Positions 1 through 64,000 of a DNA stretch of 64,000 bases are shown here, one piece after another (position 1 is the stretch's first letter; each line of letters begins with the position of its first letter). The position numbers and the translations under genes are program-made. The DNA comes from Arcobacter sp. CECT 8985 (GTDB lineage: Bacteria; Campylobacterota; Campylobacteria; Campylobacterales; Arcobacteraceae). The stretch is taken from positions 1 through 64,000 of the forward strand of contig NZ_PDKC01000013.1 in NCBI RefSeq assembly GCF_004116495.1. The letters run 5' to 3'. The notes beneath the pieces are model-generated. The model did not search any database. It was not told the DNA's origin and was given only the letters and a program-made list of their open reading frames with translations.

Positions 1-240
1 TATTTAAAGTTACATATTATTTACTTTAAAATTTACTATAATTAAAAGATAATTTTTTTCTAAATATTTAATAAAATACTTATAAATTTCATTTTATTTA
101 AAATATATATTGAATCTATTTATAAATTTATTATTATATATAATTATTACTTTTTTATTAGAATTTTATTATTTTATTTACAATTTTATTATTTATTTAG
201 TTATATTTCATTAAAATTTCATTATTCAAAAGGAGAATAT

Positions 241-666
241 ATGAAAAAAATTACGTTATTAATTTTATTATCTTTATTTCAATATGCTTTTGCACATGGA
301 ACAGATAAAGGAATAAAAGTAGAAACAGTTGTTAAGGCAACTAAAAGTTGGAATGGAGATAAACTACCAGACTATACAAAAGGAAAACCTCAAATCACTA
401 TTTTGAAAATCACTATTGCACCACATACAAAATTACCTTGGCATAAACATCCTTATATAAATGCGGGAGTATTATTAAAAGGTCATTTAACTGTACATAG
501 TGCAAATAATGAAGTATTAAAAATGAAAGCTGGTGATCCAATTGTTGAATTAGTAAATAAATCACATTATGGTATCAATGAATATGATGAACCTGCAGTT
601 ATTATGGTTTTTTATGCAGGTGAACTTAATAAACCTGTAACAGTACTTGACAAAAAAGTAAAATAA
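241..666 (+). CDS. Secreted cupin-domain protein
   Basis: A 141-residue protein with a clear Sec signal peptide (residues 1-18, ending in FAHG-like cleavage sequence) followed by one small beta-barrel cupin domain. The cupin motif is visible around residues 58-73 (PWHKHPYINAGVLLKG). The two metal-binding histidines of an HxH pair are present, but the Glu usually found a few residues later is replaced by Asn, so metal binding may be altered. The start is preceded by a good ribosome site (AAAGGAG, spacing about 7). It stands alone on the plus strand. The cupin fold is well supported; the ligand or reaction cannot be read from sequence. Confidence 0.85.
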   Translation: MKKITLLILLSLFQYAFAHGTDKGIKVETVVKATKSWNGDKLPDYTKGKPQITILKITIAPHTKLPWHKHPYINAGVLLKGHLTVHSANNEVLKMKAGDPIVELVNKSHYGINEYDEPAVIMVFYAGELNKPVTVLDKKVK

Positions 667-682
667 AATAATTTGCTTTAAG

Positions 683-723
683 CTTTGTATATTTTTCTGT
701 AGTACAATGAAAAATATACAAAG
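683..723. terminator. Long hairpin between convergent cupin and tonB genes
   Basis: A perfect 15-bp inverted repeat (CTTTGTATATTTTTC and its complement at 709-723) with an 11-nt loop that itself contains TGT/ACA. It lies between two convergent genes and probably stops transcription from both sides. No strong T-run follows on either strand, so it may instead be an mRNA-stabilising stem. Confidence 0.6.
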
Positions 724-746
724 TAAATTAAACTCAAATTACACAC

Positions 747-1376
747 TTACAAAAGTTTATATGTTATTGGAATAGAAATAACTAATGACTTAGGAACAGA
801 TGGGAACTTTTTAGATGCATTTAAAATAGCTTCTATTGTGGATTTTCTTAATAACTTATGCCCTTTTAATACTACTATTTCTTTTATGTTACCATTTTTT
901 AATATTTTAAACTTTACTTTTACATCCCCTTGAATATTGAACATTTTTGCTCTTTTTGAATAAGTAATATTTTCTTGAATTAATTTTCTTATTAAAAGTA
1001 AATTTTTTTGTATATAAACTTCTTTTTGATTTAATTTTGGCTGTGTGATTTTAGTTGTTTTTACTTTTTTATTTGCTGCTTCTTTTTTTACTTTTTTTAT
1101 AACTTTTACTTTTTTTATAATACTCTTTTTTAATACTTCTTTCTTTATTTTTGTTTTAACTACTTTTTTTGTTTTGACTACTTTTTGTGGTTTAATTTCT
1201 TTTATTTTTTTATCTTGTTTTACCTTTTTTAATACCACATAATTTAAAGATATTTTATTTATATCTTTTTTCTTATTAACTATTATTTTTTTATTTGCAA
1301 ATAAAAAATATAATCCACTAGCTATTAATACATATATAAAAACTGTAATTATAAATGAGTTTAAATATCTTTTCAT
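747..1376 (-). CDS. tonB: TonB-family energy transducer
   Basis: A 209-residue inner-membrane protein that would carry proton-motive energy from ExbB/ExbD to outer-membrane receptors. It has an N-terminal cytoplasmic stub and one membrane anchor (about residues 9-27), a long spacer, and a C-terminal TonB fold (about 140-209) with the GDVKVKFKILKNG and final ITYKLL segments typical of the family. The spacer is unusual: classical TonB proteins have Pro-Lys/Pro-Glu repeats, whereas this one (about 34-110) is almost entirely Lys/Val/Ile with hardly any proline. Its ATG overlaps the exbD stop by 4 bp (ATGA), so translation is coupled. Which receptor it serves is unknown; none is encoded in the window. 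Confidence 0.85.
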   Translation of the reverse strand: MKRYLNSFIITVFIYVLIASGLYFLFANKKIIVNKKKDINKISLNYVVLKKVKQDKKIKEIKPQKVVKTKKVVKTKIKKEVLKKSIIKKVKVIKKVKKEAANKKVKTTKITQPKLNQKEVYIQKNLLLIRKLIQENITYSKRAKMFNIQGDVKVKFKILKNGNIKEIVVLKGHKLLRKSTIEAILNASKKFPSVPKSLVISIPITYKLL

Positions 1377-1750
1377 TTTTTAGTTAAAATTGATATATTT
1401 TCAAAGTTATTAGATTTAAGTGCATCAAGTATTTGTACAAATGTATCAAAAGTTGCTTGCTTATCACTTTTAATATTTATTGGTGTTTTTCTATTTAGTT
1501 TTAATAATTCTATTTTTAGAGTTTTTATACTTACTCTTTGTTTTTTAAAATAGATTTGATTACTTTTCTTTACGATAATATTTACTTGTTTATGTGTATT
1601 TATACTATTAGCATTACTTGCATGTGGAAGATTTACAGGAATAATACCTTTTGTAATAAAAGTCGATGTCATAAGTATTATTGCTAAAAGTACAAGTAAA
1701 ACATCAATAAATGGAATTACATTTATACTATCAAATTTCTTTATCTTCAT
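1373..1750 (-). CDS. exbD: Biopolymer transport protein ExbD
   Basis: A 125-residue ExbD/TolR-family protein, part of the ExbB-ExbD proton channel that drives TonB. The N-terminal membrane helix (about residues 11-31, INVIPFIDVLLVLLAIILM) contains the essential membrane Asp of the family (D16), followed by a periplasmic domain. It is the middle gene of a minus-strand exbB-exbD-tonB operon and overlaps both neighbours (20 bp with exbB, 4 bp with tonB). Length is normal for the short ExbD proteins of Campylobacterota. Confidence 0.92.
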   Translation of the reverse strand: MKIKKFDSINVIPFIDVLLVLLAIILMTSTFITKGIIPVNLPHASNANSINTHKQVNIIVKKSNQIYFKKQRVSIKTLKIELLKLNRKTPINIKSDKQATFDTFVQILDALKSNNFENISILTKK

Positions 1751-2156
1751 ATTTACTTTCCAATACTTCTGCGTATCTACTTAATATATTATAAAAAACC
1801 ATAGAAATTATGGCTACTACTAATCCTGCAGCAGTTGCTTTAAGAGCCAGAGCGAGTGATGCCATTATTTTACTTGCTTGTATATCTACACTACTCATTG
1901 TCATAAATGTAAGCATTATAGCTATTACTGTGCCTAATAAACCAATAAAAGGTGAGTTTGATGCAATTGTCCCAATAATAATTAAATGCTTTGTAAGAGC
2001 TATTTCTAAAGCTTTTTTATTTTTATATTTTGTAATATCAAGTTTTCTATAAAAAAGTACTCTTTCAATAAAAAACCATACAGATATAAAGCTCATAATA
2101 GCTAATAAGATTATAACACCATAATCAACAAGATTTTTCATTACTTCTATATCCAT
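1731..2156 (-). CDS. exbB: Biopolymer transport protein ExbB (short form)
   Basis: A 141-residue MotA/TolQ/ExbB-family protein with three membrane segments (about 14-30, 60-85 and 95-120). The conserved stretch SPFIGLLGTVIAIMLTF and the Ala-rich ASLALALKATAAGLVVAI helix match the proton-channel domain. It is shorter than E. coli ExbB (244 residues) and resembles the compact ExbB of Helicobacter and relatives. It is the first recognised gene of the tonB operon; a good ribosome site (GGAAG) precedes its ATG. Confidence 0.92.
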   Translation of the reverse strand: MDIEVMKNLVDYGVIILLAIMSFISVWFFIERVLFYRKLDITKYKNKKALEIALTKHLIIIGTIASNSPFIGLLGTVIAIMLTFMTMSSVDIQASKIMASLALALKATAAGLVVAIISMVFYNILSRYAEVLESKYEDKEI

Positions 2157-2170
2157 GGTTATTCTTCCTT

Positions 2171-2239
2171 TTATAATTGGTTTTTATTTTGCATAGAATA
2201 AAAAGTTAATGTAGTAAAAGTAGATAAACTAATTTTCAT
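2171..2239 (-). CDS. Possible 22-residue leader ORF upstream of exbB
   Basis: A short reading frame (MKISLSTFTTLTFYSMQNKN then QL, stop) begins 83 bp upstream of exbB, with a plausible ribosome site (AAAGGAT, spacing 4). It could be a leader peptide, a remnant of a receptor signal peptide, or chance. There is no homology evidence. Confidence 0.2.
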   Translation of the reverse strand: MKISLSTFTTLTFYSMQNKNQL

Positions 2240-2313
2240 TATTATCCTTTAGTTTTTATAAGAATAATAATTTAAATGTGTTAATTAATCATTAAATAAC
2301 TATTAAGTAAGCC

Positions 2314-3180
2314 TTAAATTTTAGTTTTTACTATTATATTTTTTAAATCAAGAATAAATTTATTTCCATTTTTAGATGGTTCTATCTTAATAGTAATTAA
2401 ATTTTTATCACAAAATTCTTTTACCATTGCAAGACCTAATCCAAAACCCTCTTTATGTGTATTTTCTTGAAAGTATTTATCAAAAATTATAAATAAGTTT
2501 TTTGTATCAATCTCTTTTCCCGTATTAAAGAAAATTAATTTATTATCAAAAAATGAAATTTCAACAATACCATCTTTTTCTATATTATGTTTTAATGCAT
2601 TTGATAAAAGATTATCAATAGTTTTTTCAAAACCATTAATATCACTTTTTAATAAAATATCTTTTTCTAATTCAACTTTTATTTTTATATCTTTTTTTAC
2701 ATCTGCAAATTTTTCTAAACTATTGTTAATAAGCTCTTTTAAACTAAATTCTGTAATATCAATTTTATCAATCTCTTTTTTTATTTGATATTCCATATTT
2801 TCATATAACTTCAACAATTCACTTGAAGCTTTTTTAATTCTACTTAATCTTTTTAATGCCTTTTCATCATCAATCTTTTTTTCAAGCATTTGAGTATTTA
2901 AATTAATAGTTGAAATTGGTATATTTAGTTCATGTAGAGTCTCTTTAACTGTTTTTTGTAGATTTTCATCACTTTTAAATAGTGGTTCAAAAATAGATTT
3001 ACTAAGAAATAAATATAAAACAAGTCCAAAAATCAAAACACTAATTGTTATAAGTAAAAAAGTATCATGATTAAAGCCAAATATTGAAGTCAAATAATAA
3101 TTCAAAAACAAAGATAATAAAAGCACGAATATTATTACAATAGAATTTGATATTAGAAAGTTTCTTTTTTTAAAGTTCAA
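2314..3180 (-). CDS. Sensor histidine kinase (no HAMP, small periplasmic loop)
   Basis: A 288-residue membrane histidine kinase. Two membrane helices (about 10-32 and 40-60) leave only a tiny periplasmic loop, so the signal is probably sensed in or near the membrane. The dimerisation helix carries the phosphorylated His (H83, in LHELNIPIS), followed by an HATPase domain with an N box (NNLLSNALKHN-like) and a G box (GFGLGLAMV). Its start overlaps the end of the upstream response-regulator gene by 11 bp, so the two form one coupled two-component operon. The signal and regulon are unknown. Confidence 0.9.
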   Translation of the reverse strand: MNFKKRNFLISNSIVIIFVLLLSLFLNYYLTSIFGFNHDTFLLITISVLIFGLVLYLFLSKSIFEPLFKSDENLQKTVKETLHELNIPISTINLNTQMLEKKIDDEKALKRLSRIKKASSELLKLYENMEYQIKKEIDKIDITEFSLKELINNSLEKFADVKKDIKIKVELEKDILLKSDINGFEKTIDNLLSNALKHNIEKDGIVEISFFDNKLIFFNTGKEIDTKNLFIIFDKYFQENTHKEGFGLGLAMVKEFCDKNLITIKIEPSKNGNKFILDLKNIIVKTKI

Positions 3181-3829
3181 ACTTGTACCCTATTCCTTTT
3201 AGATTTTTTATTGAGTCTTTCCCAAATATTTTTTTTAAATTATTTATATAAACTCTAATTGAGCCTTCACTATACTCTTCATTATATGACCAAAGGCTAT
3301 TTATAATCATATCTTTTGTAACAATAGTTTCTCTTTTTGCTAAAAACAATTCTAATAAGTCGATTACTTTACTTGTAAGATTTAAATCTTCATTACCTTT
3401 TAATAATCTTCTATTTTCCACATCAAAAATCATATCATTAGGTAATTCAATTTCTTTTTTTAACTTACCGCTTCTTTTTAACAAAGAATTTATTCTAAGT
3501 AATAACTCATCTAAATCTACAGGCTTTTTTAAATAATCATCACATCCACTTAAAAATCCATTTGTTAACATATGTTTATCTTTGTGGGAAGTTAGATAAA
3601 TAGTAGGTGTATTATCATCTGCATGTCTAAGCCTTTTTAGAAGTTCTATTCCACTTATTTTTGGAACATTTATATCTAATAAATATAAATCATATTTTTC
3701 TTTAAAACAGTAATCCAAAACCTCTTCACCATCTCTTGCACACTTTACTTCAAATCCTTCATCATTAAGAAAATCTTCTAAAGTTTCCAAAAAAAGTTCG
3801 TCATCTTCTAAAATTAATATTCTATTCAT
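3170..3829 (-). CDS. OmpR/PhoB-family response regulator
   Basis: A 219-residue transcriptional regulator. The receiver domain (1-115) has the acidic pocket (E8, D9, D10), the phospho-acceptor D52 (YLLDINVPK) and the conserved Lys in LKKPVD. The C-terminal winged helix (about 128-219) ends with the family signature KGIGYKFEL. It is followed by its partner kinase with an 11-bp overlap. Because it sits divergently from the Na/Pi-type transporter gene, with a 106-bp shared gap, that transporter is a candidate target; this is inference from position only. Confidence 0.92.
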   Translation of the reverse strand: MNRILILEDDELFLETLEDFLNDEGFEVKCARDGEEVLDYCFKEKYDLYLLDINVPKISGIELLKRLRHADDNTPTIYLTSHKDKHMLTNGFLSGCDDYLKKPVDLDELLLRINSLLKRSGKLKKEIELPNDMIFDVENRRLLKGNEDLNLTSKVIDLLELFLAKRETIVTKDMIINSLWSYNEEYSEGSIRVYINNLKKIFGKDSIKNLKGIGYKFEL

Positions 3830-3935
3830 TGTTGCTTTCTTATTAAGATATTACAAATTTTATCAAAAGAAGACTTATTTAATAAAATTTATTGTTATAA
3901 TATATAACAATACTATATATTTTGGGGGAGAGAAT

Positions 3936-5705
3936 ATGATTAGAAACGTGGGTGTTATAATACTTTTCCTATTTTTGGGATATTTTGTAGTTTCACAAGA
4001 AAATATAAAAATTATTTTTAGTGGAATTGCTATATTTTTAGTTGGAATGTATTTTATGGAAAATGGGTTTAAACTATTTTCGGGAGGAGTATTAGAAAAA
4101 GTTCTTGCAAATTTTACAAGTAACATATTTAAATCAATTACAACAGGTTTTGTAACAACAACTCTTGTTCAAAGCTCTTCATTAATCTCAGTAATAGTAA
4201 TATCATTTTTATCTGTAGAATTACTTACTTTAGCTCAAGGTATAGGAATAATATTTGGTTCAAATCTAGGAAGTACAACAACAGCTTGGATTGTCTCAAG
4301 TTTGGGATTAAAAATCAAGATTTCAATGTATGCAATGCCAATGTTAATATTTGGAGTTATTTTAAAGTTTTTTAAAAATAACACTTATAAAGGAATTGGA
4401 AATATACTTTTGGGGTTGGGTTTTATATTTTTAGGTATTTCATATATGAAAGATGGATTTGAGACCTTAAAAGACTCAATTGATTTAGCTTCATTTGCAA
4501 TGACTGGTTTTTCAGGATTAATAGTATATATCTTAATTGGCGCATTAGCAACTATTGTCATTCAATCAAGTGGTGCAACTATGGCAATTATAATTACTGC
4601 ATTAAGTGCTGGAAGTTTAATATATATAAATGCACTAGCTCTTGCAATTGGGGCAAATATTGGTACTACAGTTACTGCAATAATAGGTTCTTTAACCTCA
4701 AATGAAAATGGAAAACGACTTGCTTTTGCACATCTTATTTTTAATGTAATAACAGCTTTATTTGCAGTGGTTTTTCTTCATTATATAAAAGATTTTGTTG
4801 ATATATTAGCACCCTATTTTGGAATTGATGCAAAAAACTATAGTATGAAACTTGCACTTTTTCATACCATTTTTAATATTATAGGAGTAATTATTGTCGC
4901 TCCATTTACAGGATATATTGTAATACTTTCAAAACGATTTATCAAAAAGAAAGTATCAAATTATTCAAAACCAAAATATTTACTAGAATCAAACTTAACA
5001 ATACCAAATGCAGCTATTTTATCTATCAGAAAAGAATCAATAAACCTATATGAAAATTGTCAAAAAGCAATACTTCATGCTTTAAGTTTACATACTTCAA
5101 ATTTAAGAACAAAAGAAGATTTAAAGCAAGAATTAACAAAAGATATCAAAAAAATCGATACAAACCTAGATGAAATTTACCAAGAAAATTTAAAAGTACT
5201 TTATAGTGAAATAATAAAATACTCCTCTTTTGCACAAGAGAATATGACAAGTAGTCAACTAAAAGTTGTAGGAAATTATAAAAGATCTGCAAAAGAGATT
5301 ATTGATATTCTTAAAAGTACAAGAGATATACAAAGAAATGTAAATTTTTATTTAAAAAGTAAAAATGAATACATAAAAAAAGAGTACAATATTTTAAGAG
5401 AAGAGTTGGCTACTATATTAATAGATATAACATATCTAGATAATGACAATTTAGAAGAAGTTGATAAACTAACTCAGTTAGAGATTATAAAAGATAGATT
5501 AAGTCAAAATGATATATCAAATAGCGAAAAAATTGATATATTAATTAGAGAAAATAAAATAAAAGCAACCATGGCAACTTCACTTATTAACGATAGTGCT
5601 GCAGTCTATTCTATACAAAAGAAATTAGTAGAAATAGCTATGCTTTTATTTATAAAAGATGAACTAATTCAAGAGATAGGAGAACAAACAGATGCCTCAT
5701 ATTGA
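3936..5705 (+). CDS. Na/Pi-cotransporter family protein with PhoU-like tail
   Basis: A 589-residue membrane protein of the NptA/PNaS family. It has two inverted transporter repeats, each with the QSSS/QSSG signature (VQSSSLIS near residue 70; IQSSGATMA near 210), and about nine membrane helices up to residue 335. The cytoplasmic part (about 350-580) is helical and PhoU-like. Family members move phosphate or related anions with sodium. The ribosome site is GGGGGAGAG just upstream. The next small gene overlaps its end by 14 bp. Confidence 0.88.
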   Translation: MIRNVGVIILFLFLGYFVVSQENIKIIFSGIAIFLVGMYFMENGFKLFSGGVLEKVLANFTSNIFKSITTGFVTTTLVQSSSLISVIVISFLSVELLTLAQGIGIIFGSNLGSTTTAWIVSSLGLKIKISMYAMPMLIFGVILKFFKNNTYKGIGNILLGLGFIFLGISYMKDGFETLKDSIDLASFAMTGFSGLIVYILIGALATIVIQSSGATMAIIITALSAGSLIYINALALAIGANIGTTVTAIIGSLTSNENGKRLAFAHLIFNVITALFAVVFLHYIKDFVDILAPYFGIDAKNYSMKLALFHTIFNIIGVIIVAPFTGYIVILSKRFIKKKVSNYSKPKYLLESNLTIPNAAILSIRKESINLYENCQKAILHALSLHTSNLRTKEDLKQELTKDIKKIDTNLDEIYQENLKVLYSEIIKYSSFAQENMTSSQLKVVGNYKRSAKEIIDILKSTRDIQRNVNFYLKSKNEYIKKEYNILREELATILIDITYLDNDNLEEVDKLTQLEIIKDRLSQNDISNSEKIDILIRENKIKATMATSLINDSAAVYSIQKKLVEIAMLLFIKDELIQEIGEQTDASY

Positions 5706-5919
5706 ACTAATTGAGAAAGTAAAAGCATTTTTAAAACAAGATAATAAAAAAGATGTAAAAAAAAGTAAAGTTATTAAGATATTAAATAAATTAATCGAAA
5801 AAAAACAGAATATGAAAAAAGAGATTAAAAAGTGCGAAAACAAAAAAGAGAAACAAAAGCTTCAAGAAAAACTTGAAGCTTTAAAGAAACTAATAAAAAA
5901 AACAAAAAAACTCATTTGA
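5692..5919 (+). CDS. Small lysine-rich coiled-coil protein
   Basis: A 75-residue highly basic protein (about one third Lys) predicted to be almost wholly helical and coiled-coil from its heptad-like Leu/Ile spacing. The ATG lies inside the end of the upstream transporter gene and has a good ribosome site (GGAGAA), so the two are translationally coupled. The 3' end overlaps the end of trmL on the other strand by 8 bp. I do not recognise a family; it might bind nucleic acid or polyphosphate through its charge, but nothing specific supports that. Confidence 0.65.
   Translation: MPHIELIEKVKAFLKQDNKKDVKKSKVIKILNKLIEKKQNMKKEIKKCENKKEKQKLQEKLEALKKLIKKTKKLI
5856..5882 (-). terminator. Candidate trmL terminator inside the small basic gene
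   Basis: Perfect 11-bp inverted repeat (AAAGCTTCAAG, 5-nt A loop, CTTGAAGCTTT). Read on the minus strand it lies 30 bp past the trmL stop and is followed by a T-rich tract, so it could end the purU-trmL transcript while also coding for residues of the plus-strand gene. Confidence 0.45.
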
Positions 5920-6376
5920 AGTTTTTAAAGTTTTGTCTTAAAGCTTCATAAGCAACAATTGAAACTGAATTTGCCATATTTAGACTTCTTGCATCATTTG
6001 TCATAGGAATAGTAATACATCCATGTTCATTCATTGCAAGTAAGTCTTCTGGTAATCCAGCATCCTCTCTTCCAAAATAGAAATAATCACCTTCTTTAAA
6101 CTCTTGATCAAAATATACTTTATCGGTTTTTGTAGTTGCAAAGAAATGTCTATTTGAGTATGGATTCTTTTCCCAAAACTGTTCAAGATTTTCATATTCA
6201 TAAACTTCTAAATCATACCAATAATCAAGACCTGCTCTTCTTACTTGTTTTTCTGTAATTTCGCCAAAACCATATGGTTTAATTAAGTGTAATTTACAAT
6301 TTAAAGCAAAAGCTAATCTTCCTATTGTGCCTACATTTCCTGGAATTCTTGGTTCGTGTAAAACTATATTAAACAT
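5912..6376 (-). CDS. trmL: tRNA (cytidine(34)-2'-O)-methyltransferase
   Basis: A 154-residue SPOUT-class methyltransferase that would 2'-O-methylate the wobble base of tRNA-Leu isoacceptors (family function of TrmL/YibK). The N-terminal motif HEPRIPGNVGTIGRLA, the middle FGREDAGLP and the C-terminal SAM-binding knot IPMTNDARSLNMANSV are all present and length is typical. It starts 1 bp after purU ends, so the two are co-transcribed. The window also carries two tRNA-Leu(CAA) genes, possible substrates. Confidence 0.93.
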   Translation of the reverse strand: MFNIVLHEPRIPGNVGTIGRLAFALNCKLHLIKPYGFGEITEKQVRRAGLDYWYDLEVYEYENLEQFWEKNPYSNRHFFATTKTDKVYFDQEFKEGDYFYFGREDAGLPEDLLAMNEHGCITIPMTNDARSLNMANSVSIVAYEALRQNFKNFK

Positions 6377-6377
6377 T

Positions 6378-7211
6378 TTATAAAATCACCGTTTTGTTTT
6401 TGTGTACAAATACTTTATCATCTAATAATAATTGAAAAGCATTATATAGTACAACTTTTTCTACATTTCTACCAGCATTTCTCATCTGTTGCCATGAATA
6501 AGTATGATCAACTCTAACAACATCTTGTGAAATAATTGGTCCTTCATCTAAGTCATCAGTAACATAATGAGCTGTTGCACCTATAATCTTAACACCTCGT
6601 TCATAAGCTTGTTTATAAGGATTTGCTCCAATAAAAGCAGGTAAGAATGAGTGGTGAATATTTAAAACTTTTTTAGGGAAAGTCTTAACAAATTTTGAAG
6701 TTAATATTCTCATATATTTTGCAAGTACAATTAATTCAGGGTTAAACTCTTGAATTTTAGTTATAAGTTTATCTTCATGTTCTTCTCTACTTAATCCCTC
6801 TGCATTGATACAGAAAAATGGTATTCCAAACTTTTCAACTAAGTCTCTTAAATGTTCATGATTTGCAATAACAGCTTTAATATTCGCATCTAAATCACCA
6901 TCTAAATATCTAATCAATAAATCACCTAAAACATGTGATTCTTTTGTAGCTAAAATAACAACATCTTTATTTTGTTTTTCATTTAATTTTATAGATGATT
7001 CCGGTGGTAAAACTTCATGTAATTCTTTTAGAAGAATTGTTTTTTTTACATCTCCAGTAATAACAGTTCTCATAAAAAATTTCTTAGTTTCTGGGTCAAC
7101 GTACTCTGAGTTTTGTTCTATATTTAAGTGATTTGCAAAAAGAACTTTTGAGATATTGTAAACAAGTCCTTTATCATCTATAGTATCTATTAAAAGTATA
7201 TACTCTTTCAT
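6378..7211 (-). CDS. purU: Formyltetrahydrofolate deformylase
   Basis: A 277-residue enzyme that hydrolyses 10-formyl-THF to formate and THF, balancing one-carbon units. An N-terminal ACT domain (about 1-80) precedes the formyltransferase-fold catalytic domain, with the conserved NIHHSFLPAFIGANPYKQA segment and the catalytic GATAHYVTDDLDEGPII segment. Length matches PurU. The ATG has a weak AGGA site directly after a long hairpin (7222-7253), which could influence expression. Confidence 0.94.
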   Translation of the reverse strand: MKEYILLIDTIDDKGLVYNISKVLFANHLNIEQNSEYVDPETKKFFMRTVITGDVKKTILLKELHEVLPPESSIKLNEKQNKDVVILATKESHVLGDLLIRYLDGDLDANIKAVIANHEHLRDLVEKFGIPFFCINAEGLSREEHEDKLITKIQEFNPELIVLAKYMRILTSKFVKTFPKKVLNIHHSFLPAFIGANPYKQAYERGVKIIGATAHYVTDDLDEGPIISQDVVRVDHTYSWQQMRNAGRNVEKVVLYNAFQLLLDDKVFVHKNKTVIL

Positions 7212-7221
7212 TATAATCCTA

Positions 7222-7253
7222 GTATTATTCTCATTTTAAAGTGAGAATAATAC
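7222..7253 (-). terminator. Hairpin between maeB and purU
   Basis: Perfect 12-bp inverted repeat (GTATTATTCTCA and complement) with an 8-nt loop. It lies about 30 bp past the maeB stop and ends only 10 bp before the purU ATG, just ahead of the AGGA ribosome site. Without a T-run it is an unconvincing intrinsic terminator; it may attenuate or stabilise the purU message. Confidence 0.45.
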
Positions 7254-7281
7254 CATTTTCTTGATTAATAGATAATTGAAA

Positions 7282-8538
7282 TTATACCATTGAAGCTAAT
7301 TTTTGTCTATAAGCCTCTAAATTAAAGTCTTTAACTCTAGCTACACCTGTTTCAACTGCTGCATTTGCAACTGCAGAAGAAACTTCAACCATAAGTCTTT
7401 TATCAAATGGAATTGGAATAATATATTCTCTACCATAAGATAACTCACCATATGATTCTTTTAATTCATCAGTTAAAGGCTGTCTTGCTAATTGTGCAAT
7501 AGCTTTTGCTGCTGCCATTTTCATTGTCATATTAATTTTTCTAGTTTGTACATCTAATGCACCTCTAAAAATAAAAGGAAAACCTAAAACATTATTTACT
7601 TGATTAGGAAAATCTGATCTACCAGTTCCTACAATTGCTTTTGGTTTAACTTCTTTAACATCTTCAGGAAAAATTTCTGGAGTTGGATTTGCTAATGCAA
7701 AAATAATTGGTTCTTCACTCATAAGTGCAATATGCTCTTTAGTAAATGTTCCAGGTCTTGAAAGTCCAAGAACCATATCAGCATCAGTAAATGCTTCTTC
7801 CATAGTTAAAGGCTCATCAATCATAAACATTTTTTTATATTTATTTAAATCTTTTCTACCTTTATGTATAACACCTTTAGAATCACACATAATTAAATTT
7901 TTTACACCTAGTTCTTTATACATAGTTGAACAAGCAGTAGCTGATGCACCTGCACCAACAACTACTACTTTCATATCTTCAATTTTTTTACCCATCATAT
8001 CACTAGCATTTATCAACCCCGCACTTGTAATAATTGCTGTTCCATGTTGGTCATCGTGCATAACTGGAATATTTAACTCTTCTATTAATCTATCTTCAAT
8101 TTCAAAACACTCTGGTGCTTTAATATCTTCTAAGTTGATACCCCCAAAAGTTGGTGCTATTGCCTTAACAGCTTCGCAAAATTTATCTACATCTTTTGCA
8201 TCAACTTCAATATCAAAGGAATCAACTGCAGCGAATTTTTTGAATAATACAGCTTTACCTTCCATAACTGGCTTTGATGCTAAAGCACCAATATCCCCTA
8301 ATCCAAGTACAGCTGTACCATTTGAAATAACTGCTACAAGATTTCTTTTTGCAGTATATTCATATGCTAATTCTGGCTCTTTTTTTATCTCTTCACACGG
8401 ATGTGCAACACCTGGTGAATAAGCCATTGATAAATCTCTTTGTGAATTTAATTGTGTAGTAGTAGCAATTGCTACTTTACCTGGATTTGGACTTTTATGG
8501 TATTCTAAAGCTTCTTCTTTAGTAACTTTAACGCTCAT
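7282..8538 (-). CDS. maeB: Malic enzyme (malate to pyruvate, NAD(P)-dependent)
   Basis: A 418-residue malic enzyme converting malate to pyruvate and CO2. It contains the malic N domain (SPGVAHPCEEI; active-site Lys segment around VLGLGDIGALASKPVMEGK) and the NAD-binding domain (VVVVGAGASATACSTMY). It matches the catalytic part of MaeB and lacks the C-terminal phosphotransacetylase-like domain of E. coli MaeB. I place the start at 8538 because an AGGAAGG ribosome site precedes that ATG and the sequence from MSVKVTKEEALEYH matches the family; a longer reading from 8580 adds 14 residues without support. Confidence 0.93.
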   Translation of the reverse strand: MSVKVTKEEALEYHKSPNPGKVAIATTTQLNSQRDLSMAYSPGVAHPCEEIKKEPELAYEYTAKRNLVAVISNGTAVLGLGDIGALASKPVMEGKAVLFKKFAAVDSFDIEVDAKDVDKFCEAVKAIAPTFGGINLEDIKAPECFEIEDRLIEELNIPVMHDDQHGTAIITSAGLINASDMMGKKIEDMKVVVVGAGASATACSTMYKELGVKNLIMCDSKGVIHKGRKDLNKYKKMFMIDEPLTMEEAFTDADMVLGLSRPGTFTKEHIALMSEEPIIFALANPTPEIFPEDVKEVKPKAIVGTGRSDFPNQVNNVLGFPFIFRGALDVQTRKINMTMKMAAAKAIAQLARQPLTDELKESYGELSYGREYIIPIPFDKRLMVEVSSAVANAAVETGVARVKDFNLEAYRQKLASMV

Positions 8539-8701
8539 CTCTCTAACCTTCCTCATTGATTTGAAGCGCAATTGTAACAAAATGAAACTTAATTTTATAA
8601 AAATTTTATAAAGATTCCCTATTTTTTATATAGTTAAGGTTGTTTTTAGCTTTTTTATTACATAACTTATACATAATAAATACATTAATTTTAAATATTA
8701 A

Positions 8702-9376
8702 CTATCTTATTTCAATAATTCCTGCAAATCTTCCAGTCTTTTTTGATTTCCTATATGAAAAATAATCATCTCCACTACATTTTGTACAATATTCAGAAAT
8801 TTTAATATTTTTTATTCCTAAATCATTTAACTGTTTTTTATTTATTTGTTGTAAATCAATATTTCTATTATTTACAAATTCTTTTCCAAAAGAAGTTTCA
8901 ACAATTTTCACTAGTTCTTCACTTACTTCATAACAACACTTTTGAATACAAGGACCTAAAATAGCATTTATATTTTCTGGCTTACAGTTAAATTTCTCTA
9001 TCATTTTTTTTGCAGTTTTTGCAGTAATTTTTAAAAAAGTTGAATTTCTACCAGCATGAACAGCTGCAATAACCCCTTTTATCTCATCATAAAGTAATAC
9101 AGGAATACAATCTGCAACCATTACCATAAGAGGTAGATTTTTTTCATTTGTTATTAATGCATCACAAGAATCTATTAAAAATTCACTATTTTTATTTATT
9201 ATTTTTACTTCATCTTTATGTACTTGATTCATATATCTTAAGTTTGGGATAGTAAAAGGATATTTTTTTGAAAGATTAAATCTATTTTTATCTACATTTT
9301 CTTTTTTATCATCCACATGATAAGCTAAATTTCCATCATTTTTATTAGTAAACGTATAAAAAATATTATTTTTCAT
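8702..9376 (-). CDS. pgeF: Peptidoglycan editing factor PgeF (DUF152/laccase-domain)
   Basis: A 224-residue YfiH/DUF152 protein. The metal-binding residues are visible in ADCIPVLLYD, AAVHAGRN and LGPCIQKCCYEV. The E. coli homologue removes wrongly inserted L-Ser from UDP-MurNAc precursors; other homologues act on purine nucleosides or phenols, so the exact reaction is uncertain. The start has a good AAGGG ribosome site. It is a single-gene unit with a long AT-only upstream region. Confidence 0.88.
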   Translation of the reverse strand: MKNNIFYTFTNKNDGNLAYHVDDKKENVDKNRFNLSKKYPFTIPNLRYMNQVHKDEVKIINKNSEFLIDSCDALITNEKNLPLMVMVADCIPVLLYDEIKGVIAAVHAGRNSTFLKITAKTAKKMIEKFNCKPENINAILGPCIQKCCYEVSEELVKIVETSFGKEFVNNRNIDLQQINKKQLNDLGIKNIKISEYCTKCSGDDYFSYRKSKKTGRFAGIIEIR

Positions 9377-9767
9377 GTAAATCCCTTTTATTTATAATTA
9401 TAATTATAATTATACAAAATTACAATTATAAAATTTTGAAAATATTATTTTAGTATTTAATAAGATGAAAAAATATTTTTGTTTTTTATACTTGTACTCT
9501 TTACTAATTGATTAATAATATTTAAAACCTAAGTTTTATCTTTTTAATAAATATTCTTATAATCCCAATAACATGAAAGATTAACTATAAATACCTCTTA
9601 TCTAATTTTGCATGTAGATATTAAAAAAACTTATATAAGTGAAAAGTATTTTTTTATATAACTTATTTGTAATCTAATAGTAAATAATACAAAAGATTAT
9701 TTTAATATTTTATTATAAACATTTACTTATATTCTTTTTGGTAAAATCCATTTTTCAAAGGTAAAAA
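9377..9767. other. 391-bp AT-rich divergent intergenic region (pgeF / aroE)
   Basis: No convincing gene. Near pgeF there is a TTA/TAA tandem tract (9392-9414, TTATAATTATAAT repeated) that is palindromic but composed only of A and T. A 16-codon frame at 9465-9515 has no ribosome site. Near aroE the sequence GGTAAAAT at about 9740 is a likely -10 region. The region presumably contains the two divergent promoters. Confidence 0.6.
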
Positions 9768-10586
9768 ATGTCAAAAAATAATATAAATAACACACAAGTC
9801 TATGCAATTTTTGGGGATCCAGTAGAACATTCAAAATCTCCACAAATGCATAATAGTGCATTTGAATTTCTAAATTTAGATGCAGTTTACAAAAAACATC
9901 ATTTAAAAGATGGGAAAAAATTAAAAGAAGAATTTTTAAATAATTTATATGCTGGAGCAAATATCACAGTTCCACATAAAGAACAAGCTTTTAAACAAGC
10001 AGATGAAGTAATTGGAATCGCAAACGAAATAAAAGCTGCAAATACATATATTAAAAAAGATAACAAAGTATTGGCTTATAATACAGATGCCCCGGGATTT
10101 TTAAAAGCAATTGAAAGCTTTGGAAATATAAACAAAGTATTAGTTATAGGTGCAGGAGGTACAGCAAAAGCAATATCTCTAGCACTAAAAGAAAAAGGAA
10201 TTGATGTAGTTGTTGTAAATAGAAGTGAATCAAAACTAGAATTTTTTAAAGAAAAAGATATCAAATCTTATTCATGGAAAGATTTTAGACTTGATTATTT
10301 TGACCTAGTCGTAAATTCTACAAGTGCAGGACTAAAAGATGATAAACTTCCGATGAATAAATCTCAATTAGAAAATATCTTTTTGAATTCATCATATGCG
10401 TTTGACTGTATCTATGGTAAAGAAACTCCATTTTTAGCACTTGCAAAAAAAGAGGGACTAGAAACAAAAGACGGGGAAGATATGCTTTTATTTCAAGGTG
10501 TTTTAGCATTCGAATATTTTACAAATACAAAAATAGATTCAAAAACTATTGAAATAATGAGAAAAGCACTTAAAGAAGAAAATTAA
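9768..10586 (+). CDS. aroE: Shikimate dehydrogenase
   Basis: A 272-residue NADP-dependent enzyme reducing 3-dehydroshikimate to shikimate in aromatic amino acid synthesis. The substrate site GDPVEHSKSPQMHN, the catalytic Lys in NITVPHKEQA, the catalytic Asp in AYNTDAPGF and the Rossmann motif VIGAGGTAKA are all in place. Length is normal. It ends in a 28-bp perfect palindrome shared with the convergent regulator gene. Confidence 0.95.
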   Translation: MSKNNINNTQVYAIFGDPVEHSKSPQMHNSAFEFLNLDAVYKKHHLKDGKKLKEEFLNNLYAGANITVPHKEQAFKQADEVIGIANEIKAANTYIKKDNKVLAYNTDAPGFLKAIESFGNINKVLVIGAGGTAKAISLALKEKGIDVVVVNRSESKLEFFKEKDIKSYSWKDFRLDYFDLVVNSTSAGLKDDKLPMNKSQLENIFLNSSYAFDCIYGKETPFLALAKKEGLETKDGEDMLLFQGVLAFEYFTNTKIDSKTIEIMRKALKEEN

Positions 10587-10598
10587 TTTTCTTCTTTA
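10571..10598. terminator. Bidirectional palindromic terminator aroE / regulator
   Basis: A 28-bp perfect palindrome whose left arm starts TAAAGAAGAAAATT. It contains the aroE stop and the last bases of the convergent regulator gene, so both genes end inside one hairpin. Confidence 0.7.
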
Positions 10599-11243
10599 TC
10601 TTTTTCCTTTTATTGCATCCAAGTAACTATACACAGTTACTTTTGAAACACCCATAAAGTTTGCAACTTTATCTATGGAACCTTTTACTAAGAAAATACC
10701 TTTCTCATCCATAAATTTAATAATCTCTAAACTTTTTTTTCTTGTTAGTTTTTCATTATTTTTAACTGTGTTTTTAAATATCTGTTCGATGATATTATCA
10801 AGTGTACTCATAATATCTTGATTAAGTATATATTCTTCTTGTTTTTTCATATCTTCAGTTGAAGATGTATTTCCCAAAAATCCTTGTAATTCTTCTTGTA
10901 AAAGATGAGATAAAGTTAAATCATAATTAAGACATAACATACCTATTACTTCATCTTTCCCATCACGAATCAAGGCTGATGAAGATTTTATTTTTTTACC
11001 ATCATGTGTCTCAAAAAAATAATTGACAACATAATCATCTTTAAAATCTTTATTAAGTAAAACCATTTTGATAAGATGATCAAAACTTTGCCCAACTTTT
11101 CTTCCTGTAACTTCACCATTTGCTGCATAAACTACAGAATTTTGAGGTTGTGTTAAATCATGCAATACAACTTCACAATTTTTTCCAAAAGTTTTTACAA
11201 TTAAATTTGCGATTGGGATATAAGCTTTAAGAATTGAATTCAT
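10596..11243 (-). CDS. YheO/DauR-like transcriptional regulator (PAS + HTH)
   Basis: A 215-residue regulator with an N-terminal YheO-type PAS domain (about 5-115, containing GKNCEVVLHDL and VIGMLCLNYDL) and a C-terminal helix-turn-helix (about 150-215, VAKFMGVSKVTVYSYL-type recognition helix). The family includes DauR, which senses D-arginine and controls its catabolic dehydrogenases. I chose the ATG at 11243 because an AAGGAG site precedes it; the frame runs further upstream without support. It is the last gene of the RidA / PLP-enzyme operon and is a candidate controller of that operon and of the divergent ggt-tauE genes. Confidence 0.88.
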   Translation of the reverse strand: MNSILKAYIPIANLIVKTFGKNCEVVLHDLTQPQNSVVYAANGEVTGRKVGQSFDHLIKMVLLNKDFKDDYVVNYFFETHDGKKIKSSSALIRDGKDEVIGMLCLNYDLTLSHLLQEELQGFLGNTSSTEDMKKQEEYILNQDIMSTLDNIIEQIFKNTVKNNEKLTRKKSLEIIKFMDEKGIFLVKGSIDKVANFMGVSKVTVYSYLDAIKGKR

Positions 11244-11292
11244 AAAAAGTCTCCTTCTTAAAATGTAATATATCAAAAAAATACTAAATTAT

Positions 11293-12387
11293 TTAGTGGT
11301 CAGATTTCAACCCTGCTCCACACATTGAAATTAAGCAATCACTTAAACTTTCATTATCTTTACAATATTGTAAATAAGCAGCATATGAAGCAGCTGTTGT
11401 ATGCTCACAATAAATTCCTTTTGACGCAAGTATTTCTCTACTTCTAATAATATTATCTTCTGGTGCAATTATCGTCTTTACATTATACTTATAAATATAT
11501 TCTAAAATCTCTTCTCCCCTCATAGGAACACCAATTGCTATACCTTCAGCTAATGTAGGTTTTGAAATTACTTTAGAAGGTTTTAATTCACTGTTTTTTG
11601 TAGCTAACACAAAAGGAGAACAATATTCACTTTGTATTGCATAGATATTTGGCATTGATTCAATTAACTTGCTTTCAAGTAATTCTTCTAAAGCTTTAAT
11701 AACACCAATAAATAAAGTACCATTTCCTAAAGGAATAAATATATTTTTAGGAATTCTATTTAATTGTTCATATACTTCATAAATATAAGTTTTTGTTCCT
11801 TCATAAAAAAATGGATTATAAACATGATTTGCATAATATTTTTTCTCTTCACTAACTTTTTTTCTACAAATATCTGCACAATCATCTCTTGAACCAGGTG
11901 TTATATTTACTTTTGCATTATGAGATCTAATCATATTTATTTTTTTAGGTGAAGTTCCTTTAGGAACAAATATTTCGCACTTTATATCTGCTTTTGCACA
12001 ATATGCAGCCACACTATTTCCTGCATTTCCACTACTGTCTTGAACTACACTTTTTACTCCAATTGATTTACAATGAGATACTAACATAGCTGCGCCTCTA
12101 TCTTTAAAAGATAATGTAGGCATAAAATAATCCATTTTTAATAATACATTTTCATCAAATCTAATTATAGGAGTCATTCCTTCACCAAGAGTAATATCTT
12201 TCCAACTATCATCTATTATTGGCATAAACTTTCTATAACGAAATAGTCCCCATGTATTTTTATCTACAAGTTCCAAATCAAATTTAGGAGCTTTAAACTG
12301 TAACTTCCATAATCCACCACAATCACATTTTGATTTTTGAGATGTCACATCTTCAATTTTTTTACATTTACTACAAATATATTTCAT
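11293..12387 (-). CDS. Threonine-synthase-like PLP-dependent enzyme
   Basis: A 364-residue fold-type II PLP enzyme. A small N-terminal zinc ribbon (Cys5, Cys8, Cys21, Cys23) precedes the catalytic domain; the PLP lysine is K95 in TLSFKDRGAA and the phosphate loop is SSGNAGNS-like around 117. This layout is that of archaeal/plant-type threonine synthase and its side branches, which include lyases acting on serine, threonine or diaminopropionate. The RidA gene 11 bp upstream and the regulator downstream suggest a catabolic lyase that makes reactive enamines rather than housekeeping threonine synthesis. The substrate is not determined. Confidence 0.85.
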   Translation of the reverse strand: MKYICSKCKKIEDVTSQKSKCDCGGLWKLQFKAPKFDLELVDKNTWGLFRYRKFMPIIDDSWKDITLGEGMTPIIRFDENVLLKMDYFMPTLSFKDRGAAMLVSHCKSIGVKSVVQDSSGNAGNSVAAYCAKADIKCEIFVPKGTSPKKINMIRSHNAKVNITPGSRDDCADICRKKVSEEKKYYANHVYNPFFYEGTKTYIYEVYEQLNRIPKNIFIPLGNGTLFIGVIKALEELLESKLIESMPNIYAIQSEYCSPFVLATKNSELKPSKVISKPTLAEGIAIGVPMRGEEILEYIYKYNVKTIIAPEDNIIRSREILASKGIYCEHTTAASYAAYLQYCKDNESLSDCLISMCGAGLKSDH

Positions 12388-12398
12388 TTAATACTCCT

Positions 12399-12776
12399 TT
12401 ATTTACAAGATGCAATAACATCAACTTCTACTTTAAATCCAAAATGAAGTTTTGATAAGGTTGCAATAGTACGAGCAGGTGTATGATTTTGGAAAAAATC
12501 ACTATATATACTATCAACTACAGCCCATTTATCTAAATCATTAATGTAAATATTTACTTTTAAAACCTTTTCTTTACAAGATCCTGCTTCTTGTAGAATT
12601 AATTCTATATTATTTAGAATTTGTTTTAATTCATCTTGCATTGTTCCAAATTTTTTTTCACCAGTATTTGGATCAATTGAAAATTGTCCTGATAAATAGA
12701 CTCTACCCTCATCTACAACTGCTAATGCATAATGACCATTTGCTTTTAAATTTTTTACTTTATTTATTATTTTCAA
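12399..12776 (-). CDS. RidA-family enamine/imine deaminase
   Basis: A 125-residue YjgF/YER057c/UK114 protein. The conserved end region contains the catalytic Arg in HTPARTIATLSKL and the closing VEVDVIASC. RidA enzymes hydrolyse enamine/imine intermediates such as 2-aminoacrylate released by PLP dehydratases. It is the first gene of a three-gene minus-strand operon with the PLP enzyme, which fits that role. An AAGGA ribosome site precedes the ATG. Confidence 0.92.
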   Translation of the reverse strand: MKIINKVKNLKANGHYALAVVDEGRVYLSGQFSIDPNTGEKKFGTMQDELKQILNNIELILQEAGSCKEKVLKVNIYINDLDKWAVVDSIYSDFFQNHTPARTIATLSKLHFGFKVEVDVIASCK

Positions 12777-13003
12777 TTTTAATCCTTATAAATTTTATTT
12801 AAAATTATATAACTTTTTATACTTAATGTCAATTATATATAATTTTTTATATATAAAATTATAAATTTTTATAAAATTTTTGAATAAAAATTATAATTTT
12901 AAAATAGAATTTATATAAAACTATAAAAATGATTGCTATTATTATATTTATTTTTATTATTTAACAGGTTTTAAAAGTATAAAAACAATAAATAGGATGA
13001 AAA
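12777..13003. promoter_or_regulatory. Divergent control region with paired palindromes (RidA operon / ggt)
   Basis: 227 bp of nearly pure A/T between divergent operons. It contains two copies of the 10-bp palindrome TTATATATAA (12833-12842 and 12847-12856; starts 14 bp apart), then an imperfect inverted repeat with arms of 17-18 bp (12855-12872 and 12884-12900). This arrangement suits binding by the YheO/DauR-like regulator. The AT richness lowers the significance. Confidence 0.4.
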
Positions 13004-14599
13004 ATGTCTAATTTACCTTTAACTCAAAAATCAAAAAAAGCGATGGTAGTATCTCCCCATCATGCAGCTTCTGATGCTGGATTAGAGATATTAAAAAAAG
13101 GAGGAAATGCAATTGAAGCAACAATTGCAGTTGCCTCATCTTTAGCCATACACTATCCCCATATGACAGGAATTGGTGGTGATGCATTTTGGTTAATATA
13201 TGATCCAAAAGATGGAGTAAGTTTTATTGAAGCATCTGGTTATTCAGGCTTTGATGTAAATATGAACTTATATAAAGATTTAAAATCTATTCCTTTTAGG
13301 GGCAAACTTGCAGCAAATAGTGTTGCAGGTGCTGTTTCTTCATGGGATTTAGCTTACAAAAAAAGTAAAGAATCTTGGCAAGGAGAACTAGACACTTCTA
13401 CTCTCGTACAAGAAGCTGTAAATTCAGCACAAGAAGGAATTAGAGTAACGCAATCTTTACATGATACATTAAAAGAAAAAAAAGATGAGTTAATAAAAGA
13501 TTCTTATTTTGCCCAAGTTTATTATCCAAATAATGAAGTACCTAAAGTTGGTGAACTATTAGTTCAAGAAAAACTTGGAAAAACTATCAAAACTTTGGGA
13601 GAAAAAGGTTTTGATGATTTTTATACAGGAAGTATAGCTAAAGATATTGCAGATGATTTTAAACAAAGAGAAGGTTTAATAACAACTAATGATTTAAAAA
13701 AACACAATGCAACTTGGCAAACTCCTTTACAAATAAAAACAAGTAATGCAAAAATATTTAATGCTTCTGCTCCAACACAAGGTGTTGCATCACTTATGAT
13801 TATAGGACTATTTGATAGATGGCTAAAAAAGCTACCTAAAAAAGACTCTACAAATCATATTCATTTACTTGTAGAAGCTACAAAAATAGCTTTTAAACAT
13901 AGAGATAAAATGAGTTCAGCTGCAACTTCACAAGAGTTGCAAGCTTGGTTAGAACCAAAATATTTAGATAAATTAAGTGAAGAAATTGATTTTCAAAAAG
14001 CAGTACCTTGGGGTGAAAATACAACACCTGGTGATACTACATGGTTTGGAGCAATAGATTCAAAAGGTAGAGTAGTAAGTGCAATTCAAAGTATTTATCA
14101 TGAATTTGGAAGTGGTTTTACTCTTCCTAAAACTGGCATTGTTTGGCAAAATAGAGGTTGTAGTTTTTCTCTTGATTCAACACATATTCAATCTTTAGAA
14201 CCACATAAAAAACCTTTTCATACATTAAATCCTGCTATTGCACTTTTTGATGATGGAAGAGTTATGGCTTATGGAACCATGGGTGGAGATGGTCAGCCTC
14301 AAACACAAGCTGCAATTTTCACTAGATATGCTTATTATGATGAAGATTTACAAACATCAATAAATAATCCAAGATGGTTATTAGGTAGAACTTGGGGTAA
14401 CTCCTCACAAAGTTTAAAACTTGAATCAAGATTTAGTAATGAAATAGTCAATAACTTAAGACAAAAAGGGCATGATATTGAAATATTAGGCAAACTTGAT
14501 TCTGCAGTTGGACATGCAGGTGCAATAGTTTATTATCCGTCAAAAAACATATTAGGTGCATTTGACCCAAGAAGTGATGGAAAAGCTTCAAACTTTTAA
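13004..14599 (+). CDS. Gamma-glutamyltransferase-family Ntn hydrolase without signal peptide
   Basis: A 531-residue GGT-fold proenzyme. The predicted self-cleavage site and nucleophile is T345 in PGDTTWFGAID, where classical GGT has TTHYS. Other family landmarks are GGNAIEATIA, MTGIGGDAFW and the late GTMGGDGQPQ glycine loop. There is no signal peptide, unlike periplasmic GGT of Campylobacter and Helicobacter, so it should act in the cytoplasm like YwrD or the oxamate amidohydrolase HpxW. It lies divergent from the RidA/PLP operon and 17 bp before a TauE-type exporter. True GGT activity is therefore not assured. Confidence 0.85.
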   Translation: MSNLPLTQKSKKAMVVSPHHAASDAGLEILKKGGNAIEATIAVASSLAIHYPHMTGIGGDAFWLIYDPKDGVSFIEASGYSGFDVNMNLYKDLKSIPFRGKLAANSVAGAVSSWDLAYKKSKESWQGELDTSTLVQEAVNSAQEGIRVTQSLHDTLKEKKDELIKDSYFAQVYYPNNEVPKVGELLVQEKLGKTIKTLGEKGFDDFYTGSIAKDIADDFKQREGLITTNDLKKHNATWQTPLQIKTSNAKIFNASAPTQGVASLMIIGLFDRWLKKLPKKDSTNHIHLLVEATKIAFKHRDKMSSAATSQELQAWLEPKYLDKLSEEIDFQKAVPWGENTTPGDTTWFGAIDSKGRVVSAIQSIYHEFGSGFTLPKTGIVWQNRGCSFSLDSTHIQSLEPHKKPFHTLNPAIALFDDGRVMAYGTMGGDGQPQTQAAIFTRYAYYDEDLQTSINNPRWLLGRTWGNSSQSLKLESRFSNEIVNNLRQKGHDIEILGKLDSAVGHAGAIVYYPSKNILGAFDPRSDGKASNF

Positions 14600-14616
14600 A
14601 ATAAGGACAATTTTAT

Positions 14617-15423
14617 ATGAATGAATTATTAATTTTAATACCTATACTTTTAATTAGTGGTATTATTGCTGGTTTATTAGCAGGACTTCTTGGTGTAGGA
14701 GGAGGAATAGTTATAGTTCCAATGCTATATCATATTTTTATACATATGCATATTGATATTTCTATTGCTATGCCTTTAGCTATTGGTACATCATTATCCA
14801 CTATTGTAGTAACTTCAATAATTTCTGCTAGATCTCATCACAAAAAAGGTGGTATTGATTGGGAATTATTTAAAAGATGGATTCCTTTTGTTGTTTGTGG
14901 AGTTTTAATTGGAACAGTTTCATCAAAATTTATAGATGGATCAAATTTAAAATTTATGTTTGGTATTTTACTTTTAGTAGTATCTATAAATATGATTATT
15001 AATAGATTTAAAACATTAACAATTTCAGATCAATTACCAGGAAAATTTGGCCAATCTATTTTTGCTACACTATTAGGAAGCTTTGCATCAATGCTAGGAA
15101 TTGGGGGAGGAACACTTATGGTTCCCCTACTTACTCTTTTTTCCTTTCCCATTCACAAAGCTGTAAGTACAGCTTCAATTTTTGGTCTTATTATTAGTGT
15201 ACCTGCAACAATAAGTTATATTATAATTGGTTGGAATGTAGAAAATTTGCCTGCTGCATCCACTGGTTATGTTAACTGGATTGCTTTTATTATTTTAGTT
15301 CCAATGACTATGTTCTTTGCTCCATATGGAGTAAAATTAGCTTATAAACTAAATGTAAAACAATTAAAAACTGCATTTGCTGTATTCTTAGCTTGTGTAG
15401 GATTAAAAATGGTATTGGTTTAA
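14617..15423 (+). CDS. TauE/SafE (TSUP)-family membrane transporter
   Basis: A 268-residue inner-membrane protein with about eight helices and two copies of the Gly-rich family motif (GLLGVGGGIVIVPML near 22-36 and SMLGIGGGTLMVPLL near 157-171). Family members export or import sulfite, sulfonates, sulfoacetate or other organic anions. It follows the GGT-like gene by 17 bp with its own weak ribosome site, so it likely moves a substrate or product of that pathway. Its stop lies in a perfect hairpin. Confidence 0.88.
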   Translation: MNELLILIPILLISGIIAGLLAGLLGVGGGIVIVPMLYHIFIHMHIDISIAMPLAIGTSLSTIVVTSIISARSHHKKGGIDWELFKRWIPFVVCGVLIGTVSSKFIDGSNLKFMFGILLLVVSINMIINRFKTLTISDQLPGKFGQSIFATLLGSFASMLGIGGGTLMVPLLTLFSFPIHKAVSTASIFGLIISVPATISYIIIGWNVENLPAASTGYVNWIAFIILVPMTMFFAPYGVKLAYKLNVKQLKTAFAVFLACVGLKMVLV

Positions 15424-15436
15424 AACCAATACCATT
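15408..15436. terminator. Bidirectional terminator tauE / parvulin
   Basis: Perfect inverted repeat with 14-bp arms (AATGGTATTGGTTT and complement) around a single A. It contains the exporter stop codon and sits directly before the end of the convergent parvulin gene. Confidence 0.7.
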
Positions 15437-15444
15437 AAATTATA

Positions 15445-16341
15445 TTATTTATTTACTATTTTTATAGTTGCTTTCTTTTTAAGCTCTTCAATTTTATTCA
15501 TTGCCCAGTTTTTCACAGTTTTTTGGATATACTCATCTTTTACAGTATCTTTTACTCCATCAAATGTACTTTTGTACTCTGGAATATCATTTAACACATA
15601 AAATACTTCATACCCAAACTCTGTTTTTACTGGTTTTTCAGAGAAATACCCTCTTTTTTTATCTTTTAACAATGGTTTTAATTGACTATTTAATGCTTCA
15701 ATTGGCATTTTTCCTAAATAACCATGATTTTTTGCAGTTGGTGCTAATGAGTGTTTTTTTGCTTCAATAGAAAACTCTTGAAGTTTATCTTTTGCATTTT
15801 GTAATTTTTTGATAATTTTTTTAGCCAAAGATTCTTTATTTACAACAATACTTAAAAGCTCAATTTGTGCTGGTGTATCATATTTATACTTTCTATCTTT
15901 GTAATATTTCTCAAGAACTTTATCACTTGGTTTCATATTTTCAGATTTTTGATCAAGCAATAAATCAAATGCTAATAACCCTTTTTTACTACTTAATTGC
16001 TCTTTTGTATAACCTTTAATTGTTTTCTCTTTTACCACATCAACTAAACTACCATTTTTTTTCTTTTTAGTATCTTGCCCTAAACTTAAAATATGTGTTA
16101 ATACTTTCTTATATTTTTCAGTTTTTACAATATCTGTTTTTAATGCATAATCACTTGCCAATCTCTTTTCAATAAGTTTATTAATAATTTTACTTTGCAT
16201 TTTTTTATCTAAAGTTTTGAAGCTCTTTGGAGCAACTTCTGTTGTAATATTTTCCCCATTTACAACAGCCAAAATATCACTTGCATAAGTTGATGATATT
16301 AAAGTTGATGCCATTACCATACTACACATTAATTTTTTCAC
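15445..16341 (-). CDS. Periplasmic parvulin-type peptidyl-prolyl isomerase
   Basis: A 298-residue exported foldase. A signal peptide (1-20, ending TYA) precedes an N-terminal helical chaperone region (SurA_N-like, LDKKMQSKIINKLIEKRLA) and a central parvulin domain (about 145-250, with LAPTAKNHGYLGKMP and TEFGYEVFYVLND). This is the layout of the PEB4/Cj0596-type SurA-like proteins of Campylobacterota, which help outer-membrane proteins fold. It appears to be a single-gene unit between two hairpins. Confidence 0.9.
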   Translation of the reverse strand: MKKLMCSMVMASTLISSTYASDILAVVNGENITTEVAPKSFKTLDKKMQSKIINKLIEKRLASDYALKTDIVKTEKYKKVLTHILSLGQDTKKKKNGSLVDVVKEKTIKGYTKEQLSSKKGLLAFDLLLDQKSENMKPSDKVLEKYYKDRKYKYDTPAQIELLSIVVNKESLAKKIIKKLQNAKDKLQEFSIEAKKHSLAPTAKNHGYLGKMPIEALNSQLKPLLKDKKRGYFSEKPVKTEFGYEVFYVLNDIPEYKSTFDGVKDTVKDEYIQKTVKNWAMNKIEELKKKATIKIVNK

Positions 16342-16404
16342 ATTTTATCCTTTAAAAATATTTTTATATATAAACACTTTATATTTATATATAAAAATAT
16401 TTTA

Positions 16405-16430
16405 AAGAAGGAAGATATTTCTTCCTTCTT
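16405..16430. terminator. Hairpin downstream of the Hao gene
   Basis: Perfect 10-bp inverted repeat (AAGAAGGAAG, ATATTT loop, CTTCCTTCTT) between the end of the Hao gene and the promoter region of the parvulin gene. On the minus strand it is followed by a short T-rich tract. Confidence 0.65.
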
Positions 16431-16445
16431 AATAATTAAATCTGA

Positions 16446-17798
16446 TTAATCTTCGATTTTTCCTGATTTAATTCTTTTTTCATAAATTGCTTTAAGTTCT
16501 CTAATATCTTGTTGAACTTCAAATACACCATGCCAGTGAGCATAATCAGGAGCACCCATTAGTGCACCTTGTCTCATTCTTCTTCCTTCATGATGCCATA
16601 AATGATACCAAATTTTAAATGCTTTATCTGCCCATTTATCTTTGTTCATTAAACCTTTTTTAGTTAACTCATCAATCATTTTCTTAGCATCTGTTGCATA
16701 AGTGTTATAAAGTTTAACATGTTTATCTGCCATAGTAAAGAAGTTTTTAGTATGTGTTTTTGTGTGACAAGAAGCACACACTTGTTCCATTTCACTTCTT
16801 GCTGCTTTACTTCCTTTTGGATTTCCTGCTAAAGGGTTACCTTTAGTGAATTTTCCAGTTTTTTCAAACTCAGTTACAGCTGTTTCATATCCACCATCTC
16901 TTTTTTTAGAAATTGGTGCCCAAATATTCCATTTTAATCTTTTACTAACATTATGAGTTGATGAAAGACTTCCAATACCACTCATATGACAAGTTGCACA
17001 AGTTGGTGCTCTATAATCACCTGGTTCCCATGCATCTGGTGCAGAATCATATTTCCATTCACTACCTTCAGCATTAAAGATGTGTCCATGCATAGAGTTA
17101 TTATAAATTTCGATATCTGGATGATCAGGTCCTAAGTGACACGATGCACAAGCTGCTGGTTTTCTAGCTTCAGCAATTGAGAATTTATGTCCAGAGTGAC
17201 AAGATTTACAGTTTCCTACTCCACCATCTGGATAAACATTACCAATACCATAGTTTGGCCAAGTTTCTGCAGTTGGTCTTTTGTTTTTATCTAATTTAAT
17301 AATAGTACCATGACATTGCATACATCCTGTAGCTTCGGGAGAGTGTTTAAAATCTTTATGATCTCTACCTTCAAAATGTTGCATTAATGATTGCATACCT
17401 TTTTTAGCTTTTACTTGAATAGCTGCTCTTGCATGCCCACTTTGATGAAATTGTGTTACCTCATTTGGGTGACATCTTTCACATGTTTTTGGACTTACTA
17501 ATGCAGATACAAAAATTTCTGTACCTTTAATACCTTTACAATTTTGTGCTGCCATTGGATTATCTTTTTTAACACTATGACAATCAATACAGCTTACACC
17601 CACATGTCCATGTCTACTCTCTCTCCAATCATTTACATGACCTGGAGTCATTTTGGCATGACATTCAACACAACTTTTTCCTGCTTCTGTTAGTCCTCTT
17701 TTAACTTTTAAAGTTTTAACACTTGTAACATCTCCTACATTTGCTGCAAATGCTGTAAGTCCTAAAGCAAGAAATATAAATATCATCTTTCTTAACAT
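16446..17798 (-). CDS. Octaheme Hao-family multiheme cytochrome c
   Basis: A 450-residue exported cytochrome with a signal peptide and eight CxxCH haem sites (CVECH, CIDCH, CERCH, CMQCH, CKSCH, CASCH, CATCH, CASCH in order). Size and haem spacing match the hydroxylamine oxidoreductase family found in Campylobacterota (epsilon-Hao), thought to work as a reductase of nitrite or hydroxylamine rather than as an oxidase. The start at 17798 has a GGAAG site; the longer frame from 17822 does not. It lies downstream of a tetrahaem NapC/NrfH-type protein that would deliver quinol electrons. Whether the P460-crosslinking Tyr is present needs an alignment. Confidence 0.9.
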   Translation of the reverse strand: MLRKMIFIFLALGLTAFAANVGDVTSVKTLKVKRGLTEAGKSCVECHAKMTPGHVNDWRESRHGHVGVSCIDCHSVKKDNPMAAQNCKGIKGTEIFVSALVSPKTCERCHPNEVTQFHQSGHARAAIQVKAKKGMQSLMQHFEGRDHKDFKHSPEATGCMQCHGTIIKLDKNKRPTAETWPNYGIGNVYPDGGVGNCKSCHSGHKFSIAEARKPAACASCHLGPDHPDIEIYNNSMHGHIFNAEGSEWKYDSAPDAWEPGDYRAPTCATCHMSGIGSLSSTHNVSKRLKWNIWAPISKKRDGGYETAVTEFEKTGKFTKGNPLAGNPKGSKAARSEMEQVCASCHTKTHTKNFFTMADKHVKLYNTYATDAKKMIDELTKKGLMNKDKWADKAFKIWYHLWHHEGRRMRQGALMGAPDYAHWHGVFEVQQDIRELKAIYEKRIKSGKIED

Positions 17799-17824
17799 TT
17801 TACTTCCTTTTTTGTGTATCAAAT

Positions 17825-18370
17825 TTATTTCTTTATATAATCACCCAATATATGGTGACCAACGTTTTTGTGACATTCAACACATTTTTTGTCTGTTCTT
17901 TTTTCAAAGTACTCTTTATGTGCGATAAAAGCTTTAGTGTTGCTTGTAGTCGCATTTTGTAAGTTTGTATGACAATTCATACAACCTGTATCAAAAACAA
18001 AATTTTTAGAATGTTTTCTTTTTGCCTCCCAATCAATAGATTCAGGATCTCCAAAGTTTTGAACTCTAAAGTCATGTAATCCAGTTCTTGCTTTTTCAAA
18101 TAAATAACTAGCAAGTGAATCATGAGGTAAATGACAATCAACACATTTTGCTTGAATACCGTTTGGATTGTTACCGCCGTGAGCATCAAGATAATATGAA
18201 TCAGCCATAGGTTGCATCGTATGACACAATGTACAAAATTTGTCGTCTGAAGTTTTGTGTACCCCAACTGCTACACCAAAGGAGAAAAGTAGACCTATAA
18301 CGCCACCTAAGACAAAGATTCCTATAATGAACCATATAGATTTAGCTTTTTTTTCCGTATTACGGGACAT
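17825..18370 (-). CDS. NapC/NrfH-type tetrahaem quinol dehydrogenase (HaoC-like)
   Basis: A 181-residue membrane-anchored cytochrome. One N-terminal helix (about 12-35) is followed by four CxxCH sites (CTLCH, CVDCH, CMNCH, CVECH) in the NapC/NirT/NrfH layout. Such proteins take electrons from menaquinol and pass them to a periplasmic multihaem reductase, here the adjacent octahaem Hao 26 bp downstream. A good GGAGTTTTTATG start region is seen. The pair is the known haoC-haoA arrangement of Campylobacterota. Confidence 0.92.
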   Translation of the reverse strand: MSRNTEKKAKSIWFIIGIFVLGGVIGLLFSFGVAVGVHKTSDDKFCTLCHTMQPMADSYYLDAHGGNNPNGIQAKCVDCHLPHDSLASYLFEKARTGLHDFRVQNFGDPESIDWEAKRKHSKNFVFDTGCMNCHTNLQNATTSNTKAFIAHKEYFEKRTDKKCVECHKNVGHHILGDYIKK

Positions 18371-18413
18371 AAAAACTCCTATTATTTAAAACTTCGATTT
18401 CTCAAAGTATTTA

Positions 18414-18433
18414 GATGATAAATAAATATCATC
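18414..18433. promoter_or_regulatory. Inverted repeat 44 bp upstream of haoC-like start
   Basis: GATGATA, six A/T bases, TATCATC: a perfect 7-bp dyad. Its position upstream of the tetrahaem cytochrome gene suggests an operator for an unknown regulator. Confidence 0.35.
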
Positions 18434-18727
18434 CAACTAATATTACACTTCGTGTACCTACTTTATAAATAAATATAAATACTCTTCTACACCATAATAA
18501 CTCTAACCTCCCCTTACTTATCAAATAAACAAATAAATATTCATTCATTTTGATTTTATAAAGTGCAATAGCAAATCTTAAATAAATATATTCAAAATCA
18601 ATCATAAATCAACGGTTAGCTGCTAAATCTATGATAAAACTAATGCATTTTCTTTTATAAAATTACTAAATATAAAATTTAATAATTTATAAAGAATATA
18701 TCTTAACTAAATTAGAAAAGAAAAAAA

Positions 18728-18741
18728 TTGACGAAGGTCAA
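18728..18741. promoter_or_regulatory. FNR/CRP-family-like palindrome
   Basis: TTGACGAAGGTCAA is a perfect 5-4-5 dyad, the geometry of the FNR/CRP family (FNR consensus TTGAT-N4-ATCAA). It lies about 360 bp upstream of the haoC-like start, so it would need a long leader or a more distant promoter to act on that operon. Confidence 0.35.
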
Positions 18742-18822
18742 AAAAATGAAAATTATTTAAAATTTATTAAATAATATAATATATAAATATTTTAAGCTTT
18801 ATATAAGGTAGTGTGAAGAAAA

Positions 18823-18850
18823 ATTAAATAGAGGAATATCTCTATTTAAT
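18823..18850 (-). terminator. thiI intrinsic terminator
   Basis: Perfect 11-bp inverted repeat (ATTAAATAGAG and complement, GAATAT loop) just past the thiI stop, followed on the minus strand by TTTTTCTTC. Confidence 0.75.
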
Positions 18851-18854
18851 CTTA

Positions 18855-20330
18855 TTATTTTATGTTAGGTCTATACACTTTTATGTTTGTATAGTTTTCT
18901 GAATCTCTTAAGTATTGCCCATGAAGCTGGCTTAATATACCTTTTTCACAATATAATAAATACTCTTTATTAGTAGGAAGTTTTTTAAACTCTTTTTTTA
19001 GATTAAAAAATGGTATTTTTAACACTTCTGTATCATCAAGTTCTATACAATCTTGTCCTTGTCTTATATCAATAACAGTATAATTTGTATCTTTAATATC
19101 TGTTACTACTTCTAGCTGCCCTACTTCTTCATTTATATTTTCTATCATTTCATCAACATATGTCTCTTTTGCATTTTCTACAGCTATTTCTAAAACACTA
19201 TAATCAAACTTTTTAGACTCTGATTCCATTTTATCAAATGAACCATGAGTTACAGGATTTTTTGAGATTACTCCGCAATATTCTGGCATTGTTTCTGCAA
19301 ATCTTCTTGTTCCAATCTCTTCTGCAATATCTATAATTTCAGGCTTATTCATAGTACAAAGAGGTCTTAAAACAAGTTTTTTTGTAACTTGGTCTATAAG
19401 TGCAAGATTTCTTAATGTTTGACTTGACACTTGTGCGATACTTTCACCTGTCATAATTGCATCAATTTTCATTCTATCTGCTATTTTACTTGCAGCCATA
19501 AACATTAATCTTTTTAATGTAACTCCCATATATGATTCATTAGTAGATCTAAATATTTCAGTTACTACATCTTCAAAAGGAATTGTAATAAAAGATACTC
19601 TATGCGAAGCACCAAATTTATTCCATAAATAATAAGCTACTTGTTTTACACCAATTTCATGAGCTACTCCACCAAGATTAAAGAAAACAAAATGAGTTTT
19701 CACTCCTCTTTTCATAGTTAAATAACTTGCAACAGTAGAATCAAATCCACCAGACATCAAAGATAAAACACTACCTTGTGTTCCAATAGGAAACCCTCCA
19801 AGTCCTTTGTGTCTATAAGTAATTATATTTAACTGCTTTTCAATTAGTTCTAATTTAACAGTAACTTCGGCATCTTTTAATTTTACGCCTTTTGTATCAT
19901 TATTAGCAAGCATATACCCACCAACAGTTTGTTCTATATTTGTTGATCCAAATTCATGAGTTCCAGATCTTTTAGCTCTTACAACAAAAGTTTTACCTTC
20001 TATTTCACTTCCCATAAATTCATTTACTTTTACTTTTATTTCATCTAAAGTTGATACATTATCTATTTGAATTGCTTCTAAAACTAATTCAACACCTGGT
20101 GTTTGAACTAGTCTTTGTCTAACAGTGTCTACTACTTCTATTGGGCATACAACTTCTATTTTATCAAAAAACTTTTTGATAGGAATATCGTCTGAAATTT
20201 TACTCATTAAGCTTTTAACATTGTTATAAATTTGATTTATCATTTGTCTTTTTGCTTTTGTTCCCTTTATCATAACTTCTGGGAAAAATTTAATGATAAA
20301 TTTTTGTGTTTTTAGCTGCGTTCTATCCAT
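18855..20330 (-). CDS. thiI: tRNA 4-thiouridine synthetase with rhodanese domain
   Basis: A 491-residue ThiI. It has an N-terminal ferredoxin-like region and THUMP domain (about 60-170), a PP-loop ATPase domain with SGGFDS at 193-198, the conserved MPEYCGVIS cysteine segment, and a C-terminal rhodanese domain whose persulfide Cys lies in LLYCEKGILS. It makes 4-thiouridine in tRNA and, where the rhodanese domain is kept, can feed sulfur to thiazole synthesis. The ribosome site at the ATG is weak. It is divergent from the UPF0323 lipoprotein gene. Confidence 0.95.
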   Translation of the reverse strand: MDRTQLKTQKFIIKFFPEVMIKGTKAKRQMINQIYNNVKSLMSKISDDIPIKKFFDKIEVVCPIEVVDTVRQRLVQTPGVELVLEAIQIDNVSTLDEIKVKVNEFMGSEIEGKTFVVRAKRSGTHEFGSTNIEQTVGGYMLANNDTKGVKLKDAEVTVKLELIEKQLNIITYRHKGLGGFPIGTQGSVLSLMSGGFDSTVASYLTMKRGVKTHFVFFNLGGVAHEIGVKQVAYYLWNKFGASHRVSFITIPFEDVVTEIFRSTNESYMGVTLKRLMFMAASKIADRMKIDAIMTGESIAQVSSQTLRNLALIDQVTKKLVLRPLCTMNKPEIIDIAEEIGTRRFAETMPEYCGVISKNPVTHGSFDKMESESKKFDYSVLEIAVENAKETYVDEMIENINEEVGQLEVVTDIKDTNYTVIDIRQGQDCIELDDTEVLKIPFFNLKKEFKKLPTNKEYLLYCEKGILSQLHGQYLRDSENYTNIKVYRPNIK

Positions 20331-20465
20331 AAATTGAAAACCTTATTTATTTTATAGGCGCAATTATAACATAACTGTTTTAAGGTTAAATATTTAATGT
20401 AAAAAATAGCAATTATTCAGTAATATACAGCACTTTTAAACTATAGATGAATTAAGGATTTTGAT

Positions 20466-21092
20466 TTGAAGAAAAGAAATCATATAAAAAAAATATCGGA
20501 CTATGCAATTGTTGGCGGACTTGGAGCCCTACTTGTAACTGGACTAGTTGGTTGTCAAGATAGAGGAAGTAATCAGCAAGGTGATAATGCAGCTTTTACA
20601 AATGCTTCACAAAAACAAAATGCATTTGTTATTATTGAACAACTTCCAAACAATAAAGGATATAAAATTGTAGATGAATTTCCTGCAAATAAAACTACAG
20701 TTGTACTTAGACAACCTGATGGAAGTGAAAGAATTTTAACAAAAGATGAAATTGATAAACTTGTTAAACAAGAAGCTGCAAAAATAGATGCAGGAACTTC
20801 ACCACTTACTAATCCTGAAGTATCAAATGGAACAATGGGACTTGGAGGAGTACTTTTATCTTCAATTGCAGGTGCAATGATTGGTTCATGGATAGGTAAC
20901 AAATTATTTAATAATCAAAACTATCAAGCTCAAAGAAGAACACAATATAAATCTCCACAAACATATACAAGATCAAAAGAGTCATTTAAAAAAGCAGCTA
21001 GCTCTGCAAATAGAACAAGTTCAACTAAAAAAAGTGGTTTTTTTGGAAGCAAATCTTCCTCTTCTGGTTCTAGAAGTTTTTTTGGTGGATGA
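20466..21092 (+). CDS. UPF0323-family lipoprotein (YgiB-like)
   Basis: A 208-residue predicted lipoprotein with a long N-terminal hydrophobic segment and a lipobox (LVGC, Cys about 30). A globular region follows, then a Gly-rich hydrophobic patch (about 122-145) and a Ser/Lys-rich tail ending SSSSGSRSFFGG. It starts with TTG, supported by an AAGGA site. The glutathionylspermidine-synthase-like gene begins 3 bp after its stop. E. coli has the same pairing of a small Ser/Gly-rich lipoprotein (YgiB) with a GspS-like protein (YgiC). Function is unknown in both. Confidence 0.85.
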   Translation: MKKRNHIKKISDYAIVGGLGALLVTGLVGCQDRGSNQQGDNAAFTNASQKQNAFVIIEQLPNNKGYKIVDEFPANKTTVVLRQPDGSERILTKDEIDKLVKQEAAKIDAGTSPLTNPEVSNGTMGLGGVLLSSIAGAMIGSWIGNKLFNNQNYQAQRRTQYKSPQTYTRSKESFKKAASSANRTSSTKKSGFFGSKSSSSGSRSFFGG

Positions 21093-21095
21093 TAA

Positions 21096-22274
21096 ATGAA
21101 TTTAAAAAAATTAGAACCTCTAACAAATGAATATTTAGAGTCAATTGGATTTGTTTGGCACACTGATGAAGATAAAACTTCGTATGTTGCCAATGAAGTA
21201 ATTGAAATAACAGAAGACGAAGCTAATGCATATTATGAAGCAACAAATGAACTTTATGATATGTATTGTGAAGCTGGTGAATATGTAATTAATAATAATT
21301 TATTTCATGAATTAAACATTCCATTTAATTTAGTAGATATTATCAAAAAATCTTGGGAAGATGATGTTCATTGGCATATTTATTCAAGATTTGATTTAGC
21401 AGGAGGAATTGATGGCAAACCTATTAAATTAATAGAGTTTAATGCTGATACTCCAACTTCATTATTTGAAACAGCTATTATTCAATGGGCTTTATTAAAA
21501 GCAAATAATTTAGATGAAGCCAGTCAATTTAATAATTTATATGAATCATTAAAAGATAACTTTAAAAGAATAATAACATTAGATAGTGATGTAGAAAAAT
21601 TTGAAGAGTATTATAAAGATTTAGGATGGAAAATATTATTCTCTTCAATTAGTGGTATTAGTGAAGATGAAAATACAACTAAACTTTTACAACATATTGC
21701 AACAGAAGCTGGTTTTAATACAGAGTTTGAATATATTGATAAAGTTGAATTTAGTGATGATGGTATTTTTGCAAAAGATAAAAGTTTTGAATTTTGGTTC
21801 AAACTTATTCCTTGGGAAGATATTGCAATTGATGAAAGTGAACTTGCACTACTTTTAACTGAGATGATAGAGAATAAAAAAGCAATTATTTTCAATCCTG
21901 CTTACACTTTAATGTTTCAATCAAAAGGTTTTATGAAAATATTATGGGATTTATATCCAAATCATCCTTTATTGTTAGAAACATCATTTGAACCTTTAGA
22001 AAATAAAAAACAAGTTGAAAAAAGATGCTTTGGTAGAGAAGGAGCAAATACAAAAATAATAAATGCTGATGGCTCTATTGATATACAAACTGATGGTGAA
22101 TATGAAGGACATAAAGCAATTTATCAAGAGTATGTTGAATTTCCTAAAGATAGTGATGGTAATTATTATCAAGCAGGTGTATTTTATGCATATGAAGCTT
22201 GTGGTTTAGGTTTTAGAAGAGGAGAAAAAATATTAAATAATATGTCAAAGTTTGTAGGACATATTATTAAGTAA
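21096..22274 (+). CDS. Glutathionylspermidine-synthase-like ATP-grasp enzyme (YgiC-like)
   Basis: A 392-residue protein matching the C-terminal synthetase domain of glutathionylspermidine synthase: the LIEFNADTPTSLFE segment and the late SIDIQTDGEYEGHKAIYQEY and FYAYEACGLGFRRGEKI segments are typical. The amidase domain of E. coli Gss is absent. It would ligate a carboxylate to an amine using ATP, but the partners are unknown. It is translationally close to the upstream lipoprotein gene (3-bp gap), implying a joint role possibly at the cell envelope. It ends in a strong hairpin. Confidence 0.87.
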   Translation: MNLKKLEPLTNEYLESIGFVWHTDEDKTSYVANEVIEITEDEANAYYEATNELYDMYCEAGEYVINNNLFHELNIPFNLVDIIKKSWEDDVHWHIYSRFDLAGGIDGKPIKLIEFNADTPTSLFETAIIQWALLKANNLDEASQFNNLYESLKDNFKRIITLDSDVEKFEEYYKDLGWKILFSSISGISEDENTTKLLQHIATEAGFNTEFEYIDKVEFSDDGIFAKDKSFEFWFKLIPWEDIAIDESELALLLTEMIENKKAIIFNPAYTLMFQSKGFMKILWDLYPNHPLLLETSFEPLENKKQVEKRCFGREGANTKIINADGSIDIQTDGEYEGHKAIYQEYVEFPKDSDGNYYQAGVFYAYEACGLGFRRGEKILNNMSKFVGHIIK

Positions 22275-22301
22275 GTTAAAGAATCAACTCTTTAACTTAC
22301 T
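22270..22301. terminator. Bidirectional terminator ygiC-like / hypothetical
   Basis: Perfect 13-bp inverted repeat (AGTAAGTTAAAGA and complement) with a 6-nt loop. It contains the stop codons of both convergent genes. Confidence 0.75.
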
Positions 22302-22766
22302 ATCTTCTTTTTCTATATGCTCTAATAATTTTTTAAAACTTTTTTCAATTAATCTAAAATTTTTAATAGATAAAACAGGAGTATGACTCAATCTATCTTT
22401 TGGTTTAAATCTTCTTCTTGTTGTATCTCTTATATCAATATTATCACCAATAAGAACGATATCAAAAGCTCCACTTTTTCCAATAAAGCCTATATTTAAT
22501 GGTATATAATATTCTCTTTCATCTTTTATATTATAAAAAATTGCTTCATTTCTAAGCATAACATACTCTAAAGGAGCATCAATAGTACAACCAAATGAAT
22601 TAGATTTATTAAAAATTATTTTTTTAATATTTTCAATATTTATAATAGATTTTTTTAATCTTTTTTGTACTCTTTTATACATAATTTTCCATAAAAAAGA
22701 ATCAATTTGTTTTGAGCCATCTAAATAAGTTAAAGGCTGTTCATCTATATAATATATATTATTCAA
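22284..22766 (-). CDS. Uncharacterised 160-residue protein
   Basis: A basic, soluble-looking protein with no signal peptide or membrane helix. I do not recognise a family. The central part (about 55-115) looks like a small beta-rich domain and contains a run of Arg (RDTTRRRFKPKDR). It begins 2 bp after lpxK ends and is the last gene of a seven-gene minus-strand run, so it is co-expressed with lpxK. An envelope or regulatory role is possible but unsupported. Confidence 0.7.
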   Translation of the reverse strand: MNNIYYIDEQPLTYLDGSKQIDSFLWKIMYKRVQKRLKKSIINIENIKKIIFNKSNSFGCTIDAPLEYVMLRNEAIFYNIKDEREYYIPLNIGFIGKSGAFDIVLIGDNIDIRDTTRRRFKPKDRLSHTPVLSIKNFRLIEKSFKKLLEHIEKEDSKLKS

Positions 22767-22768
22767 AA

Positions 22769-23722
22769 TTAACCTTTATAACTATTTATATAATCATCTA
22801 ATGGTTTAAAATTCACTTTTTCATAATCAATTTTTAACTCTAAATCCATCAAATATATATTTTCTAAAGCAAACTGTTGCAATTTTACAAAATCTTTTTG
22901 TGTTGTAATAATTGCATATTCAGCATACTCTTTTTTAATTTTAGCAACATCATCTTTTGTAAAGGTATGATGATCTTCAAAAGCTTTAATTTCTACATTT
23001 TTAGGTAAATAATCTAATAACCTTTTAGGTTTAGAAATTGCCGTTACCAATAATAACTTATGAGGTAAAACATTTACTCTTTTTTCATTTAAACTATATG
23101 AAACAAATCTTTTAAAATCTTTTCCTTCTTGAAGCTGAATTTGAGCAAATGAATAAAACATCTTTGGCTCTCGATATCCACCACTTGGAAGACAAAAAAT
23201 ATTTGTAGGTTCATCTTTTGGTCTAATTAAAATATCGAATTTATTAATATTATACTTTGAAAATCCATCATCAAGAAAAACTATTTTACAACCTAATTCT
23301 TGTGCTTTTTTAATAGCTTCAACTCTATTTTCACTAACAATAATTGTCGCATTTGGTAAAGATTTAGCAAGAAGCATTGCTTCATCACCACTTGTTTTTA
23401 TATCTTCTAAAATTTTTCCATTTTTAGATATAATATATAATCCTGTTGAAGTTCTACCATATCCTCTTAAAACTACACAAGCATTTTCATATTTTTTTGC
23501 TAATTCAATTGTCAATGGAGTTTTACCACTTCCACCTACAATTAAATTCCCTATACTTATAATTGGAATATTAAATTTTTGAGGTTTTGAAAATCCTCTT
23601 TTCATTAGTACTATAATTAAATAAATTAGAGTAAAAGGTAATAAAAGAAATGATATAATTTTTTGGAAAGTGTTTGGATAGAAGAGATAATCTTCTACCC
23701 ATAAAAAAAGCTTTTGTCTCAA
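22769..23722 (-). CDS. lpxK: Tetraacyldisaccharide 4'-kinase
   Basis: A lipid A enzyme that phosphorylates the 4' position of the tetraacyl disaccharide precursor at the inner membrane. A membrane-associated N-terminal helix (LLLPFTLIYLIIVLM) precedes the P-loop VGNLIVGGSGKTPLT. The start is uncertain: all options are non-ATG. I favour TTG at 23722 (317 residues), one base after the upstream aminotransferase stop and 6 bp after AGTGGA, because the protein then begins near LRQKLFLWVEDYLFYPN as homologues do. GTG at 23761 (330 residues) is the alternative. Confidence 0.9.
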   Translation of the reverse strand: MRQKLFLWVEDYLFYPNTFQKIISFLLLPFTLIYLIIVLMKRGFSKPQKFNIPIISIGNLIVGGSGKTPLTIELAKKYENACVVLRGYGRTSTGLYIISKNGKILEDIKTSGDEAMLLAKSLPNATIIVSENRVEAIKKAQELGCKIVFLDDGFSKYNINKFDILIRPKDEPTNIFCLPSGGYREPKMFYSFAQIQLQEGKDFKRFVSYSLNEKRVNVLPHKLLLVTAISKPKRLLDYLPKNVEIKAFEDHHTFTKDDVAKIKKEYAEYAIITTQKDFVKLQQFALENIYLMDLELKIDYEKVNFKPLDDYINSYKG

Positions 23723-23723
23723 T

Positions 23724-24866
23724 CTATATCCACTCTGAAGCAATCGATATAATATTATCACAAATGTAATTTACTTCTTCATCCGTTAATGCAGGATACA
23801 TTGGAATAGATAAAATTTGTTGATAAGAAGTTAAAGCTGCTGGGAATTCAGTAATTTTTATTGAATACTTATTTTTATAATAACTTAATAAATGTAAAGG
23901 AATATAGTGTAATCCTGTTGCAATTCCTCTTTCTTTTAATGCTCTTGCAAAAGCATCTCTATTTCTTGAAATTCTTATTATAAAGTGATTAAATACATGT
24001 TCTTCTTTTGCTTTTGGTACTGATACATGCTTAACACCTGATAATCTTTCAGTATAAATCTTTGCTATTTCTCTTCTTCTTTTTATAAACTTATTTGTTT
24101 TTTGAAGTTGTGCAAGAGAAAATGCTGCATCAAGTTCACTCATATCATATTTGTGTCCTATGTCTACAACATCATAAATATAATCTAAGTTTCCAAAATC
24201 ATCATATGTTGTTGTAATTGCATGTGTTCTAAGTAATCTTGCTGTATTTGCGATTTCTTCATTATTTGTAACAATCATTCCTGATCTACTAAGAGCATGT
24301 TTACCATTTGATGGATTTGTAGAGAAAATAGTCATATCAGCTCTTAAAGAACCAACTGTATCATTTTTATAAGTAACACCAAGTGCAGCAGTTGCATCTT
24401 CAATTAAAATTATTTTATATTTCTCACAAATATCATATAATCTATCTAAATCAGGAGTTTGACCTGCAACAAAAGAAATAATTGCACCTCTTAATTTTTT
24501 AGACTTATTCTCTTCTAATACTTTTTCGAATTTATTTAAATCAATATTCATATCTTCACTATTAATATCAATAAAAATTGGTTCTGCATCAAAGTGTCTT
24601 ACTACTTCAGGAATATTAACAAAAGAGTTTACAGACATAAGTATCTTATCACCTCTTTTTAATTTAATAGCACTCAATGCTAAATGTATTGCAGATGTAG
24701 AGTTACAAGTTGCTATTGCATGTTTTGCACCTACAAAATTTGCCATATTTTCTTCAAGCTCTAAAACTTTAAAGCCTTCTTTCTTATTATTAGTATCTAA
24801 TACTGTTTTAATTTGTTTTAATTCTTCATCATTAACAGAAGAACTATAAAATGAGATCTCTTTCAT
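23724..24866 (-). CDS. DegT/DnrJ/EryC1-family PLP aminotransferase
   Basis: A 380-residue sugar-aminotransferase-family protein. The PLP-binding Lys is probably K189 in the NPSNGKHALSRSG segment, and the GYKYD-type segment appears as IGHKYDMSELDAA. The C-terminal substrate segment GIATGLHYIPLHLLSYYK is standard. These enzymes transaminate UDP- or dTDP-keto-sugars for surface glycans. The gene lies between nadE (3-bp gap) and lpxK, so a lipopolysaccharide-related role is plausible. The exact sugar is unknown. The active-site segment is less canonical than in ArnB/PseC-type enzymes. Confidence 0.86.
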   Translation of the reverse strand: MKEISFYSSSVNDEELKQIKTVLDTNNKKEGFKVLELEENMANFVGAKHAIATCNSTSAIHLALSAIKLKRGDKILMSVNSFVNIPEVVRHFDAEPIFIDINSEDMNIDLNKFEKVLEENKSKKLRGAIISFVAGQTPDLDRLYDICEKYKIILIEDATAALGVTYKNDTVGSLRADMTIFSTNPSNGKHALSRSGMIVTNNEEIANTARLLRTHAITTTYDDFGNLDYIYDVVDIGHKYDMSELDAAFSLAQLQKTNKFIKRRREIAKIYTERLSGVKHVSVPKAKEEHVFNHFIIRISRNRDAFARALKERGIATGLHYIPLHLLSYYKNKYSIKITEFPAALTSYQQILSIPMYPALTDEEVNYICDNIISIASEWI

Positions 24867-24869
24867 ATA

Positions 24870-25631
24870 TTAACTCCATTGTATTTTTGCTATTACAGGT
24901 AATTTACCTTTAAATTCGTTTGATTTAATTTTATGATTTAACATATCAATTAATTTTTCTTCAATTCCTAAAGAGATTAACTCATCTTTAGATTTTTTTT
25001 CATCAACCATAAGTTTTAGTACATCATCCATTTGTTTATATGTATATCCAAGTTCATCTTCATCAGTTTGACCTTCCCATAAATCAGCACTTGGCTTTTT
25101 AGTTAAGACTTCTTCAATTACACCTAAATATTTACCAAAATCATATTCATCACTTTTATACATTTGCCCAATAGGATTAATTGCACAAGCTATATCACCA
25201 AAAATTGTTCCATACCCCAATAAAAGTTCACTTTTATTTGATGTTCCAACTACAATAGATGAATCTCTAGATGAAATATCATATAAAACTGACATTCTTA
25301 CTCTTGCTGAATAGTTTCCTATTCTTAATTTATCTTCATTCATATTATTAATATATGCGTTTATCATTGGTGATATATCTACTATTTCATAAGATATATC
25401 AAATTTTTCACATAATTTTTTTGCGTCATCAATGCTACTTTTACTAGAAAATTGTGAAGGCATAAGAACACAACTCATATTCTCTCCAAAAGCTTGTTTA
25501 CAAAGGATTGCAACAATCGCTGAATCCAATCCGCCAGAAAGACCTACTGTTACTTTTTTTAAACCAGTCTTTTCAACTTCATCCCTTAAAAACTTTAATA
25601 ATTGTTGTTCAATGTTTTTCCAGTTTATCAA
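24870..25631 (-). CDS. nadE: NH3-dependent NAD+ synthetase
   Basis: A 253-residue adenylating ligase that converts deamido-NAD to NAD+. The PP-loop VGLSGGLDSAIVA is at about 27-39 and the GTSNKSELLLGYGT and KKPSADLWEGQTDEDELG segments are standard. The glutaminase domain of larger NadE forms is absent, so it uses ammonia. It is in the same strand run as lpxK, an arrangement also known from Campylobacter. Confidence 0.95.
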   Translation of the reverse strand: MINWKNIEQQLLKFLRDEVEKTGLKKVTVGLSGGLDSAIVAILCKQAFGENMSCVLMPSQFSSKSSIDDAKKLCEKFDISYEIVDISPMINAYINNMNEDKLRIGNYSARVRMSVLYDISSRDSSIVVGTSNKSELLLGYGTIFGDIACAINPIGQMYKSDEYDFGKYLGVIEEVLTKKPSADLWEGQTDEDELGYTYKQMDDVLKLMVDEKKSKDELISLGIEEKLIDMLNHKIKSNEFKGKLPVIAKIQWS

Positions 25632-25651
25632 TTTTTATCCTTTGATAATAA

Positions 25652-25870
25652 TTATATCTTATCTTTTTTTGTTTTTTCATAAAGTTTGTCTAAATAATCC
25701 AAACTAGTTTCTGAAATATTACTTTTTTTAACCTGTAAATCATTTCTTATAGATTGTAATTCTTCAATTTCAAAATATTGTAAAAAGTTTGGATTTATGT
25801 CAACACTATCCTCTTTATTAATAACTATTAACTTTTTTATTTCTTCTATTAATTGTTCTTTTTCTTCCAT
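25652..25870 (-). CDS. Small uncharacterised acidic protein
   Basis: A 72-residue protein, mostly charged and predicted helical, with no cysteine, signal or membrane segment. Its ATG overlaps the stop of the BFD-like gene by 1 bp (TAATG-type), and nadE follows after 20 bp, so expression is coupled. I recognise no domain. Confidence 0.65.
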   Translation of the reverse strand: MEEKEQLIEEIKKLIVINKEDSVDINPNFLQYFEIEELQSIRNDLQVKKSNISETSLDYLDKLYEKTKKDKI

Positions 25871-26097
25871 TATTTATTAAACTTATTTAAAATTTGAGTT
25901 AAATATAATTGCATTTTCTCTTCTCCAATATCACAGCTTGCATCTACACAACATTTACAACATGTACCAGCATCTGTAAGCTTTGCTAAATCATCTAAAG
26001 ACTTTGCACCTTTTTCTTTTACTACATAAACTATCTCACCTAATGTAACTTTGTGACAATTACAAACTTCAAAAGAGTGAGGAAAGCTTTTTGCCAT
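25870..26097 (-). CDS. BFD-like [2Fe-2S]-binding protein
   Basis: A 75-residue protein with the bacterioferritin-associated ferredoxin/NifU-middle cysteine pattern: CxC near the start (CNCH) and CxxC after a Gly-Thr turn (GTCCKCC), plus further cysteines. Such small domains bind a 2Fe-2S cluster and pass electrons to iron-storage proteins or act as cluster carriers. No bacterioferritin lies nearby, so the partner is unknown. An AAGGAG ribosome site precedes the ATG. Confidence 0.85.
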   Translation of the reverse strand: MAKSFPHSFEVCNCHKVTLGEIVYVVKEKGAKSLDDLAKLTDAGTCCKCCVDASCDIGEEKMQLYLTQILNKFNK

Positions 26098-26109
26098 AAT
26101 ATCTCCTTG

Positions 26110-26865
26110 TCATATTCCCCTTGATTCTTTTATTTGTTCATATGCTTGATTTATTTCTTGAAGTTTCTGTGTTGCTTCATCTATTATATTTTGACTTGCA
26201 CCTTGCCCTGCAATAATATCGGGATGATGTCTTTTTACTAATGCTCTATACTTTTTCTTAACTTCACTATCACTATCACTGCTAGAAGCGCCAATTATTT
26301 CATATGCTTTTTCTAAAGATAGTGTTTCATTCTCTTTTTGTTGTTTATAAAACGTCTCAAAATTATTTACTAATCTCTCAAAATCCTCTCTTTTAATTTT
26401 AAGCGCATTAGATATATCTTCTGTTATCATTAATTCAGTATTTGAAAAATCTCCATCAATAAATGCAAGATTTAATAAATACTCCATAATTTTAACTCTT
26501 TTTTCATAATTATTACTTGTCAACTTGTATAAATTTTTACAAATTTCAATTGTATTATCAAAAGAAGCTTTCTCTTTATTATAAATTTGTTTTAATTTTT
26601 CTCTAATTTCTTCGTCATTTTGAAAGTGTCTTGAAATATCACTTAAAGTGTGTTTTAAAAGTTGCGCTTCTAAATCACTTACTTGTCCATCTGCTTTTGC
26701 AACTTTAGCCATAAGAGCTACAAGAAGGCCTGCTTCATGTTGCATCAAGTCTCCATCAAACTTTTCTTTTATATTTAAGTTAATATTTGCAAATTTTTCT
26801 GTTTTATAATTTTTTGCTATTAAAAATAGAATAAAACCAATAATTAATAAAACTATAAACTTCAT
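26110..26865 (-). CDS. Membrane-anchored TerB + DnaJ-domain protein (DjlA-like)
   Basis: A 251-residue protein with an N-terminal membrane helix (1-18), a TerB-like helical domain (about 35-160, MAKVAKADGQVSDLEAQLL and LAFIDGDFSNTEL) and a C-terminal J domain (about 188-251) with the HPD motif in VKRHHPDI. This is the layout of E. coli DjlA, a DnaK co-chaperone linked to envelope stress. It is the first gene of the minus-strand run ending at 22284 and is divergent from tatB. Confidence 0.9.
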   Translation of the reverse strand: MKFIVLLIIGFILFLIAKNYKTEKFANINLNIKEKFDGDLMQHEAGLLVALMAKVAKADGQVSDLEAQLLKHTLSDISRHFQNDEEIREKLKQIYNKEKASFDNTIEICKNLYKLTSNNYEKRVKIMEYLLNLAFIDGDFSNTELMITEDISNALKIKREDFERLVNNFETFYKQQKENETLSLEKAYEIIGASSSDSDSEVKKKYRALVKRHHPDIIAGQGASQNIIDEATQKLQEINQAYEQIKESRGI

Positions 26866-26965
26866 TAATAATTTCCTTTAAATAAATTTTTCTGATAATA
26901 GAGAGATTTTATCAAAAATTAGGTAAAATCTTTTCTTTAATTAGATAAATATTTGGAGAATTTAT

Positions 26966-27424
26966 ATGTTTGGAATGGGCTTTTTTGAAATATTACTCGT
27001 TGCAGTAATAGCTATAATTGCATTGGGACCTGAAAAATTGCCAAATGCAATGGTAGAAATAGCGAGATTTATTAAAAAATTTAAATCAGGTTTGGATGAC
27101 GCAAAATCAACATTAGATAATGAATTAAATATATCAGATATGAGAGAAGAAGCAAATAAGTTTAAAGCTCAAATTGAAGATGCTAAGTCATCAGTTAATG
27201 GTAGTTTCGATCTTGGATTAGATGATATTATGAAAGATGAAGATACTTCAAAAGAAAATAAAAAAGTATCTTTAAAAAAAGAAAAATCCAAAAAGAAATC
27301 AAAGAAAAAAGAAACTAAAGTAAAAGAAGAAATTATTGAAGATAAAACTTCTCAAGAAGAACAAGACTCTTCTAATAAATTTAAAGTTAATTTTGATGAA
27401 GTAACAAAAAAGGATAATGATTAA
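26966..27424 (+). CDS. tatB: Twin-arginine translocase subunit TatB
   Basis: A 152-residue protein with one N-terminal membrane helix (3-20), the GPEKLP hinge and an amphipathic helix (about 28-60), followed by a long charged tail rich in Lys and Glu. TatB forms the receptor with TatC for folded proteins carrying twin-Arg signals. The stop and the tatC start overlap by one base (TAATG). Confidence 0.93.
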   Translation: MFGMGFFEILLVAVIAIIALGPEKLPNAMVEIARFIKKFKSGLDDAKSTLDNELNISDMREEANKFKAQIEDAKSSVNGSFDLGLDDIMKDEDTSKENKKVSLKKEKSKKKSKKKETKVKEEIIEDKTSQEEQDSSNKFKVNFDEVTKKDND

Positions 27425-28251
27425 TGCTTGAAGATTTAAAACCACATATTGCTGATCTTAGAAAAAGACTTGTAATTTCTGTTCTTGCTTTGGTTGCAGG
27501 TTTTTTTATATGTTTTTTCTTTTATGAACCAATTTTAGATTGGATGATGGTACCTGTTGAAGCTGTATTGCCAGCAAACTCACAAATGGTTGCAGTAGAA
27601 GTTCAAGAGACTTTTTTCACAGCTTTAAAAGTTGCTTTTTTTTCTGGTTTTATTTTAGTTTTACCTATTATATTTTGGCAACTATGGCTATTTTTATCTC
27701 CTGGGTTATATGACCATGAAAAGAAATTAGTTTTTCCATTTGTATTTTTTGGAACTTTGATGTTTATTATTGGTGGAGCATTTGCTTATTATGTAGTTAT
27801 TCCTTATGGATTTGAGTTTTTAATTAACTTTGGTTCAGCAGTTGTAACTGTACTGCCAAGTATTGGGAAATACGTAGGTTTTTTTACTAAATTATTATTT
27901 GGATTTGGTATTGCATTTGAATTACCTGTTATTACATTTTTCCTTGCAAAAATAGGAATAGTTGATGATAGAATGTTAAAAGACTATTTTAAATATGCTG
28001 TTGTAATAATATTCATTGTAGCTTCACTATTAACACCTCCTGATGTATTAACACAGTTTTTAATGGCAGGACCACTTATCATACTTTATATTGTTTCAAT
28101 ATATATTGCAAAAGCATTTAATCCTGCAATTGATGAAGACGAAGACGACGATGAAGATGATGATGATGACGAAGATTATGAAGAGCAAGATGAAAATGAT
28201 GACGAAGATGATGATGACAAAGACGAAGACGAGGAAAATGAAAAGAAATAA
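27424..28251 (+). CDS. tatC: Sec-independent translocase TatC with acidic tail
   Basis: A 275-residue polytopic membrane protein. The N-terminal HIADLRKRL motif and six membrane helices cover residues 1 to about 234 and match TatC; the conserved FFTALKVAFFSGFILVLP segment and VFPFVFFGT are present. Residues about 237-275 form an extra cytoplasmic tail composed almost only of Asp and Glu with a few Lys at the end, which E. coli TatC lacks. The tail DNA is a GAC/GAT/GAA repeat tract that ends over the queA start (14-bp overlap). Confidence 0.94.
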   Translation: MLEDLKPHIADLRKRLVISVLALVAGFFICFFFYEPILDWMMVPVEAVLPANSQMVAVEVQETFFTALKVAFFSGFILVLPIIFWQLWLFLSPGLYDHEKKLVFPFVFFGTLMFIIGGAFAYYVVIPYGFEFLINFGSAVVTVLPSIGKYVGFFTKLLFGFGIAFELPVITFFLAKIGIVDDRMLKDYFKYAVVIIFIVASLLTPPDVLTQFLMAGPLIILYIVSIYIAKAFNPAIDEDEDDDEDDDDDEDYEEQDENDDEDDDDKDEDEENEKK

Positions 28252-29272
28252 TTTAGACCCACTAAAAACTTCAAGCTATGATTACCACTTACCAAAAGAA
28301 CTTATAGCCACTCAACCAGTAAGTCCAGCAGATAGCGCTAGACTTCTGGTTTATGATAGAAAAAATGACAAAATAATTCATACAACTTTCAAAAATTTAC
28401 TTGACTTTATACCTGATAATGTTTCAATTTTCTTAAATGATACAAAAGTTATTAAAGCAAGAATATTTGGAACAAAAAGTAGTGGTGGAAAAATTGAACT
28501 ACTTTTAAACAAACCTTTATTTATGAATAGATTTTTAGTAATGATAAGAGGAAAAGTAAAAATTGGTACAATTTTAGATTTTGAACATAATTTAAAAGCA
28601 GAAGTAGTAGAAGTAAATGAAGATGGAACAAGAGTTGTAAAATTTTATGAAAATGAAAAAGAGTTAGAATTTTTACAATTAGTTGAAATTCTAAATAAAA
28701 TAGGACATCTACCTTTACCTCCTTATATGAATAGAGAAGATAAAGAAGAAGATAACCAAAACTATCAAACACTATTTGCAAAAAACTATGGAGCTGTTGC
28801 AGCACCAACTGCTTCACTACACTTTACTCCTAAATTATTAAAAGATTTAGAAGATAAATTTAGCATTGATTATCTAACTTTACATGTAGGTGCTGGAACT
28901 TTTAAACCTGTTGATGTTGAAGATATTTTAAATCATCCTATGCATAGTGAATATTTTGAGATATCTGCAAAAGCAAAAGGATCTTTAGATAATGCAAAAA
29001 AAGTTTTAGCAGTGGGTACAACTGTTACTAGAACTGTTGAGTATTATGCAAGAACAAATAAAATTCAAGGTGAGTGCGATCTTTTTTTAAATCCATCAAA
29101 TACACCTATAAAAGTTGATCATTTATTAACAAATTTTCACTTACCAAAATCAACTTTAATAATGTTAATTGCCTCATTTGTAGGATTAGAAAAAACACTA
29201 GAAATATATGAAGAAGCCATCAAACAAAAGTATAGATTTTACTCTTATGGTGATGGAATGCTAATAATTTAA
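28238..29272 (+). CDS. queA: S-adenosylmethionine:tRNA ribosyltransferase-isomerase
   Basis: A 344-residue enzyme that adds the epoxycyclopentane unit during queuosine modification of tRNA. The N-terminal YDYHLPKELIATQPV, the middle AAPTASLHFT and the C-terminal FHLPKSTLIMLI and YGDGMLI segments are hallmarks. I set the start at the ATG at 28238 (GAGGA site upstream); a longer open frame from 28091 merely reads the tatC acidic-tail repeat in another frame as Met/Lys/Thr runs. It overlaps tatC by 14 bp, giving a tatB-tatC-queA unit as in Campylobacter. Confidence 0.95.
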   Translation: MKRNNLDPLKTSSYDYHLPKELIATQPVSPADSARLLVYDRKNDKIIHTTFKNLLDFIPDNVSIFLNDTKVIKARIFGTKSSGGKIELLLNKPLFMNRFLVMIRGKVKIGTILDFEHNLKAEVVEVNEDGTRVVKFYENEKELEFLQLVEILNKIGHLPLPPYMNREDKEEDNQNYQTLFAKNYGAVAAPTASLHFTPKLLKDLEDKFSIDYLTLHVGAGTFKPVDVEDILNHPMHSEYFEISAKAKGSLDNAKKVLAVGTTVTRTVEYYARTNKIQGECDLFLNPSNTPIKVDHLLTNFHLPKSTLIMLIASFVGLEKTLEIYEEAIKQKYRFYSYGDGMLII

Positions 29273-29283
29273 GGACGAACTAT

Positions 29284-30027
29284 ATGCCAACTTACGTACT
29301 ATTTGACACAGAAACAACTGGAAATCAAGAAGAAGATAGAATAATTCAATTTGGAGCAATGATTGTAGAACAAAATGGAAATTTAACTTGTTATGATGAA
29401 TTATGCCATAGTGATGAACCAATTAAACTTGAAGCGATGGAAGTTCATAATATTACTCCTGATTTAATAGAAGGAAAACCAAAAGCTATTGAAACTACAT
29501 TTTATAAAAAACTTCTTGAACTTAATAATGAAAATAACTATTTAATAGCACATAATATTAATTTTGATTTAGGAATGATTCAAAAAGAAGGTTTTGAAAA
29601 TAAGTACCAACTAATAGATACATTAAGATGTGCAAAACATTTATTTCCTCAATTACCTTATCATAGATTACAATATTTAAGATATGCATTAGAATTATAC
29701 AGAAATGAAAAACAAGAAGCTCAAAAACATGATATTATAATAAAAGCACATGATGCTATTGGTGATGTATTAGTGATGAAATTATTTTTATCGAAATTGG
29801 TTACTGAATGTAGAAAGCAATATCCAGATTATAATCCGATGGAAAAACTTGCTGAACTTACAAAAACTCCTGTTTTTATCACAACTTTTAAGTTTGGTAA
29901 ATATAAGGGTAAAGATGTAGTTGAAGTAGCAAAAGAAGATACAGGTTACCTAAATTGGATGCGATCAAATTTAGACTTGGATGAAGATTTAAAATATACA
30001 TTAGATAAAGTTTTATCTTCTTTTTAA
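29284..30027 (+). CDS. DnaQ-like 3'-5' exonuclease with C-terminal DUF3820-like segment
   Basis: A 247-residue DEDDh exonuclease. ExoI (DTETTG, 8-13), ExoII (AHNINFDLGMI) and ExoIII (HDAIGDVLV) carry the expected Asp/Glu/His residues. The C-terminal 60 residues (FKFGKYKGKDVVEVAKEDTGYLNWM) resemble the DUF3820-type tail found after many such nucleases. It follows queA by 11 bp and likely shares its transcript. The cellular role (proofreading, repair or RNA turnover) cannot be told. Confidence 0.87.
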   Translation: MPTYVLFDTETTGNQEEDRIIQFGAMIVEQNGNLTCYDELCHSDEPIKLEAMEVHNITPDLIEGKPKAIETTFYKKLLELNNENNYLIAHNINFDLGMIQKEGFENKYQLIDTLRCAKHLFPQLPYHRLQYLRYALELYRNEKQEAQKHDIIIKAHDAIGDVLVMKLFLSKLVTECRKQYPDYNPMEKLAELTKTPVFITTFKFGKYKGKDVVEVAKEDTGYLNWMRSNLDLDEDLKYTLDKVLSSF

Positions 30028-30040
30028 TAACCTTTGTCAA

Positions 30041-30075
30041 ATTAGATAATAAAGAATTGTACTTTATTATCTAAT
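30041..30075 (+). terminator. Hairpin downstream of the exonuclease gene
   Basis: Perfect 14-bp inverted repeat (ATTAGATAATAAAG and complement) with a 7-nt loop, 14 bp past the stop codon. No T-run follows. It probably ends the tatB-tatC-queA-exonuclease transcript. Confidence 0.6.
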
Positions 30076-30160
30076 ACTGCTTATATTCATATTAATTTCA
30101 TATAAATTTCATTTACTTTTCTTTATAATACTAAACTTAAAAAAAACACAAGGGTAGATT

Positions 30161-31513
30161 TTGAATCATTTTTCAAGAATAGGTTTTATTTTGGCAGCTG
30201 CTGGCTCGGCTGTTGGGTTAGGTAATATATGGAAGTTTCCATATATTACAGGAGAATATGGTGGGGGTGCATTTGTTTTAGTATATCTACTTGCAATTGT
30301 ATTTATTGGTTTATCTGTATTTTTAGCAGAAGCGGTAATTGGACAAAATGCACAAGCAGATATTGCAACTGCATTTATTAAGACTTCAAAATCAAAAAAT
30401 AAAAATTGGAAATTCACAGGATTAGTGGTTATTGCAGGTTTATTAATTCTTTCTTTTTACTCTGTAGTATTAGGCTGGATTTTAAACTATATTTTTACTT
30501 CTTTTGGTGACTTACCAACAACACCTGAAGTTGCAGAAAAAGCTTTTGGTGATTTACTTGGTAAAAATATTGTAGGACAAATTATTTTTCATACAATAAT
30601 TGCTGGAACTGTAATTTTTATTGTTCTAAAAGGAATTAAAGCAGGTATCGAAAGAATAAATTTAATTTTAATGCCATTATTAGCAATTATTTTAATAGGT
30701 TTATTAATTTATGCTTTAACTTTAGATAGTTTTTCTCAAGCAGTTACATTCATGTTTTATCCTGATTGGAGTAAAATTGATGGTGATGCATTACTTGCAG
30801 CATTAGGACAAGCTTTCTTTACACTATCTTTAGGTGTTGGTACAATTTTAACATATTCAGCTTCATTACCAAGAAGAGTAAATTTTGTTAAATCTTCAAT
30901 TATGGTTGCAATCGTTGATACAACAATTGCAATTGTTGCTGGTTTAATTATATTCTCTTTTCTTTTTGAAGCGGGAGCAAAAAGTACTGATGGTCCAGGA
31001 CTTGTATTTATATCTTTACCTGTAATTTTCTCTGGATGGGGAGTATTAGGTCATTTTATTTCACTTGCATTTTTTATTGCACTTGTATTTGCAGGAATTA
31101 CATCTGCTGTTTCTATGATTGAACCATCACTAAAATTCTTCACTGATAGATTTGGTATGACAAGAACAAAAGCAACTGTTATTTGTGGTACTTTTTTCTA
31201 TGTATTTGGTATTATTGCCCTACTTTCAATGACAGGAGAGTTTAAACCAATGTTAACTGCATTTGGGAAAAATGCATTTAATTGGATGGATTTTGTTACA
31301 TCATCAGTTATGATGCCACTTGCAGCAATTTTAACTTGTGTATTTTTAGGTTATTTTGTTGATAAAGATTTATTACATAGAATCTTCACAGCACATGTAT
31401 CTGAAACATTCTTTAATATTTGGTATTTTTTAATTAAATTTTTAGTACCAATTGCAATTACTATTTTATTATTAAACAAATTAGGTGTTTTAGGTTATTT
31501 TAAATATATATAA
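30161..31513 (+). CDS. Neurotransmitter:sodium symporter-family transporter
   Basis: A 450-residue membrane protein with 11 predicted helices, the short bacterial NSS layout. The unwound first helix motif AAAGSAVGLGNIWKFPY forms the sodium and substrate site, and the ALGQAFFTLSLGVGTILTY segment matches helix 6. Family members import amino acids with sodium; the substrate is not predictable here. It starts at TTG with a weak GGGTAG site. The stop lies in a palindromic terminator. Confidence 0.92.
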   Translation: MNHFSRIGFILAAAGSAVGLGNIWKFPYITGEYGGGAFVLVYLLAIVFIGLSVFLAEAVIGQNAQADIATAFIKTSKSKNKNWKFTGLVVIAGLLILSFYSVVLGWILNYIFTSFGDLPTTPEVAEKAFGDLLGKNIVGQIIFHTIIAGTVIFIVLKGIKAGIERINLILMPLLAIILIGLLIYALTLDSFSQAVTFMFYPDWSKIDGDALLAALGQAFFTLSLGVGTILTYSASLPRRVNFVKSSIMVAIVDTTIAIVAGLIIFSFLFEAGAKSTDGPGLVFISLPVIFSGWGVLGHFISLAFFIALVFAGITSAVSMIEPSLKFFTDRFGMTRTKATVICGTFFYVFGIIALLSMTGEFKPMLTAFGKNAFNWMDFVTSSVMMPLAAILTCVFLGYFVDKDLLHRIFTAHVSETFFNIWYFLIKFLVPIAITILLLNKLGVLGYFKYI

Positions 31514-31534
31514 AGGCAATTGCCTTTATATATA
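31505..31534. terminator. Perfect 30-bp palindromic terminator (NSS / comEC)
   Basis: A perfect palindrome centred at AATT with core AAAGGCAATTGCCTTT and TA-rich flanks. It contains the stop codons of both convergent genes. Confidence 0.75.
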
Positions 31535-32764
31535 AGTATAAAGAAAAAACAAAGCTATCAAAATATTTAAAATTATAAAAAATATCTTTTTGTAAACAGA
31601 TAACAATGATATTAAAAAGTAAAAAACTAAAAAACTAAAATTTACGCTAACTTCATAACTATTAATATTTAATGAAAATATTTTTAACAAATAATCATCA
31701 AAAACACCACCAAATCCTAAAAAATGAAGAAATAATAACAATGGATAAAAAATAGTAAAACCAAGTGTAATAATAAACGAGAATAATTGCATATAAGAAG
31801 TTGTACTAAAAAAATAATGAACAACAGGATTCATAGCCAAGAATATCCAAATATTAAAAAATAACAACAAAACTACTTTTGGTAAGTTTTTAAAATAATT
31901 CAAAAATAAATAGACATAAAACACACCAATTATAGAAAACCAAAGAGATAAAGAAAATATATATTTTGGGAAAATTGATATTATTAAAATTAAAGTAAAA
32001 ACAAGAGTATTAAAAGATAATATTTTAATATTTGATCTTAAAAATAAGATTCCAAATACAAACATTAAAAATGCTCTAAAAAAAGATGGAATAAAATCAA
32101 TAATCACCAAATAGAAAAATAAAAAAAATACACAAATAAAAAGTAAATCAAACTTTTTATTTCTGTGATTATAAAATTTTTTATGAATAGGGGTATAAAA
32201 AGCAAAGAAAATATAATAGATAAATAAACAAAACAGACTCAAATGAAAACCAGAAATGGCAATAAGATGAGAAATTGCAAATTTTGAAAAGAATTCTCTT
32301 AAATCACTTGAAGTGGGAATAGCTAAAAAAATTGCTTCAAATAGCTCTTTAATATATATATTTGAATGTTGTTTATCTATTTTTGAAACTAGATATGTTT
32401 TAAATGTACTTTTCTTTTCTAATTTTGTAATGAAAAGTGATTTTGCAAAAAAACCTTTTAGATACTGATAAAAAGTTATATATTTACTAATAAATAAAAC
32501 TCTTACTAAATCTTGCTTTAAATAAATGTTATTACTTTTTGTGTAAAAAATAAAATCATTCGTTTGTAATTTTAAAATATTATAATTACTCTTTTTATAT
32601 ATATTTAATATTATTGCTTTTGTTTCAAATATATCATCAACTATCAGATTTTTATATTTATAATAATCATGCATTAAATTAAATATAAAAAGAGTAGTTA
32701 AAAATAAACAAAGATATAAAAATTCTTTTTTAGTTTGCAGTAAAGGTAAAGCTTCTATTTTCAT
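31526..32764 (-). CDS. ComEC/Rec2-family DNA uptake channel (core only)
   Basis: A 412-residue polytopic protein with an N-terminal helix, a soluble region that may be a divergent OB-like domain (about 40-130), and a competence domain with the signature HLIAISGFHLSL near 168 and then eight or more helices. The C-terminal metallo-beta-lactamase domain of full ComEC is missing, as in other Campylobacterota. It would carry single-stranded DNA across the inner membrane during transformation. No other competence gene is adjacent. Confidence 0.85.
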   Translation of the reverse strand: MKIEALPLLQTKKEFLYLCLFLTTLFIFNLMHDYYKYKNLIVDDIFETKAIILNIYKKSNYNILKLQTNDFIFYTKSNNIYLKQDLVRVLFISKYITFYQYLKGFFAKSLFITKLEKKSTFKTYLVSKIDKQHSNIYIKELFEAIFLAIPTSSDLREFFSKFAISHLIAISGFHLSLFCLFIYYIFFAFYTPIHKKFYNHRNKKFDLLFICVFFLFFYLVIIDFIPSFFRAFLMFVFGILFLRSNIKILSFNTLVFTLILIISIFPKYIFSLSLWFSIIGVFYVYLFLNYFKNLPKVVLLLFFNIWIFLAMNPVVHYFFSTTSYMQLFSFIITLGFTIFYPLLLFLHFLGFGGVFDDYLLKIFSLNINSYEVSVNFSFLVFYFLISLLSVYKKIFFIILNILIALFFLYTYI

Positions 32765-32801
32765 AGAAGTAGTATAACAAATAAATAATAAATTTAATTA
32801 T

Positions 32802-34226
32802 TTATTTTCTATATCTTATTTTATTTTTACCACTTTGTTTTACCTCATATAAATATAAATCTGCTTTATGAAGAATTTTATCTATATTATTTGTCTGTCT
32901 ATTGTCACTAATACCAAAACTAGCAGTAAAATTCAAATAATTATCTTTATTAAGTAATACTTTACAATTTTGAGTCTCTTCTCTTATTTTTTCAACTATT
33001 TGTAATACCTCATTTGTTTCAATATTAGAAAAAGCAATAACAAATTCTTCTCCACCAATTCTTGCACATATATCGTTATGTGAAAGATATTTTTGAAGTA
33101 TTGATGCGAATTTTTTTAAAACTACGTCTCCAACATCATGTCCATGTTTATCATTTATATATTTAAAATTATCAATATCTATCATTACAATATGCACTAA
33201 ATCTCTTCTAAAAAGTGTATCTTTTAATATTTTTTGAACTTTTATAAAAAAACTTCTTCTATTGTCAATTTTTGTTAAAAAATCTTTATATGCTAATTCA
33301 TGTAATTCTTTATTTGATTGTTTTAACTCTTTTGTTCTTCTTTCAACATCTTTTTCTAACTTTTTTGTATATATTCTTATTACAATTTGATGTCTATAAG
33401 ATAGATAAAATATAATAGCAAGAACTATTAATATTATTATATTAAATATAAAAGTTGTATTCTTTATTTGTACTATAAAATCACGATAATTTGATACTTT
33501 AAGTGTTGTAATATATCTATTTTTTAAATCTCGTACCTCTAAATAATTAATAATAAAACTATCAGTATATACAATTTTATATTTAACTAACAAATTTTCA
33601 GTTTTCATTATATCTTCAATATCATTCAATTTATTATATTGAACTTGTATAAATTGAAAAGTTGTGTTTATATATGAATTAATTGATTTATTTAATAGTT
33701 TTGCAGAATATAAATACCCTACACTTTTTCCTATTTTATCAGTTTTTTTAACTTCTGCTTTGATAATATAATAAATATTCCCTTTAAACGATAAAATTAA
33801 AGAAGCTTCTGGTTTATTTTTTAGAATCTTTTTTGTTTTTTCAAAAAGTTCATCTATTGTGTCACTTTTTTTTGAACATGATAGCATTGTAATATTGTCA
33901 GAATTTGTATAATTTAAAAACTCTATCGAGATCATTTTTAATAACTCATTAGCATCTCTAAAATTTCTTTTTTCAAAACTTGGGTTAGTTCCATTTAAAA
34001 AATAATATGCATTATCCCATTTACTATAAGTTTGAATAATAGAGTTTAAAAATTGAGTTTCTAAACTAATATTTTTAACTAAATTTCGTATATTTTTTTT
34101 GTTATGAATTTTTTCAATTGACACATATCTATTGATAAAATATTCATGGCTAAATGCATAAATTAAATTTAATAAAATAAAAAAAACACCTAAATAAATA
34201 AGCTTAAGTTTTATGTCTTTAAACAT
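32802..34226 (-). CDS. CHASE4-type sensor diguanylate cyclase
   Basis: A 474-residue membrane enzyme. An N-terminal helix (about 9-26), a periplasmic CHASE4-like sensor domain (about 30-250) and a second helix (about 256-276) lead through a coiled coil to a GGDEF domain (about 310-474). The active-site motif is intact (RIGGEEF) and the metal and substrate segments DIDNFKYINDKHGHDVGD are present, so it should make c-di-GMP. It is monocistronic by spacing. The signal is unknown. Confidence 0.92.
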   Translation of the reverse strand: MFKDIKLKLIYLGVFFILLNLIYAFSHEYFINRYVSIEKIHNKKNIRNLVKNISLETQFLNSIIQTYSKWDNAYYFLNGTNPSFEKRNFRDANELLKMISIEFLNYTNSDNITMLSCSKKSDTIDELFEKTKKILKNKPEASLILSFKGNIYYIIKAEVKKTDKIGKSVGYLYSAKLLNKSINSYINTTFQFIQVQYNKLNDIEDIMKTENLLVKYKIVYTDSFIINYLEVRDLKNRYITTLKVSNYRDFIVQIKNTTFIFNIIILIVLAIIFYLSYRHQIVIRIYTKKLEKDVERRTKELKQSNKELHELAYKDFLTKIDNRRSFFIKVQKILKDTLFRRDLVHIVMIDIDNFKYINDKHGHDVGDVVLKKFASILQKYLSHNDICARIGGEEFVIAFSNIETNEVLQIVEKIREETQNCKVLLNKDNYLNFTASFGISDNRQTNNIDKILHKADLYLYEVKQSGKNKIRYRK

Positions 34227-34318
34227 TTATAGCCCTTGAAATTGAGAACATTATTTTATAGTAATTTATTTAAATATAAATTAAAACTTGACAATAATTG
34301 AAAAAGAGAGAAAATTTG

Positions 34319-36415
34319 TTATTTTTCTACTCTTCTCCAAATACTCATTTGAGATACACTATGTTGAAATTTTCTTGCAGTTTCTTTTATTACAAATGGA
34401 ACATCTTTTAAATCGACTAATTCAAATCTATCTTTTAAACTATCTTTTAATGTATCAATAGTTTTTACTTCTTTATTATCTTTATAAAAACCACCTAACC
34501 AATTATCTTTTGGAGTATACTCTTCTAACCATGTATAAGGTGATAAAAGAACTAATAAACCATTATTATTGACTCTATTTGGAATATCTTCTAAGAATTT
34601 TTGAGGATAATACAATCTATCTATTAAATTTGAACAAAATATCAAGTCATAACCACTATATAGTCCTTTTAAATTACAAGCATCACCTTGCATAAACTCA
34701 ACTTTGTTTTTAGTATCTTCTAGCCCTAAATCTTCTAGTGACACTCTTTTTTCATCAAATAATTCACCCTCTACTCTTACTTTATAAGTTAAATTATCAT
34801 ATTTTATAAGTTTTACCCCAACATTAATAAAATTAGCACTAAAATCAATTCCTAATACATTATCGAACACTTTTGCTAATTCAAAAGTACTTCTACCAAC
34901 TGAACAACCTAAATCTAGAGCTTTTTTTGTATCCATATTTTCTAGATATGGTTTTAATAACTCAATAGATTGTTTTGGAAAGTTTTTTACATTAAAAAAC
35001 TCTTCACCATAATGAAATTCACAATATTGAGAAATAAGCTCATCTGTTTCATATACATTATCATTTAATTTTGTTCTATATTCATTATCAGATTTTACAT
35101 ATCTAAAACCTGCATGTTGAAAGAAATGTTTTCTAAAAGCATATCTAGCACTTTTTAATTTTTCGTTTCCTAAAGAGATAAAAGAACCACCCTTAATTAA
35201 AGCATGTTTATCATCAAAAGTTGGTGTTGTGAAATCATCATATGCATTATGTGTTTCAAATTCATCAAATGGATACATCGGTGTGATACTCCATTGCCAA
35301 ACATTTCCAACTACATCATAAAAATCATCAAATTTATACATATCAACAGGAGTTTGATTAAAATATCTTAAACCAATATTAGATTCTTTTTCATCTGCTT
35401 TTGTGTAGTCATATAGTCTATAATATTCATCTTCAGTTGGAAGTCTTACTTCAAAACCTAATTTTTCACTTTTATATTTACAAAAAGCTTCTGCTTCATA
35501 TACATTTATATCCACAGGAAAATTTAATGGTAAAGGTACAATATTATTAATTTGTCTTAAATAATATTCATTATCTTTTTTTATCCAAAAAGTTGGCATT
35601 TTTGCTTGGGTAAAATCAAGCCATTTTAATCCATCTTTTGAAAAATAGTTCAATTTAGAGTATCCACCATCTTTAACAAATTCTAAAAATTCACCATTTG
35701 ATACAAGATATTTACTAGCTTTAAAATCTTTAATTGTTGAACGGTGATAAGAAAACTCATTATCCCATCCATAATAAATAGGATTTTGTCTATCTTTTTG
35801 TAAAACAACTTCTGAACCTTTTACATCAACTAACTCATTTTGAGGATATTGTTTACTATATTTTGTACAATAAGAAAAAGGTTCTTCTTCAATAAAATGA
35901 GATATTTCTAACTCCCTTAATAATACTGAAGATGTCTCAATATGTATATTTTGATGCTCTATTCCCATCAAAATAATCCACATAGGACTATCCCAATTTA
36001 TTGGCATAGTAAATTGTATATTATCAATTAAATCAAGAACTAAATTTTTAACATCTTCTCTATATTTTTTTACCTCATCAAACTCTGGCCAAACATAGTG
36101 CTGACTGCTTAAATCATCCCAGCTCATCTCATCTACACCAATTGCAAACGTATATTCAAACTTTTCATTTATTCTTTTATTAATAATTTTACTAACCATA
36201 AGTTTATTAATAAAAAATGTAGCAGTATGACCATAATAAAAGACCAAAGGATGTCTTAATCTATTGGGTTGTTCATAGATTGATTTTTCATCTTTTAATA
36301 AATCAAATAACTTATCTTCTAGTTCAAATGTTTGAAGGAAATAACTTTTTATTTCTTCTCTTTTTTCTTCAATAGTTCCTTCGCTTAAGTTTATGGTATC
36401 TGCTTTTATATTCAT
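34319..36415 (-). CDS. ovoA: OvoA: 5-histidylcysteine sulfoxide synthase / thiohistidine N-methyltransferase
   Basis: A 698-residue three-domain enzyme of ovothiol synthesis. The N-terminal DinB-like domain carries the iron-binding HX3HXE motif (H154, H158, E160 in IEHQNIHIE). A central formylglycine-generating-enzyme-like sulfoxide synthase domain follows (about 200-440, VVGNVWQWS, IKGGSF, FRKHFFQHAGFRYV). The C-terminal methyltransferase domain (about 490-690) has the SAM motif LDLGCSVGRST. This full-length fusion distinguishes it from EgtB. It joins Cys and His with O2 and later methylates the ring. The PLP lyase OvoB, normally needed in between, is not in the window. Its ATG overlaps the stop of the TPR gene (ATGA). 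Confidence 0.92.
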   Translation of the reverse strand: MNIKADTINLSEGTIEEKREEIKSYFLQTFELEDKLFDLLKDEKSIYEQPNRLRHPLVFYYGHTATFFINKLMVSKIINKRINEKFEYTFAIGVDEMSWDDLSSQHYVWPEFDEVKKYREDVKNLVLDLIDNIQFTMPINWDSPMWIILMGIEHQNIHIETSSVLLRELEISHFIEEEPFSYCTKYSKQYPQNELVDVKGSEVVLQKDRQNPIYYGWDNEFSYHRSTIKDFKASKYLVSNGEFLEFVKDGGYSKLNYFSKDGLKWLDFTQAKMPTFWIKKDNEYYLRQINNIVPLPLNFPVDINVYEAEAFCKYKSEKLGFEVRLPTEDEYYRLYDYTKADEKESNIGLRYFNQTPVDMYKFDDFYDVVGNVWQWSITPMYPFDEFETHNAYDDFTTPTFDDKHALIKGGSFISLGNEKLKSARYAFRKHFFQHAGFRYVKSDNEYRTKLNDNVYETDELISQYCEFHYGEEFFNVKNFPKQSIELLKPYLENMDTKKALDLGCSVGRSTFELAKVFDNVLGIDFSANFINVGVKLIKYDNLTYKVRVEGELFDEKRVSLEDLGLEDTKNKVEFMQGDACNLKGLYSGYDLIFCSNLIDRLYYPQKFLEDIPNRVNNNGLLVLLSPYTWLEEYTPKDNWLGGFYKDNKEVKTIDTLKDSLKDRFELVDLKDVPFVIKETARKFQHSVSQMSIWRRVEK

Positions 36416-38625
36416 ATTTTACCTTTTATAATATTGTCTAAAAATTCGATTTTATACTTTTTTGAAATCATTTTGTATAGATTAATTATCTGTTCATATT
36501 CATTGTTATCTATTAGTTTCCAATGATTTTCAATTCTATTTATATCATTATCAACATTTTTATTTAATAATATTTTTGAAATAATATTTTCAATTAATAA
36601 CATTCCCAATCTTTTTATAGATGAAGTTTCATCTAATATTTTAATACCCTGTGCAGTCATATTTTCTACTTTTATAAGTTCGTTATTATTTATTTGTTTT
36701 TTTGTTAAAATATTTAATGCTTGATTATGTAAAACTACAGGCATTTCATCCCTATCCCCAACTGAAGATTTAAGATTTACTCCAATTGAACCTAATTTAA
36801 TAGATTTTTCAATTATACTATTACTATTCATTCCGTTAGTTAAATACATAAATCTATAAGCAATTGACATATTTATAAAAGTCGCTCCATATTCAAAGGC
36901 TCCTAGAGCAGGAATAGATAAACATTTTTTATAAAAAGATATTGCTTTTTCATAATCTTGTTCCCATTCTGCATAATTTGCTTTAATATTATAATAGTGC
37001 CAAAGCCATAATGGCTCATTATCTTCACTATGAGAAAACAATAACTCTTCTAAACTTCTAATACAAGATAAACCCTCTTGCTTTTTGTTTTTATTTCTTT
37101 GACTTACTATAATCCAAGCTTTTCTTTGAAAATACCTAACTTGACAATCATTTGGTTTTATATTTGTATTTAAATCTAAAGATACTGGTAAACTATCATA
37201 AGCTTTATCAAATTGTCCCATTCTTTCATATAGTGAGCATAAATTTACTGAATATTTATTTGGATTTATTTCATAAAGATATTTTACTATTAGTATTGCT
37301 TGATTAAAATGTCCATTTCTTTCAAATAAAAAGATTAATTTATTCAATGAATCAATTGATATTTTTCTATAAATAGAATTATTAGTAGTATCAAAATCAT
37401 CAATATTAGAAGAATCAAACATCATGTTTGCAATATCAAACCAATAAAGATCAATTAATTCATAATGTTGCTTTTCATAAACTGCATCAATAAATTTTTC
37501 TAAAATAATCAAATATCTTCTCTCATCTAAAACTACATCTTTTATGTAATAGTACAAAATAATTAAAGATATAGGATTAGTAAAGCTATTAACACACTCT
37601 TCAATATGATTTCTCAAATGATAAGATAATCTTTTATGCTCATCTTCAAGATTATTTACTTTAACATTATTTGTAAGATATATTTGAAATGACTTTTCTT
37701 GTTTTAAAAAATGAAAATCATCAAAACTTCTATTTATAAAATTTTGAAATCCTGAAATAAGTTGATTTGTATTTGACTTTGTATCTTCTAAAAAGTTTCT
37801 TCCACAATACTCAAATAGTTCTAAAGAAATGAATTTATTTAAATCTTGCTTTATCATCAAAGATGAGCTTAATTGAAGTAATTTAAATAGTTTTTGTTCT
37901 TTACTTGATAATAATAAACTAACCTTATCATCTTCAAAAGAGTTTTTTAATTTATTTATATGAATATTTAAACATTCAAGATTTTTTAATTTTTTACTCA
38001 CTTGTTTTATTTGATCATTTCTAACATAAAAATTTACTATGACAAATCTTTTTAGAATTGAACTAATTACAATTTTCCAAAGCCAATGTTGAGTATCTAA
38101 TAAATCTGCATTATAAATATTTATTTTTGTTTTACTATCTAGTGAACTTAAAATAATTGAAACTCTTTTTAATCTTCTAGCATCTTTATTAAACCATGAT
38201 AATAAAAACTCTTTAAATTGTGAACTCTCACCATCTAAAATAGAAGGCATCATCACAAGACCAATAAAAAATAAACCTACAAAAAATAAAGAGATAGTAT
38301 CATTTACACTCCACTCAAAAGGCATTTCAAAAAGTATCTTTTTTGATATATCTTCATATATTGAAGCTGAAATAATTGCAAACATAATAACTAGAACAGA
38401 AACAATTGAAAATATAAAAGAGAATACTCTTTTTGTAAAATTATATAAAGAAGTTGAATTTTTACATACTTTTGTTAAAGATACTTCAAAGTCATCTATA
38501 GTATCAGTAATAATATATGTAATATTTACACCATCACTATTTTTTGAAACTATTGGATCTTGTTTTGTTTTTCTTGTACTAGTATTTAAAGATGATGTAA
38601 TTATATTACAATTACTTTTACTCAT
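36412..38625 (-). CDS. Membrane TPR-repeat protein of unknown function
   Basis: A 737-residue protein. Residues 1-65 are soluble; two membrane helices follow (about 67-90 and 110-129), then some 600 residues of helical sequence with tetratricopeptide-like repeats, clearest between about 400 and 600 (LFERNGHFNQAILIVKYLYEINP, LYERMGQFDKAYDSL, YAEWEQDYEKAISFYKKCL). The start is the ATG at 38625 (GAGGG site), overlapping the upstream gene by 8 bp; a longer TTG reading has no support. Its stop overlaps the ovoA start. A scaffold at the membrane for the operon's enzymes is one idea; no catalytic motif is visible. The family is not known to me. Confidence 0.8.
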   Translation of the reverse strand: MSKSNCNIITSSLNTSTRKTKQDPIVSKNSDGVNITYIITDTIDDFEVSLTKVCKNSTSLYNFTKRVFSFIFSIVSVLVIMFAIISASIYEDISKKILFEMPFEWSVNDTISLFFVGLFFIGLVMMPSILDGESSQFKEFLLSWFNKDARRLKRVSIILSSLDSKTKINIYNADLLDTQHWLWKIVISSILKRFVIVNFYVRNDQIKQVSKKLKNLECLNIHINKLKNSFEDDKVSLLLSSKEQKLFKLLQLSSSLMIKQDLNKFISLELFEYCGRNFLEDTKSNTNQLISGFQNFINRSFDDFHFLKQEKSFQIYLTNNVKVNNLEDEHKRLSYHLRNHIEECVNSFTNPISLIILYYYIKDVVLDERRYLIILEKFIDAVYEKQHYELIDLYWFDIANMMFDSSNIDDFDTTNNSIYRKISIDSLNKLIFLFERNGHFNQAILIVKYLYEINPNKYSVNLCSLYERMGQFDKAYDSLPVSLDLNTNIKPNDCQVRYFQRKAWIIVSQRNKNKKQEGLSCIRSLEELLFSHSEDNEPLWLWHYYNIKANYAEWEQDYEKAISFYKKCLSIPALGAFEYGATFINMSIAYRFMYLTNGMNSNSIIEKSIKLGSIGVNLKSSVGDRDEMPVVLHNQALNILTKKQINNNELIKVENMTAQGIKILDETSSIKRLGMLLIENIISKILLNKNVDNDINRIENHWKLIDNNEYEQIINLYKMISKKYKIEFLDNIIKGKI

Positions 38626-39184
38626 TAACACCCTCTTTTGCAAGTCTATTTTGAACTGGATCTGAAAATTTATAAGTGCCTTTTTTTACATAATAAGGCA
38701 AATTTTCTAAAGTTTGAGCTTTATACTCATTTACAAATTGTTCATCATAATTTTCAAAAGAATCTTTTAATATATCAAGATACTTAGCAGCAATTACACA
38801 ATTTGTATCGCCAGGTTTTGCAATTTTTTCTTCATTTATTGTCATAAAAGTAATTATATCTTCATCAAGTTTCTTATCAATTACATTAGATTTATCAATT
38901 AAAATATTTGAATAATTTTTTTCTCTTAATTTTAATAATTCCAATTCTTCTTTGGTTATTTTAATTACTGCACCATTTGCATAAGAATTTTCATCTTTTT
39001 GTAGATTTAAAAATACTGTGTTTACTTCTTTTTGATCTTCATAATCTACAGTTTCTATTGCATTCCATACTTTTTTTATTCCCTTTATTTTTACAGGAAT
39101 CAAATCTTCATATGAAATTTTTCTTTTAAATGACTTTTGTGCACTATTTAAATTTATCAATGAACCATATCCAAATAAATACAT
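38618..39184 (-). CDS. Gamma-glutamylcyclotransferase-fold protein
   Basis: A 188-residue protein with the GGCT/BtrG fold signature: the substrate-binding loop FGYGSLIN at 4-11 and the presumed catalytic Glu E88 in LKLREKNYS. These enzymes cleave gamma-glutamyl amides with release of pyroglutamate, including gamma-Glu amino acids and protecting groups in antibiotic synthesis (BtrG). Its start overlaps the stop of the RraA-like gene (TAATG) and its end overlaps the TPR gene. Being in an operon with ovoA, a thiol-histidine gene, suggests action on a gamma-glutamyl thiol or protected intermediate; this is inference. Confidence 0.83.
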   Translation of the reverse strand: MYLFGYGSLINLNSAQKSFKRKISYEDLIPVKIKGIKKVWNAIETVDYEDQKEVNTVFLNLQKDENSYANGAVIKITKEELELLKLREKNYSNILIDKSNVIDKKLDEDIITFMTINEEKIAKPGDTNCVIAAKYLDILKDSFENYDEQFVNEYKAQTLENLPYYVKKGTYKFSDPVQNRLAKEGVNE

Positions 39185-39663
39185 TATATTAGGTTCTCCT
39201 TTGCTATTACAATTCCATCACTATCTATATAAATATAATCACCATTTTGAATATCAACATTATCAATATTCAAATCACAAGCTATTTTACCAGCTTGTAC
39301 TTTTTCATACTTTCTAGGACATGTTCCTTTTGCATAAATTGCAATATCGAATTTTTTTATATTTTGAATATCTCTTACATAGCCATTTATAACCAATGCA
39401 TTATATTTATTATCATATGCAAATTTTGTAAGCTTATCACCAACTACAGCATAATATTGCATCTGAACATCAACAACTACAACTTTACCCTCTCCATTTA
39501 TATTTTTTAATAGTTTTATTAAATCATTGTTATTTTTATCTAATTTTACTGTTATTATTTCACCATATGCTTTATTTAAACCACCATATGATTTAAAATC
39601 TGGTCCTAATACATTTACTTTTTGAGGGTTATTATCACAAATATCAGCTGTAAAAAAACTCAT
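39184..39663 (-). CDS. RraA-like / HMG-CHA aldolase-fold protein
   Basis: A 159-residue protein of the RraA superfamily, colinear with E. coli RraA (start FFTADICD, middle YGEIITVKL, end GDYIYIDSDGIVIAKE). E. coli RraA inhibits RNase E, but Campylobacterota are generally thought to lack RNase E. Here the motif NGYVRD (R97, D98) keeps the Arg-Asp pair used for metal and substrate by the related 4-hydroxy-4-methyl-2-oxoglutarate/oxaloacetate aldolases-decarboxylases; E. coli RraA has Gln instead of that Asp. An enzymatic role is therefore possible. It is the first gene of the left operon and is divergent from the glutamate mutase genes. Confidence 0.82.
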   Translation of the reverse strand: MSFFTADICDNNPQKVNVLGPDFKSYGGLNKAYGEIITVKLDKNNNDLIKLLKNINGEGKVVVVDVQMQYYAVVGDKLTKFAYDNKYNALVINGYVRDIQNIKKFDIAIYAKGTCPRKYEKVQAGKIACDLNIDNVDIQNGDYIYIDSDGIVIAKENLI

Positions 39664-39787
39664 TTGATTTTCCTTCTTAAATTTTAAACTAATTAATTAT
39701 ATTTTACTTATCTTAAATTTAACCAAAATTAGTTACCATATTTACCTAATAAAATTAATTACACACAAAACAAAAATAGGTATATAT
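39664..39787. promoter_or_regulatory. 124-bp shared promoter gap between the OvoA and glutamate-mutase operons
   Basis: A/T-rich gap between divergent ATGs. It must hold both promoters. The partly symmetric stretch around TTAGTTACC...ACCTAA (about 39728-39750) could be an operator but the dyad is imperfect. Confidence 0.5.
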
Positions 39788-40195
39788 ATGAAAGTAGTCA
39801 CAGGAGTAGTAGGGAATGATATACATGTAGTAGCTAATAGACTTATTGAAATATCATTACAAGCAAGAGGGTATGAAGTATTTAATTTGGGAGTTAATAC
39901 TTATCTTGAAGAGTTTATAGACGCAGTTATTGAAACAAATGCCGATATATTATTAATATCATCATTAAATGGTGAAGCAGAAGGATGGTGTAGAGAACTT
40001 AACATTTTAAAATCTAAATATAAATCTTTAGATGATGTTGTCTTTATGCTAGGTGGAAACTTAGCAGTGGGAGAAGCTAAAACTGAAGACCTAGTTCCAA
40101 AATTTAAGAATTATGGATTTGACTTAGTTTTTCATCAAGTAGATTTAAATAGTGGATTAGATGCATTAGAAAAATATGTTAAGGCAAAAAAATGA
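39788..40195 (+). CDS. glmS: Glutamate mutase small (B12-binding) subunit
   Basis: A 135-residue cobalamin-binding domain that pairs with the large subunit to interconvert L-glutamate and (2S,3S)-3-methylaspartate. It aligns along its whole length with clostridial GlmS (GVVGNDIHVVANRL; ISSLNGEAEG; LGGNLAVGE). The cobalt-ligating His is H13 with its D11 partner. The family motif DxHxxG reads DIHVVA, so Gly is replaced by Ala (A16). It is the first gene of a four-gene plus-strand operon and overlaps the large-subunit gene by 4 bp (ATGA). Confidence 0.93.
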   Translation: MKVVTGVVGNDIHVVANRLIEISLQARGYEVFNLGVNTYLEEFIDAVIETNADILLISSLNGEAEGWCRELNILKSKYKSLDDVVFMLGGNLAVGEAKTEDLVPKFKNYGFDLVFHQVDLNSGLDALEKYVKAKK

Positions 40196-41556
40196 GTTTA
40201 CTGCAAGAAGAAAGAGAAATAATAGTTCAAAATGAGTATGCAGATAATTTTGATTTTTCAGAAATTGAAGAGTTTGTAAAAAATGCAAGTAAAAATCTTT
40301 TTATCTCACACAATTTTAAAAATAGTAATAAAATGCTAGTTCAGCCAAGAGGTGGTTTCCCAACTTATCAAAAACAATTTGCATTAAATGATTTTTTTGT
40401 AAAAGCAAATGTTGATGTTTTACCTTTAACAATCGATTCAAATACAAGACTTAATGATTATGCAATGTCAAAAAAGATGTTAAGATTAAGTGAAGAAAAT
40501 GAAGTTGATATGTTAAATGGTTATCCACTTGTAAATCATGGATATAGAACAACTAGAAAAATGATTACACATTTTGACAAACCAGTTAGTTTAAGACATG
40601 GAACACCAGATGCTAGACTTTTAGTTGAGACAGCAATTGCCTCAGGTATTTTTGAAATAGAGGGTGGTCCAATTACTTATCTATTACCATATTCAAAGAA
40701 CTTTCCAATTGATAAAGCATTTTTATATTGGAAATATGTAGAAAGAGTCTGTGCAAAATATTCAACTTTAAATGAACCAATAAATAGAGAATCATTTGGT
40801 CCTTTAACAGCAACACTCGTTCCACCTTGTATTACTATTGTAATTCAGTTACTTGAGATGCTTTTATCACTTGAAGAAGGAGTTAAATCTTTTTCAGTAT
40901 CATTTTCTCAAAGTGGTTCAGTAAATCAAGATATTGTTACAAGTGCAGTATTAAAAAAATTAGCAAAACTCTACGCTAAAAAAATAGATTGTGAAGATGC
41001 AAATATTCACCTTGTTTATCATCAGTGGATGGGCGCATTTCCTTCAAACAAAGAGTATTCTGAATCTTTAATAAACACATCAACAGTTATTGCAAGTTTA
41101 GTTGGTGCAGATAAAATCATAACAAAAACAAGAGATGAAGCTTTTGGTATTCCTACAAAAGAAGCAAATGCAAAAACAGTAGCAAATACTCAATATACAC
41201 TTAGAATATTAAATGGCTTACCAAATATTGTAGATGAAAAAGAAGAAGAGATTTTAACAGAAGAAGTAAATAGTATCATGGAAGCTGTTTTCAATGATAC
41301 TGCTGATACTTTATGGAGAAAAGTATTTAATAGTGTAAAAAATGGAATAATTGATGTTCCTTTCTCACCACATATTATAAATCACAATGAGGTAGTAACA
41401 GTAAGAGATAAAAATAAAAATATCAGAATAATAAAAAGAGGAAAACTCCCAATTAGTGATAAATGCTTTGAATATGAAAAAGCCCAATGTGATCTTAACA
41501 AAGATGCAACATCAATCGTAAATGATATTATACATGATATAGGAATAATGCAATGA
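40192..41556 (+). CDS. glmE: Glutamate mutase large (catalytic) subunit
   Basis: A 454-residue TIM-barrel subunit. Known active-site residues of Clostridium cochlearium GlmE all have counterparts at a constant offset: the arginine claw R53, R86 and R135 (for R66, R100, R149), E157 (E171), Y163 (Y177) and Y167 (Y181). Segments such as RHGTPDARLL, PFGPLTATLVPP-like NRESFGPLTATLVPP and VYHQWMGAFP are highly typical. The protein should thus be an active glutamate mutase rather than a different B12 mutase. Its end overlaps the reactivase gene by 4 bp. Confidence 0.95.
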   Translation: MSLLQEEREIIVQNEYADNFDFSEIEEFVKNASKNLFISHNFKNSNKMLVQPRGGFPTYQKQFALNDFFVKANVDVLPLTIDSNTRLNDYAMSKKMLRLSEENEVDMLNGYPLVNHGYRTTRKMITHFDKPVSLRHGTPDARLLVETAIASGIFEIEGGPITYLLPYSKNFPIDKAFLYWKYVERVCAKYSTLNEPINRESFGPLTATLVPPCITIVIQLLEMLLSLEEGVKSFSVSFSQSGSVNQDIVTSAVLKKLAKLYAKKIDCEDANIHLVYHQWMGAFPSNKEYSESLINTSTVIASLVGADKIITKTRDEAFGIPTKEANAKTVANTQYTLRILNGLPNIVDEKEEEILTEEVNSIMEAVFNDTADTLWRKVFNSVKNGIIDVPFSPHIINHNEVVTVRDKNKNIRIIKRGKLPISDKCFEYEKAQCDLNKDATSIVNDIIHDIGIMQ

Positions 41557-42734
41557 AAGATAGATTATTAATAGATATTGGAAGTACATATTTTAAAGTA
41601 AGTGATTCAGAAAATCTTCAACAACATTTTAGAGATTTTAATAAAGATATTTATGATGATTTAAAATATAAATGTAGTGATATTTTAGAAAAATATAATA
41701 AAGATGATATTTATATTTGTTCTTCTGCAAATGGAGGACTTAGTACTTTAATAATAGGAATTACAAACTCTTTTTCTTTAAAATATGCAAAAAATATAGC
41801 TTTTAACTCAGGTATTAACATCATTGATACTGTTTTATATCAAAATATTGAACAAACAACTATTCCTAGTGATTTAATTGATGTAGTTATAATAACAGGA
41901 GCAATTGATAGTGTTAGTAATGTTTTTGATGAAAGATTATTTAACTATTTAAATGAGCTTAACTATTCAAATATAGTTTATGTTGGTAATGAAAAAGATA
42001 GTAGATATTTAAATGAAAATATTAAAAATTTAATTGTTTTACCAAATATTATTACAAACAAACTTCAAATAAACGAAATGCAACTAAAACACTATTTAAC
42101 AAATTTATATCAAGCAGATATTATGGGAAAAGAAGATATTAAAAATCTATATGAAATTACTAATAATCAAATATATTCTACTCCATATATTGTAAATAAA
42201 ACTTTGCCTTTAATAAATAGTATGTTTAAAGTTGCTGATCCTTTTATTTTAATTGATATTGGTGGAGCAACAACTGATATTCATTATAGTACTACACTAG
42301 TAAATGATAATATGGTAAAAGATAGTGAGTTTGATAGACTTGTATTTAAAAAACTTGGTGTATTTAAATCAAAAGAATCTTTAATATTTGCAGCAAAAAA
42401 CAATGAATTTGTATATGAATTACTTGCATTTTTGAATGTTACAGAACATATATTTGAAGAACAAAGTGATAAAGCATTAAAAATTTTAATGCAACTGGCA
42501 ATTTTTCTAGTTTTATATAAAGTATCAAAAGCCCACCCTTTATATGTTAACCTCAAATTAGATTTACTTAAATCTGTTGTATTAACAGGTGGAATTACAA
42601 AAGTTTTAAAACAAGATGAAGTTGAAAATATTATTGGATTTTTTTATAAAAAGATTTTAAATAGTAGTGTAAAACCAAATATTATATTAGATAGTAATTA
42701 TGAAATTTGGACTTTAGGTATAACACAAAAATAA
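41553..42734 (+). CDS. glmL: MutL-type glutamate mutase reactivase
   Basis: A 393-residue ASKHA-fold ATPase of the GlmL/MutL family, which exchanges damaged cobalamin in the mutase. Two phosphate-binding segments are seen: LLIDIGSTYFKV near the start and ILIDIGGATTDIHY at about 230-245; LTGGITKVLK occurs near the end. It is somewhat shorter than clostridial MutL (about 460 residues), with the loss mainly in the middle and the tail. It lies between the mutase and ligase genes, with a 9-bp gap to the latter. Confidence 0.88.
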   Translation: MKDRLLIDIGSTYFKVSDSENLQQHFRDFNKDIYDDLKYKCSDILEKYNKDDIYICSSANGGLSTLIIGITNSFSLKYAKNIAFNSGINIIDTVLYQNIEQTTIPSDLIDVVIITGAIDSVSNVFDERLFNYLNELNYSNIVYVGNEKDSRYLNENIKNLIVLPNIITNKLQINEMQLKHYLTNLYQADIMGKEDIKNLYEITNNQIYSTPYIVNKTLPLINSMFKVADPFILIDIGGATTDIHYSTTLVNDNMVKDSEFDRLVFKKLGVFKSKESLIFAAKNNEFVYELLAFLNVTEHIFEEQSDKALKILMQLAIFLVLYKVSKAHPLYVNLKLDLLKSVVLTGGITKVLKQDEVENIIGFFYKKILNSSVKPNIILDSNYEIWTLGITQK

Positions 42735-42743
42735 GGAGCTAAA

Positions 42744-44318
42744 ATGTCTATAAATTGTATAAGAACACTGTTAGAAGATGCTAATATATCTTCTAGTGAT
42801 AAAATTGCCATAATTCAAGATGATTCAAAAATCACTTATGGTGAGTTATTTACAAAAGTAAATCAAGTGGCGTTTTATTTAAATGAATTAGATTTACCAA
42901 AAGGTAGTAGAATTGGTATATATTCAAATAAATCAATAGATCAAGTTATTGCTATTTTAGCCATATTATCTACAGATTATATTTTAGTTCCTTTGACAAG
43001 AATGTTACAACCAGAACAAGTAAAATATATTATTGAAGATTGTGATATTAAATGTATCATTACTGATAAAGTAAAAATTGAGAAAATTGAAGAAATAGAG
43101 TTTAATGGTCAAATAATCTCATATGAAAGAACAACAAATGATTTAGCTTCTTTTGAAGAGATATACAAATATTATAATAAACCATATAATCATGATATCA
43201 ATGGGCATGACAATGCTGTTATTACATATTCATTTGGACTAACAGGAAAACCAAAAGGAATAGTTATTTCACATAGAAATCTAATTGATTCTGCAAGAGT
43301 AGTATCAAAATATCTAAAATTAAAAGAAGATGATGTAATTTCTGGATTGCTAATATTTAATCTTGATTATGGGTTAAATCAAATCTTTTGCTCTTTATAT
43401 AAAAGAGCAACACTAGCACTACATAGATTTATTTTACCAAATGATTTTTTTAACCATATAATAAAAGATAAAGTAACAGTTCTTCCTCTTATGCCAATTC
43501 ATCTTACGTTAATGTTTGATGAACAAGAACATAAACTTCCAAGTAATGAATTACTTAAAGATGTAAGAATTATCACTTCTTCTGGTGGAAATGTAAAAAC
43601 AAAAATGATAAATGATGTTGAAAAATACTTTTCAAATGCACAATTTTTTTCTATGCATGGACTAACTGAAGCTTTTAGATCAACATACTTAGAACCAAGC
43701 CAAATTAAAATTAGACCTGATTCTATTGGAAAAGCGATTCCCGATGTTGAATTATATATAATAAATGAACAAGGGCAAGAGTGTAAACCAAGAGAAGTTG
43801 GAGAATTAATTCATAGGGGTGGATATATTTATAAAGGTTATTGGAATGCATCAGTTGAAACTAAAGAAAGATTTAAATCTATAAAAATTCTAAAAAATAT
43901 CATAAATCTAGAAGGACACTTATGCGATGAAATAGTAGTTGCAACTGGTGATTATGTTTATAAAGATGAAGAGGGATATTTATATTTTGTATCCAGAAAA
44001 GATGATATGATAAAAACAAGAGGCTTTAGAGTAAGTCCTTATGAAATAGAATCAGTAGCATATAAAAATATACCTCAAATCGAACAATGCGCAGTTTTTT
44101 CAATTGAAAATCCTGAAATAGAAGAAGAAATAATATTTGTTTATTCAAGTAGAAGTGAACTTGCTTCAAATGAAATTATTTTTGAACTAAAAAAGCATTT
44201 GGCATCTTACATGATACCAAGTAAAATATTTTATAAAAAATCACTACCTTTAGTTCCTAGTGATAGAAACAAGATAAATAAAGAAAGTTTAAAAGAAGAC
44301 TTGATAAATAATGTATAA
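42744..44318 (+). CDS. AMP-forming acyl/aminoacyl ligase with atypical P-loop
   Basis: A 524-residue ANL-superfamily adenylating enzyme. The P-loop reads YSFGLTGKPKG (162-172) instead of the usual TSGSTGxPKG; later motifs are normal (SMHGLTEAF; ATGDYVYKDEEGYLYFVSR; KTRGFRVSPYEIE) and the catalytic C-terminal Lys is present (K510 in DRNKINK). No carrier domain is attached. Its position as last gene of the glutamate mutase operon (9-bp gap) suggests 3-methylaspartate or a derivative as substrate, like VinN of the vicenistatin pathway, which adenylates 3-methylaspartate beside its own glutamate mutase genes. The substrate and the acceptor (CoA, carrier protein or amine) are not shown by sequence. 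Confidence 0.85.
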   Translation: MSINCIRTLLEDANISSSDKIAIIQDDSKITYGELFTKVNQVAFYLNELDLPKGSRIGIYSNKSIDQVIAILAILSTDYILVPLTRMLQPEQVKYIIEDCDIKCIITDKVKIEKIEEIEFNGQIISYERTTNDLASFEEIYKYYNKPYNHDINGHDNAVITYSFGLTGKPKGIVISHRNLIDSARVVSKYLKLKEDDVISGLLIFNLDYGLNQIFCSLYKRATLALHRFILPNDFFNHIIKDKVTVLPLMPIHLTLMFDEQEHKLPSNELLKDVRIITSSGGNVKTKMINDVEKYFSNAQFFSMHGLTEAFRSTYLEPSQIKIRPDSIGKAIPDVELYIINEQGQECKPREVGELIHRGGYIYKGYWNASVETKERFKSIKILKNIINLEGHLCDEIVVATGDYVYKDEEGYLYFVSRKDDMIKTRGFRVSPYEIESVAYKNIPQIEQCAVFSIENPEIEEEIIFVYSSRSELASNEIIFELKKHLASYMIPSKIFYKKSLPLVPSDRNKINKESLKEDLINNV

Positions 44319-44361
44319 AAAAATAACAATAAAGTGTTATTTTCTTAAATTTCTTTTAAAT

Positions 44362-44377
44362 TTTGATATAAATCAAA
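44362..44377 (+). promoter_or_regulatory. Perfect FNR/CRP-family box upstream of cytochrome c
   Basis: TTTGATATAAATCAAA matches the FNR consensus TTGAT-N4-ATCAA exactly with one extra symmetric pair. Its centre (44369.5) lies about 40 bp before the likely start of transcription set by a TATAAA -10 box at about 44397-44402, the classic position for activation. Confidence 0.65.
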
Positions 44378-44433
44378 GAAATGAAAGTTTATTTTATATA
44401 AAATAATAAAAATTAATTTGAGAGGACTTTAGA

Positions 44434-44724
44434 ATGAAAAAAATTTTAATCGCAACTTCACTTTTTGCATGTGCATTATTTGCTGCTGATGGTGCTGCGC
44501 TATACAAAAAATGTGCTACTTGTCATGGAATGAATGGAGAGAAAAAAGCATTAGGTAAAAGTAAAATAATCAAAGACCTTACAAAAGACCAATTTCTTGC
44601 TGCAATGAAAGGTTATAAAGATGGAACTTATGGTGGACCAATGAAAGGTTTAATGAAAGGGCAAGTTGCACCTTTAAGCCATGATGATATAAAAGCATTA
44701 GCTAACTATATAACAAAAAAATAA
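44434..44724 (+). CDS. Small periplasmic class I cytochrome c
   Basis: A 96-residue protein with a signal peptide (1-18, ALFAADG) and one haem site CATCH near residue 29. A Met ligand is available in GPMKGLMKGQVAPLS. It resembles the c553-type electron carriers of Campylobacterota that link the bc1 complex to cbb3 oxidase or peroxidase. It has a good GAGAGGA ribosome site and a perfect FNR-type box upstream, implying control by oxygen or nitrogen-oxide supply. Confidence 0.92.
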   Translation: MKKILIATSLFACALFAADGAALYKKCATCHGMNGEKKALGKSKIIKDLTKDQFLAAMKGYKDGTYGGPMKGLMKGQVAPLSHDDIKALANYITKK

Positions 44725-44746
44725 CGACTAGATTTCTAGTTGTTAT
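44721..44746. terminator. Bidirectional terminator cytochrome c / GGDEF gene
   Basis: Inverted repeat with 11-bp arms (ATAACGACTAG and CTAGTTGTTAT, one G-U pair) around ATTT, containing the cytochrome stop and the end of the convergent GGDEF gene. Confidence 0.7.
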
Positions 44747-45596
44747 TAACACTAGAAATTTCTATTCTATTTCTTCCTTTATTTTTCGCCTTATAAACAG
44801 CTTCATCTGCTTTTTTAATCATTATATCTTTATTTTTCCAATCTTTAAAATATGAAACACCCATACTAACAGATATACTTATAGAACGGGTAGGATGAAA
44901 AATCTTTTGGTAATTTATATCATCTTTTAATTTTTGTAAATTCTCAAGTAAATACTCCTTATTACAAAAACAAAGAATAATAAACTCTTCTCCTCCAAAT
45001 CTATAAACTTCGCCATTTAAAATTTTTGCATATTCTTGTAACTTTTCAGAGATATAAATCAATACTTTATCTCCATAATCATGCCCAAAATTATCATTTA
45101 TTCCTTTAAATCTATCAGCATCAATAAATACAGTGTTTAACATATCTATATTATTTTGATTTATATAAATATTCAAATCATTTTCCATTTTTCTTCTGTT
45201 ATAAAGTTTTGTCAAATGATCTCTGTTTATATTATCTTCAAGTTGAGCTTTTTCTCTTAAAAGTTGCTCAATTAAAGTATCTTTATAATCATCTTCAATA
45301 TCTGTATTTTTTTGTTCAAAAATTTTACCTAATTGAAATTCAAATTGATTGTTTTTTGTATTATAATCAACATTTTTACACTCAATAACTAAAGAGGGTT
45401 TATCTTCACCCAAACCATTAGTAAGTTGTATTTTATCTATTTGTTTTATTGAATAGTGAATTTTATCATTTTTAATAGTAGGCTCAATTAACTCTTTTTT
45501 CCAATATCTAGTTGTATCTTTTTTCAAAGTTGCAACTTTTTTTAATAATATATTTTCAAATAGGTTTTTATCAATAGAAATCTTATACATAATCAA
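44736..45596 (-). CDS. Soluble diguanylate cyclase (GGDEF)
   Basis: A 286-residue protein with no membrane segment or signal peptide. The N-terminal 110 residues are of unknown fold; a short coiled coil leads to a GGDEF domain (about 125-286) with intact active site (RFGGEEF) and the DADRFKGINDNFGHDYGD segment. It should make c-di-GMP. It is a monocistronic gene divergent from the NlpC/P60 lipoprotein gene. Confidence 0.92.
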   Translation of the reverse strand: MIMYKISIDKNLFENILLKKVATLKKDTTRYWKKELIEPTIKNDKIHYSIKQIDKIQLTNGLGEDKPSLVIECKNVDYNTKNNQFEFQLGKIFEQKNTDIEDDYKDTLIEQLLREKAQLEDNINRDHLTKLYNRRKMENDLNIYINQNNIDMLNTVFIDADRFKGINDNFGHDYGDKVLIYISEKLQEYAKILNGEVYRFGGEEFIILCFCNKEYLLENLQKLKDDINYQKIFHPTRSISISVSMGVSYFKDWKNKDIMIKKADEAVYKAKNKGRNRIEISSVNNN

Positions 45597-45684
45597 ATAT
45601 TAACACTAATATACTTAATTATTTAACTTCTAAAAACTAAGCATATGATACAATCATATTTTAAATTTCAAAAAAGGTTTTAGA

Positions 45685-46965
45685 TTGAATATAAAAACAT
45701 TTTTTTTACCATTTATAATAACAATATTTTTTAGTGCATGCGTTCATCAAAATTTGCCAATAAAAGATTTGAAGACATATTCTCAAGATCCAAATAAATA
45801 TGTAACAAAAGATTTGACTTTTAAAAATCAACAAAAAGCAAATATTAACTTTAATAAAAAGTATTTTAGTGTTTGGGATAATCCAAAAATAAAAATATCT
45901 AAAAGTGTAGCAACTTGGGGATTTAGTTATAAAAAAAGAGAAATTTATTTACAAAATTTCTCAAAAGCTTCAAAACAATGGTTTGATAAACAAATAGAGA
46001 ATTCAAACTTTAAAGAGTTTAAAAAAGTATCAAAACGTGCAATTATGGTAAAAAATAGTGCTGTAAAAGTATTCCCTACAATAGAAATGATGTTTTACAA
46101 TCCATACACAGCAGGGGAAGGATTTCCTTTTGATTATAATCAAAATTCACAAATAAAAATAAATACTCCAATTTTAGTATCTCATTATTCAAAAGACAAA
46201 GCTTGGGTATTTATCAAATCCGCTTCTGTTTTTGGTTGGGTAAAAATATCTGATATTGCATTTGTAAGTGATAAGTTTATTAAAGAGTTTAAAACAAATA
46301 ACTATTATATTGCAACAAAAGATAAATTTAATATACATGATAATTTTTTTATAGAAAAAATTCAATTAGGTACAATTTTCCCAAAATATAAACAAAACTA
46401 TTTAATTGCAAAAAAAGATTTAAATCATAATGCCTTTATTAGATATATTAAAATCGATGATAAGAATATAGATAAAAAACCATTAAAATTTAACTCAAAA
46501 AATATCGCAAAAGTAGCTTCACAATTAATTGGTGAACAATATGGTTGGGGAGGAATCTTTAATTTTAGAGATTGTTCTAGTTTTACAAAAGATTTCTTTA
46601 GTACATTTGGAGTATTTTTAAATAGAAACTCATCTCAACAAATAGAAGATGGAAAACATTTTTATATTAAAAATCTATCAAATAAGAAGAAAAAAGAGTA
46701 TATTATAAAACATGCAAAAGCATTTAAAACATTGATTCATTTACCTGGGCATATTATGTTATATATTGGAAACAATAAAGGTGAACCTTTAGTAATGCAA
46801 GATGTTTGGGGCGTAAAAACAAGGGTATTTCTTTATACAAAAGGAAGAAATATAATAGGTAAAAATATCATAAGTACTTTAGAATTTGGAAAAGAATTAC
46901 AAAATTACGATGATACAAAAAATGTATTAGATAAAATTGATTATATTACAATTTTAGATGAGTAA
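45685..46965 (+). CDS. SH3-domain NlpC/P60 peptidoglycan hydrolase, lipoprotein
   Basis: A 426-residue predicted lipoprotein with lipobox FSAC (Cys19). Two SH3-type segments (about 125-260) precede an NlpC/P60 cysteine peptidase domain (about 270-400): the nucleophile Cys is in FRDCSSFTKD and the His in LPGHIMLYIG. Such enzymes cut stem peptides in the cell wall; the family called SH3-NlpC/P60 (YraI/DVU_0896-like) fits well. It starts with TTG preceded by AAAAAGG; no better ATG exists in frame. Confidence 0.87.
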   Translation: MNIKTFFLPFIITIFFSACVHQNLPIKDLKTYSQDPNKYVTKDLTFKNQQKANINFNKKYFSVWDNPKIKISKSVATWGFSYKKREIYLQNFSKASKQWFDKQIENSNFKEFKKVSKRAIMVKNSAVKVFPTIEMMFYNPYTAGEGFPFDYNQNSQIKINTPILVSHYSKDKAWVFIKSASVFGWVKISDIAFVSDKFIKEFKTNNYYIATKDKFNIHDNFFIEKIQLGTIFPKYKQNYLIAKKDLNHNAFIRYIKIDDKNIDKKPLKFNSKNIAKVASQLIGEQYGWGGIFNFRDCSSFTKDFFSTFGVFLNRNSSQQIEDGKHFYIKNLSNKKKKEYIIKHAKAFKTLIHLPGHIMLYIGNNKGEPLVMQDVWGVKTRVFLYTKGRNIIGKNIISTLEFGKELQNYDDTKNVLDKIDYITILDE

Positions 46966-46969
46966 AGAG

Positions 46970-49900
46970 TTATTCCTTACTCTGTTTATCTTTTAAATAA
47001 ATTAATCTATACAACATAGGTACATAATATAGATTTAGAATTGTTGCCCACAATATACCAAAACCTAAAGCAATAGCCATTGGTTGAAGAACTAAAGCTT
47101 GTCCTGTAGGGAAAAATATCAAAGAGCTCAAACCCAAAACAGTTGTAATAGATGTAAGTAAAATTGGTCTTAACCTTAAAAGAGCATACTCTTCTAGTTG
47201 TTTTATTGATTTTGCTTTTTTAATAAAATCCATCATAATAATACCATCATTTACAATAACACCTGCAAGTCCAACAATACCAATAAGCCCTGGCATTGTT
47301 AGATTTATACCCATTATTAGATGCCCTACTAATACACCTAAAATAGAAAGAGGAATTGTACTTATTATAATAAGAGGTTTAACCATAGAATCAAACATCC
47401 ATACAAGTGCTATAAATATAAGAATTATTGCAATAATAGCAGCTTCACTCATCTCTTTTTGAACTTTTGCATTCTCTTCTTGCTCACCTTTTATATTTAT
47501 TATTACATCTTTTGATAACTTATTTAAAACAGGATTTAACTTTTCATATACATCTGAAGATGTAATTTTAAAAATAGAAGCTGTTACACTTGTAATTCTT
47601 TTGTTGTTCTCTTTAAATATTTGAGAATATGCAGGGATTTTTATAAAATCTGCAACCTCTTTTAAAAGAACTTTTTGTTTATTTGGTAAAGTTATCTCAA
47701 AATCATCTAGACTTGTAATTATATCTTTATGCAAACTTCTAAAAACAATCTCAATTATTCCTTTATCATCGAACATTTTAGAATAAGTAGCTTTTGCATA
47801 AAAAGGTTTTAATTGATCTAAAATCATCTTTTCATCAACACCAATTTGTTGTCCATATTTATTTACTTTAAATTTAAGTTCATAATTACCCAAAAGTGCA
47901 TTGTCTGCAACATTTGAAACACCTTTTATAGTTGAAAGTTTCTCTTTTATCTTTTTTACTGCACGTTGAACAATCTCATTTTTTCCACTTACAGAGATTT
48001 CAATATCATTTTTTACTATTCCAGCTTTTGGAGTAAATACTTTTAAATCATCAAATTTAGAAGTATCCATATTTTTATTTATTATTTTTTTAATTTTCTC
48101 TTCTATTATTTGAGCACTTTGCTGTCTAATCATATCTGAATCATCATATTTTGGTGAAAGATAAGGATTTATATATTTGTCAAAAAAGTTTTGTGGTGCT
48201 CTTTCATGTAAGTTTACAAAAGTTTGAAAATAAAATTCTTCATTTATTGGCTGGTTTTTACCATCAAGCTTCATACCAATTACAGAAGTTATTGAACTTA
48301 CTTCTGTTTTAGTATTTAACGTATCAAGTAGTAATTTTTCCACTTTTAGAACAATTTGTTCTGTTTGCTCTATTTTTTTTCCAACACCAACAGAACCATT
48401 TACATATATTTGTGTTGTATCAAATGTAGGTAAAAATTGAAACTTAATTGATTTAAAAAGTATAAATGTTGAAACAAAAATAAATACTACCATTAATATT
48501 AAAGTAACATACTTACCTCTTAATAAAAAGTGTAAAATCTTTGAGTATACTCTTTTATTAAAATCCCAGACTTTATGAGATTTTCTATCACTATTACTTA
48601 CTTTTAATATCTGCATTGAGTGTAAGGGTAAAAATATAAATGCTTCAATAAGAGAAGATAGAAGAAGTACAGTAATCATAATAGGAAGAATTTGCATAAA
48701 TTTTCCAGTCTCTCCACTCATTATCAAAATAGGCAAAAATGCAAAAATTGTAGTTGCTGTTGCAGTCAAAACAGCTGGATACATTTCATATGCCCCATCA
48801 CGAGCAGCCTCAAATCTACTTTTTCCCATTTCCATATGTCTATAGATATTCTCCCCTACTACAATTGCTTCATCAACTAACATTCCCAATGCAATCAATG
48901 CACCAAGTAATGAAATCATATTTAAACTATAGCCTAAGTATTGTGCACCTATTAATCCTATCATAAAAGAAGTTGGAATTCCTATTGCAATAACTATTGC
49001 AATTCTTACATTAATAAAAAATAATAATGCAGTAAAAAGAAGTATTAATCCAAACATAATATTTGAAACAACAGTATTCAATCTATTTTTAATCCAAATA
49101 GATGTATCAATATATGTATCAAACTCTATATCAGGATAAATTTTTTCATAATCTTTAGTAATTTGTTTTATCTTTTTAACAAGTTCAATTGAATCACCTT
49201 CATACCCCTTATTTACTCCAATTGCAATATTTCTTTTTGCATCATAATGGGAGATACTTGAAACATCTTCAAACTTATACTTAACAGTTGCTATATCATG
49301 AAGGTATATCTTTTTATCATCAATTTTTAAAATAATATTTTTTATATTATTTATGTCTTTTTCACCATTAAAAGTACTTAAATAGTAGTGTCTTTTTGTA
49401 TCTTTTATAATACCAACTGGAAAAATAGAACTTATTTTCGAAACTGCATTTACAACATCAACTTTACTAAGATTTAATGCTTTAATTTTTTCTTCATTAA
49501 AAATAACAACTAATTGCTTATCTGTTTTACTAAATACTGTAACTTCTGATAAATCTTTTAATTGCATAATTGTAGATTTTACATCATCTGCAATATCAAG
49601 AAGTTGTTCTTTTGTTCTTTTATTGTCTTTTGAAAATAGTGAGACTGTAATCAAAGGAAAAGTATATTCCATAGTCTTTACAGTTGGTTCATCCATATCT
49701 GTAGGAAGATTTGTTTTTACTTGAGTAATTATATCTTTTACATCATCAACTACTAAATTTGGATTTTCTCCATCTTTTAAATCAACTTGAATTGTAAAAA
49801 AACCATTTTTAATAGTAGAGCTTATCTTTTTTGCTTCACTCAAACCAAGAAGTTCATCTTCTATATCCTCTACTGCTATTTTATCAAGTAAATCTGAACT

Positions 49901-50068
49901 TGCTCCTGTATAAGATCCATTTATTATGACTGCATCAAGTCTTGCTGGGGGAAATATCTCTTTTGAAATATTTAAGTATGAAAAGATTGATAGAGTAAAT
50001 AAAAAAAACAGTAACATATGATTTAAAACTGGTTTTCTTAAAAAAAACTCTATCAAGGACTTTATCAT
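46970..50068 (-). CDS. RND-family efflux transporter (HAE1/AcrB-like)
   Basis: A 1032-residue inner-membrane pump with twelve predicted helices and two large periplasmic loops, full length for the family. Typical segments include VEDIEDELLGLSEAK, the fourth-helix ALIALGMLVDEAIVVGENIYR and VGLAGVIVNDGIIMMDF. No membrane-fusion or outer-membrane channel gene is adjacent. Its ATG overlaps the ftsL-like stop (ATGA), making it the third gene of an rsmH-ftsL-RND unit. This placement next to division genes is unusual; substrates are unknown. Confidence 0.92.
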   Translation of the reverse strand: MIKSLIEFFLRKPVLNHMLLFFLFTLSIFSYLNISKEIFPPARLDAVIINGSYTGASSDLLDKIAVEDIEDELLGLSEAKKISSTIKNGFFTIQVDLKDGENPNLVVDDVKDIITQVKTNLPTDMDEPTVKTMEYTFPLITVSLFSKDNKRTKEQLLDIADDVKSTIMQLKDLSEVTVFSKTDKQLVVIFNEEKIKALNLSKVDVVNAVSKISSIFPVGIIKDTKRHYYLSTFNGEKDINNIKNIILKIDDKKIYLHDIATVKYKFEDVSSISHYDAKRNIAIGVNKGYEGDSIELVKKIKQITKDYEKIYPDIEFDTYIDTSIWIKNRLNTVVSNIMFGLILLFTALLFFINVRIAIVIAIGIPTSFMIGLIGAQYLGYSLNMISLLGALIALGMLVDEAIVVGENIYRHMEMGKSRFEAARDGAYEMYPAVLTATATTIFAFLPILIMSGETGKFMQILPIMITVLLLSSLIEAFIFLPLHSMQILKVSNSDRKSHKVWDFNKRVYSKILHFLLRGKYVTLILMVVFIFVSTFILFKSIKFQFLPTFDTTQIYVNGSVGVGKKIEQTEQIVLKVEKLLLDTLNTKTEVSSITSVIGMKLDGKNQPINEEFYFQTFVNLHERAPQNFFDKYINPYLSPKYDDSDMIRQQSAQIIEEKIKKIINKNMDTSKFDDLKVFTPKAGIVKNDIEISVSGKNEIVQRAVKKIKEKLSTIKGVSNVADNALLGNYELKFKVNKYGQQIGVDEKMILDQLKPFYAKATYSKMFDDKGIIEIVFRSLHKDIITSLDDFEITLPNKQKVLLKEVADFIKIPAYSQIFKENNKRITSVTASIFKITSSDVYEKLNPVLNKLSKDVIINIKGEQEENAKVQKEMSEAAIIAIILIFIALVWMFDSMVKPLIIISTIPLSILGVLVGHLIMGINLTMPGLIGIVGLAGVIVNDGIIMMDFIKKAKSIKQLEEYALLRLRPILLTSITTVLGLSSLIFFPTGQALVLQPMAIALGFGILWATILNLYYVPMLYRLIYLKDKQSKE

Positions 50069-50319
50069 TTTTTCTCTTCTAGTGATTTTATGATTAAAGA
50101 ATCAACAATTTGGTTTTTAAATTTCATATCTTCCAATTGTTGAGCCAAGAATTTATTTTCCTCTTTTAGCGAGATATAATGTGCATATAATTTATTTACA
50201 TCTTTACTTACATAATATATATTATTTCTCAAATATATTTTTGGCACATATAATACAAGAGTAATTATTAACATTGAAAATGCAATAATCAATGAATTCT
50301 TAGCATTAAGTTTAATCAA
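50065..50319 (-). CDS. FtsL-like small bitopic membrane protein
   Basis: An 84-residue protein with a short cytoplasmic N terminus, one membrane helix (about 9-30) and a coiled-coil periplasmic tail (HYISLKEENKFLAQQLEDMKF). Size, topology and location directly after rsmH (8-bp overlap) match the cell-division protein FtsL, which varies too much for reliable sequence recognition. FtsL joins FtsB and FtsQ at the septum. Confidence 0.65.
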   Translation of the reverse strand: MIKLNAKNSLIIAFSMLIITLVLYVPKIYLRNNIYYVSKDVNKLYAHYISLKEENKFLAQQLEDMKFKNQIVDSLIIKSLEEKK

Positions 50320-51214
50320 ATTTGAAAATCCTTAACTTTGAACTTCTGCTTCTAGGATTTTGTTTTATCTCATCTTTTGTAGGAATTATTGGTTTTTTTG
50401 TAATAACTTTTCCCAAAGCATGATCATTCCCACAAGTACATTTAAATGCTTCAGGTGGACAAATACAAGATTTAGTCCATTTTTTAAAAACTTTTTTAAC
50501 TATTCTATCTTCTAATGAGTGAAAAGAGATTATACCAATAATGCAATCTTTTGGTTTTATTTCTTCAATTGAATCAAATAATCTTTTTAATACACCCAAT
50601 TCATCATTTACTTCTATTCTTATTGCTTGAAAAGGAAGTGTTGCTGGGTGAATTTTACCTTTGTGCATTTTTTTTGATAAAAACTCTGCAAGCTCTTTTG
50701 ATGAATTAAAAGGTCTATTATTTACAATTAATGATGCAACTTTTTTATATTCTCGAACTTCGCCATACTCTTTAAATATTTTTTCTAAATCTTCTAATGA
50801 ATAATTATTTACAACAGTACTTGCATCTAAGTCTTGTGTTTGATCCATTCTCATATCTAAAGTATCACTTTCAAATCCAAAACCTCTTTGAAGTTTATCT
50901 AATTGTAAAGAAGATACTCCAATATCAGCTAAAATACCTTTTATATTGTAATCTTTAAATTTATTTAAAACATGTTCAAAGTTACCTTTATTAAAAATAA
51001 CTCTGTCTTTAAAATCTTTTAATCTTTCTTTTGAGAAAGCCAAAGCTTCGTCATCTTGGTCATTACATATAAGTTTTATATTTTTATTTTGAGAAATTAA
51101 GCCAAAGCTGTGTCCAGCAAAGCCTGTAGTACAATCTATTATATATCCGTCATCTATATCTTTAAAAGCCTCAAGGGTTTCTTCATATAAGACAGGAACG
51201 TGTGGAACATCCAT
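50312..51214 (-). CDS. rsmH: 16S rRNA (cytosine(1402)-N4)-methyltransferase
   Basis: A 300-residue RsmH (MraW). The N-terminal HVPVLYEETLEAF, the SAM site DCTTGFAGHSFG, ADIGVSSLQLD and RGFGFESDTLDMRMD segments and the C-terminal SFHSLEDRIVK and PRSRSSKLRIF segments are all standard. It methylates C1402 in the ribosomal decoding site. In many bacteria it opens the division-cell-wall cluster; here only the ftsL-like gene remains next to it. Confidence 0.96.
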   Translation of the reverse strand: MDVPHVPVLYEETLEAFKDIDDGYIIDCTTGFAGHSFGLISQNKNIKLICNDQDDEALAFSKERLKDFKDRVIFNKGNFEHVLNKFKDYNIKGILADIGVSSLQLDKLQRGFGFESDTLDMRMDQTQDLDASTVVNNYSLEDLEKIFKEYGEVREYKKVASLIVNNRPFNSSKELAEFLSKKMHKGKIHPATLPFQAIRIEVNDELGVLKRLFDSIEEIKPKDCIIGIISFHSLEDRIVKKVFKKWTKSCICPPEAFKCTCGNDHALGKVITKKPIIPTKDEIKQNPRSRSSKLRIFKFD

Positions 51215-51275
51215 TAAAAAGGTCCTTATTAAATTTTATATATAATACCTAAATTTTGATTTAAGGTATTTTAAA

Positions 51276-51854
51276 ATGACAGATAAAAATGTAGTTGACT
51301 TATTAAGTAAACTTTCTCTTACAATGTTTAGAAAAAACTTTTTCGGTATTTATCATGGTGCAATATCTGCAAAAGTTGACCATAATTCATTTATTATAAA
51401 TACATCTGATGCTATCTTTGATGAGATGAGTGAAAAATCATTTTGTCATTTAAGTACAACAAAACAAGACTATAGATGGAATGAAGCAAGTATTGAGGCA
51501 TATATTCATGCAACAATATATAATAATATACATGAAGCAAAATATATAGCATTTGGAATGCCAATTTTTACAACTGCATATACACTTGATCATGACAAGA
51601 TAATATTTGATGATTATTTTGGAAGAATAACATTTGGTGAAATAGATGTTATTGATCCTGGAGATTATAGTACATGGTATGATAGAAATGCACTTGAAGT
51701 TACTAAATATCTAAAAGAGAACAATACAAGAATTATGGTAATAAAAGGTGTAGGTACATATGTATATGATAGAGATATAAATGAACTTGTAAAAAGAGTT
51801 GCCATCTTAGAAAATAGTTGTAGATTAATAAATATTAGAGCTTCATATAGCTAA
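51276..51854 (+). CDS. Class II aldolase/adducin-like domain protein
   Basis: A 192-residue soluble protein resembling the class II aldolase/adducin fold (LSLTMFRKNFFGIYHGAISAKV at the start and VIKGVGTYVYDRDINELVKRVAILENSCRL at the end). The metal-binding histidines of true aldolases are not evident: the usual HxH after HATIYNNIHEAKYIAFG is reduced. It may therefore be a non-catalytic or regulatory homologue. It is divergent from rsmH; a 120-bp gap separates it from the HU gene. Confidence 0.72.
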   Translation: MTDKNVVDLLSKLSLTMFRKNFFGIYHGAISAKVDHNSFIINTSDAIFDEMSEKSFCHLSTTKQDYRWNEASIEAYIHATIYNNIHEAKYIAFGMPIFTTAYTLDHDKIIFDDYFGRITFGEIDVIDPGDYSTWYDRNALEVTKYLKENNTRIMVIKGVGTYVYDRDINELVKRVAILENSCRLINIRASYS

Positions 51855-51974
51855 TTTCTAATATTTTTCTTAAATATTAAACTATAAACCCCAATTCATG
51901 GCTACTTTTAGCTATTTTAAAGGTTAAATACTATAAAGTTTGATAACATTTTAATTTAAACAAGGAGTTCTTCT

Positions 51975-52253
51975 ATGAACAAGGCTGAATTTATAGACGC
52001 AGTAGCTACAAAAGCTGGTTTATCAAAAAAAGATGCAAAAAATTCTGTTGACGCAGTATTAGATACAATTACTGAGACTTTAGTTAAAAAAGATTCTGTA
52101 AGTTTTATCGGATTTGGAACATTTACTACTTCTGACAGAGCACAAAGAACTGCAAAAGTTCCAGGAACTGACAGAACAGTTACTGTACCTGCTACTACAG
52201 TTGCAAAATTTAAAGTTGGTAAAGCTTTAAAAGAAGCAGTTGCTGGTAAATAA
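51975..52253 (+). CDS. hup: HU-family nucleoid protein
   Basis: A 92-residue HU/IHF-fold protein. MNKAEFIDAVATKAGLSKKD, VSFIGFGTFTTSDRAQRTAKVPGT and the closing FKVGKALKEAV are family hallmarks. As the loop has PGTDRTVTVPATT rather than the IHF type, it is HU-like. An AAGGAG ribosome site precedes it and a strong intrinsic terminator follows. Codon use is more GC-rich at some sites, as expected for a highly expressed gene. Confidence 0.95.
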   Translation: MNKAEFIDAVATKAGLSKKDAKNSVDAVLDTITETLVKKDSVSFIGFGTFTTSDRAQRTAKVPGTDRTVTVPATTVAKFKVGKALKEAVAGK

Positions 52254-52266
52254 TCTCTTCATCTTT

Positions 52267-52298
52267 AATCCTATCCTATAATGGGATAGGATTTTTTT
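52267..52298 (+). terminator. hup intrinsic terminator
   Basis: Inverted repeat with arms AATCCTATCC and GGATAGGATT followed directly by TTTTT: a classic terminator, 15 bp after the HU stop and 17 bp before the tRNA. Confidence 0.85.
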
Positions 52299-52314
52299 AT
52301 GTCTAAAAATCAAT

Positions 52315-52399
52315 GCCCGTGTGGTGAAACTGGTAAACACGTTGGATTCAAAATCCAATGACCTAGGTCTTGTCGGTTCGAGTCCGACCACGGGTACCA
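52315..52399 (+). tRNA. tRNA-Leu (anticodon CAA), copy 1
   Basis: All arms fold: acceptor GCCCGTG/CACGGGT (first pair G-U), D stem GTG/CAC, anticodon stem TTGGA/TCCAA with loop TTCAAAA (anticodon CAA at 52349-52351), a long class II variable arm (GACC/GGTC), T arm GTCGG/CCGAC with loop TTCGAGT, and an encoded ACCA end. The long variable arm and anticodon identify tRNA-Leu reading UUG. Confidence 0.95.
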
Positions 52400-52471
52400 C
52401 TACATAAGTTACTCTATTATAACATATAACTTGATACAATATCAAACACTTTAAATACAAATGGAAATTGT

Positions 52472-53590
52472 ATGAAAAAACTATCAATAATTATTATGTT
52501 TATTCTTGTTTTTTTGCAAAGTTTTGCTTTTGCAAATAACTCAATTGATGAAAATACTTTAAAAAAAATGATAGGTAAAATGCTAATAGTTGGTTTCAAT
52601 GAAAGTAAAATCAATGAAAAAAGTAAAATTGTAAAAGATATAAAAAAATACAATTTAGGAGGAGTTATACTATTTGATAGATATTATAATAATAAAGATA
52701 AAATCAAAAATATATCTTCACTAAAACAGCTGAAAGAATTGACAACTACTTTACAAAATATATCAAAAGAACCTCTAATTATCTCAATTGATCAAGAAGG
52801 TGGTAAAGTTGCAAGACTTAAAGAAAATATTGGTTTTATAAAAACACTAAGTGCAAAAGATATAGCTTCAAATAGCTTAGAAAATGCAACTATTACTTAT
52901 GATAAACTAGCTAAGAATTTAAGAGATATTGGAATAAACTGCAATTTTGCTCCTGTTGTTGATTTAAGTATTGAGCCTAAAAACTATGTAATAAATCAAC
53001 TACATAGATCATATGGAAAAAACCCTATAAAAGTATCAAAATATGCACAAACTTTTATAAGTTCACTTGAAAAACAAAAAATTATAAGTACCTTAAAACA
53101 TTTTCCAGGACATGGCTCTTCTACAACTGATTCACACAAAGGATTTGTTGATGTATCAAATACATGGAAAGAAAAAGAGCTTATTCCTTACAAACAAATA
53201 CTTAAAAATAGCAATAAATCTATGATGATTATGACAGCTCATGTATTTAATAAAAACTTAGACTCAAAATACCCAGCAACACTTTCAAAAAAGGTAAATA
53301 CTCAATTATTAAGAAATAAACTTAACTATAAAGGTGTAATAATAAGTGATGATATGCAAATGAAAGCTATCTCAAGTCATTATTCCCTTGAAAAAAGTGT
53401 AGTTTTAGCAATAAATAGTGGAGTAGATATTTTACTTTTTGGAAACCAACTTGATTATATAAGTACAGATAAAATTATAAATACTATTTACAAAAATATT
53501 AAAAACCATAATATTTCAATACAAAAGATAGTTTTAGCAAATAAAAGAATAGATACATTAAAATCTACAATAAAAACACCTAGTTTTTAA
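52472..53590 (+). CDS. nagZ: Glycoside hydrolase family 3 beta-N-acetylhexosaminidase (NagZ-type)
   Basis: A 372-residue protein with a cleavable signal peptide (1-22, QSFAFAN), unlike the cytoplasmic NagZ of E. coli. The NagZ-specific loop KHFPGHGSSTTDSHKGF with its catalytic Asp-His pair and the nucleophile Asp in GVIISDDMQM are intact; IDQEGGKVARL is also typical. It would release GlcNAc from muropeptides in the periplasm. It lies between the two tRNA-Leu genes and has its own -10 box (GATACAAT at about 52434). Confidence 0.9.
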   Translation: MKKLSIIIMFILVFLQSFAFANNSIDENTLKKMIGKMLIVGFNESKINEKSKIVKDIKKYNLGGVILFDRYYNNKDKIKNISSLKQLKELTTTLQNISKEPLIISIDQEGGKVARLKENIGFIKTLSAKDIASNSLENATITYDKLAKNLRDIGINCNFAPVVDLSIEPKNYVINQLHRSYGKNPIKVSKYAQTFISSLEKQKIISTLKHFPGHGSSTTDSHKGFVDVSNTWKEKELIPYKQILKNSNKSMMIMTAHVFNKNLDSKYPATLSKKVNTQLLRNKLNYKGVIISDDMQMKAISSHYSLEKSVVLAINSGVDILLFGNQLDYISTDKIINTIYKNIKNHNISIQKIVLANKRIDTLKSTIKTPSF

Positions 53591-53646
53591 CTTATCAAAT
53601 AAACTTTTAAGCCTTTTTTCGACACAATTTCAGACTTAAAAGAGAA

Positions 53647-53733
53647 GCCGCTATGGAGAAATTGGTAGACTCGAGAGATTCAAAATCTCTTTTCAGCAAT
53701 GAAGTGTCGGTTCAAGTCCGACTAGCGGTACCA
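53647..53733 (+). tRNA. tRNA-Leu (anticodon CAA), copy 2
   Basis: A complete class II tRNA: acceptor GCCGCTA/TAGCGGT (first pair G-U), D stem GAG/CTC, anticodon stem AGAGA/TCTCT with loop TTCAAAA (anticodon CAA at 53681-53683), variable arm TTCA/TGAA, T arm GTCGG/CCGAC with loop TTCAAGT, and an encoded ACCA end. The anticodon is the same as in copy 1 but most stems differ. Confidence 0.95.
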
Positions 53734-53749
53734 TTGTTATATTACTATA

Positions 53750-56233
53750 TTAAAAATCTTTAAACTTCTCTCTAATTTCCAAAAATTCATCCAAGTTATC
53801 AAAAAAGATATCTATTAATTTTGGATCAAAATGTTTTGCTTTTTCTTTTCTAAATAGTTCAAATATTTTTTCATCTTCCCATGCATTTTTATAACATCTG
53901 CTACTTCCTAAAGCATCAAATACATCTGCCACAGCTGTTATTCTTCCATAAATATGAATATTTTCTTCTTTTAATCCTCTTGGATAACCAGAACCATTCC
54001 ATTTCTCTTGATGTTCATGTGCTACAATTGCTGCTGCTTTTAATATAGGTCTATCTGAACCTTTTAACATTTCATAACCTATTGTTGTATGAGTTTTCAT
54101 TATTTCAAACTCTTCTTCTGTTAATTTTCCAGGCTTTTTCAAAATTGCATCTGAAATTGCAACTTTTCCTATATCGTGCATTGGACTTGCTTGTCTTAAT
54201 ATCTCTGCTTCTTTCTCAGATAAACCATATTTTAAAGCTAATATTTTTGAATATTCTGCAACTCTTTTAACATGATTTCCAGTCTCTTTAGAACGAACTT
54301 CTGCAATAGCACCCATTCTAAAAACTACTTCTTTTTGAGTATCAGATATTTCTATATTTAGATTTTCTATTTCATTTTTTGCTTTTTCAATCTGTTTTTT
54401 TGTAGTTATATCTTGAAAAATAGTTGTATAGTTAACAAAATCACCATTTTTATCATATTCTGGTGTTATAATAACATATAAATAAATAAGCTCACCAGAC
54501 TTACTTCTATTTAATAACTCTCCTTGCCAAATCTTTTTATTTTTTATAGTCTTATCTAAATCATCATGTACTTTCTCATCAATTAATCCTTCAGCTAAAA
54601 ATGTATAATTTTTCCCTATTAATTCATCTTCAGCATATCCAAAAGTTTGACAAAATGCTTTACTTACATAAAATATTTTCCCTTCACTATCTGTTTTTGC
54701 AATAATTACATTCTTATCTAGAGTTTTAAGCATTCTATTTAATTCATATGATAAAGATTTTGATTCTGTAATATCAAAAATTGCACCAACTATTCCACCT
54801 ACTTGTCCATCTTCATAAAATAGATTTTTGTAAAGTATTAAATCTTTTTTACTATTATTAATCTCAATAGAAATTTCATACTCTTCTATTTGTTTTTTAT
54901 CAAGTAAAATATTATCTTTTTCATCAATAAGTTCTGCTGTTTTTTTATTTATTAAATCTGATGATTTTTTGTTTATAACTTTTTCTCTTGGTAAGCCAAC
55001 CATCTCTTCAAATGCTTTATTACAGCCAATAAACTCTTTATTTGTATTTTTATAATAAATAGGAGTATTTACATTATCAATTAAGTTTTGTTGAAAAGTT
55101 AATTGTTTTCGGATTTTTATTTCTGCTTTTTTTCTTTTATTTATATTTAAAAGTAAAATAATTATAAAAATAATCATCATTATAAAAAGTACAATCGTTG
55201 ATACTATCTCTTTAAAATATATTTCAAAGGGTGAGAGTTCTTTATTTAAAAAAATACTGCCTGAAGGAAGTATTTTTTCATCAATATTAAATTTTTTTAT
55301 TTGATTATAATCAAAAATATAATTATTAGGACTCTCGTATATAGAACTCATATCTTTTACATTAGAACCATCAAGGATTCTTTTTGCCAAATTTGCTGCT
55401 GTTTTACCTTGAGAAAAACCTGTAATCATATATCCACCAATAATATTTTTGCCTAAAAGACCTTTTGAAGTAGTATATATTGGAACTTTTACATTTTTAT
55501 TTAGAAGTTTTTTCAATGAAAAATGATCTAAAAATTTATTATCTTCTGTTTTAAAATATGTATTATGTAAAATTACACTATTTGAAGTTAAATTTTTTAA
55601 TTTATTAAGTAATTGTTTCATTGTTAGCTTGTCTAAAAATTCAAACTTTAAATTTTTGTTTTCATAATTTTTTATAATCCCTTGCATCTGTTTTTTTACA
55701 GTTTTTCCTGTAGTTGTTGAATCAATTAAATTATATATTGTTTTTACATTTGGATGAAGTTTTAATATCAAATCATAATTTGCTTTTAAATCTGTTTCCT
55801 CACTAACTCCTACAAAGTTATCATATCCTTCAAGTTGCTCTTTTTTAAGGTAATTTACTCCACAAAAAACTACAGGCACTTCTTTGAATAAAGTAGAGTT
55901 ATATTTTTTCAAAAAATTAAAAGCATTATTATCTGAAGCAAGGATTATGTCAAATTTTATATTTTTATATTTTTCTTTATAAATATTTTTTAGATTACTA
56001 TAATGTTCTGATGAACTAAATCTTTTAGTGTCCATATACTCAATATAAATATCATACTTATCTGGATCATCAAATACGAAACGCATTCCTCTATTTATCT
56101 CTTGAGTCCATATTGAAGATGGATGATAAGAGTGAAGAAACAACACATTTGACTTATTATGCTCTTGAGCAAATAATGAGCTAACAAAAAAAACAAAAAG
56201 TAAAAAAAACTTTATAAAAATATATTTTTGCAT
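53750..56233 (-). CDS. Periplasmic-binding-domain, dual PAS, HD-GYP phosphodiesterase
   Basis: An 827-residue membrane signalling protein. A signal peptide (1-22) and a periplasmic ABC-type substrate-binding-like domain (about 25-310) are followed by a membrane helix (about 340-365), two PAS domains (about 385-495 and 505-625) and a C-terminal HD-GYP domain (about 640-815). The metal-site HD is in MHDIGKVAI and the GYP motif in EKWNGSGYPRGL, so c-di-GMP breakdown is expected. It is divergent (148-bp gap) from a GGDEF protein with binding-protein-type sensors, so the pair may set opposing c-di-GMP outputs from related signals. Confidence 0.9.
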   Translation of the reverse strand: MQKYIFIKFFLLFVFFVSSLFAQEHNKSNVLFLHSYHPSSIWTQEINRGMRFVFDDPDKYDIYIEYMDTKRFSSSEHYSNLKNIYKEKYKNIKFDIILASDNNAFNFLKKYNSTLFKEVPVVFCGVNYLKKEQLEGYDNFVGVSEETDLKANYDLILKLHPNVKTIYNLIDSTTTGKTVKKQMQGIIKNYENKNLKFEFLDKLTMKQLLNKLKNLTSNSVILHNTYFKTEDNKFLDHFSLKKLLNKNVKVPIYTTSKGLLGKNIIGGYMITGFSQGKTAANLAKRILDGSNVKDMSSIYESPNNYIFDYNQIKKFNIDEKILPSGSIFLNKELSPFEIYFKEIVSTIVLFIMMIIFIIILLLNINKRKKAEIKIRKQLTFQQNLIDNVNTPIYYKNTNKEFIGCNKAFEEMVGLPREKVINKKSSDLINKKTAELIDEKDNILLDKKQIEEYEISIEINNSKKDLILYKNLFYEDGQVGGIVGAIFDITESKSLSYELNRMLKTLDKNVIIAKTDSEGKIFYVSKAFCQTFGYAEDELIGKNYTFLAEGLIDEKVHDDLDKTIKNKKIWQGELLNRSKSGELIYLYVIITPEYDKNGDFVNYTTIFQDITTKKQIEKAKNEIENLNIEISDTQKEVVFRMGAIAEVRSKETGNHVKRVAEYSKILALKYGLSEKEAEILRQASPMHDIGKVAISDAILKKPGKLTEEEFEIMKTHTTIGYEMLKGSDRPILKAAAIVAHEHQEKWNGSGYPRGLKEENIHIYGRITAVADVFDALGSSRCYKNAWEDEKIFELFRKEKAKHFDPKLIDIFFDNLDEFLEIREKFKDF

Positions 56234-56381
56234 TTAATACTCCAAATATTTAATATTTAAGTATATCAAATTATTAATAAAAAAGAATTTTGTCATATTT
56301 TGTTATATTTAAAAAGCAAAAATATTCTAATAACACCTTTTTTTTAGGTATCATATATAAAATTTTTATAAAGATTAAAAA

Positions 56382-59300
56382 ATGAAAAATACTTTTTTAA
56401 AGATAGTTTTTATAATTACTGCTTTTTCTCTTAACTTATTAGCTTTAGAAAAAGTAACATTAAACCTAAAATGGTTTCATCAATTTCAATTTGCAGGATA
56501 TTATATAGCAAAAGAGAAAGGTTTTTATGAAGATGTAGGATTAGATGTAAAAATAGAACAAAGAGATATAAAAGAAAATTATATAGAAAAGATTATGGAA
56601 AAAGAAGCTTACTATGGTATTGCTGATTCAATAATTTTATTATATAAATCAAGAGATAATCCTATTATACTTTTATCAACTGTATTCCAACACTCACCAA
56701 ATATTTTAATTTCATTAAAAAATAATGTAGATTCTCCTTATAAATTAAATAATAAAAAAATACTTTTTTATGAAAAAGATATAGATGGCTTTTCTATATT
56801 AGCATTGTTAAAAAAATTAAACATAAACCCAAATTTAATCAGAAAAATAGGCAATAAAGCCTATACCGAACTATTAAATGATACAGTAGATGCAATTCCT
56901 GCATATATTTCAAATGAACCTTATTATTTCAAAAAAAGAAACATTCCAATACATATAATAAATCCTGCAAATTATGGTTTTGATTTTTATGGTGATATGA
57001 TATTTACAAGTAGAAAAGAAGCAATAAATCATCCTTTAAGAGCTGAAAAGTTTAAAGAAGCATCGTTAAAAGGATGGAAATATGCACTAAAACATAAAGA
57101 AGAAGTTATAAAATTAATTCATGACAAATATGCAAAAAATATAAGTATAGAGCATTTACGATTTGAAGCAAATGCTATAGATAAGTTAATTTCAATGGAT
57201 ACGACTCCCTTAGGAACATTAGATGAAGGTAGATTAAAATATATAAATAATTTTCTTAAAGAGTATTCTAATAAAAAAATAAATAATTTAAATTTAGAAA
57301 AATTTTTATTTAAAGGTAATAAAAACTTTTTCAATTTTTCAAAAGAAGAATTAAAATATTTAAAAGAACATCCAACTTTAAATGTCCAAAGTCTTAAAGA
57401 TTTTCCACCATTTAATTTTATTGAGAATAATGTACCAAAAGGATTTTTAATAGATTACTTCAATTATGTAACAAATCTAACTGGAATAAAATTTAACTTT
57501 AAAAGAAGTCTATCTTGGGATAAATATCAAGAAATGATAAGAAATAAAGAAGTTGATATTATTCCAAATATTGCAATAACAAATAAAAGAAAAAAGTTTA
57601 TAACGTATAGTGATTTTAGCCACATAAGATATACTCCTGCTATTGTAAGTAATAAAAATGCACAATCAATACATAATATAAAAGAAATTAGTGATAGTAA
57701 TAAAATTATTGCAATTTTAAATAGTTCATTTTTACAAAAAGTTTTGAAAAATCAATATCCAGAATTAAATTTATTAGCAGTCTCTTCATCACAAAAAGCA
57801 ATTGAAATGGTTTTAGAAAATAGAGCTGATTTTGCAATAGGTAATATATCTACTCTTAACTATATAATTCAAAAAAATTGGTATACCAATCTTAAAACAA
57901 CAAAACTACAATCTAAATATATTCCTTCATATATTAATTTACATATGGGATATGAAAAAGGTAATGAAATATTAAAATCAATTTTTGAAAAAATTGATAA
58001 AAAAATACCCTCTTCAAAAATAGATATGCTATTAAATAAATGGTCTAAAATAGATACTGAAAAAACAAGATTTAAACTAACAAATGAGGAAAAACTTTAT
58101 CTTTTGAAAAAGAAAAAAATTAATTTTTGTATTGATCCTGAATGGATGCCTTTTGAAAAGATAAAAGATAATAAAGTATTTGGTATGACATCAGAATATA
58201 TTAATTATTTTGAAGAAAAATTGAATATTCCTTTTAATCTAATAAAAACAAAAGATTGGACACAAACATTAGAATTTTTGAAAAAAAGAAAATGTGATTT
58301 ATCACCAGCTATTATCAATGAAAAAGAAAGAAGAGATTATCTAGATTTTACAAAAAAATATTTAACTTATCCATTGGTTCTAGCCACAAGATTAGAAGAA
58401 CAATTTATAAACAATCTACCAAGTGCATATGATAAAAAAGTTGGTTATATAAAAAACTATGCTTATATTAATGCTTTAAAAAACAAATACCCTAAAATAA
58501 AATTTGTAGAGGTAAAATCAATAAAAGATGGTCTTCAAAAAGTAAAAAATAAAAAAATATTTGGATTTGCTGAAATACTTCCAACTATTGGATACTATAT
58601 ACAAAAAGATTATTTTGGAGAGTTAAAAGTATCAGGAAAATTTAATAATAACTGGGGTTATTCAATAGGAACAAGAAATGATGAACCATTGTTACACTCA
58701 ATTATGAATAAGGTTATCAGCAATATTTCAAAACAAAAGCAAGAGAACTTTTACAAAGATTGGATTTCTGTAAAATATGAAGATACAATTGATTATAAAA
58801 AAGTTATTATCATTAGTAGTATTTTATTAGTGATTATTATTATAATTTCTTTAAAAAATAGAACTATCCATAAAATAAATGTAAAAATGCAAAAATACAT
58901 TGACATTATTGATAATCATGTAATTATTTCAAGTACTGATACAAAAGGAAATATAACTTATGTATCAAAAGCATTTTTAGATATTAGTCAGTATACAAAA
59001 GAAGAACTAATTGGTAAAAACCATAATATTGTTAGACATCCAGATACAAATAACAGCTTATTTGAAGACTTGTGGAGAACAATAAAATCTGGGAAAGAGT
59101 GGAGAGGTGAAATAAAAAACAAGAAAAAAGATGGTGGATATTTTTGGACTTATTCAGTTATAACTCCAGAGTATGATGAAAAAGGTAAAATAAAAGCATA
59201 TACTGCAATTAGAGAAAATATCACTGACAAAAAAAGAATTGAAGAAATATCTATAACTGATGGATTAACAAATATTTATAACAGACGATATTTTAATGAT

Positions 59301-59753
59301 GTTCTACCTACTTTTATTAATAATGCAAAACGATATGATGAAATTTTTACATTTGTTATTATGGATATTGATTACTTTAAACAATACAATGATAACTATG
59401 GACATCAAAAAGGAGATTATGCTTTAATTCAAATTTCTACTTTATTAAAAGAGTATATGCGTAGAGCTGATGATTATGCTTTTAGACTTGGTGGAGAAGA
59501 GTTTGGATTATTATATAAATCAAAAAATATTTCTAGTGCAAAAGAGTTTGCAAAAGATATTATTTTTGCAATTGAAAATTTAAAAATAATACATGAACAT
59601 AGCAATACTTCAAAATATATAACTGTTTCAGCTGGTGCTAGTTGTCAACATGCAAAAGATAGTCAAGATATAGAAACTTTATATAAACAAACTGATGAAT
59701 TGTTATATAAAGCAAAAGAGAGTGGAAGAAATAAAATTATTTTTAATCAATAA
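56382..59753 (+). CDS. Triple periplasmic-binding-domain, PAS, GGDEF diguanylate cyclase
   Basis: A very large 1123-residue sensor. After a signal peptide (1-22) comes a THI5/NMT1-like binding domain (about 24-300, LKWFHQFQFAGYYIAKEKGFY), then two SBP_bac_3-type domains in tandem (about 325-560 and 575-795), one membrane helix (about 805-823), a PAS domain of the aerotaxis type (about 845-945, IVRHPDTNNSLFEDLW) and a GGDEF domain (about 950-1123) with intact RLGGEEF. It should make c-di-GMP in response to one or more small ligands, possibly pyrimidine-like or amino-acid-like. It is divergent from the HD-GYP gene. Confidence 0.92.
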   Translation: MKNTFLKIVFIITAFSLNLLALEKVTLNLKWFHQFQFAGYYIAKEKGFYEDVGLDVKIEQRDIKENYIEKIMEKEAYYGIADSIILLYKSRDNPIILLSTVFQHSPNILISLKNNVDSPYKLNNKKILFYEKDIDGFSILALLKKLNINPNLIRKIGNKAYTELLNDTVDAIPAYISNEPYYFKKRNIPIHIINPANYGFDFYGDMIFTSRKEAINHPLRAEKFKEASLKGWKYALKHKEEVIKLIHDKYAKNISIEHLRFEANAIDKLISMDTTPLGTLDEGRLKYINNFLKEYSNKKINNLNLEKFLFKGNKNFFNFSKEELKYLKEHPTLNVQSLKDFPPFNFIENNVPKGFLIDYFNYVTNLTGIKFNFKRSLSWDKYQEMIRNKEVDIIPNIAITNKRKKFITYSDFSHIRYTPAIVSNKNAQSIHNIKEISDSNKIIAILNSSFLQKVLKNQYPELNLLAVSSSQKAIEMVLENRADFAIGNISTLNYIIQKNWYTNLKTTKLQSKYIPSYINLHMGYEKGNEILKSIFEKIDKKIPSSKIDMLLNKWSKIDTEKTRFKLTNEEKLYLLKKKKINFCIDPEWMPFEKIKDNKVFGMTSEYINYFEEKLNIPFNLIKTKDWTQTLEFLKKRKCDLSPAIINEKERRDYLDFTKKYLTYPLVLATRLEEQFINNLPSAYDKKVGYIKNYAYINALKNKYPKIKFVEVKSIKDGLQKVKNKKIFGFAEILPTIGYYIQKDYFGELKVSGKFNNNWGYSIGTRNDEPLLHSIMNKVISNISKQKQENFYKDWISVKYEDTIDYKKVIIISSILLVIIIIISLKNRTIHKINVKMQKYIDIIDNHVIISSTDTKGNITYVSKAFLDISQYTKEELIGKNHNIVRHPDTNNSLFEDLWRTIKSGKEWRGEIKNKKKDGGYFWTYSVITPEYDEKGKIKAYTAIRENITDKKRIEEISITDGLTNIYNRRYFNDVLPTFINNAKRYDEIFTFVIMDIDYFKQYNDNYGHQKGDYALIQISTLLKEYMRRADDYAFRLGGEEFGLLYKSKNISSAKEFAKDIIFAIENLKIIHEHSNTSKYITVSAGASCQHAKDSQDIETLYKQTDELLYKAKESGRNKIIFNQ

Positions 59754-59773
59754 AAGTTATGAAATTAACTTTT
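59752..59773. terminator. Terminator between the GGDEF sensor and tetR genes
   Basis: Inverted repeat AAAAGTTA / TAACTTTT with a 6-nt loop followed on the plus strand by TTTT. It contains the sensor stop codon and the end of the convergent TetR-family gene. Confidence 0.7.
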
Positions 59774-60367
59774 TTTAATAATACCATTTAAATATATTTC
59801 AACTGCACCTTTAATATATTTTTTCAACTCTTTTTCAGTTGGTCTTTTTTTCAATCCTAATAAAACTTTTAAATGAATATTACTTCTTAACATTCCAATA
59901 AAGTAATCTATATGCCATTCATCAACAGGTCTATCATCATCAAAATATTCAGAATTTGCTAAAATTCCTCTTAATATTTCACTTCCTTTTTTAGGTCCAT
60001 TATCAAAAAATATTTTACCTAACTCAGGAAATCTTGCAGTTTCAGTTAAAATAACCTTAAATACTCCTACCATCTTTGGTTGCATATATGTATTCATCAA
60101 AGTAAAGCCAAAATGTACTAGATTATCTCTTAAATCTTTACTTTCAAATTTTTCTTTTTCTAAGATTTTAATAACTTGATTTGTATTTGTAATAATTAGC
60201 TCTTTAAATATACCTTCTTTATTTGAGAACTCATTATATAATGTTCTTTTTGAGCAACCTACTTCTTTTGTAATTTCATCTAATGAAGTTGCCATATATC
60301 CATTTGTATAAAAACAAGCTGCTGCTGCATCTAATATTTCAATCTTTCTTTGTTCTTTTTTAGTCAT
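59765..60367 (-). CDS. TetR/AcrR-family repressor
   Basis: A 200-residue regulator. The N-terminal helix-turn-helix (about 5-50) reads ILDAAAACFYTNGYMATSLDEI then EVGCSKRTLYNEFSNKEGIF, fully typical; the C-terminal ligand domain resembles the AcrR type. It is divergent from emrA-emrB with a 103-bp gap containing a strong palindrome, so it almost certainly represses that efflux operon and itself. Confidence 0.93.
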   Translation of the reverse strand: MTKKEQRKIEILDAAAACFYTNGYMATSLDEITKEVGCSKRTLYNEFSNKEGIFKELIITNTNQVIKILEKEKFESKDLRDNLVHFGFTLMNTYMQPKMVGVFKVILTETARFPELGKIFFDNGPKKGSEILRGILANSEYFDDDRPVDEWHIDYFIGMLRSNIHLKVLLGLKKRPTEKELKKYIKGAVEIYLNGIIKKS

Positions 60368-60428
60368 CAGTTAACCTACTTAATTTTATTGTAATTATTA
60401 TAATTAAGGGTTTCTTAAAATCCTATTT

Positions 60429-60446
60429 GGTACTGTACGGTACCGT
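60429..60446. promoter_or_regulatory. Palindromic TetR-type operator upstream of emrA
   Basis: GGTACTGTACGGTACC (60429-60444) is a 16-bp palindrome with one mismatched pair, overlapping a second perfect palindrome ACGGTACCGT (60437-60446). It is a GC-rich island in an AT-rich gap, just upstream of the TATATT -10 candidate of emrA. Confidence 0.65.
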
Positions 60447-60470
60447 TTTATATTTCAAAAAAGGACATTA

Positions 60471-61571
60471 ATGTTAAAAGAGAAAAGAAAAAAATATCTT
60501 CTTACATTTTTTATAATACTAATAATAGTAATAATCACATATTTCGCATATACCTTTATATACAGTTCAAAAACTATTTCAACAGAAAATGCATATACAA
60601 AAGCAGATGTTGCACAAGTTATACCAAAAATAAATGCTCCTGTAAAACAAGTTAATGTTATTGATACACAATATGTTAAAAAAGGTGCACCTTTAATTAT
60701 TTTAGATGATAAAGATGTAAAAATAAAATTAGATATTGCAAAAGCAAATTTAGAAGAGACAAAAAGAGAAGTTGCAAAACTGATAAGTAATGATAATGAA
60801 TTTTCAAAAAAAATAAATCTTGATAACTCAAAAATAAATCTTTTAAAAGCTACAATAGAAAAGTCACATATTGAATTTCTAAAAGCTAAAAAAGATTTAT
60901 TAAGATATAAAAAATTATTAAAAACAAAATCGGTTTCACAACAAAGATTTGATGATATTAAACTTTCATATGATAATGCTAAAAAAACATGGGAAGAAGC
61001 AAAATTAAACTTGAAAAGTGCAATTACATCAAAAACAGTAACAAAAGCACAAAAAGAATCAAATTTACAATTGATAAAAGATAAAAAAGTTGAAACAAAT
61101 CCAAAAGTTTTAAAAGCAAAAGCAGAATATGAAAAAGCTTTACTAGATATGAGAAGAACAATAATAAAAGCTCCTATTTCAGGTATTATTACACAAAAAA
61201 ATGTAAAAATTGGACAATATGTAAATACAAATAGTCAACTTCTTACAATAGTTCCAATAGATAAAGTTTATGTAGATGCAAACTTTAAAGAAAGTAAATT
61301 AGAAGATGTTAAAATTGGACAAAATGTTGATTTATACTCTGATTTGTATGGTAGCAATGTAATTTATCATGGTACAGTTGAAGGGATTTCAAGTTCAACA
61401 GGTTCTGAGTTATCTATGATTCCAGCACAAAATGCAACAGGAAACTGGATTAAAGTTGTTCAAAGACTTCCTATTAGAATCAAACTAAATAAGCAAGAAC
61501 TTTCAAAAAAACCATTATATACTGGTTTATCAATGCATGTTCAGATTTTTTTAGATAATAATTCTAAATAA
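60471..61571 (+). CDS. emrA: EmrA-like membrane fusion protein
   Basis: A 366-residue HlyD-family adaptor with one N-terminal helix (about 10-30), a biotinyl-lipoyl-like domain (about 45-80 and 235-275), a long alpha-hairpin coiled coil between (about 80-220) and a beta-barrel end. KAPISGIITQKNVKIGQYV is the family signature. It links the MFS pump encoded 12 bp downstream to an outer-membrane channel. An AAGGA ribosome site precedes the ATG. Confidence 0.92.
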   Translation: MLKEKRKKYLLTFFIILIIVIITYFAYTFIYSSKTISTENAYTKADVAQVIPKINAPVKQVNVIDTQYVKKGAPLIILDDKDVKIKLDIAKANLEETKREVAKLISNDNEFSKKINLDNSKINLLKATIEKSHIEFLKAKKDLLRYKKLLKTKSVSQQRFDDIKLSYDNAKKTWEEAKLNLKSAITSKTVTKAQKESNLQLIKDKKVETNPKVLKAKAEYEKALLDMRRTIIKAPISGIITQKNVKIGQYVNTNSQLLTIVPIDKVYVDANFKESKLEDVKIGQNVDLYSDLYGSNVIYHGTVEGISSSTGSELSMIPAQNATGNWIKVVQRLPIRIKLNKQELSKKPLYTGLSMHVQIFLDNNSK

Positions 61572-61583
61572 TCGGATACTAAA

Positions 61584-63098
61584 ATGCAAGAACGATATCC
61601 AGCATTACAAGGAATTGCTTTAGTTATAGGAGCATTTATCTTATCATTTGGTAACTTCATTGTAGTTTTAGATACAACAATTACAAATGTTGCTATTCCT
61701 ACAATATCAGGTGATTTAGGTGTTTCTACAACTCAAGGAACATGGGTTATTACCACTTATGCAGTAGCTGAAGCAATTACAGTTCCATTAACAGGATGGT
61801 TAAGTAAACAGTTTGGTGAAGTTAGAGTCTTTTTATTTTCAGTAATTGGTTTTGTTATATTTTCTACACTTTGTGGTCTATCTAGTTCATTAGAATTTTT
61901 AATAATATTTAGAATATTTCAAGGTTTAACAGCAGGTCCAATTATTCCACTTTCTGCAACATTATTATTATCAATTTTTCCAAAAGATAAATCAAATGTT
62001 GCTATGGCAATTTGGGGAATGATGACTGTTGTAGCTCCAATTTTTGGGCCAATATTAGGTGGATATATAGCAGATAATTGGCACTGGGCATGGATTTTTT
62101 ATATTAATATATTTTTTGGAGTTATTTTAATTATTGGAACAATTTTTATCTTAAAAGGTAGAGAAACACAAATAACTAAAACAAGAATTGATTATATTGG
62201 TTTAATTCTATTAATTATATTTGTTAGTTCTTTTCAAATTATGCTTGATAAGGGTAGAGAACTAGATTGGTTTCAATCAACATATATTACAACTTGTGCA
62301 ATAATAGCTTTAATTTCATTTATTTTATTTGTAATTTGGGAATTAACAGATGAGCACCCTATTTTAGATTTGAGTGTTGTAAAGTCTAAAAATTGGACAA
62401 TCTCTACTTTAATTCTTAGTTTTACTTTTGCAGTATTTTTTGGAAATGTACTAATAAGTCCATTGTGGTTACAAAAAATCATGGGATATACAGCAACTTG
62501 GTCTGGACTTGCAGTGGCTCCAATTGGTATATTAGCAGTAATAACTTCACCAATTGTAGGAAATTTATTGCCCAAAATAGATTCAAGATATATTGTTATT
62601 TATGGTTTAGTAGTTATTGCTTTTTCTTTTTATTTAAGAGCACTTTTAAATACAGATGCAACTTATATGTCTGTAGCAATTCCTACATTTATTTTAGGAG
62701 CAGGAATTCCAGCTTGTATGATTACTCTAACCTCATTAGGGATTTCAGAATTAAAGCCACAACAAATAACGAGTGGAGCAGGACTACAAAACTTTTTAAG
62801 AATTATGGCTATGGCCATAGGTTCATCAACAAGCCAAACATACTGGGAACATATGCAAAAAGTTAATAGAGTTGAACTTATAAATGCACAAAGTTATATA
62901 AGTAGCATTGATAAAATCAAAGATTTAAATCCAAGCCTTTCAACTCAAGGTGCATATGCTTACTTTTCTAACTTAATACAAAAGCAAGCAGTCATGCTTG
63001 CAACAAATGATTTTTATGCAATTGGAGCAGTTTTAATTTTACTTTTTGCAGGATTAGCAATCTTTTTAAATCCCTTACATAAAAAAGAAGCAGTTTAA
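61584..63098 (+). CDS. emrB: EmrB-like DHA2-family multidrug exporter
   Basis: A 504-residue MFS protein with 14 predicted helices. The first-helix motif IVVLDTTITNVAIPTISGDLG and the GWLSKQFGEVRVFLFSVIGF loop are typical of DHA2, as is RIFQGLTAGPIIPLSATLLL. With EmrA and a TolC-like channel it would expel hydrophobic toxic compounds directly to the outside. No TolC homologue is in the window. Confidence 0.93.
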   Translation: MQERYPALQGIALVIGAFILSFGNFIVVLDTTITNVAIPTISGDLGVSTTQGTWVITTYAVAEAITVPLTGWLSKQFGEVRVFLFSVIGFVIFSTLCGLSSSLEFLIIFRIFQGLTAGPIIPLSATLLLSIFPKDKSNVAMAIWGMMTVVAPIFGPILGGYIADNWHWAWIFYINIFFGVILIIGTIFILKGRETQITKTRIDYIGLILLIIFVSSFQIMLDKGRELDWFQSTYITTCAIIALISFILFVIWELTDEHPILDLSVVKSKNWTISTLILSFTFAVFFGNVLISPLWLQKIMGYTATWSGLAVAPIGILAVITSPIVGNLLPKIDSRYIVIYGLVVIAFSFYLRALLNTDATYMSVAIPTFILGAGIPACMITLTSLGISELKPQQITSGAGLQNFLRIMAMAIGSSTSQTYWEHMQKVNRVELINAQSYISSIDKIKDLNPSLSTQGAYAYFSNLIQKQAVMLATNDFYAIGAVLILLFAGLAIFLNPLHKKEAV

Positions 63099-63114
63099 AA
63101 CTACTTCTTTTTTT
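63081..63114. terminator. Terminator emrB / phosphoethanolamine transferase
   Basis: Inverted repeat around the emrB stop (AAGAAGCAGTTT ... AAACTACTTCTT, one mismatch) followed on the plus strand by a run of T. On the minus strand it overlaps the end of the transferase gene. Confidence 0.7.
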
Positions 63115-64000
63115 ATGACTGAATCTTTATTTTTTTATAGACAAATGGCTTTTTAATTAAATCTCTTAATGTTTTTTTATTTGTTGGATCTCCAATTAAA
63201 ACAGGATGTTGAACAAACTTATCACTAATAATACTTTTTGATAAATCTAAACTATCATACTTTAATTTTGCAAAATCACTAAATGTATATAATAAATCAG
63301 CTGAAGTGAAATATCTTTTTGTTAATGATTTTAATTTTTTATAATTATTATTTTCTTTATATTTTTCATTTCCATATAAAATAAAAGGAATTGTATACAT
63401 TGCCTTTGTTGGAGCATATTCATTTCTTCCCATTTTCTTTTTATCAATATCATCAAAAACCTCTTCTCCATGATCAGAAAGATATAGTAATGAGGCAGTT
63501 GTTTTTTCATTTTTTACACTCTTTATTAAGTTTGAAACTACATAATCATTATAATATACTGCATTATCATAAGCATTATAACTCTCAGTCTCTTTTTCAT
63601 TTAATTTATCTGAGACTTTTCTATTTGTAAATTTATTAAAATTATCTGGATATCGATAATCATATCTTGAATGAGTACCTAACAAATGAACTACAATAAA
63701 TTTCTTTTTAACTTTTTTATCTGCCAATACCTTTTTAAAAGGTTTTAAAACCACTTCATCATAAGAAGAACTATTTTGTCTTCTATTATTATTTAAATAT
63801 ACTTGGTGATCTGCTATTTTAGAAAAAGTTGTAAGCATTGTATTTCTTTTAGTTTGTGTTTGTTGATTTGTAATCCAATAAGTTTCATACCCTGCTTGTT
63901 TCATTATATTAATTATATTAACTTTTTTCAAATACATATCAGGATGTAATTCATCTCCAAAAGTCAATGCTTGCTCTAATACTTCAATTGTATAAGGTCT
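63113..64000 (-). CDS. CptA-like phosphoethanolamine transferase (5' end beyond window)
   Basis: The C-terminal 295 or so residues of a sulfatase-fold periplasmic transferase. The reading frame stays open to the window edge (RPYTIEVLEQALTFGDE at the edge), so the true start, membrane helices and the nucleophile Thr lie outside. Seen here are VHLLGTHSRYDYRYP and the metal-binding LYLSDHGEEVFDD. The segment LHPDMYLKKVNIINIMKQAG followed by YETYWITNQQTQTKRNTML resembles CptA/EptA enzymes that add phosphoethanolamine to lipopolysaccharide core or lipid A, affecting polymyxin resistance. CptA is favoured; EptA or EptC is possible. Confidence 0.87.
   Translation of the reverse strand, partial: RPYTIEVLEQALTFGDELHPDMYLKKVNIINIMKQAGYETYWITNQQTQTKRNTMLTTFSKIADHQVYLNNNRRQNSSSYDEVVLKPFKKVLADKKVKKKFIVVHLLGTHSRYDYRYPDNFNKFTNRKVSDKLNEKETESYNAYDNAVYYNDYVVSNLIKSVKNEKTTASLLYLSDHGEEVFDDIDKKKMGRNEYAPTKAMYTIPFILYGNEKYKENNNYKKLKSLTKRYFTSADLLYTFSDFAKLKYDSLDLSKSIISDKFVQHPVLIGDPTNKKTLRDLIKKPFVYKKIKIQS

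Follow-up and report, generated by a model that had tools for sequence, protein, structure and literature searches.

The rare amino acid 3-methylaspartate is probably synthesized and then chemically activated by the products of a five-gene cassette that occurs in Campylobacterota and in marine Gammaproteobacteria. The cassette lies in the window, a 64,000-nucleotide stretch of DNA from Arcobacter sp. CECT 8985, where an RraA-like gene faces away from the genes of a glutamate mutase and a ligase (<RraA / GlmS> GlmE> GlmL> ligase>). A sequence-only reading of the window had placed eight genes around a 124-bp gap, and their coordinates were correct on re-check. Genome comparison indicates that the functional unit is five of these genes, not eight.

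On the (+) strand, GlmS, the B12-binding subunit of glutamate mutase (39788-40195; NF002612), is followed by the catalytic subunit GlmE (40192-41556; PF06368, 8e-116), a short divergent subtype of the GlmL-type ATPase (41553-42734; PF13941, 2e-28) and an AMP-forming ligase (42744-44318; PF00501, 2e-63). The (-) strand carries the RraA-like gene of the cassette (39184-39663; 159 aa; PF03737, 2.6e-32; TIGR01935 above cut-off). Three further genes on this strand are outside the cassette: a GGCT/ChaC-like gene (38618-39184; PF04752, E = 0.0013, slightly below cut-off), a gene for a membrane-anchored TPR protein with weak TPR matches (36412-38625), and ovoA, encoding 5-histidylcysteine sulfoxide synthase with a methyltransferase domain (34319-36415; TIGR04344 and TIGR04345). 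The TPR protein is 737-743 aa long, and its likely ATG at 38625 lies within the 3' end of the GGCT gene. Within each run, the genes overlap by 1-8 bp or are spaced by 9 bp. The divergent region between RraA and GlmS (39664-39787, 124 bp) is AT-rich. Promoter-like matches over the gap region numbered 102, compared with 88.5 ± 10.8 in shuffles, which is no excess. No Rfam element was found in the gap, and no RNA element was found in the divergent gap of seven gammaproteobacterial loci. In relatives the RraA-GlmS gap is mostly about 60-270 bp, with some overlaps and some insertions. The divergent RraA/GlmS pair is far beyond chance, since it recurs in tens of genomes across two phyla.

The order of the five genes was kept in all six Campylobacterota families that have GlmE, and also in about 40 marine Gammaproteobacteria, with a ligase identity of 69-75%. 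Among 397 Campylobacterota genomes, the ligase was present in 56/57 GlmE-positive and in none of the GlmE-negative genomes; the exception (G053) has no ligase at its locus. Within one genus, RraA was kept in 13/14 GlmE-positive compared to 0/17 GlmE-negative genomes (p = 7e-8), and when only its OvoA-positive genomes were considered, the counts were 13/14 and 0/4. In that genus, RraA follows the mutase and not OvoA; in the window it heads the ovothiol operon. In the OvoA-positive, GlmE-negative genomes tested, every RraA detected fell into the other paralogue clade. RraA lies within the ovothiol operon, apart from the mutase, in several Arcobacteraceae genera. At the level of sequence, these comparisons showed a conserved unit whose ligase and RraA are inherited together with the mutase, and which has been transferred between phyla. 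The cassette was not found on plasmids, where no tblastn match to the ligase or to GlmE reached 60% identity. We found no description of the cassette in Campylobacterota and no paper joining glutamate mutase and RraA in the open-access literature searched.

The earlier suggestion of a single eight-gene island was rejected on the independent phyletic distribution of the two operons, the outcome that the sequence-only reading had itself named as refuting it. Among 104 Arcobacteraceae, the proposed co-occurrence check gave 5 genomes with GlmE and no OvoA and 24 with OvoA and no GlmE; a joint ovothiol product is therefore unsupported. What held of the suggestion is the grouping of RraA with glutamate mutase and the ligase; the inclusion of the ovothiol side did not. 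A single pathway that uses all eight genes to combine methylaspartate with ovothiol chemistry, the GGCT-like protein serving as a deprotecting enzyme, is very improbable. The genes are adjacent in several Arcobacteraceae genera, and 52/57 GlmE-positive Campylobacterota also have OvoA. However, OvoA was present in only 6 of the 40 cassette-bearing gammaproteobacterial genomes and absent from the other 34. Where Arcobacteraceae hold both, OvoA is linked to the cassette in 24/55 genomes and unlinked in 31/55, and losses occurred in both directions. Moreover, in G080, a genome of the same genus, an internal deletion has cleanly removed glmE-glmL-ligase, with OvoA, TPR and GGCT intact. The TPR protein was found in 9 genomes without OvoA. 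Together, these observations contradict the single pathway as a general rule. The co-occurrence of GlmE and OvoA in Campylobacterota is largely clade-level, because the families with GlmE commonly have OvoA as well; even so, the two may be loosely linked in physiology. The OvoA, TPR and GGCT-like genes adjoin the cassette only in Arcobacteraceae and are a later neighbourhood limited to that family.

The gene at 34319-36415 encodes a full OvoA, as both domains pass their cut-offs (TIGR04344, 638.8 vs 400; TIGR04345, 336 vs 170). The OvoB gene is absent next to ovoA at this locus. In the GGCT/ChaC-like protein, a YGSL-like motif and E88..Y91 were conserved across 23 homologues, and the TPR protein gave only generic TPR superhelix matches by fold.

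GlmE matched the structures 1CB7/6H9E at 3e-77 and scored far above the PF06368 cut-off and at 370.2 against the TIGR01503 cut-off of 390.1. Its eight catalytic residues, R66, R100, R149, E171, Y177, Y181, K326 and E330 (C. cochlearium numbering), were present in 127/127 homologues. GlmS passed NF002612 with 159.5 bits (cut-off 110) and did not reach the TIGR01501 cut-off. It carries the motif DxHxxA instead of DxHxxG, with SSL and GG retained; the final G to A change was found in 119/119 homologues, and the motif is invariant except for I/V at x. The GlmL-type ATPase scored 85.5 against NF040745, far below the cut-off of 475, and is a probable chaperone or reactivase of the mutase.

The ligase pocket points to the product of this mutase. 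VinN is the 3-methylaspartate adenylation enzyme of vicenistatin. For the pocket stretch of the ligase, the best match in the whole PDB was VinN, followed by engineered TycA variants that activate beta-amino acids. VinN with 3-methylaspartate also ranked first in the fold comparison of the whole ligase model (Z 42.1), a rank shared with CoA ligases and A domains of equivalent Z-score. The alignment gave D208=D230, Y209=F231, S280=S299 and R312=R331, with the loop aligned without a gap. The determinants of VinN are F231, S299, K330/R331 and a shortened loop (review PMC11253843). The ligase has the Asp for the amino group, an aromatic residue at 231, Ser299, Arg331 and the shortened beta13-beta14 loop; VinN K330 is replaced by F311, and the ligase was therefore filed as VinN-like and not as VinN. 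The pocket columns were invariant in 135/136 homologues. R312 and the GLTEAFRSTYL motif are not specific, because they also occur in an exosortase-linked ligase. From these residues we infer that the ligase substrate is 3-methylaspartate. With the mutase residues intact and the ligase pocket VinN-like, the cassette is predicted, most likely, to make and adenylate (2S,3S)-3-methylaspartate.

The resemblance to VinN also raises a carrier-bound use as in vicenistatin, in which an ACP from another locus would receive 3-methylaspartate from the ligase on the way to a lipid, polyketide or peptide. The genes of the TIGR03098 ligases, which lie alongside those of an ACP and a PLP decarboxylase, for instance on a plasmid of Aureimonas, speak for this use. 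However, neither an ACP nor a VinO-like PLP decarboxylase was present at the cassette loci compared. The search of the own genome for a dedicated carrier protein was also negative: of its three PP-binding proteins, two lie within aryl-polyene-like clusters and the third is probably the fatty-acid ACP. Only two PF02784 matches were found in the genome, and no spare VinO-like decarboxylase. We therefore consider carrier-bound use a possible but rather doubtful alternative.

A further, unlikely alternative is general acyl-CoA ligase activity, with the mutase serving glutamate catabolism by the methylaspartate fermentation pathway. Some CoA ligases do match the fold as well as VinN, but the amino-acid-binding Asp and the VinN-like pocket are invariant. 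Furthermore, no lyase or hydratase of the methylaspartate pathway is linked at the loci, since no further enzyme gene recurs with the mutase at the Campylobacterota and Gammaproteobacteria loci compared.

The RraA-like protein belongs to a clade separate from the second RraA copy of the genome. Its R97/D98 pair was 99% conserved, and the acidic residue 21 positions before R97 was D in 30 and E in 78 of 111 sequences. Class II pyruvate aldolases/decarboxylases of the RraA fold carry a D-X20-R-D type motif; here the R-D pair is kept and the acidic residue is more often E than D. The protein scored 134.1 against NF006875 (136), so that the RNase E regulator equivalog score was not reached, and the HMG aldolase equivalog cut-off was not reached either. 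RraA-fold aldolases with oxaloacetate decarboxylase activity have been described (PMC5065237). Together with the retained R-D pair, this activity would allow an isoleucine/2-oxobutyrate bypass from glutamate via 3-methylaspartate and methyl-oxaloacetate to 2-oxobutyrate, with RraA catalyzing the last step. A class I aminotransferase gene, convergent with RraA, flanks it at 21 gammaproteobacterial loci and would suit such a bypass; this gene may be a housekeeping neighbour. On the other hand, threonine ammonia-lyase was found in 101/104 Arcobacteraceae whether the cassette was present or absent, so no bypass is needed, and the bypass leaves no role for the ligase, which accompanies the mutase more strictly than any other gene. 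We judge it improbable. The hint in the sequence-only reading of a link between the RraA-fold enzyme and methylaspartate agrees with the evidence.

We favor, as the likely explanation of the five genes, a single route of mutase, VinN-like ligase and RraA. GlmS/GlmE, B12-dependent and with GlmL as a helper ATPase, would convert L-glutamate to (2S,3S)-3-methylaspartate. The ligase would take this compound in its VinN-like pocket as a beta-amino acid, form the adenylate on the C4 carboxylate and transfer it to an acceptor, for which CoA, a small amine or a distant carrier protein are speculative candidates. The RraA-like protein, with its class II pyruvate aldolase/oxaloacetate-decarboxylase fold, would act in the same route. 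Its reaction is speculative, and the simplest substrate would be 3-methyl-oxaloacetate, the 2-oxo acid that an aminotransferase would yield from 3-methylaspartate. There is about an even chance that the cassette, which has stayed almost the same while being passed from one of the two groups (Campylobacterota and marine Gammaproteobacteria) to the other, leads to an undescribed 3-methylaspartate-derived metabolite or modification, and that the RraA-like protein is an enzyme dedicated to this route. Activation of 3-methylaspartate has been described chiefly in antibiotic clusters of actinomycetes, and its occurrence in a small, highly conserved cassette of common marine and microaerobic bacteria would imply a hidden metabolite in two phyla. 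For an RraA-family protein of Campylobacterota, the cassette also offers a concrete, testable role, and it suggests aspartate-like amino acids as a substrate class for related exosortase-locus ligases.

Compared with the clostridial glutamate mutase of glutamate fermentation (GlmS/GlmE/GlmL), the subunits and active site are alike, whereas the cassette has no methylaspartate ammonia-lyase and carries a ligase in its place. The RraA-like protein shares the fold, the R-D pair and the conserved acidic residues with the RraA/HMG-CHA aldolase superfamily, but as a separate clade below both equivalog cut-offs. The nearest named family of the ligase is TIGR03098 (acyl-CoA ligase, exosortase A system-associated), whose cut-off of 592 was not reached (435 bits). 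The two have GLTEAFRSTYL in common, and identity to an Aureimonas member is 33%. In contrast to that family, no exosortase, ACP or decarboxylase recurs beside the cassette ligase, and the exosortase-locus relative has A and T at the positions of Y209 and S280. In the vicenistatin system of Streptomyces halstedii (VinH/VinI/VinN/VinL/VinO), mutase E and S subunits likewise occur beside a stand-alone adenylation enzyme, and D230, the F231-like aromatic residue, S299, R331 and the loop length are shared. The cassette differs by the K330 to F replacement and by lacking the ACP (VinL), the PLP decarboxylase (VinO) and the polyketide synthase, while it adds GlmL and the RraA-like gene and has Campylobacterota and marine Gammaproteobacteria as its hosts.

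The eight genes described in the sequence-only reading, with their strands, tight spacing and 124-bp divergent gap (39664-39787), were all confirmed. One operon encodes OvoA, whose two curated domains are both present, together with a membrane TPR protein, a GGCT/ChaC-like protein and an RraA-like protein, and the other encodes GlmS, GlmE, GlmL and an AMP-forming ligase. Over this region, promoter-like matches stayed at shuffle level, and the gap held no Rfam element. GlmE could be aligned over its whole length with the enzyme of C. cochlearium, and the eight active-site residues of that structure were kept in all 127 GlmE sequences. The GlmS motif was DxHxxA, not DxHxxG, in 119 of 119 cases, and GlmL was of a short, divergent subtype. 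A distant glutamate mutase set was also seen on a plasmid of Methylobacter sp. YRD-M1 (L252, 2895-8255). Its neighbours are genes for an EamA transporter and asparagine synthetase A, and the set may serve to produce and export a methylated compound resembling asparagine.

Over its full length, the ligase resembled an amino-acid adenylation enzyme, with TIGR03098 as the nearest family. For the 150-residue stretch that surrounds the substrate pocket, the top PDB matches were VinN (3wv4, 3wvn), the 3-methylaspartate adenylation enzyme of vicenistatin, followed by TycA variants engineered for beta-amino acids. The positions D208, Y209, S280, F311 and R312 corresponded without gaps to D230, F231, S299, K330 and R331 of VinN, respectively. 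F231, S299 and a shortened loop with K330/R331 let VinN accept 3-methylaspartate as a beta-amino acid (PMC11253843). D208, Y209, S280 and R312 were unchanged in 135 of 136 ligase homologues. A relative from an exosortase locus has R312 in common and carries A and T in place of Y209 and S280; the VinN-like pocket is therefore more than a trait of the family at large. In the predicted structure (mean pLDDT 80.6; loop 305-313 of low confidence), VinN with bound 3-methylaspartate ranked first by fold (Z 42.1, 2.3 A over 376 residues), in a tie with CoA ligases and A domains within one Z unit. On an Aureimonas plasmid (L251, 3992-6792), an exosortase-type ligase occurs with a PLP decarboxylase and an ACP. 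The ligase is related to VinN-like pockets, which suggests that the substrate of this module is aspartate-like.

The GlmS-GlmE-GlmL-ligase order was nearly invariant in 60 neighbourhoods from Arcobacteraceae and 20 from other Campylobacterota families. In genera other than those with linked OvoA, GlmS was in most cases directly faced by the RraA-like gene, and OvoA was not nearby. Of 397 Campylobacterota genomes, 57 carried GlmE and 56 carried the ligase (at E <= 1e-120), every one of these 56 being GlmE-positive. When bacterial genomes were scanned with the ligase, this five-gene unit, again with RraA divergent from the other four, was recovered from marine Gammaproteobacteria (Colwellia, Thalassotalea, Neptuniibacter, Granulosicoccus, Vibrio hannami, Reinekea and Halieaceae, among others). 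It also occurred in one Rhodothermales bin, which groups inside Granulosicoccaceae and could stem from erroneous binning.

Among 104 Arcobacteraceae genomes, the window genome included, 60 carried GlmE and 79 carried OvoA above cut-off; 5 had GlmE only, 24 had OvoA only and 20 had neither. The two lay within about 20 kb in just 24 of the 55 genomes with both, and the TPR protein was found in 9 genomes without OvoA. Across Campylobacterota, OvoA occurred in 52/57 GlmE-positive genomes compared to 119/397 overall, and at genus level in 18/20 compared to 31/68, counts not fully corrected for phylogeny; because many members of these families carry OvoA, this association is partly clade structure. 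Only 6 of 40 cassette-bearing gammaproteobacteria had OvoA above cut-off, and therefore the cassette works without ovothiol in most of them. Genome G080, of the same genus, has a natural deletion (L106, 11869-12590) that starts in glmE, at its 5' end, and reaches the ligase C-terminus, at the 3' end of that gene. It leaves glmS and the minus-strand operon of OvoA, TPR, GGCT and RraA intact, which makes G080 a ready-made strain for comparison. The two operons are thus distributed independently, a pattern that the sequence-only reading had itself set against its single eight-gene island; that island fails in its general form, while the grouping of RraA, mutase and ligase as one system was right, as was the anatomy. 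Other arrangements were seen around OvoA. At L097, L099, L090, L091 and L101, which represent several genera of Arcobacteraceae, a candidate OvoB, a MalY/PatB-like PLP enzyme, comes after OvoA, and several of these OvoA are shorter (open frame about 616-661 aa). At L107, L108, L109, L095 and L113, an ADP-ribosylglycohydrolase-family gene separates OvoA from RraA or adjoins RraA; TPR and GGCT genes are absent from most of these loci.

The RraA-like protein tracks the mutase. In one Arcobacteraceae genus where RraA belongs to the ovothiol operon and lies well away from the mutase genes, it was retained in 13 of 14 GlmE-positive versus 0 of 17 GlmE-negative genomes (13/14 versus 0/4 among OvoA-positive genomes). 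Copies were assigned by tree, in which a second paralogue formed a separate, well-supported clade. This clade is common across Arcobacteraceae and has a member in the window genome (L148, C11:197656-198135); RNase E is not expected in the group carrying it. R97-D98 was 99% conserved, and 108 of 111 sequences carried D or E 21 positions before R97. Class II aldolases with the RraA fold also decarboxylate oxaloacetate (PMC5065237). A class I aminotransferase gene was found in the RraA flank at 21 gammaproteobacterial loci and adjoined RraA at 20. At these loci (L166, L178, L185, L193 and 17 others) it is convergent with RraA, and the genes further out vary. Such a neighbour would fit a tentative conversion of 3-methylaspartate via 3-methyl-oxaloacetate to 2-oxobutyrate, although the two genes are convergent. 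Isoleucine supply is unlikely to be the purpose of the cassette, because 101 of 104 Arcobacteraceae genomes carry threonine ammonia-lyase.

In a quick, unrooted joint tree of ligase and GlmE (the long-branch row L227 is to be disregarded), gammaproteobacterial and campylobacterotal sequences interleaved on well-supported branches; the cassette has therefore moved between phyla. The description that fits the cassette best is a mobile unit, apparently undescribed, for the predicted synthesis and activation of 3-methylaspartate. In vicenistatin biosynthesis, 3-methylaspartate is handed to the ACP VinL and then decarboxylated by VinO (PMC11284099). The cassette has neither a VinL-like ACP nor a VinO-like decarboxylase, and the window genome encodes two PF02784 decarboxylases and three PP-binding proteins, two in aryl-polyene-like clusters and the third presumably the fatty-acid ACP. 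CoA or an amine is therefore at least as likely an acceptor as a carrier protein. In the window genome, the gene sets at L145 (contig C28, 2133-11025) and L146 (contig C19, 1-9566) encode an ammonia-lyase, ketosynthases, ACPs and acyltransferases, a content that resembles aryl polyene clusters. As predicted from its genes, the cassette resembles the vicenistatin starter route in the first two steps and differs from it afterwards.
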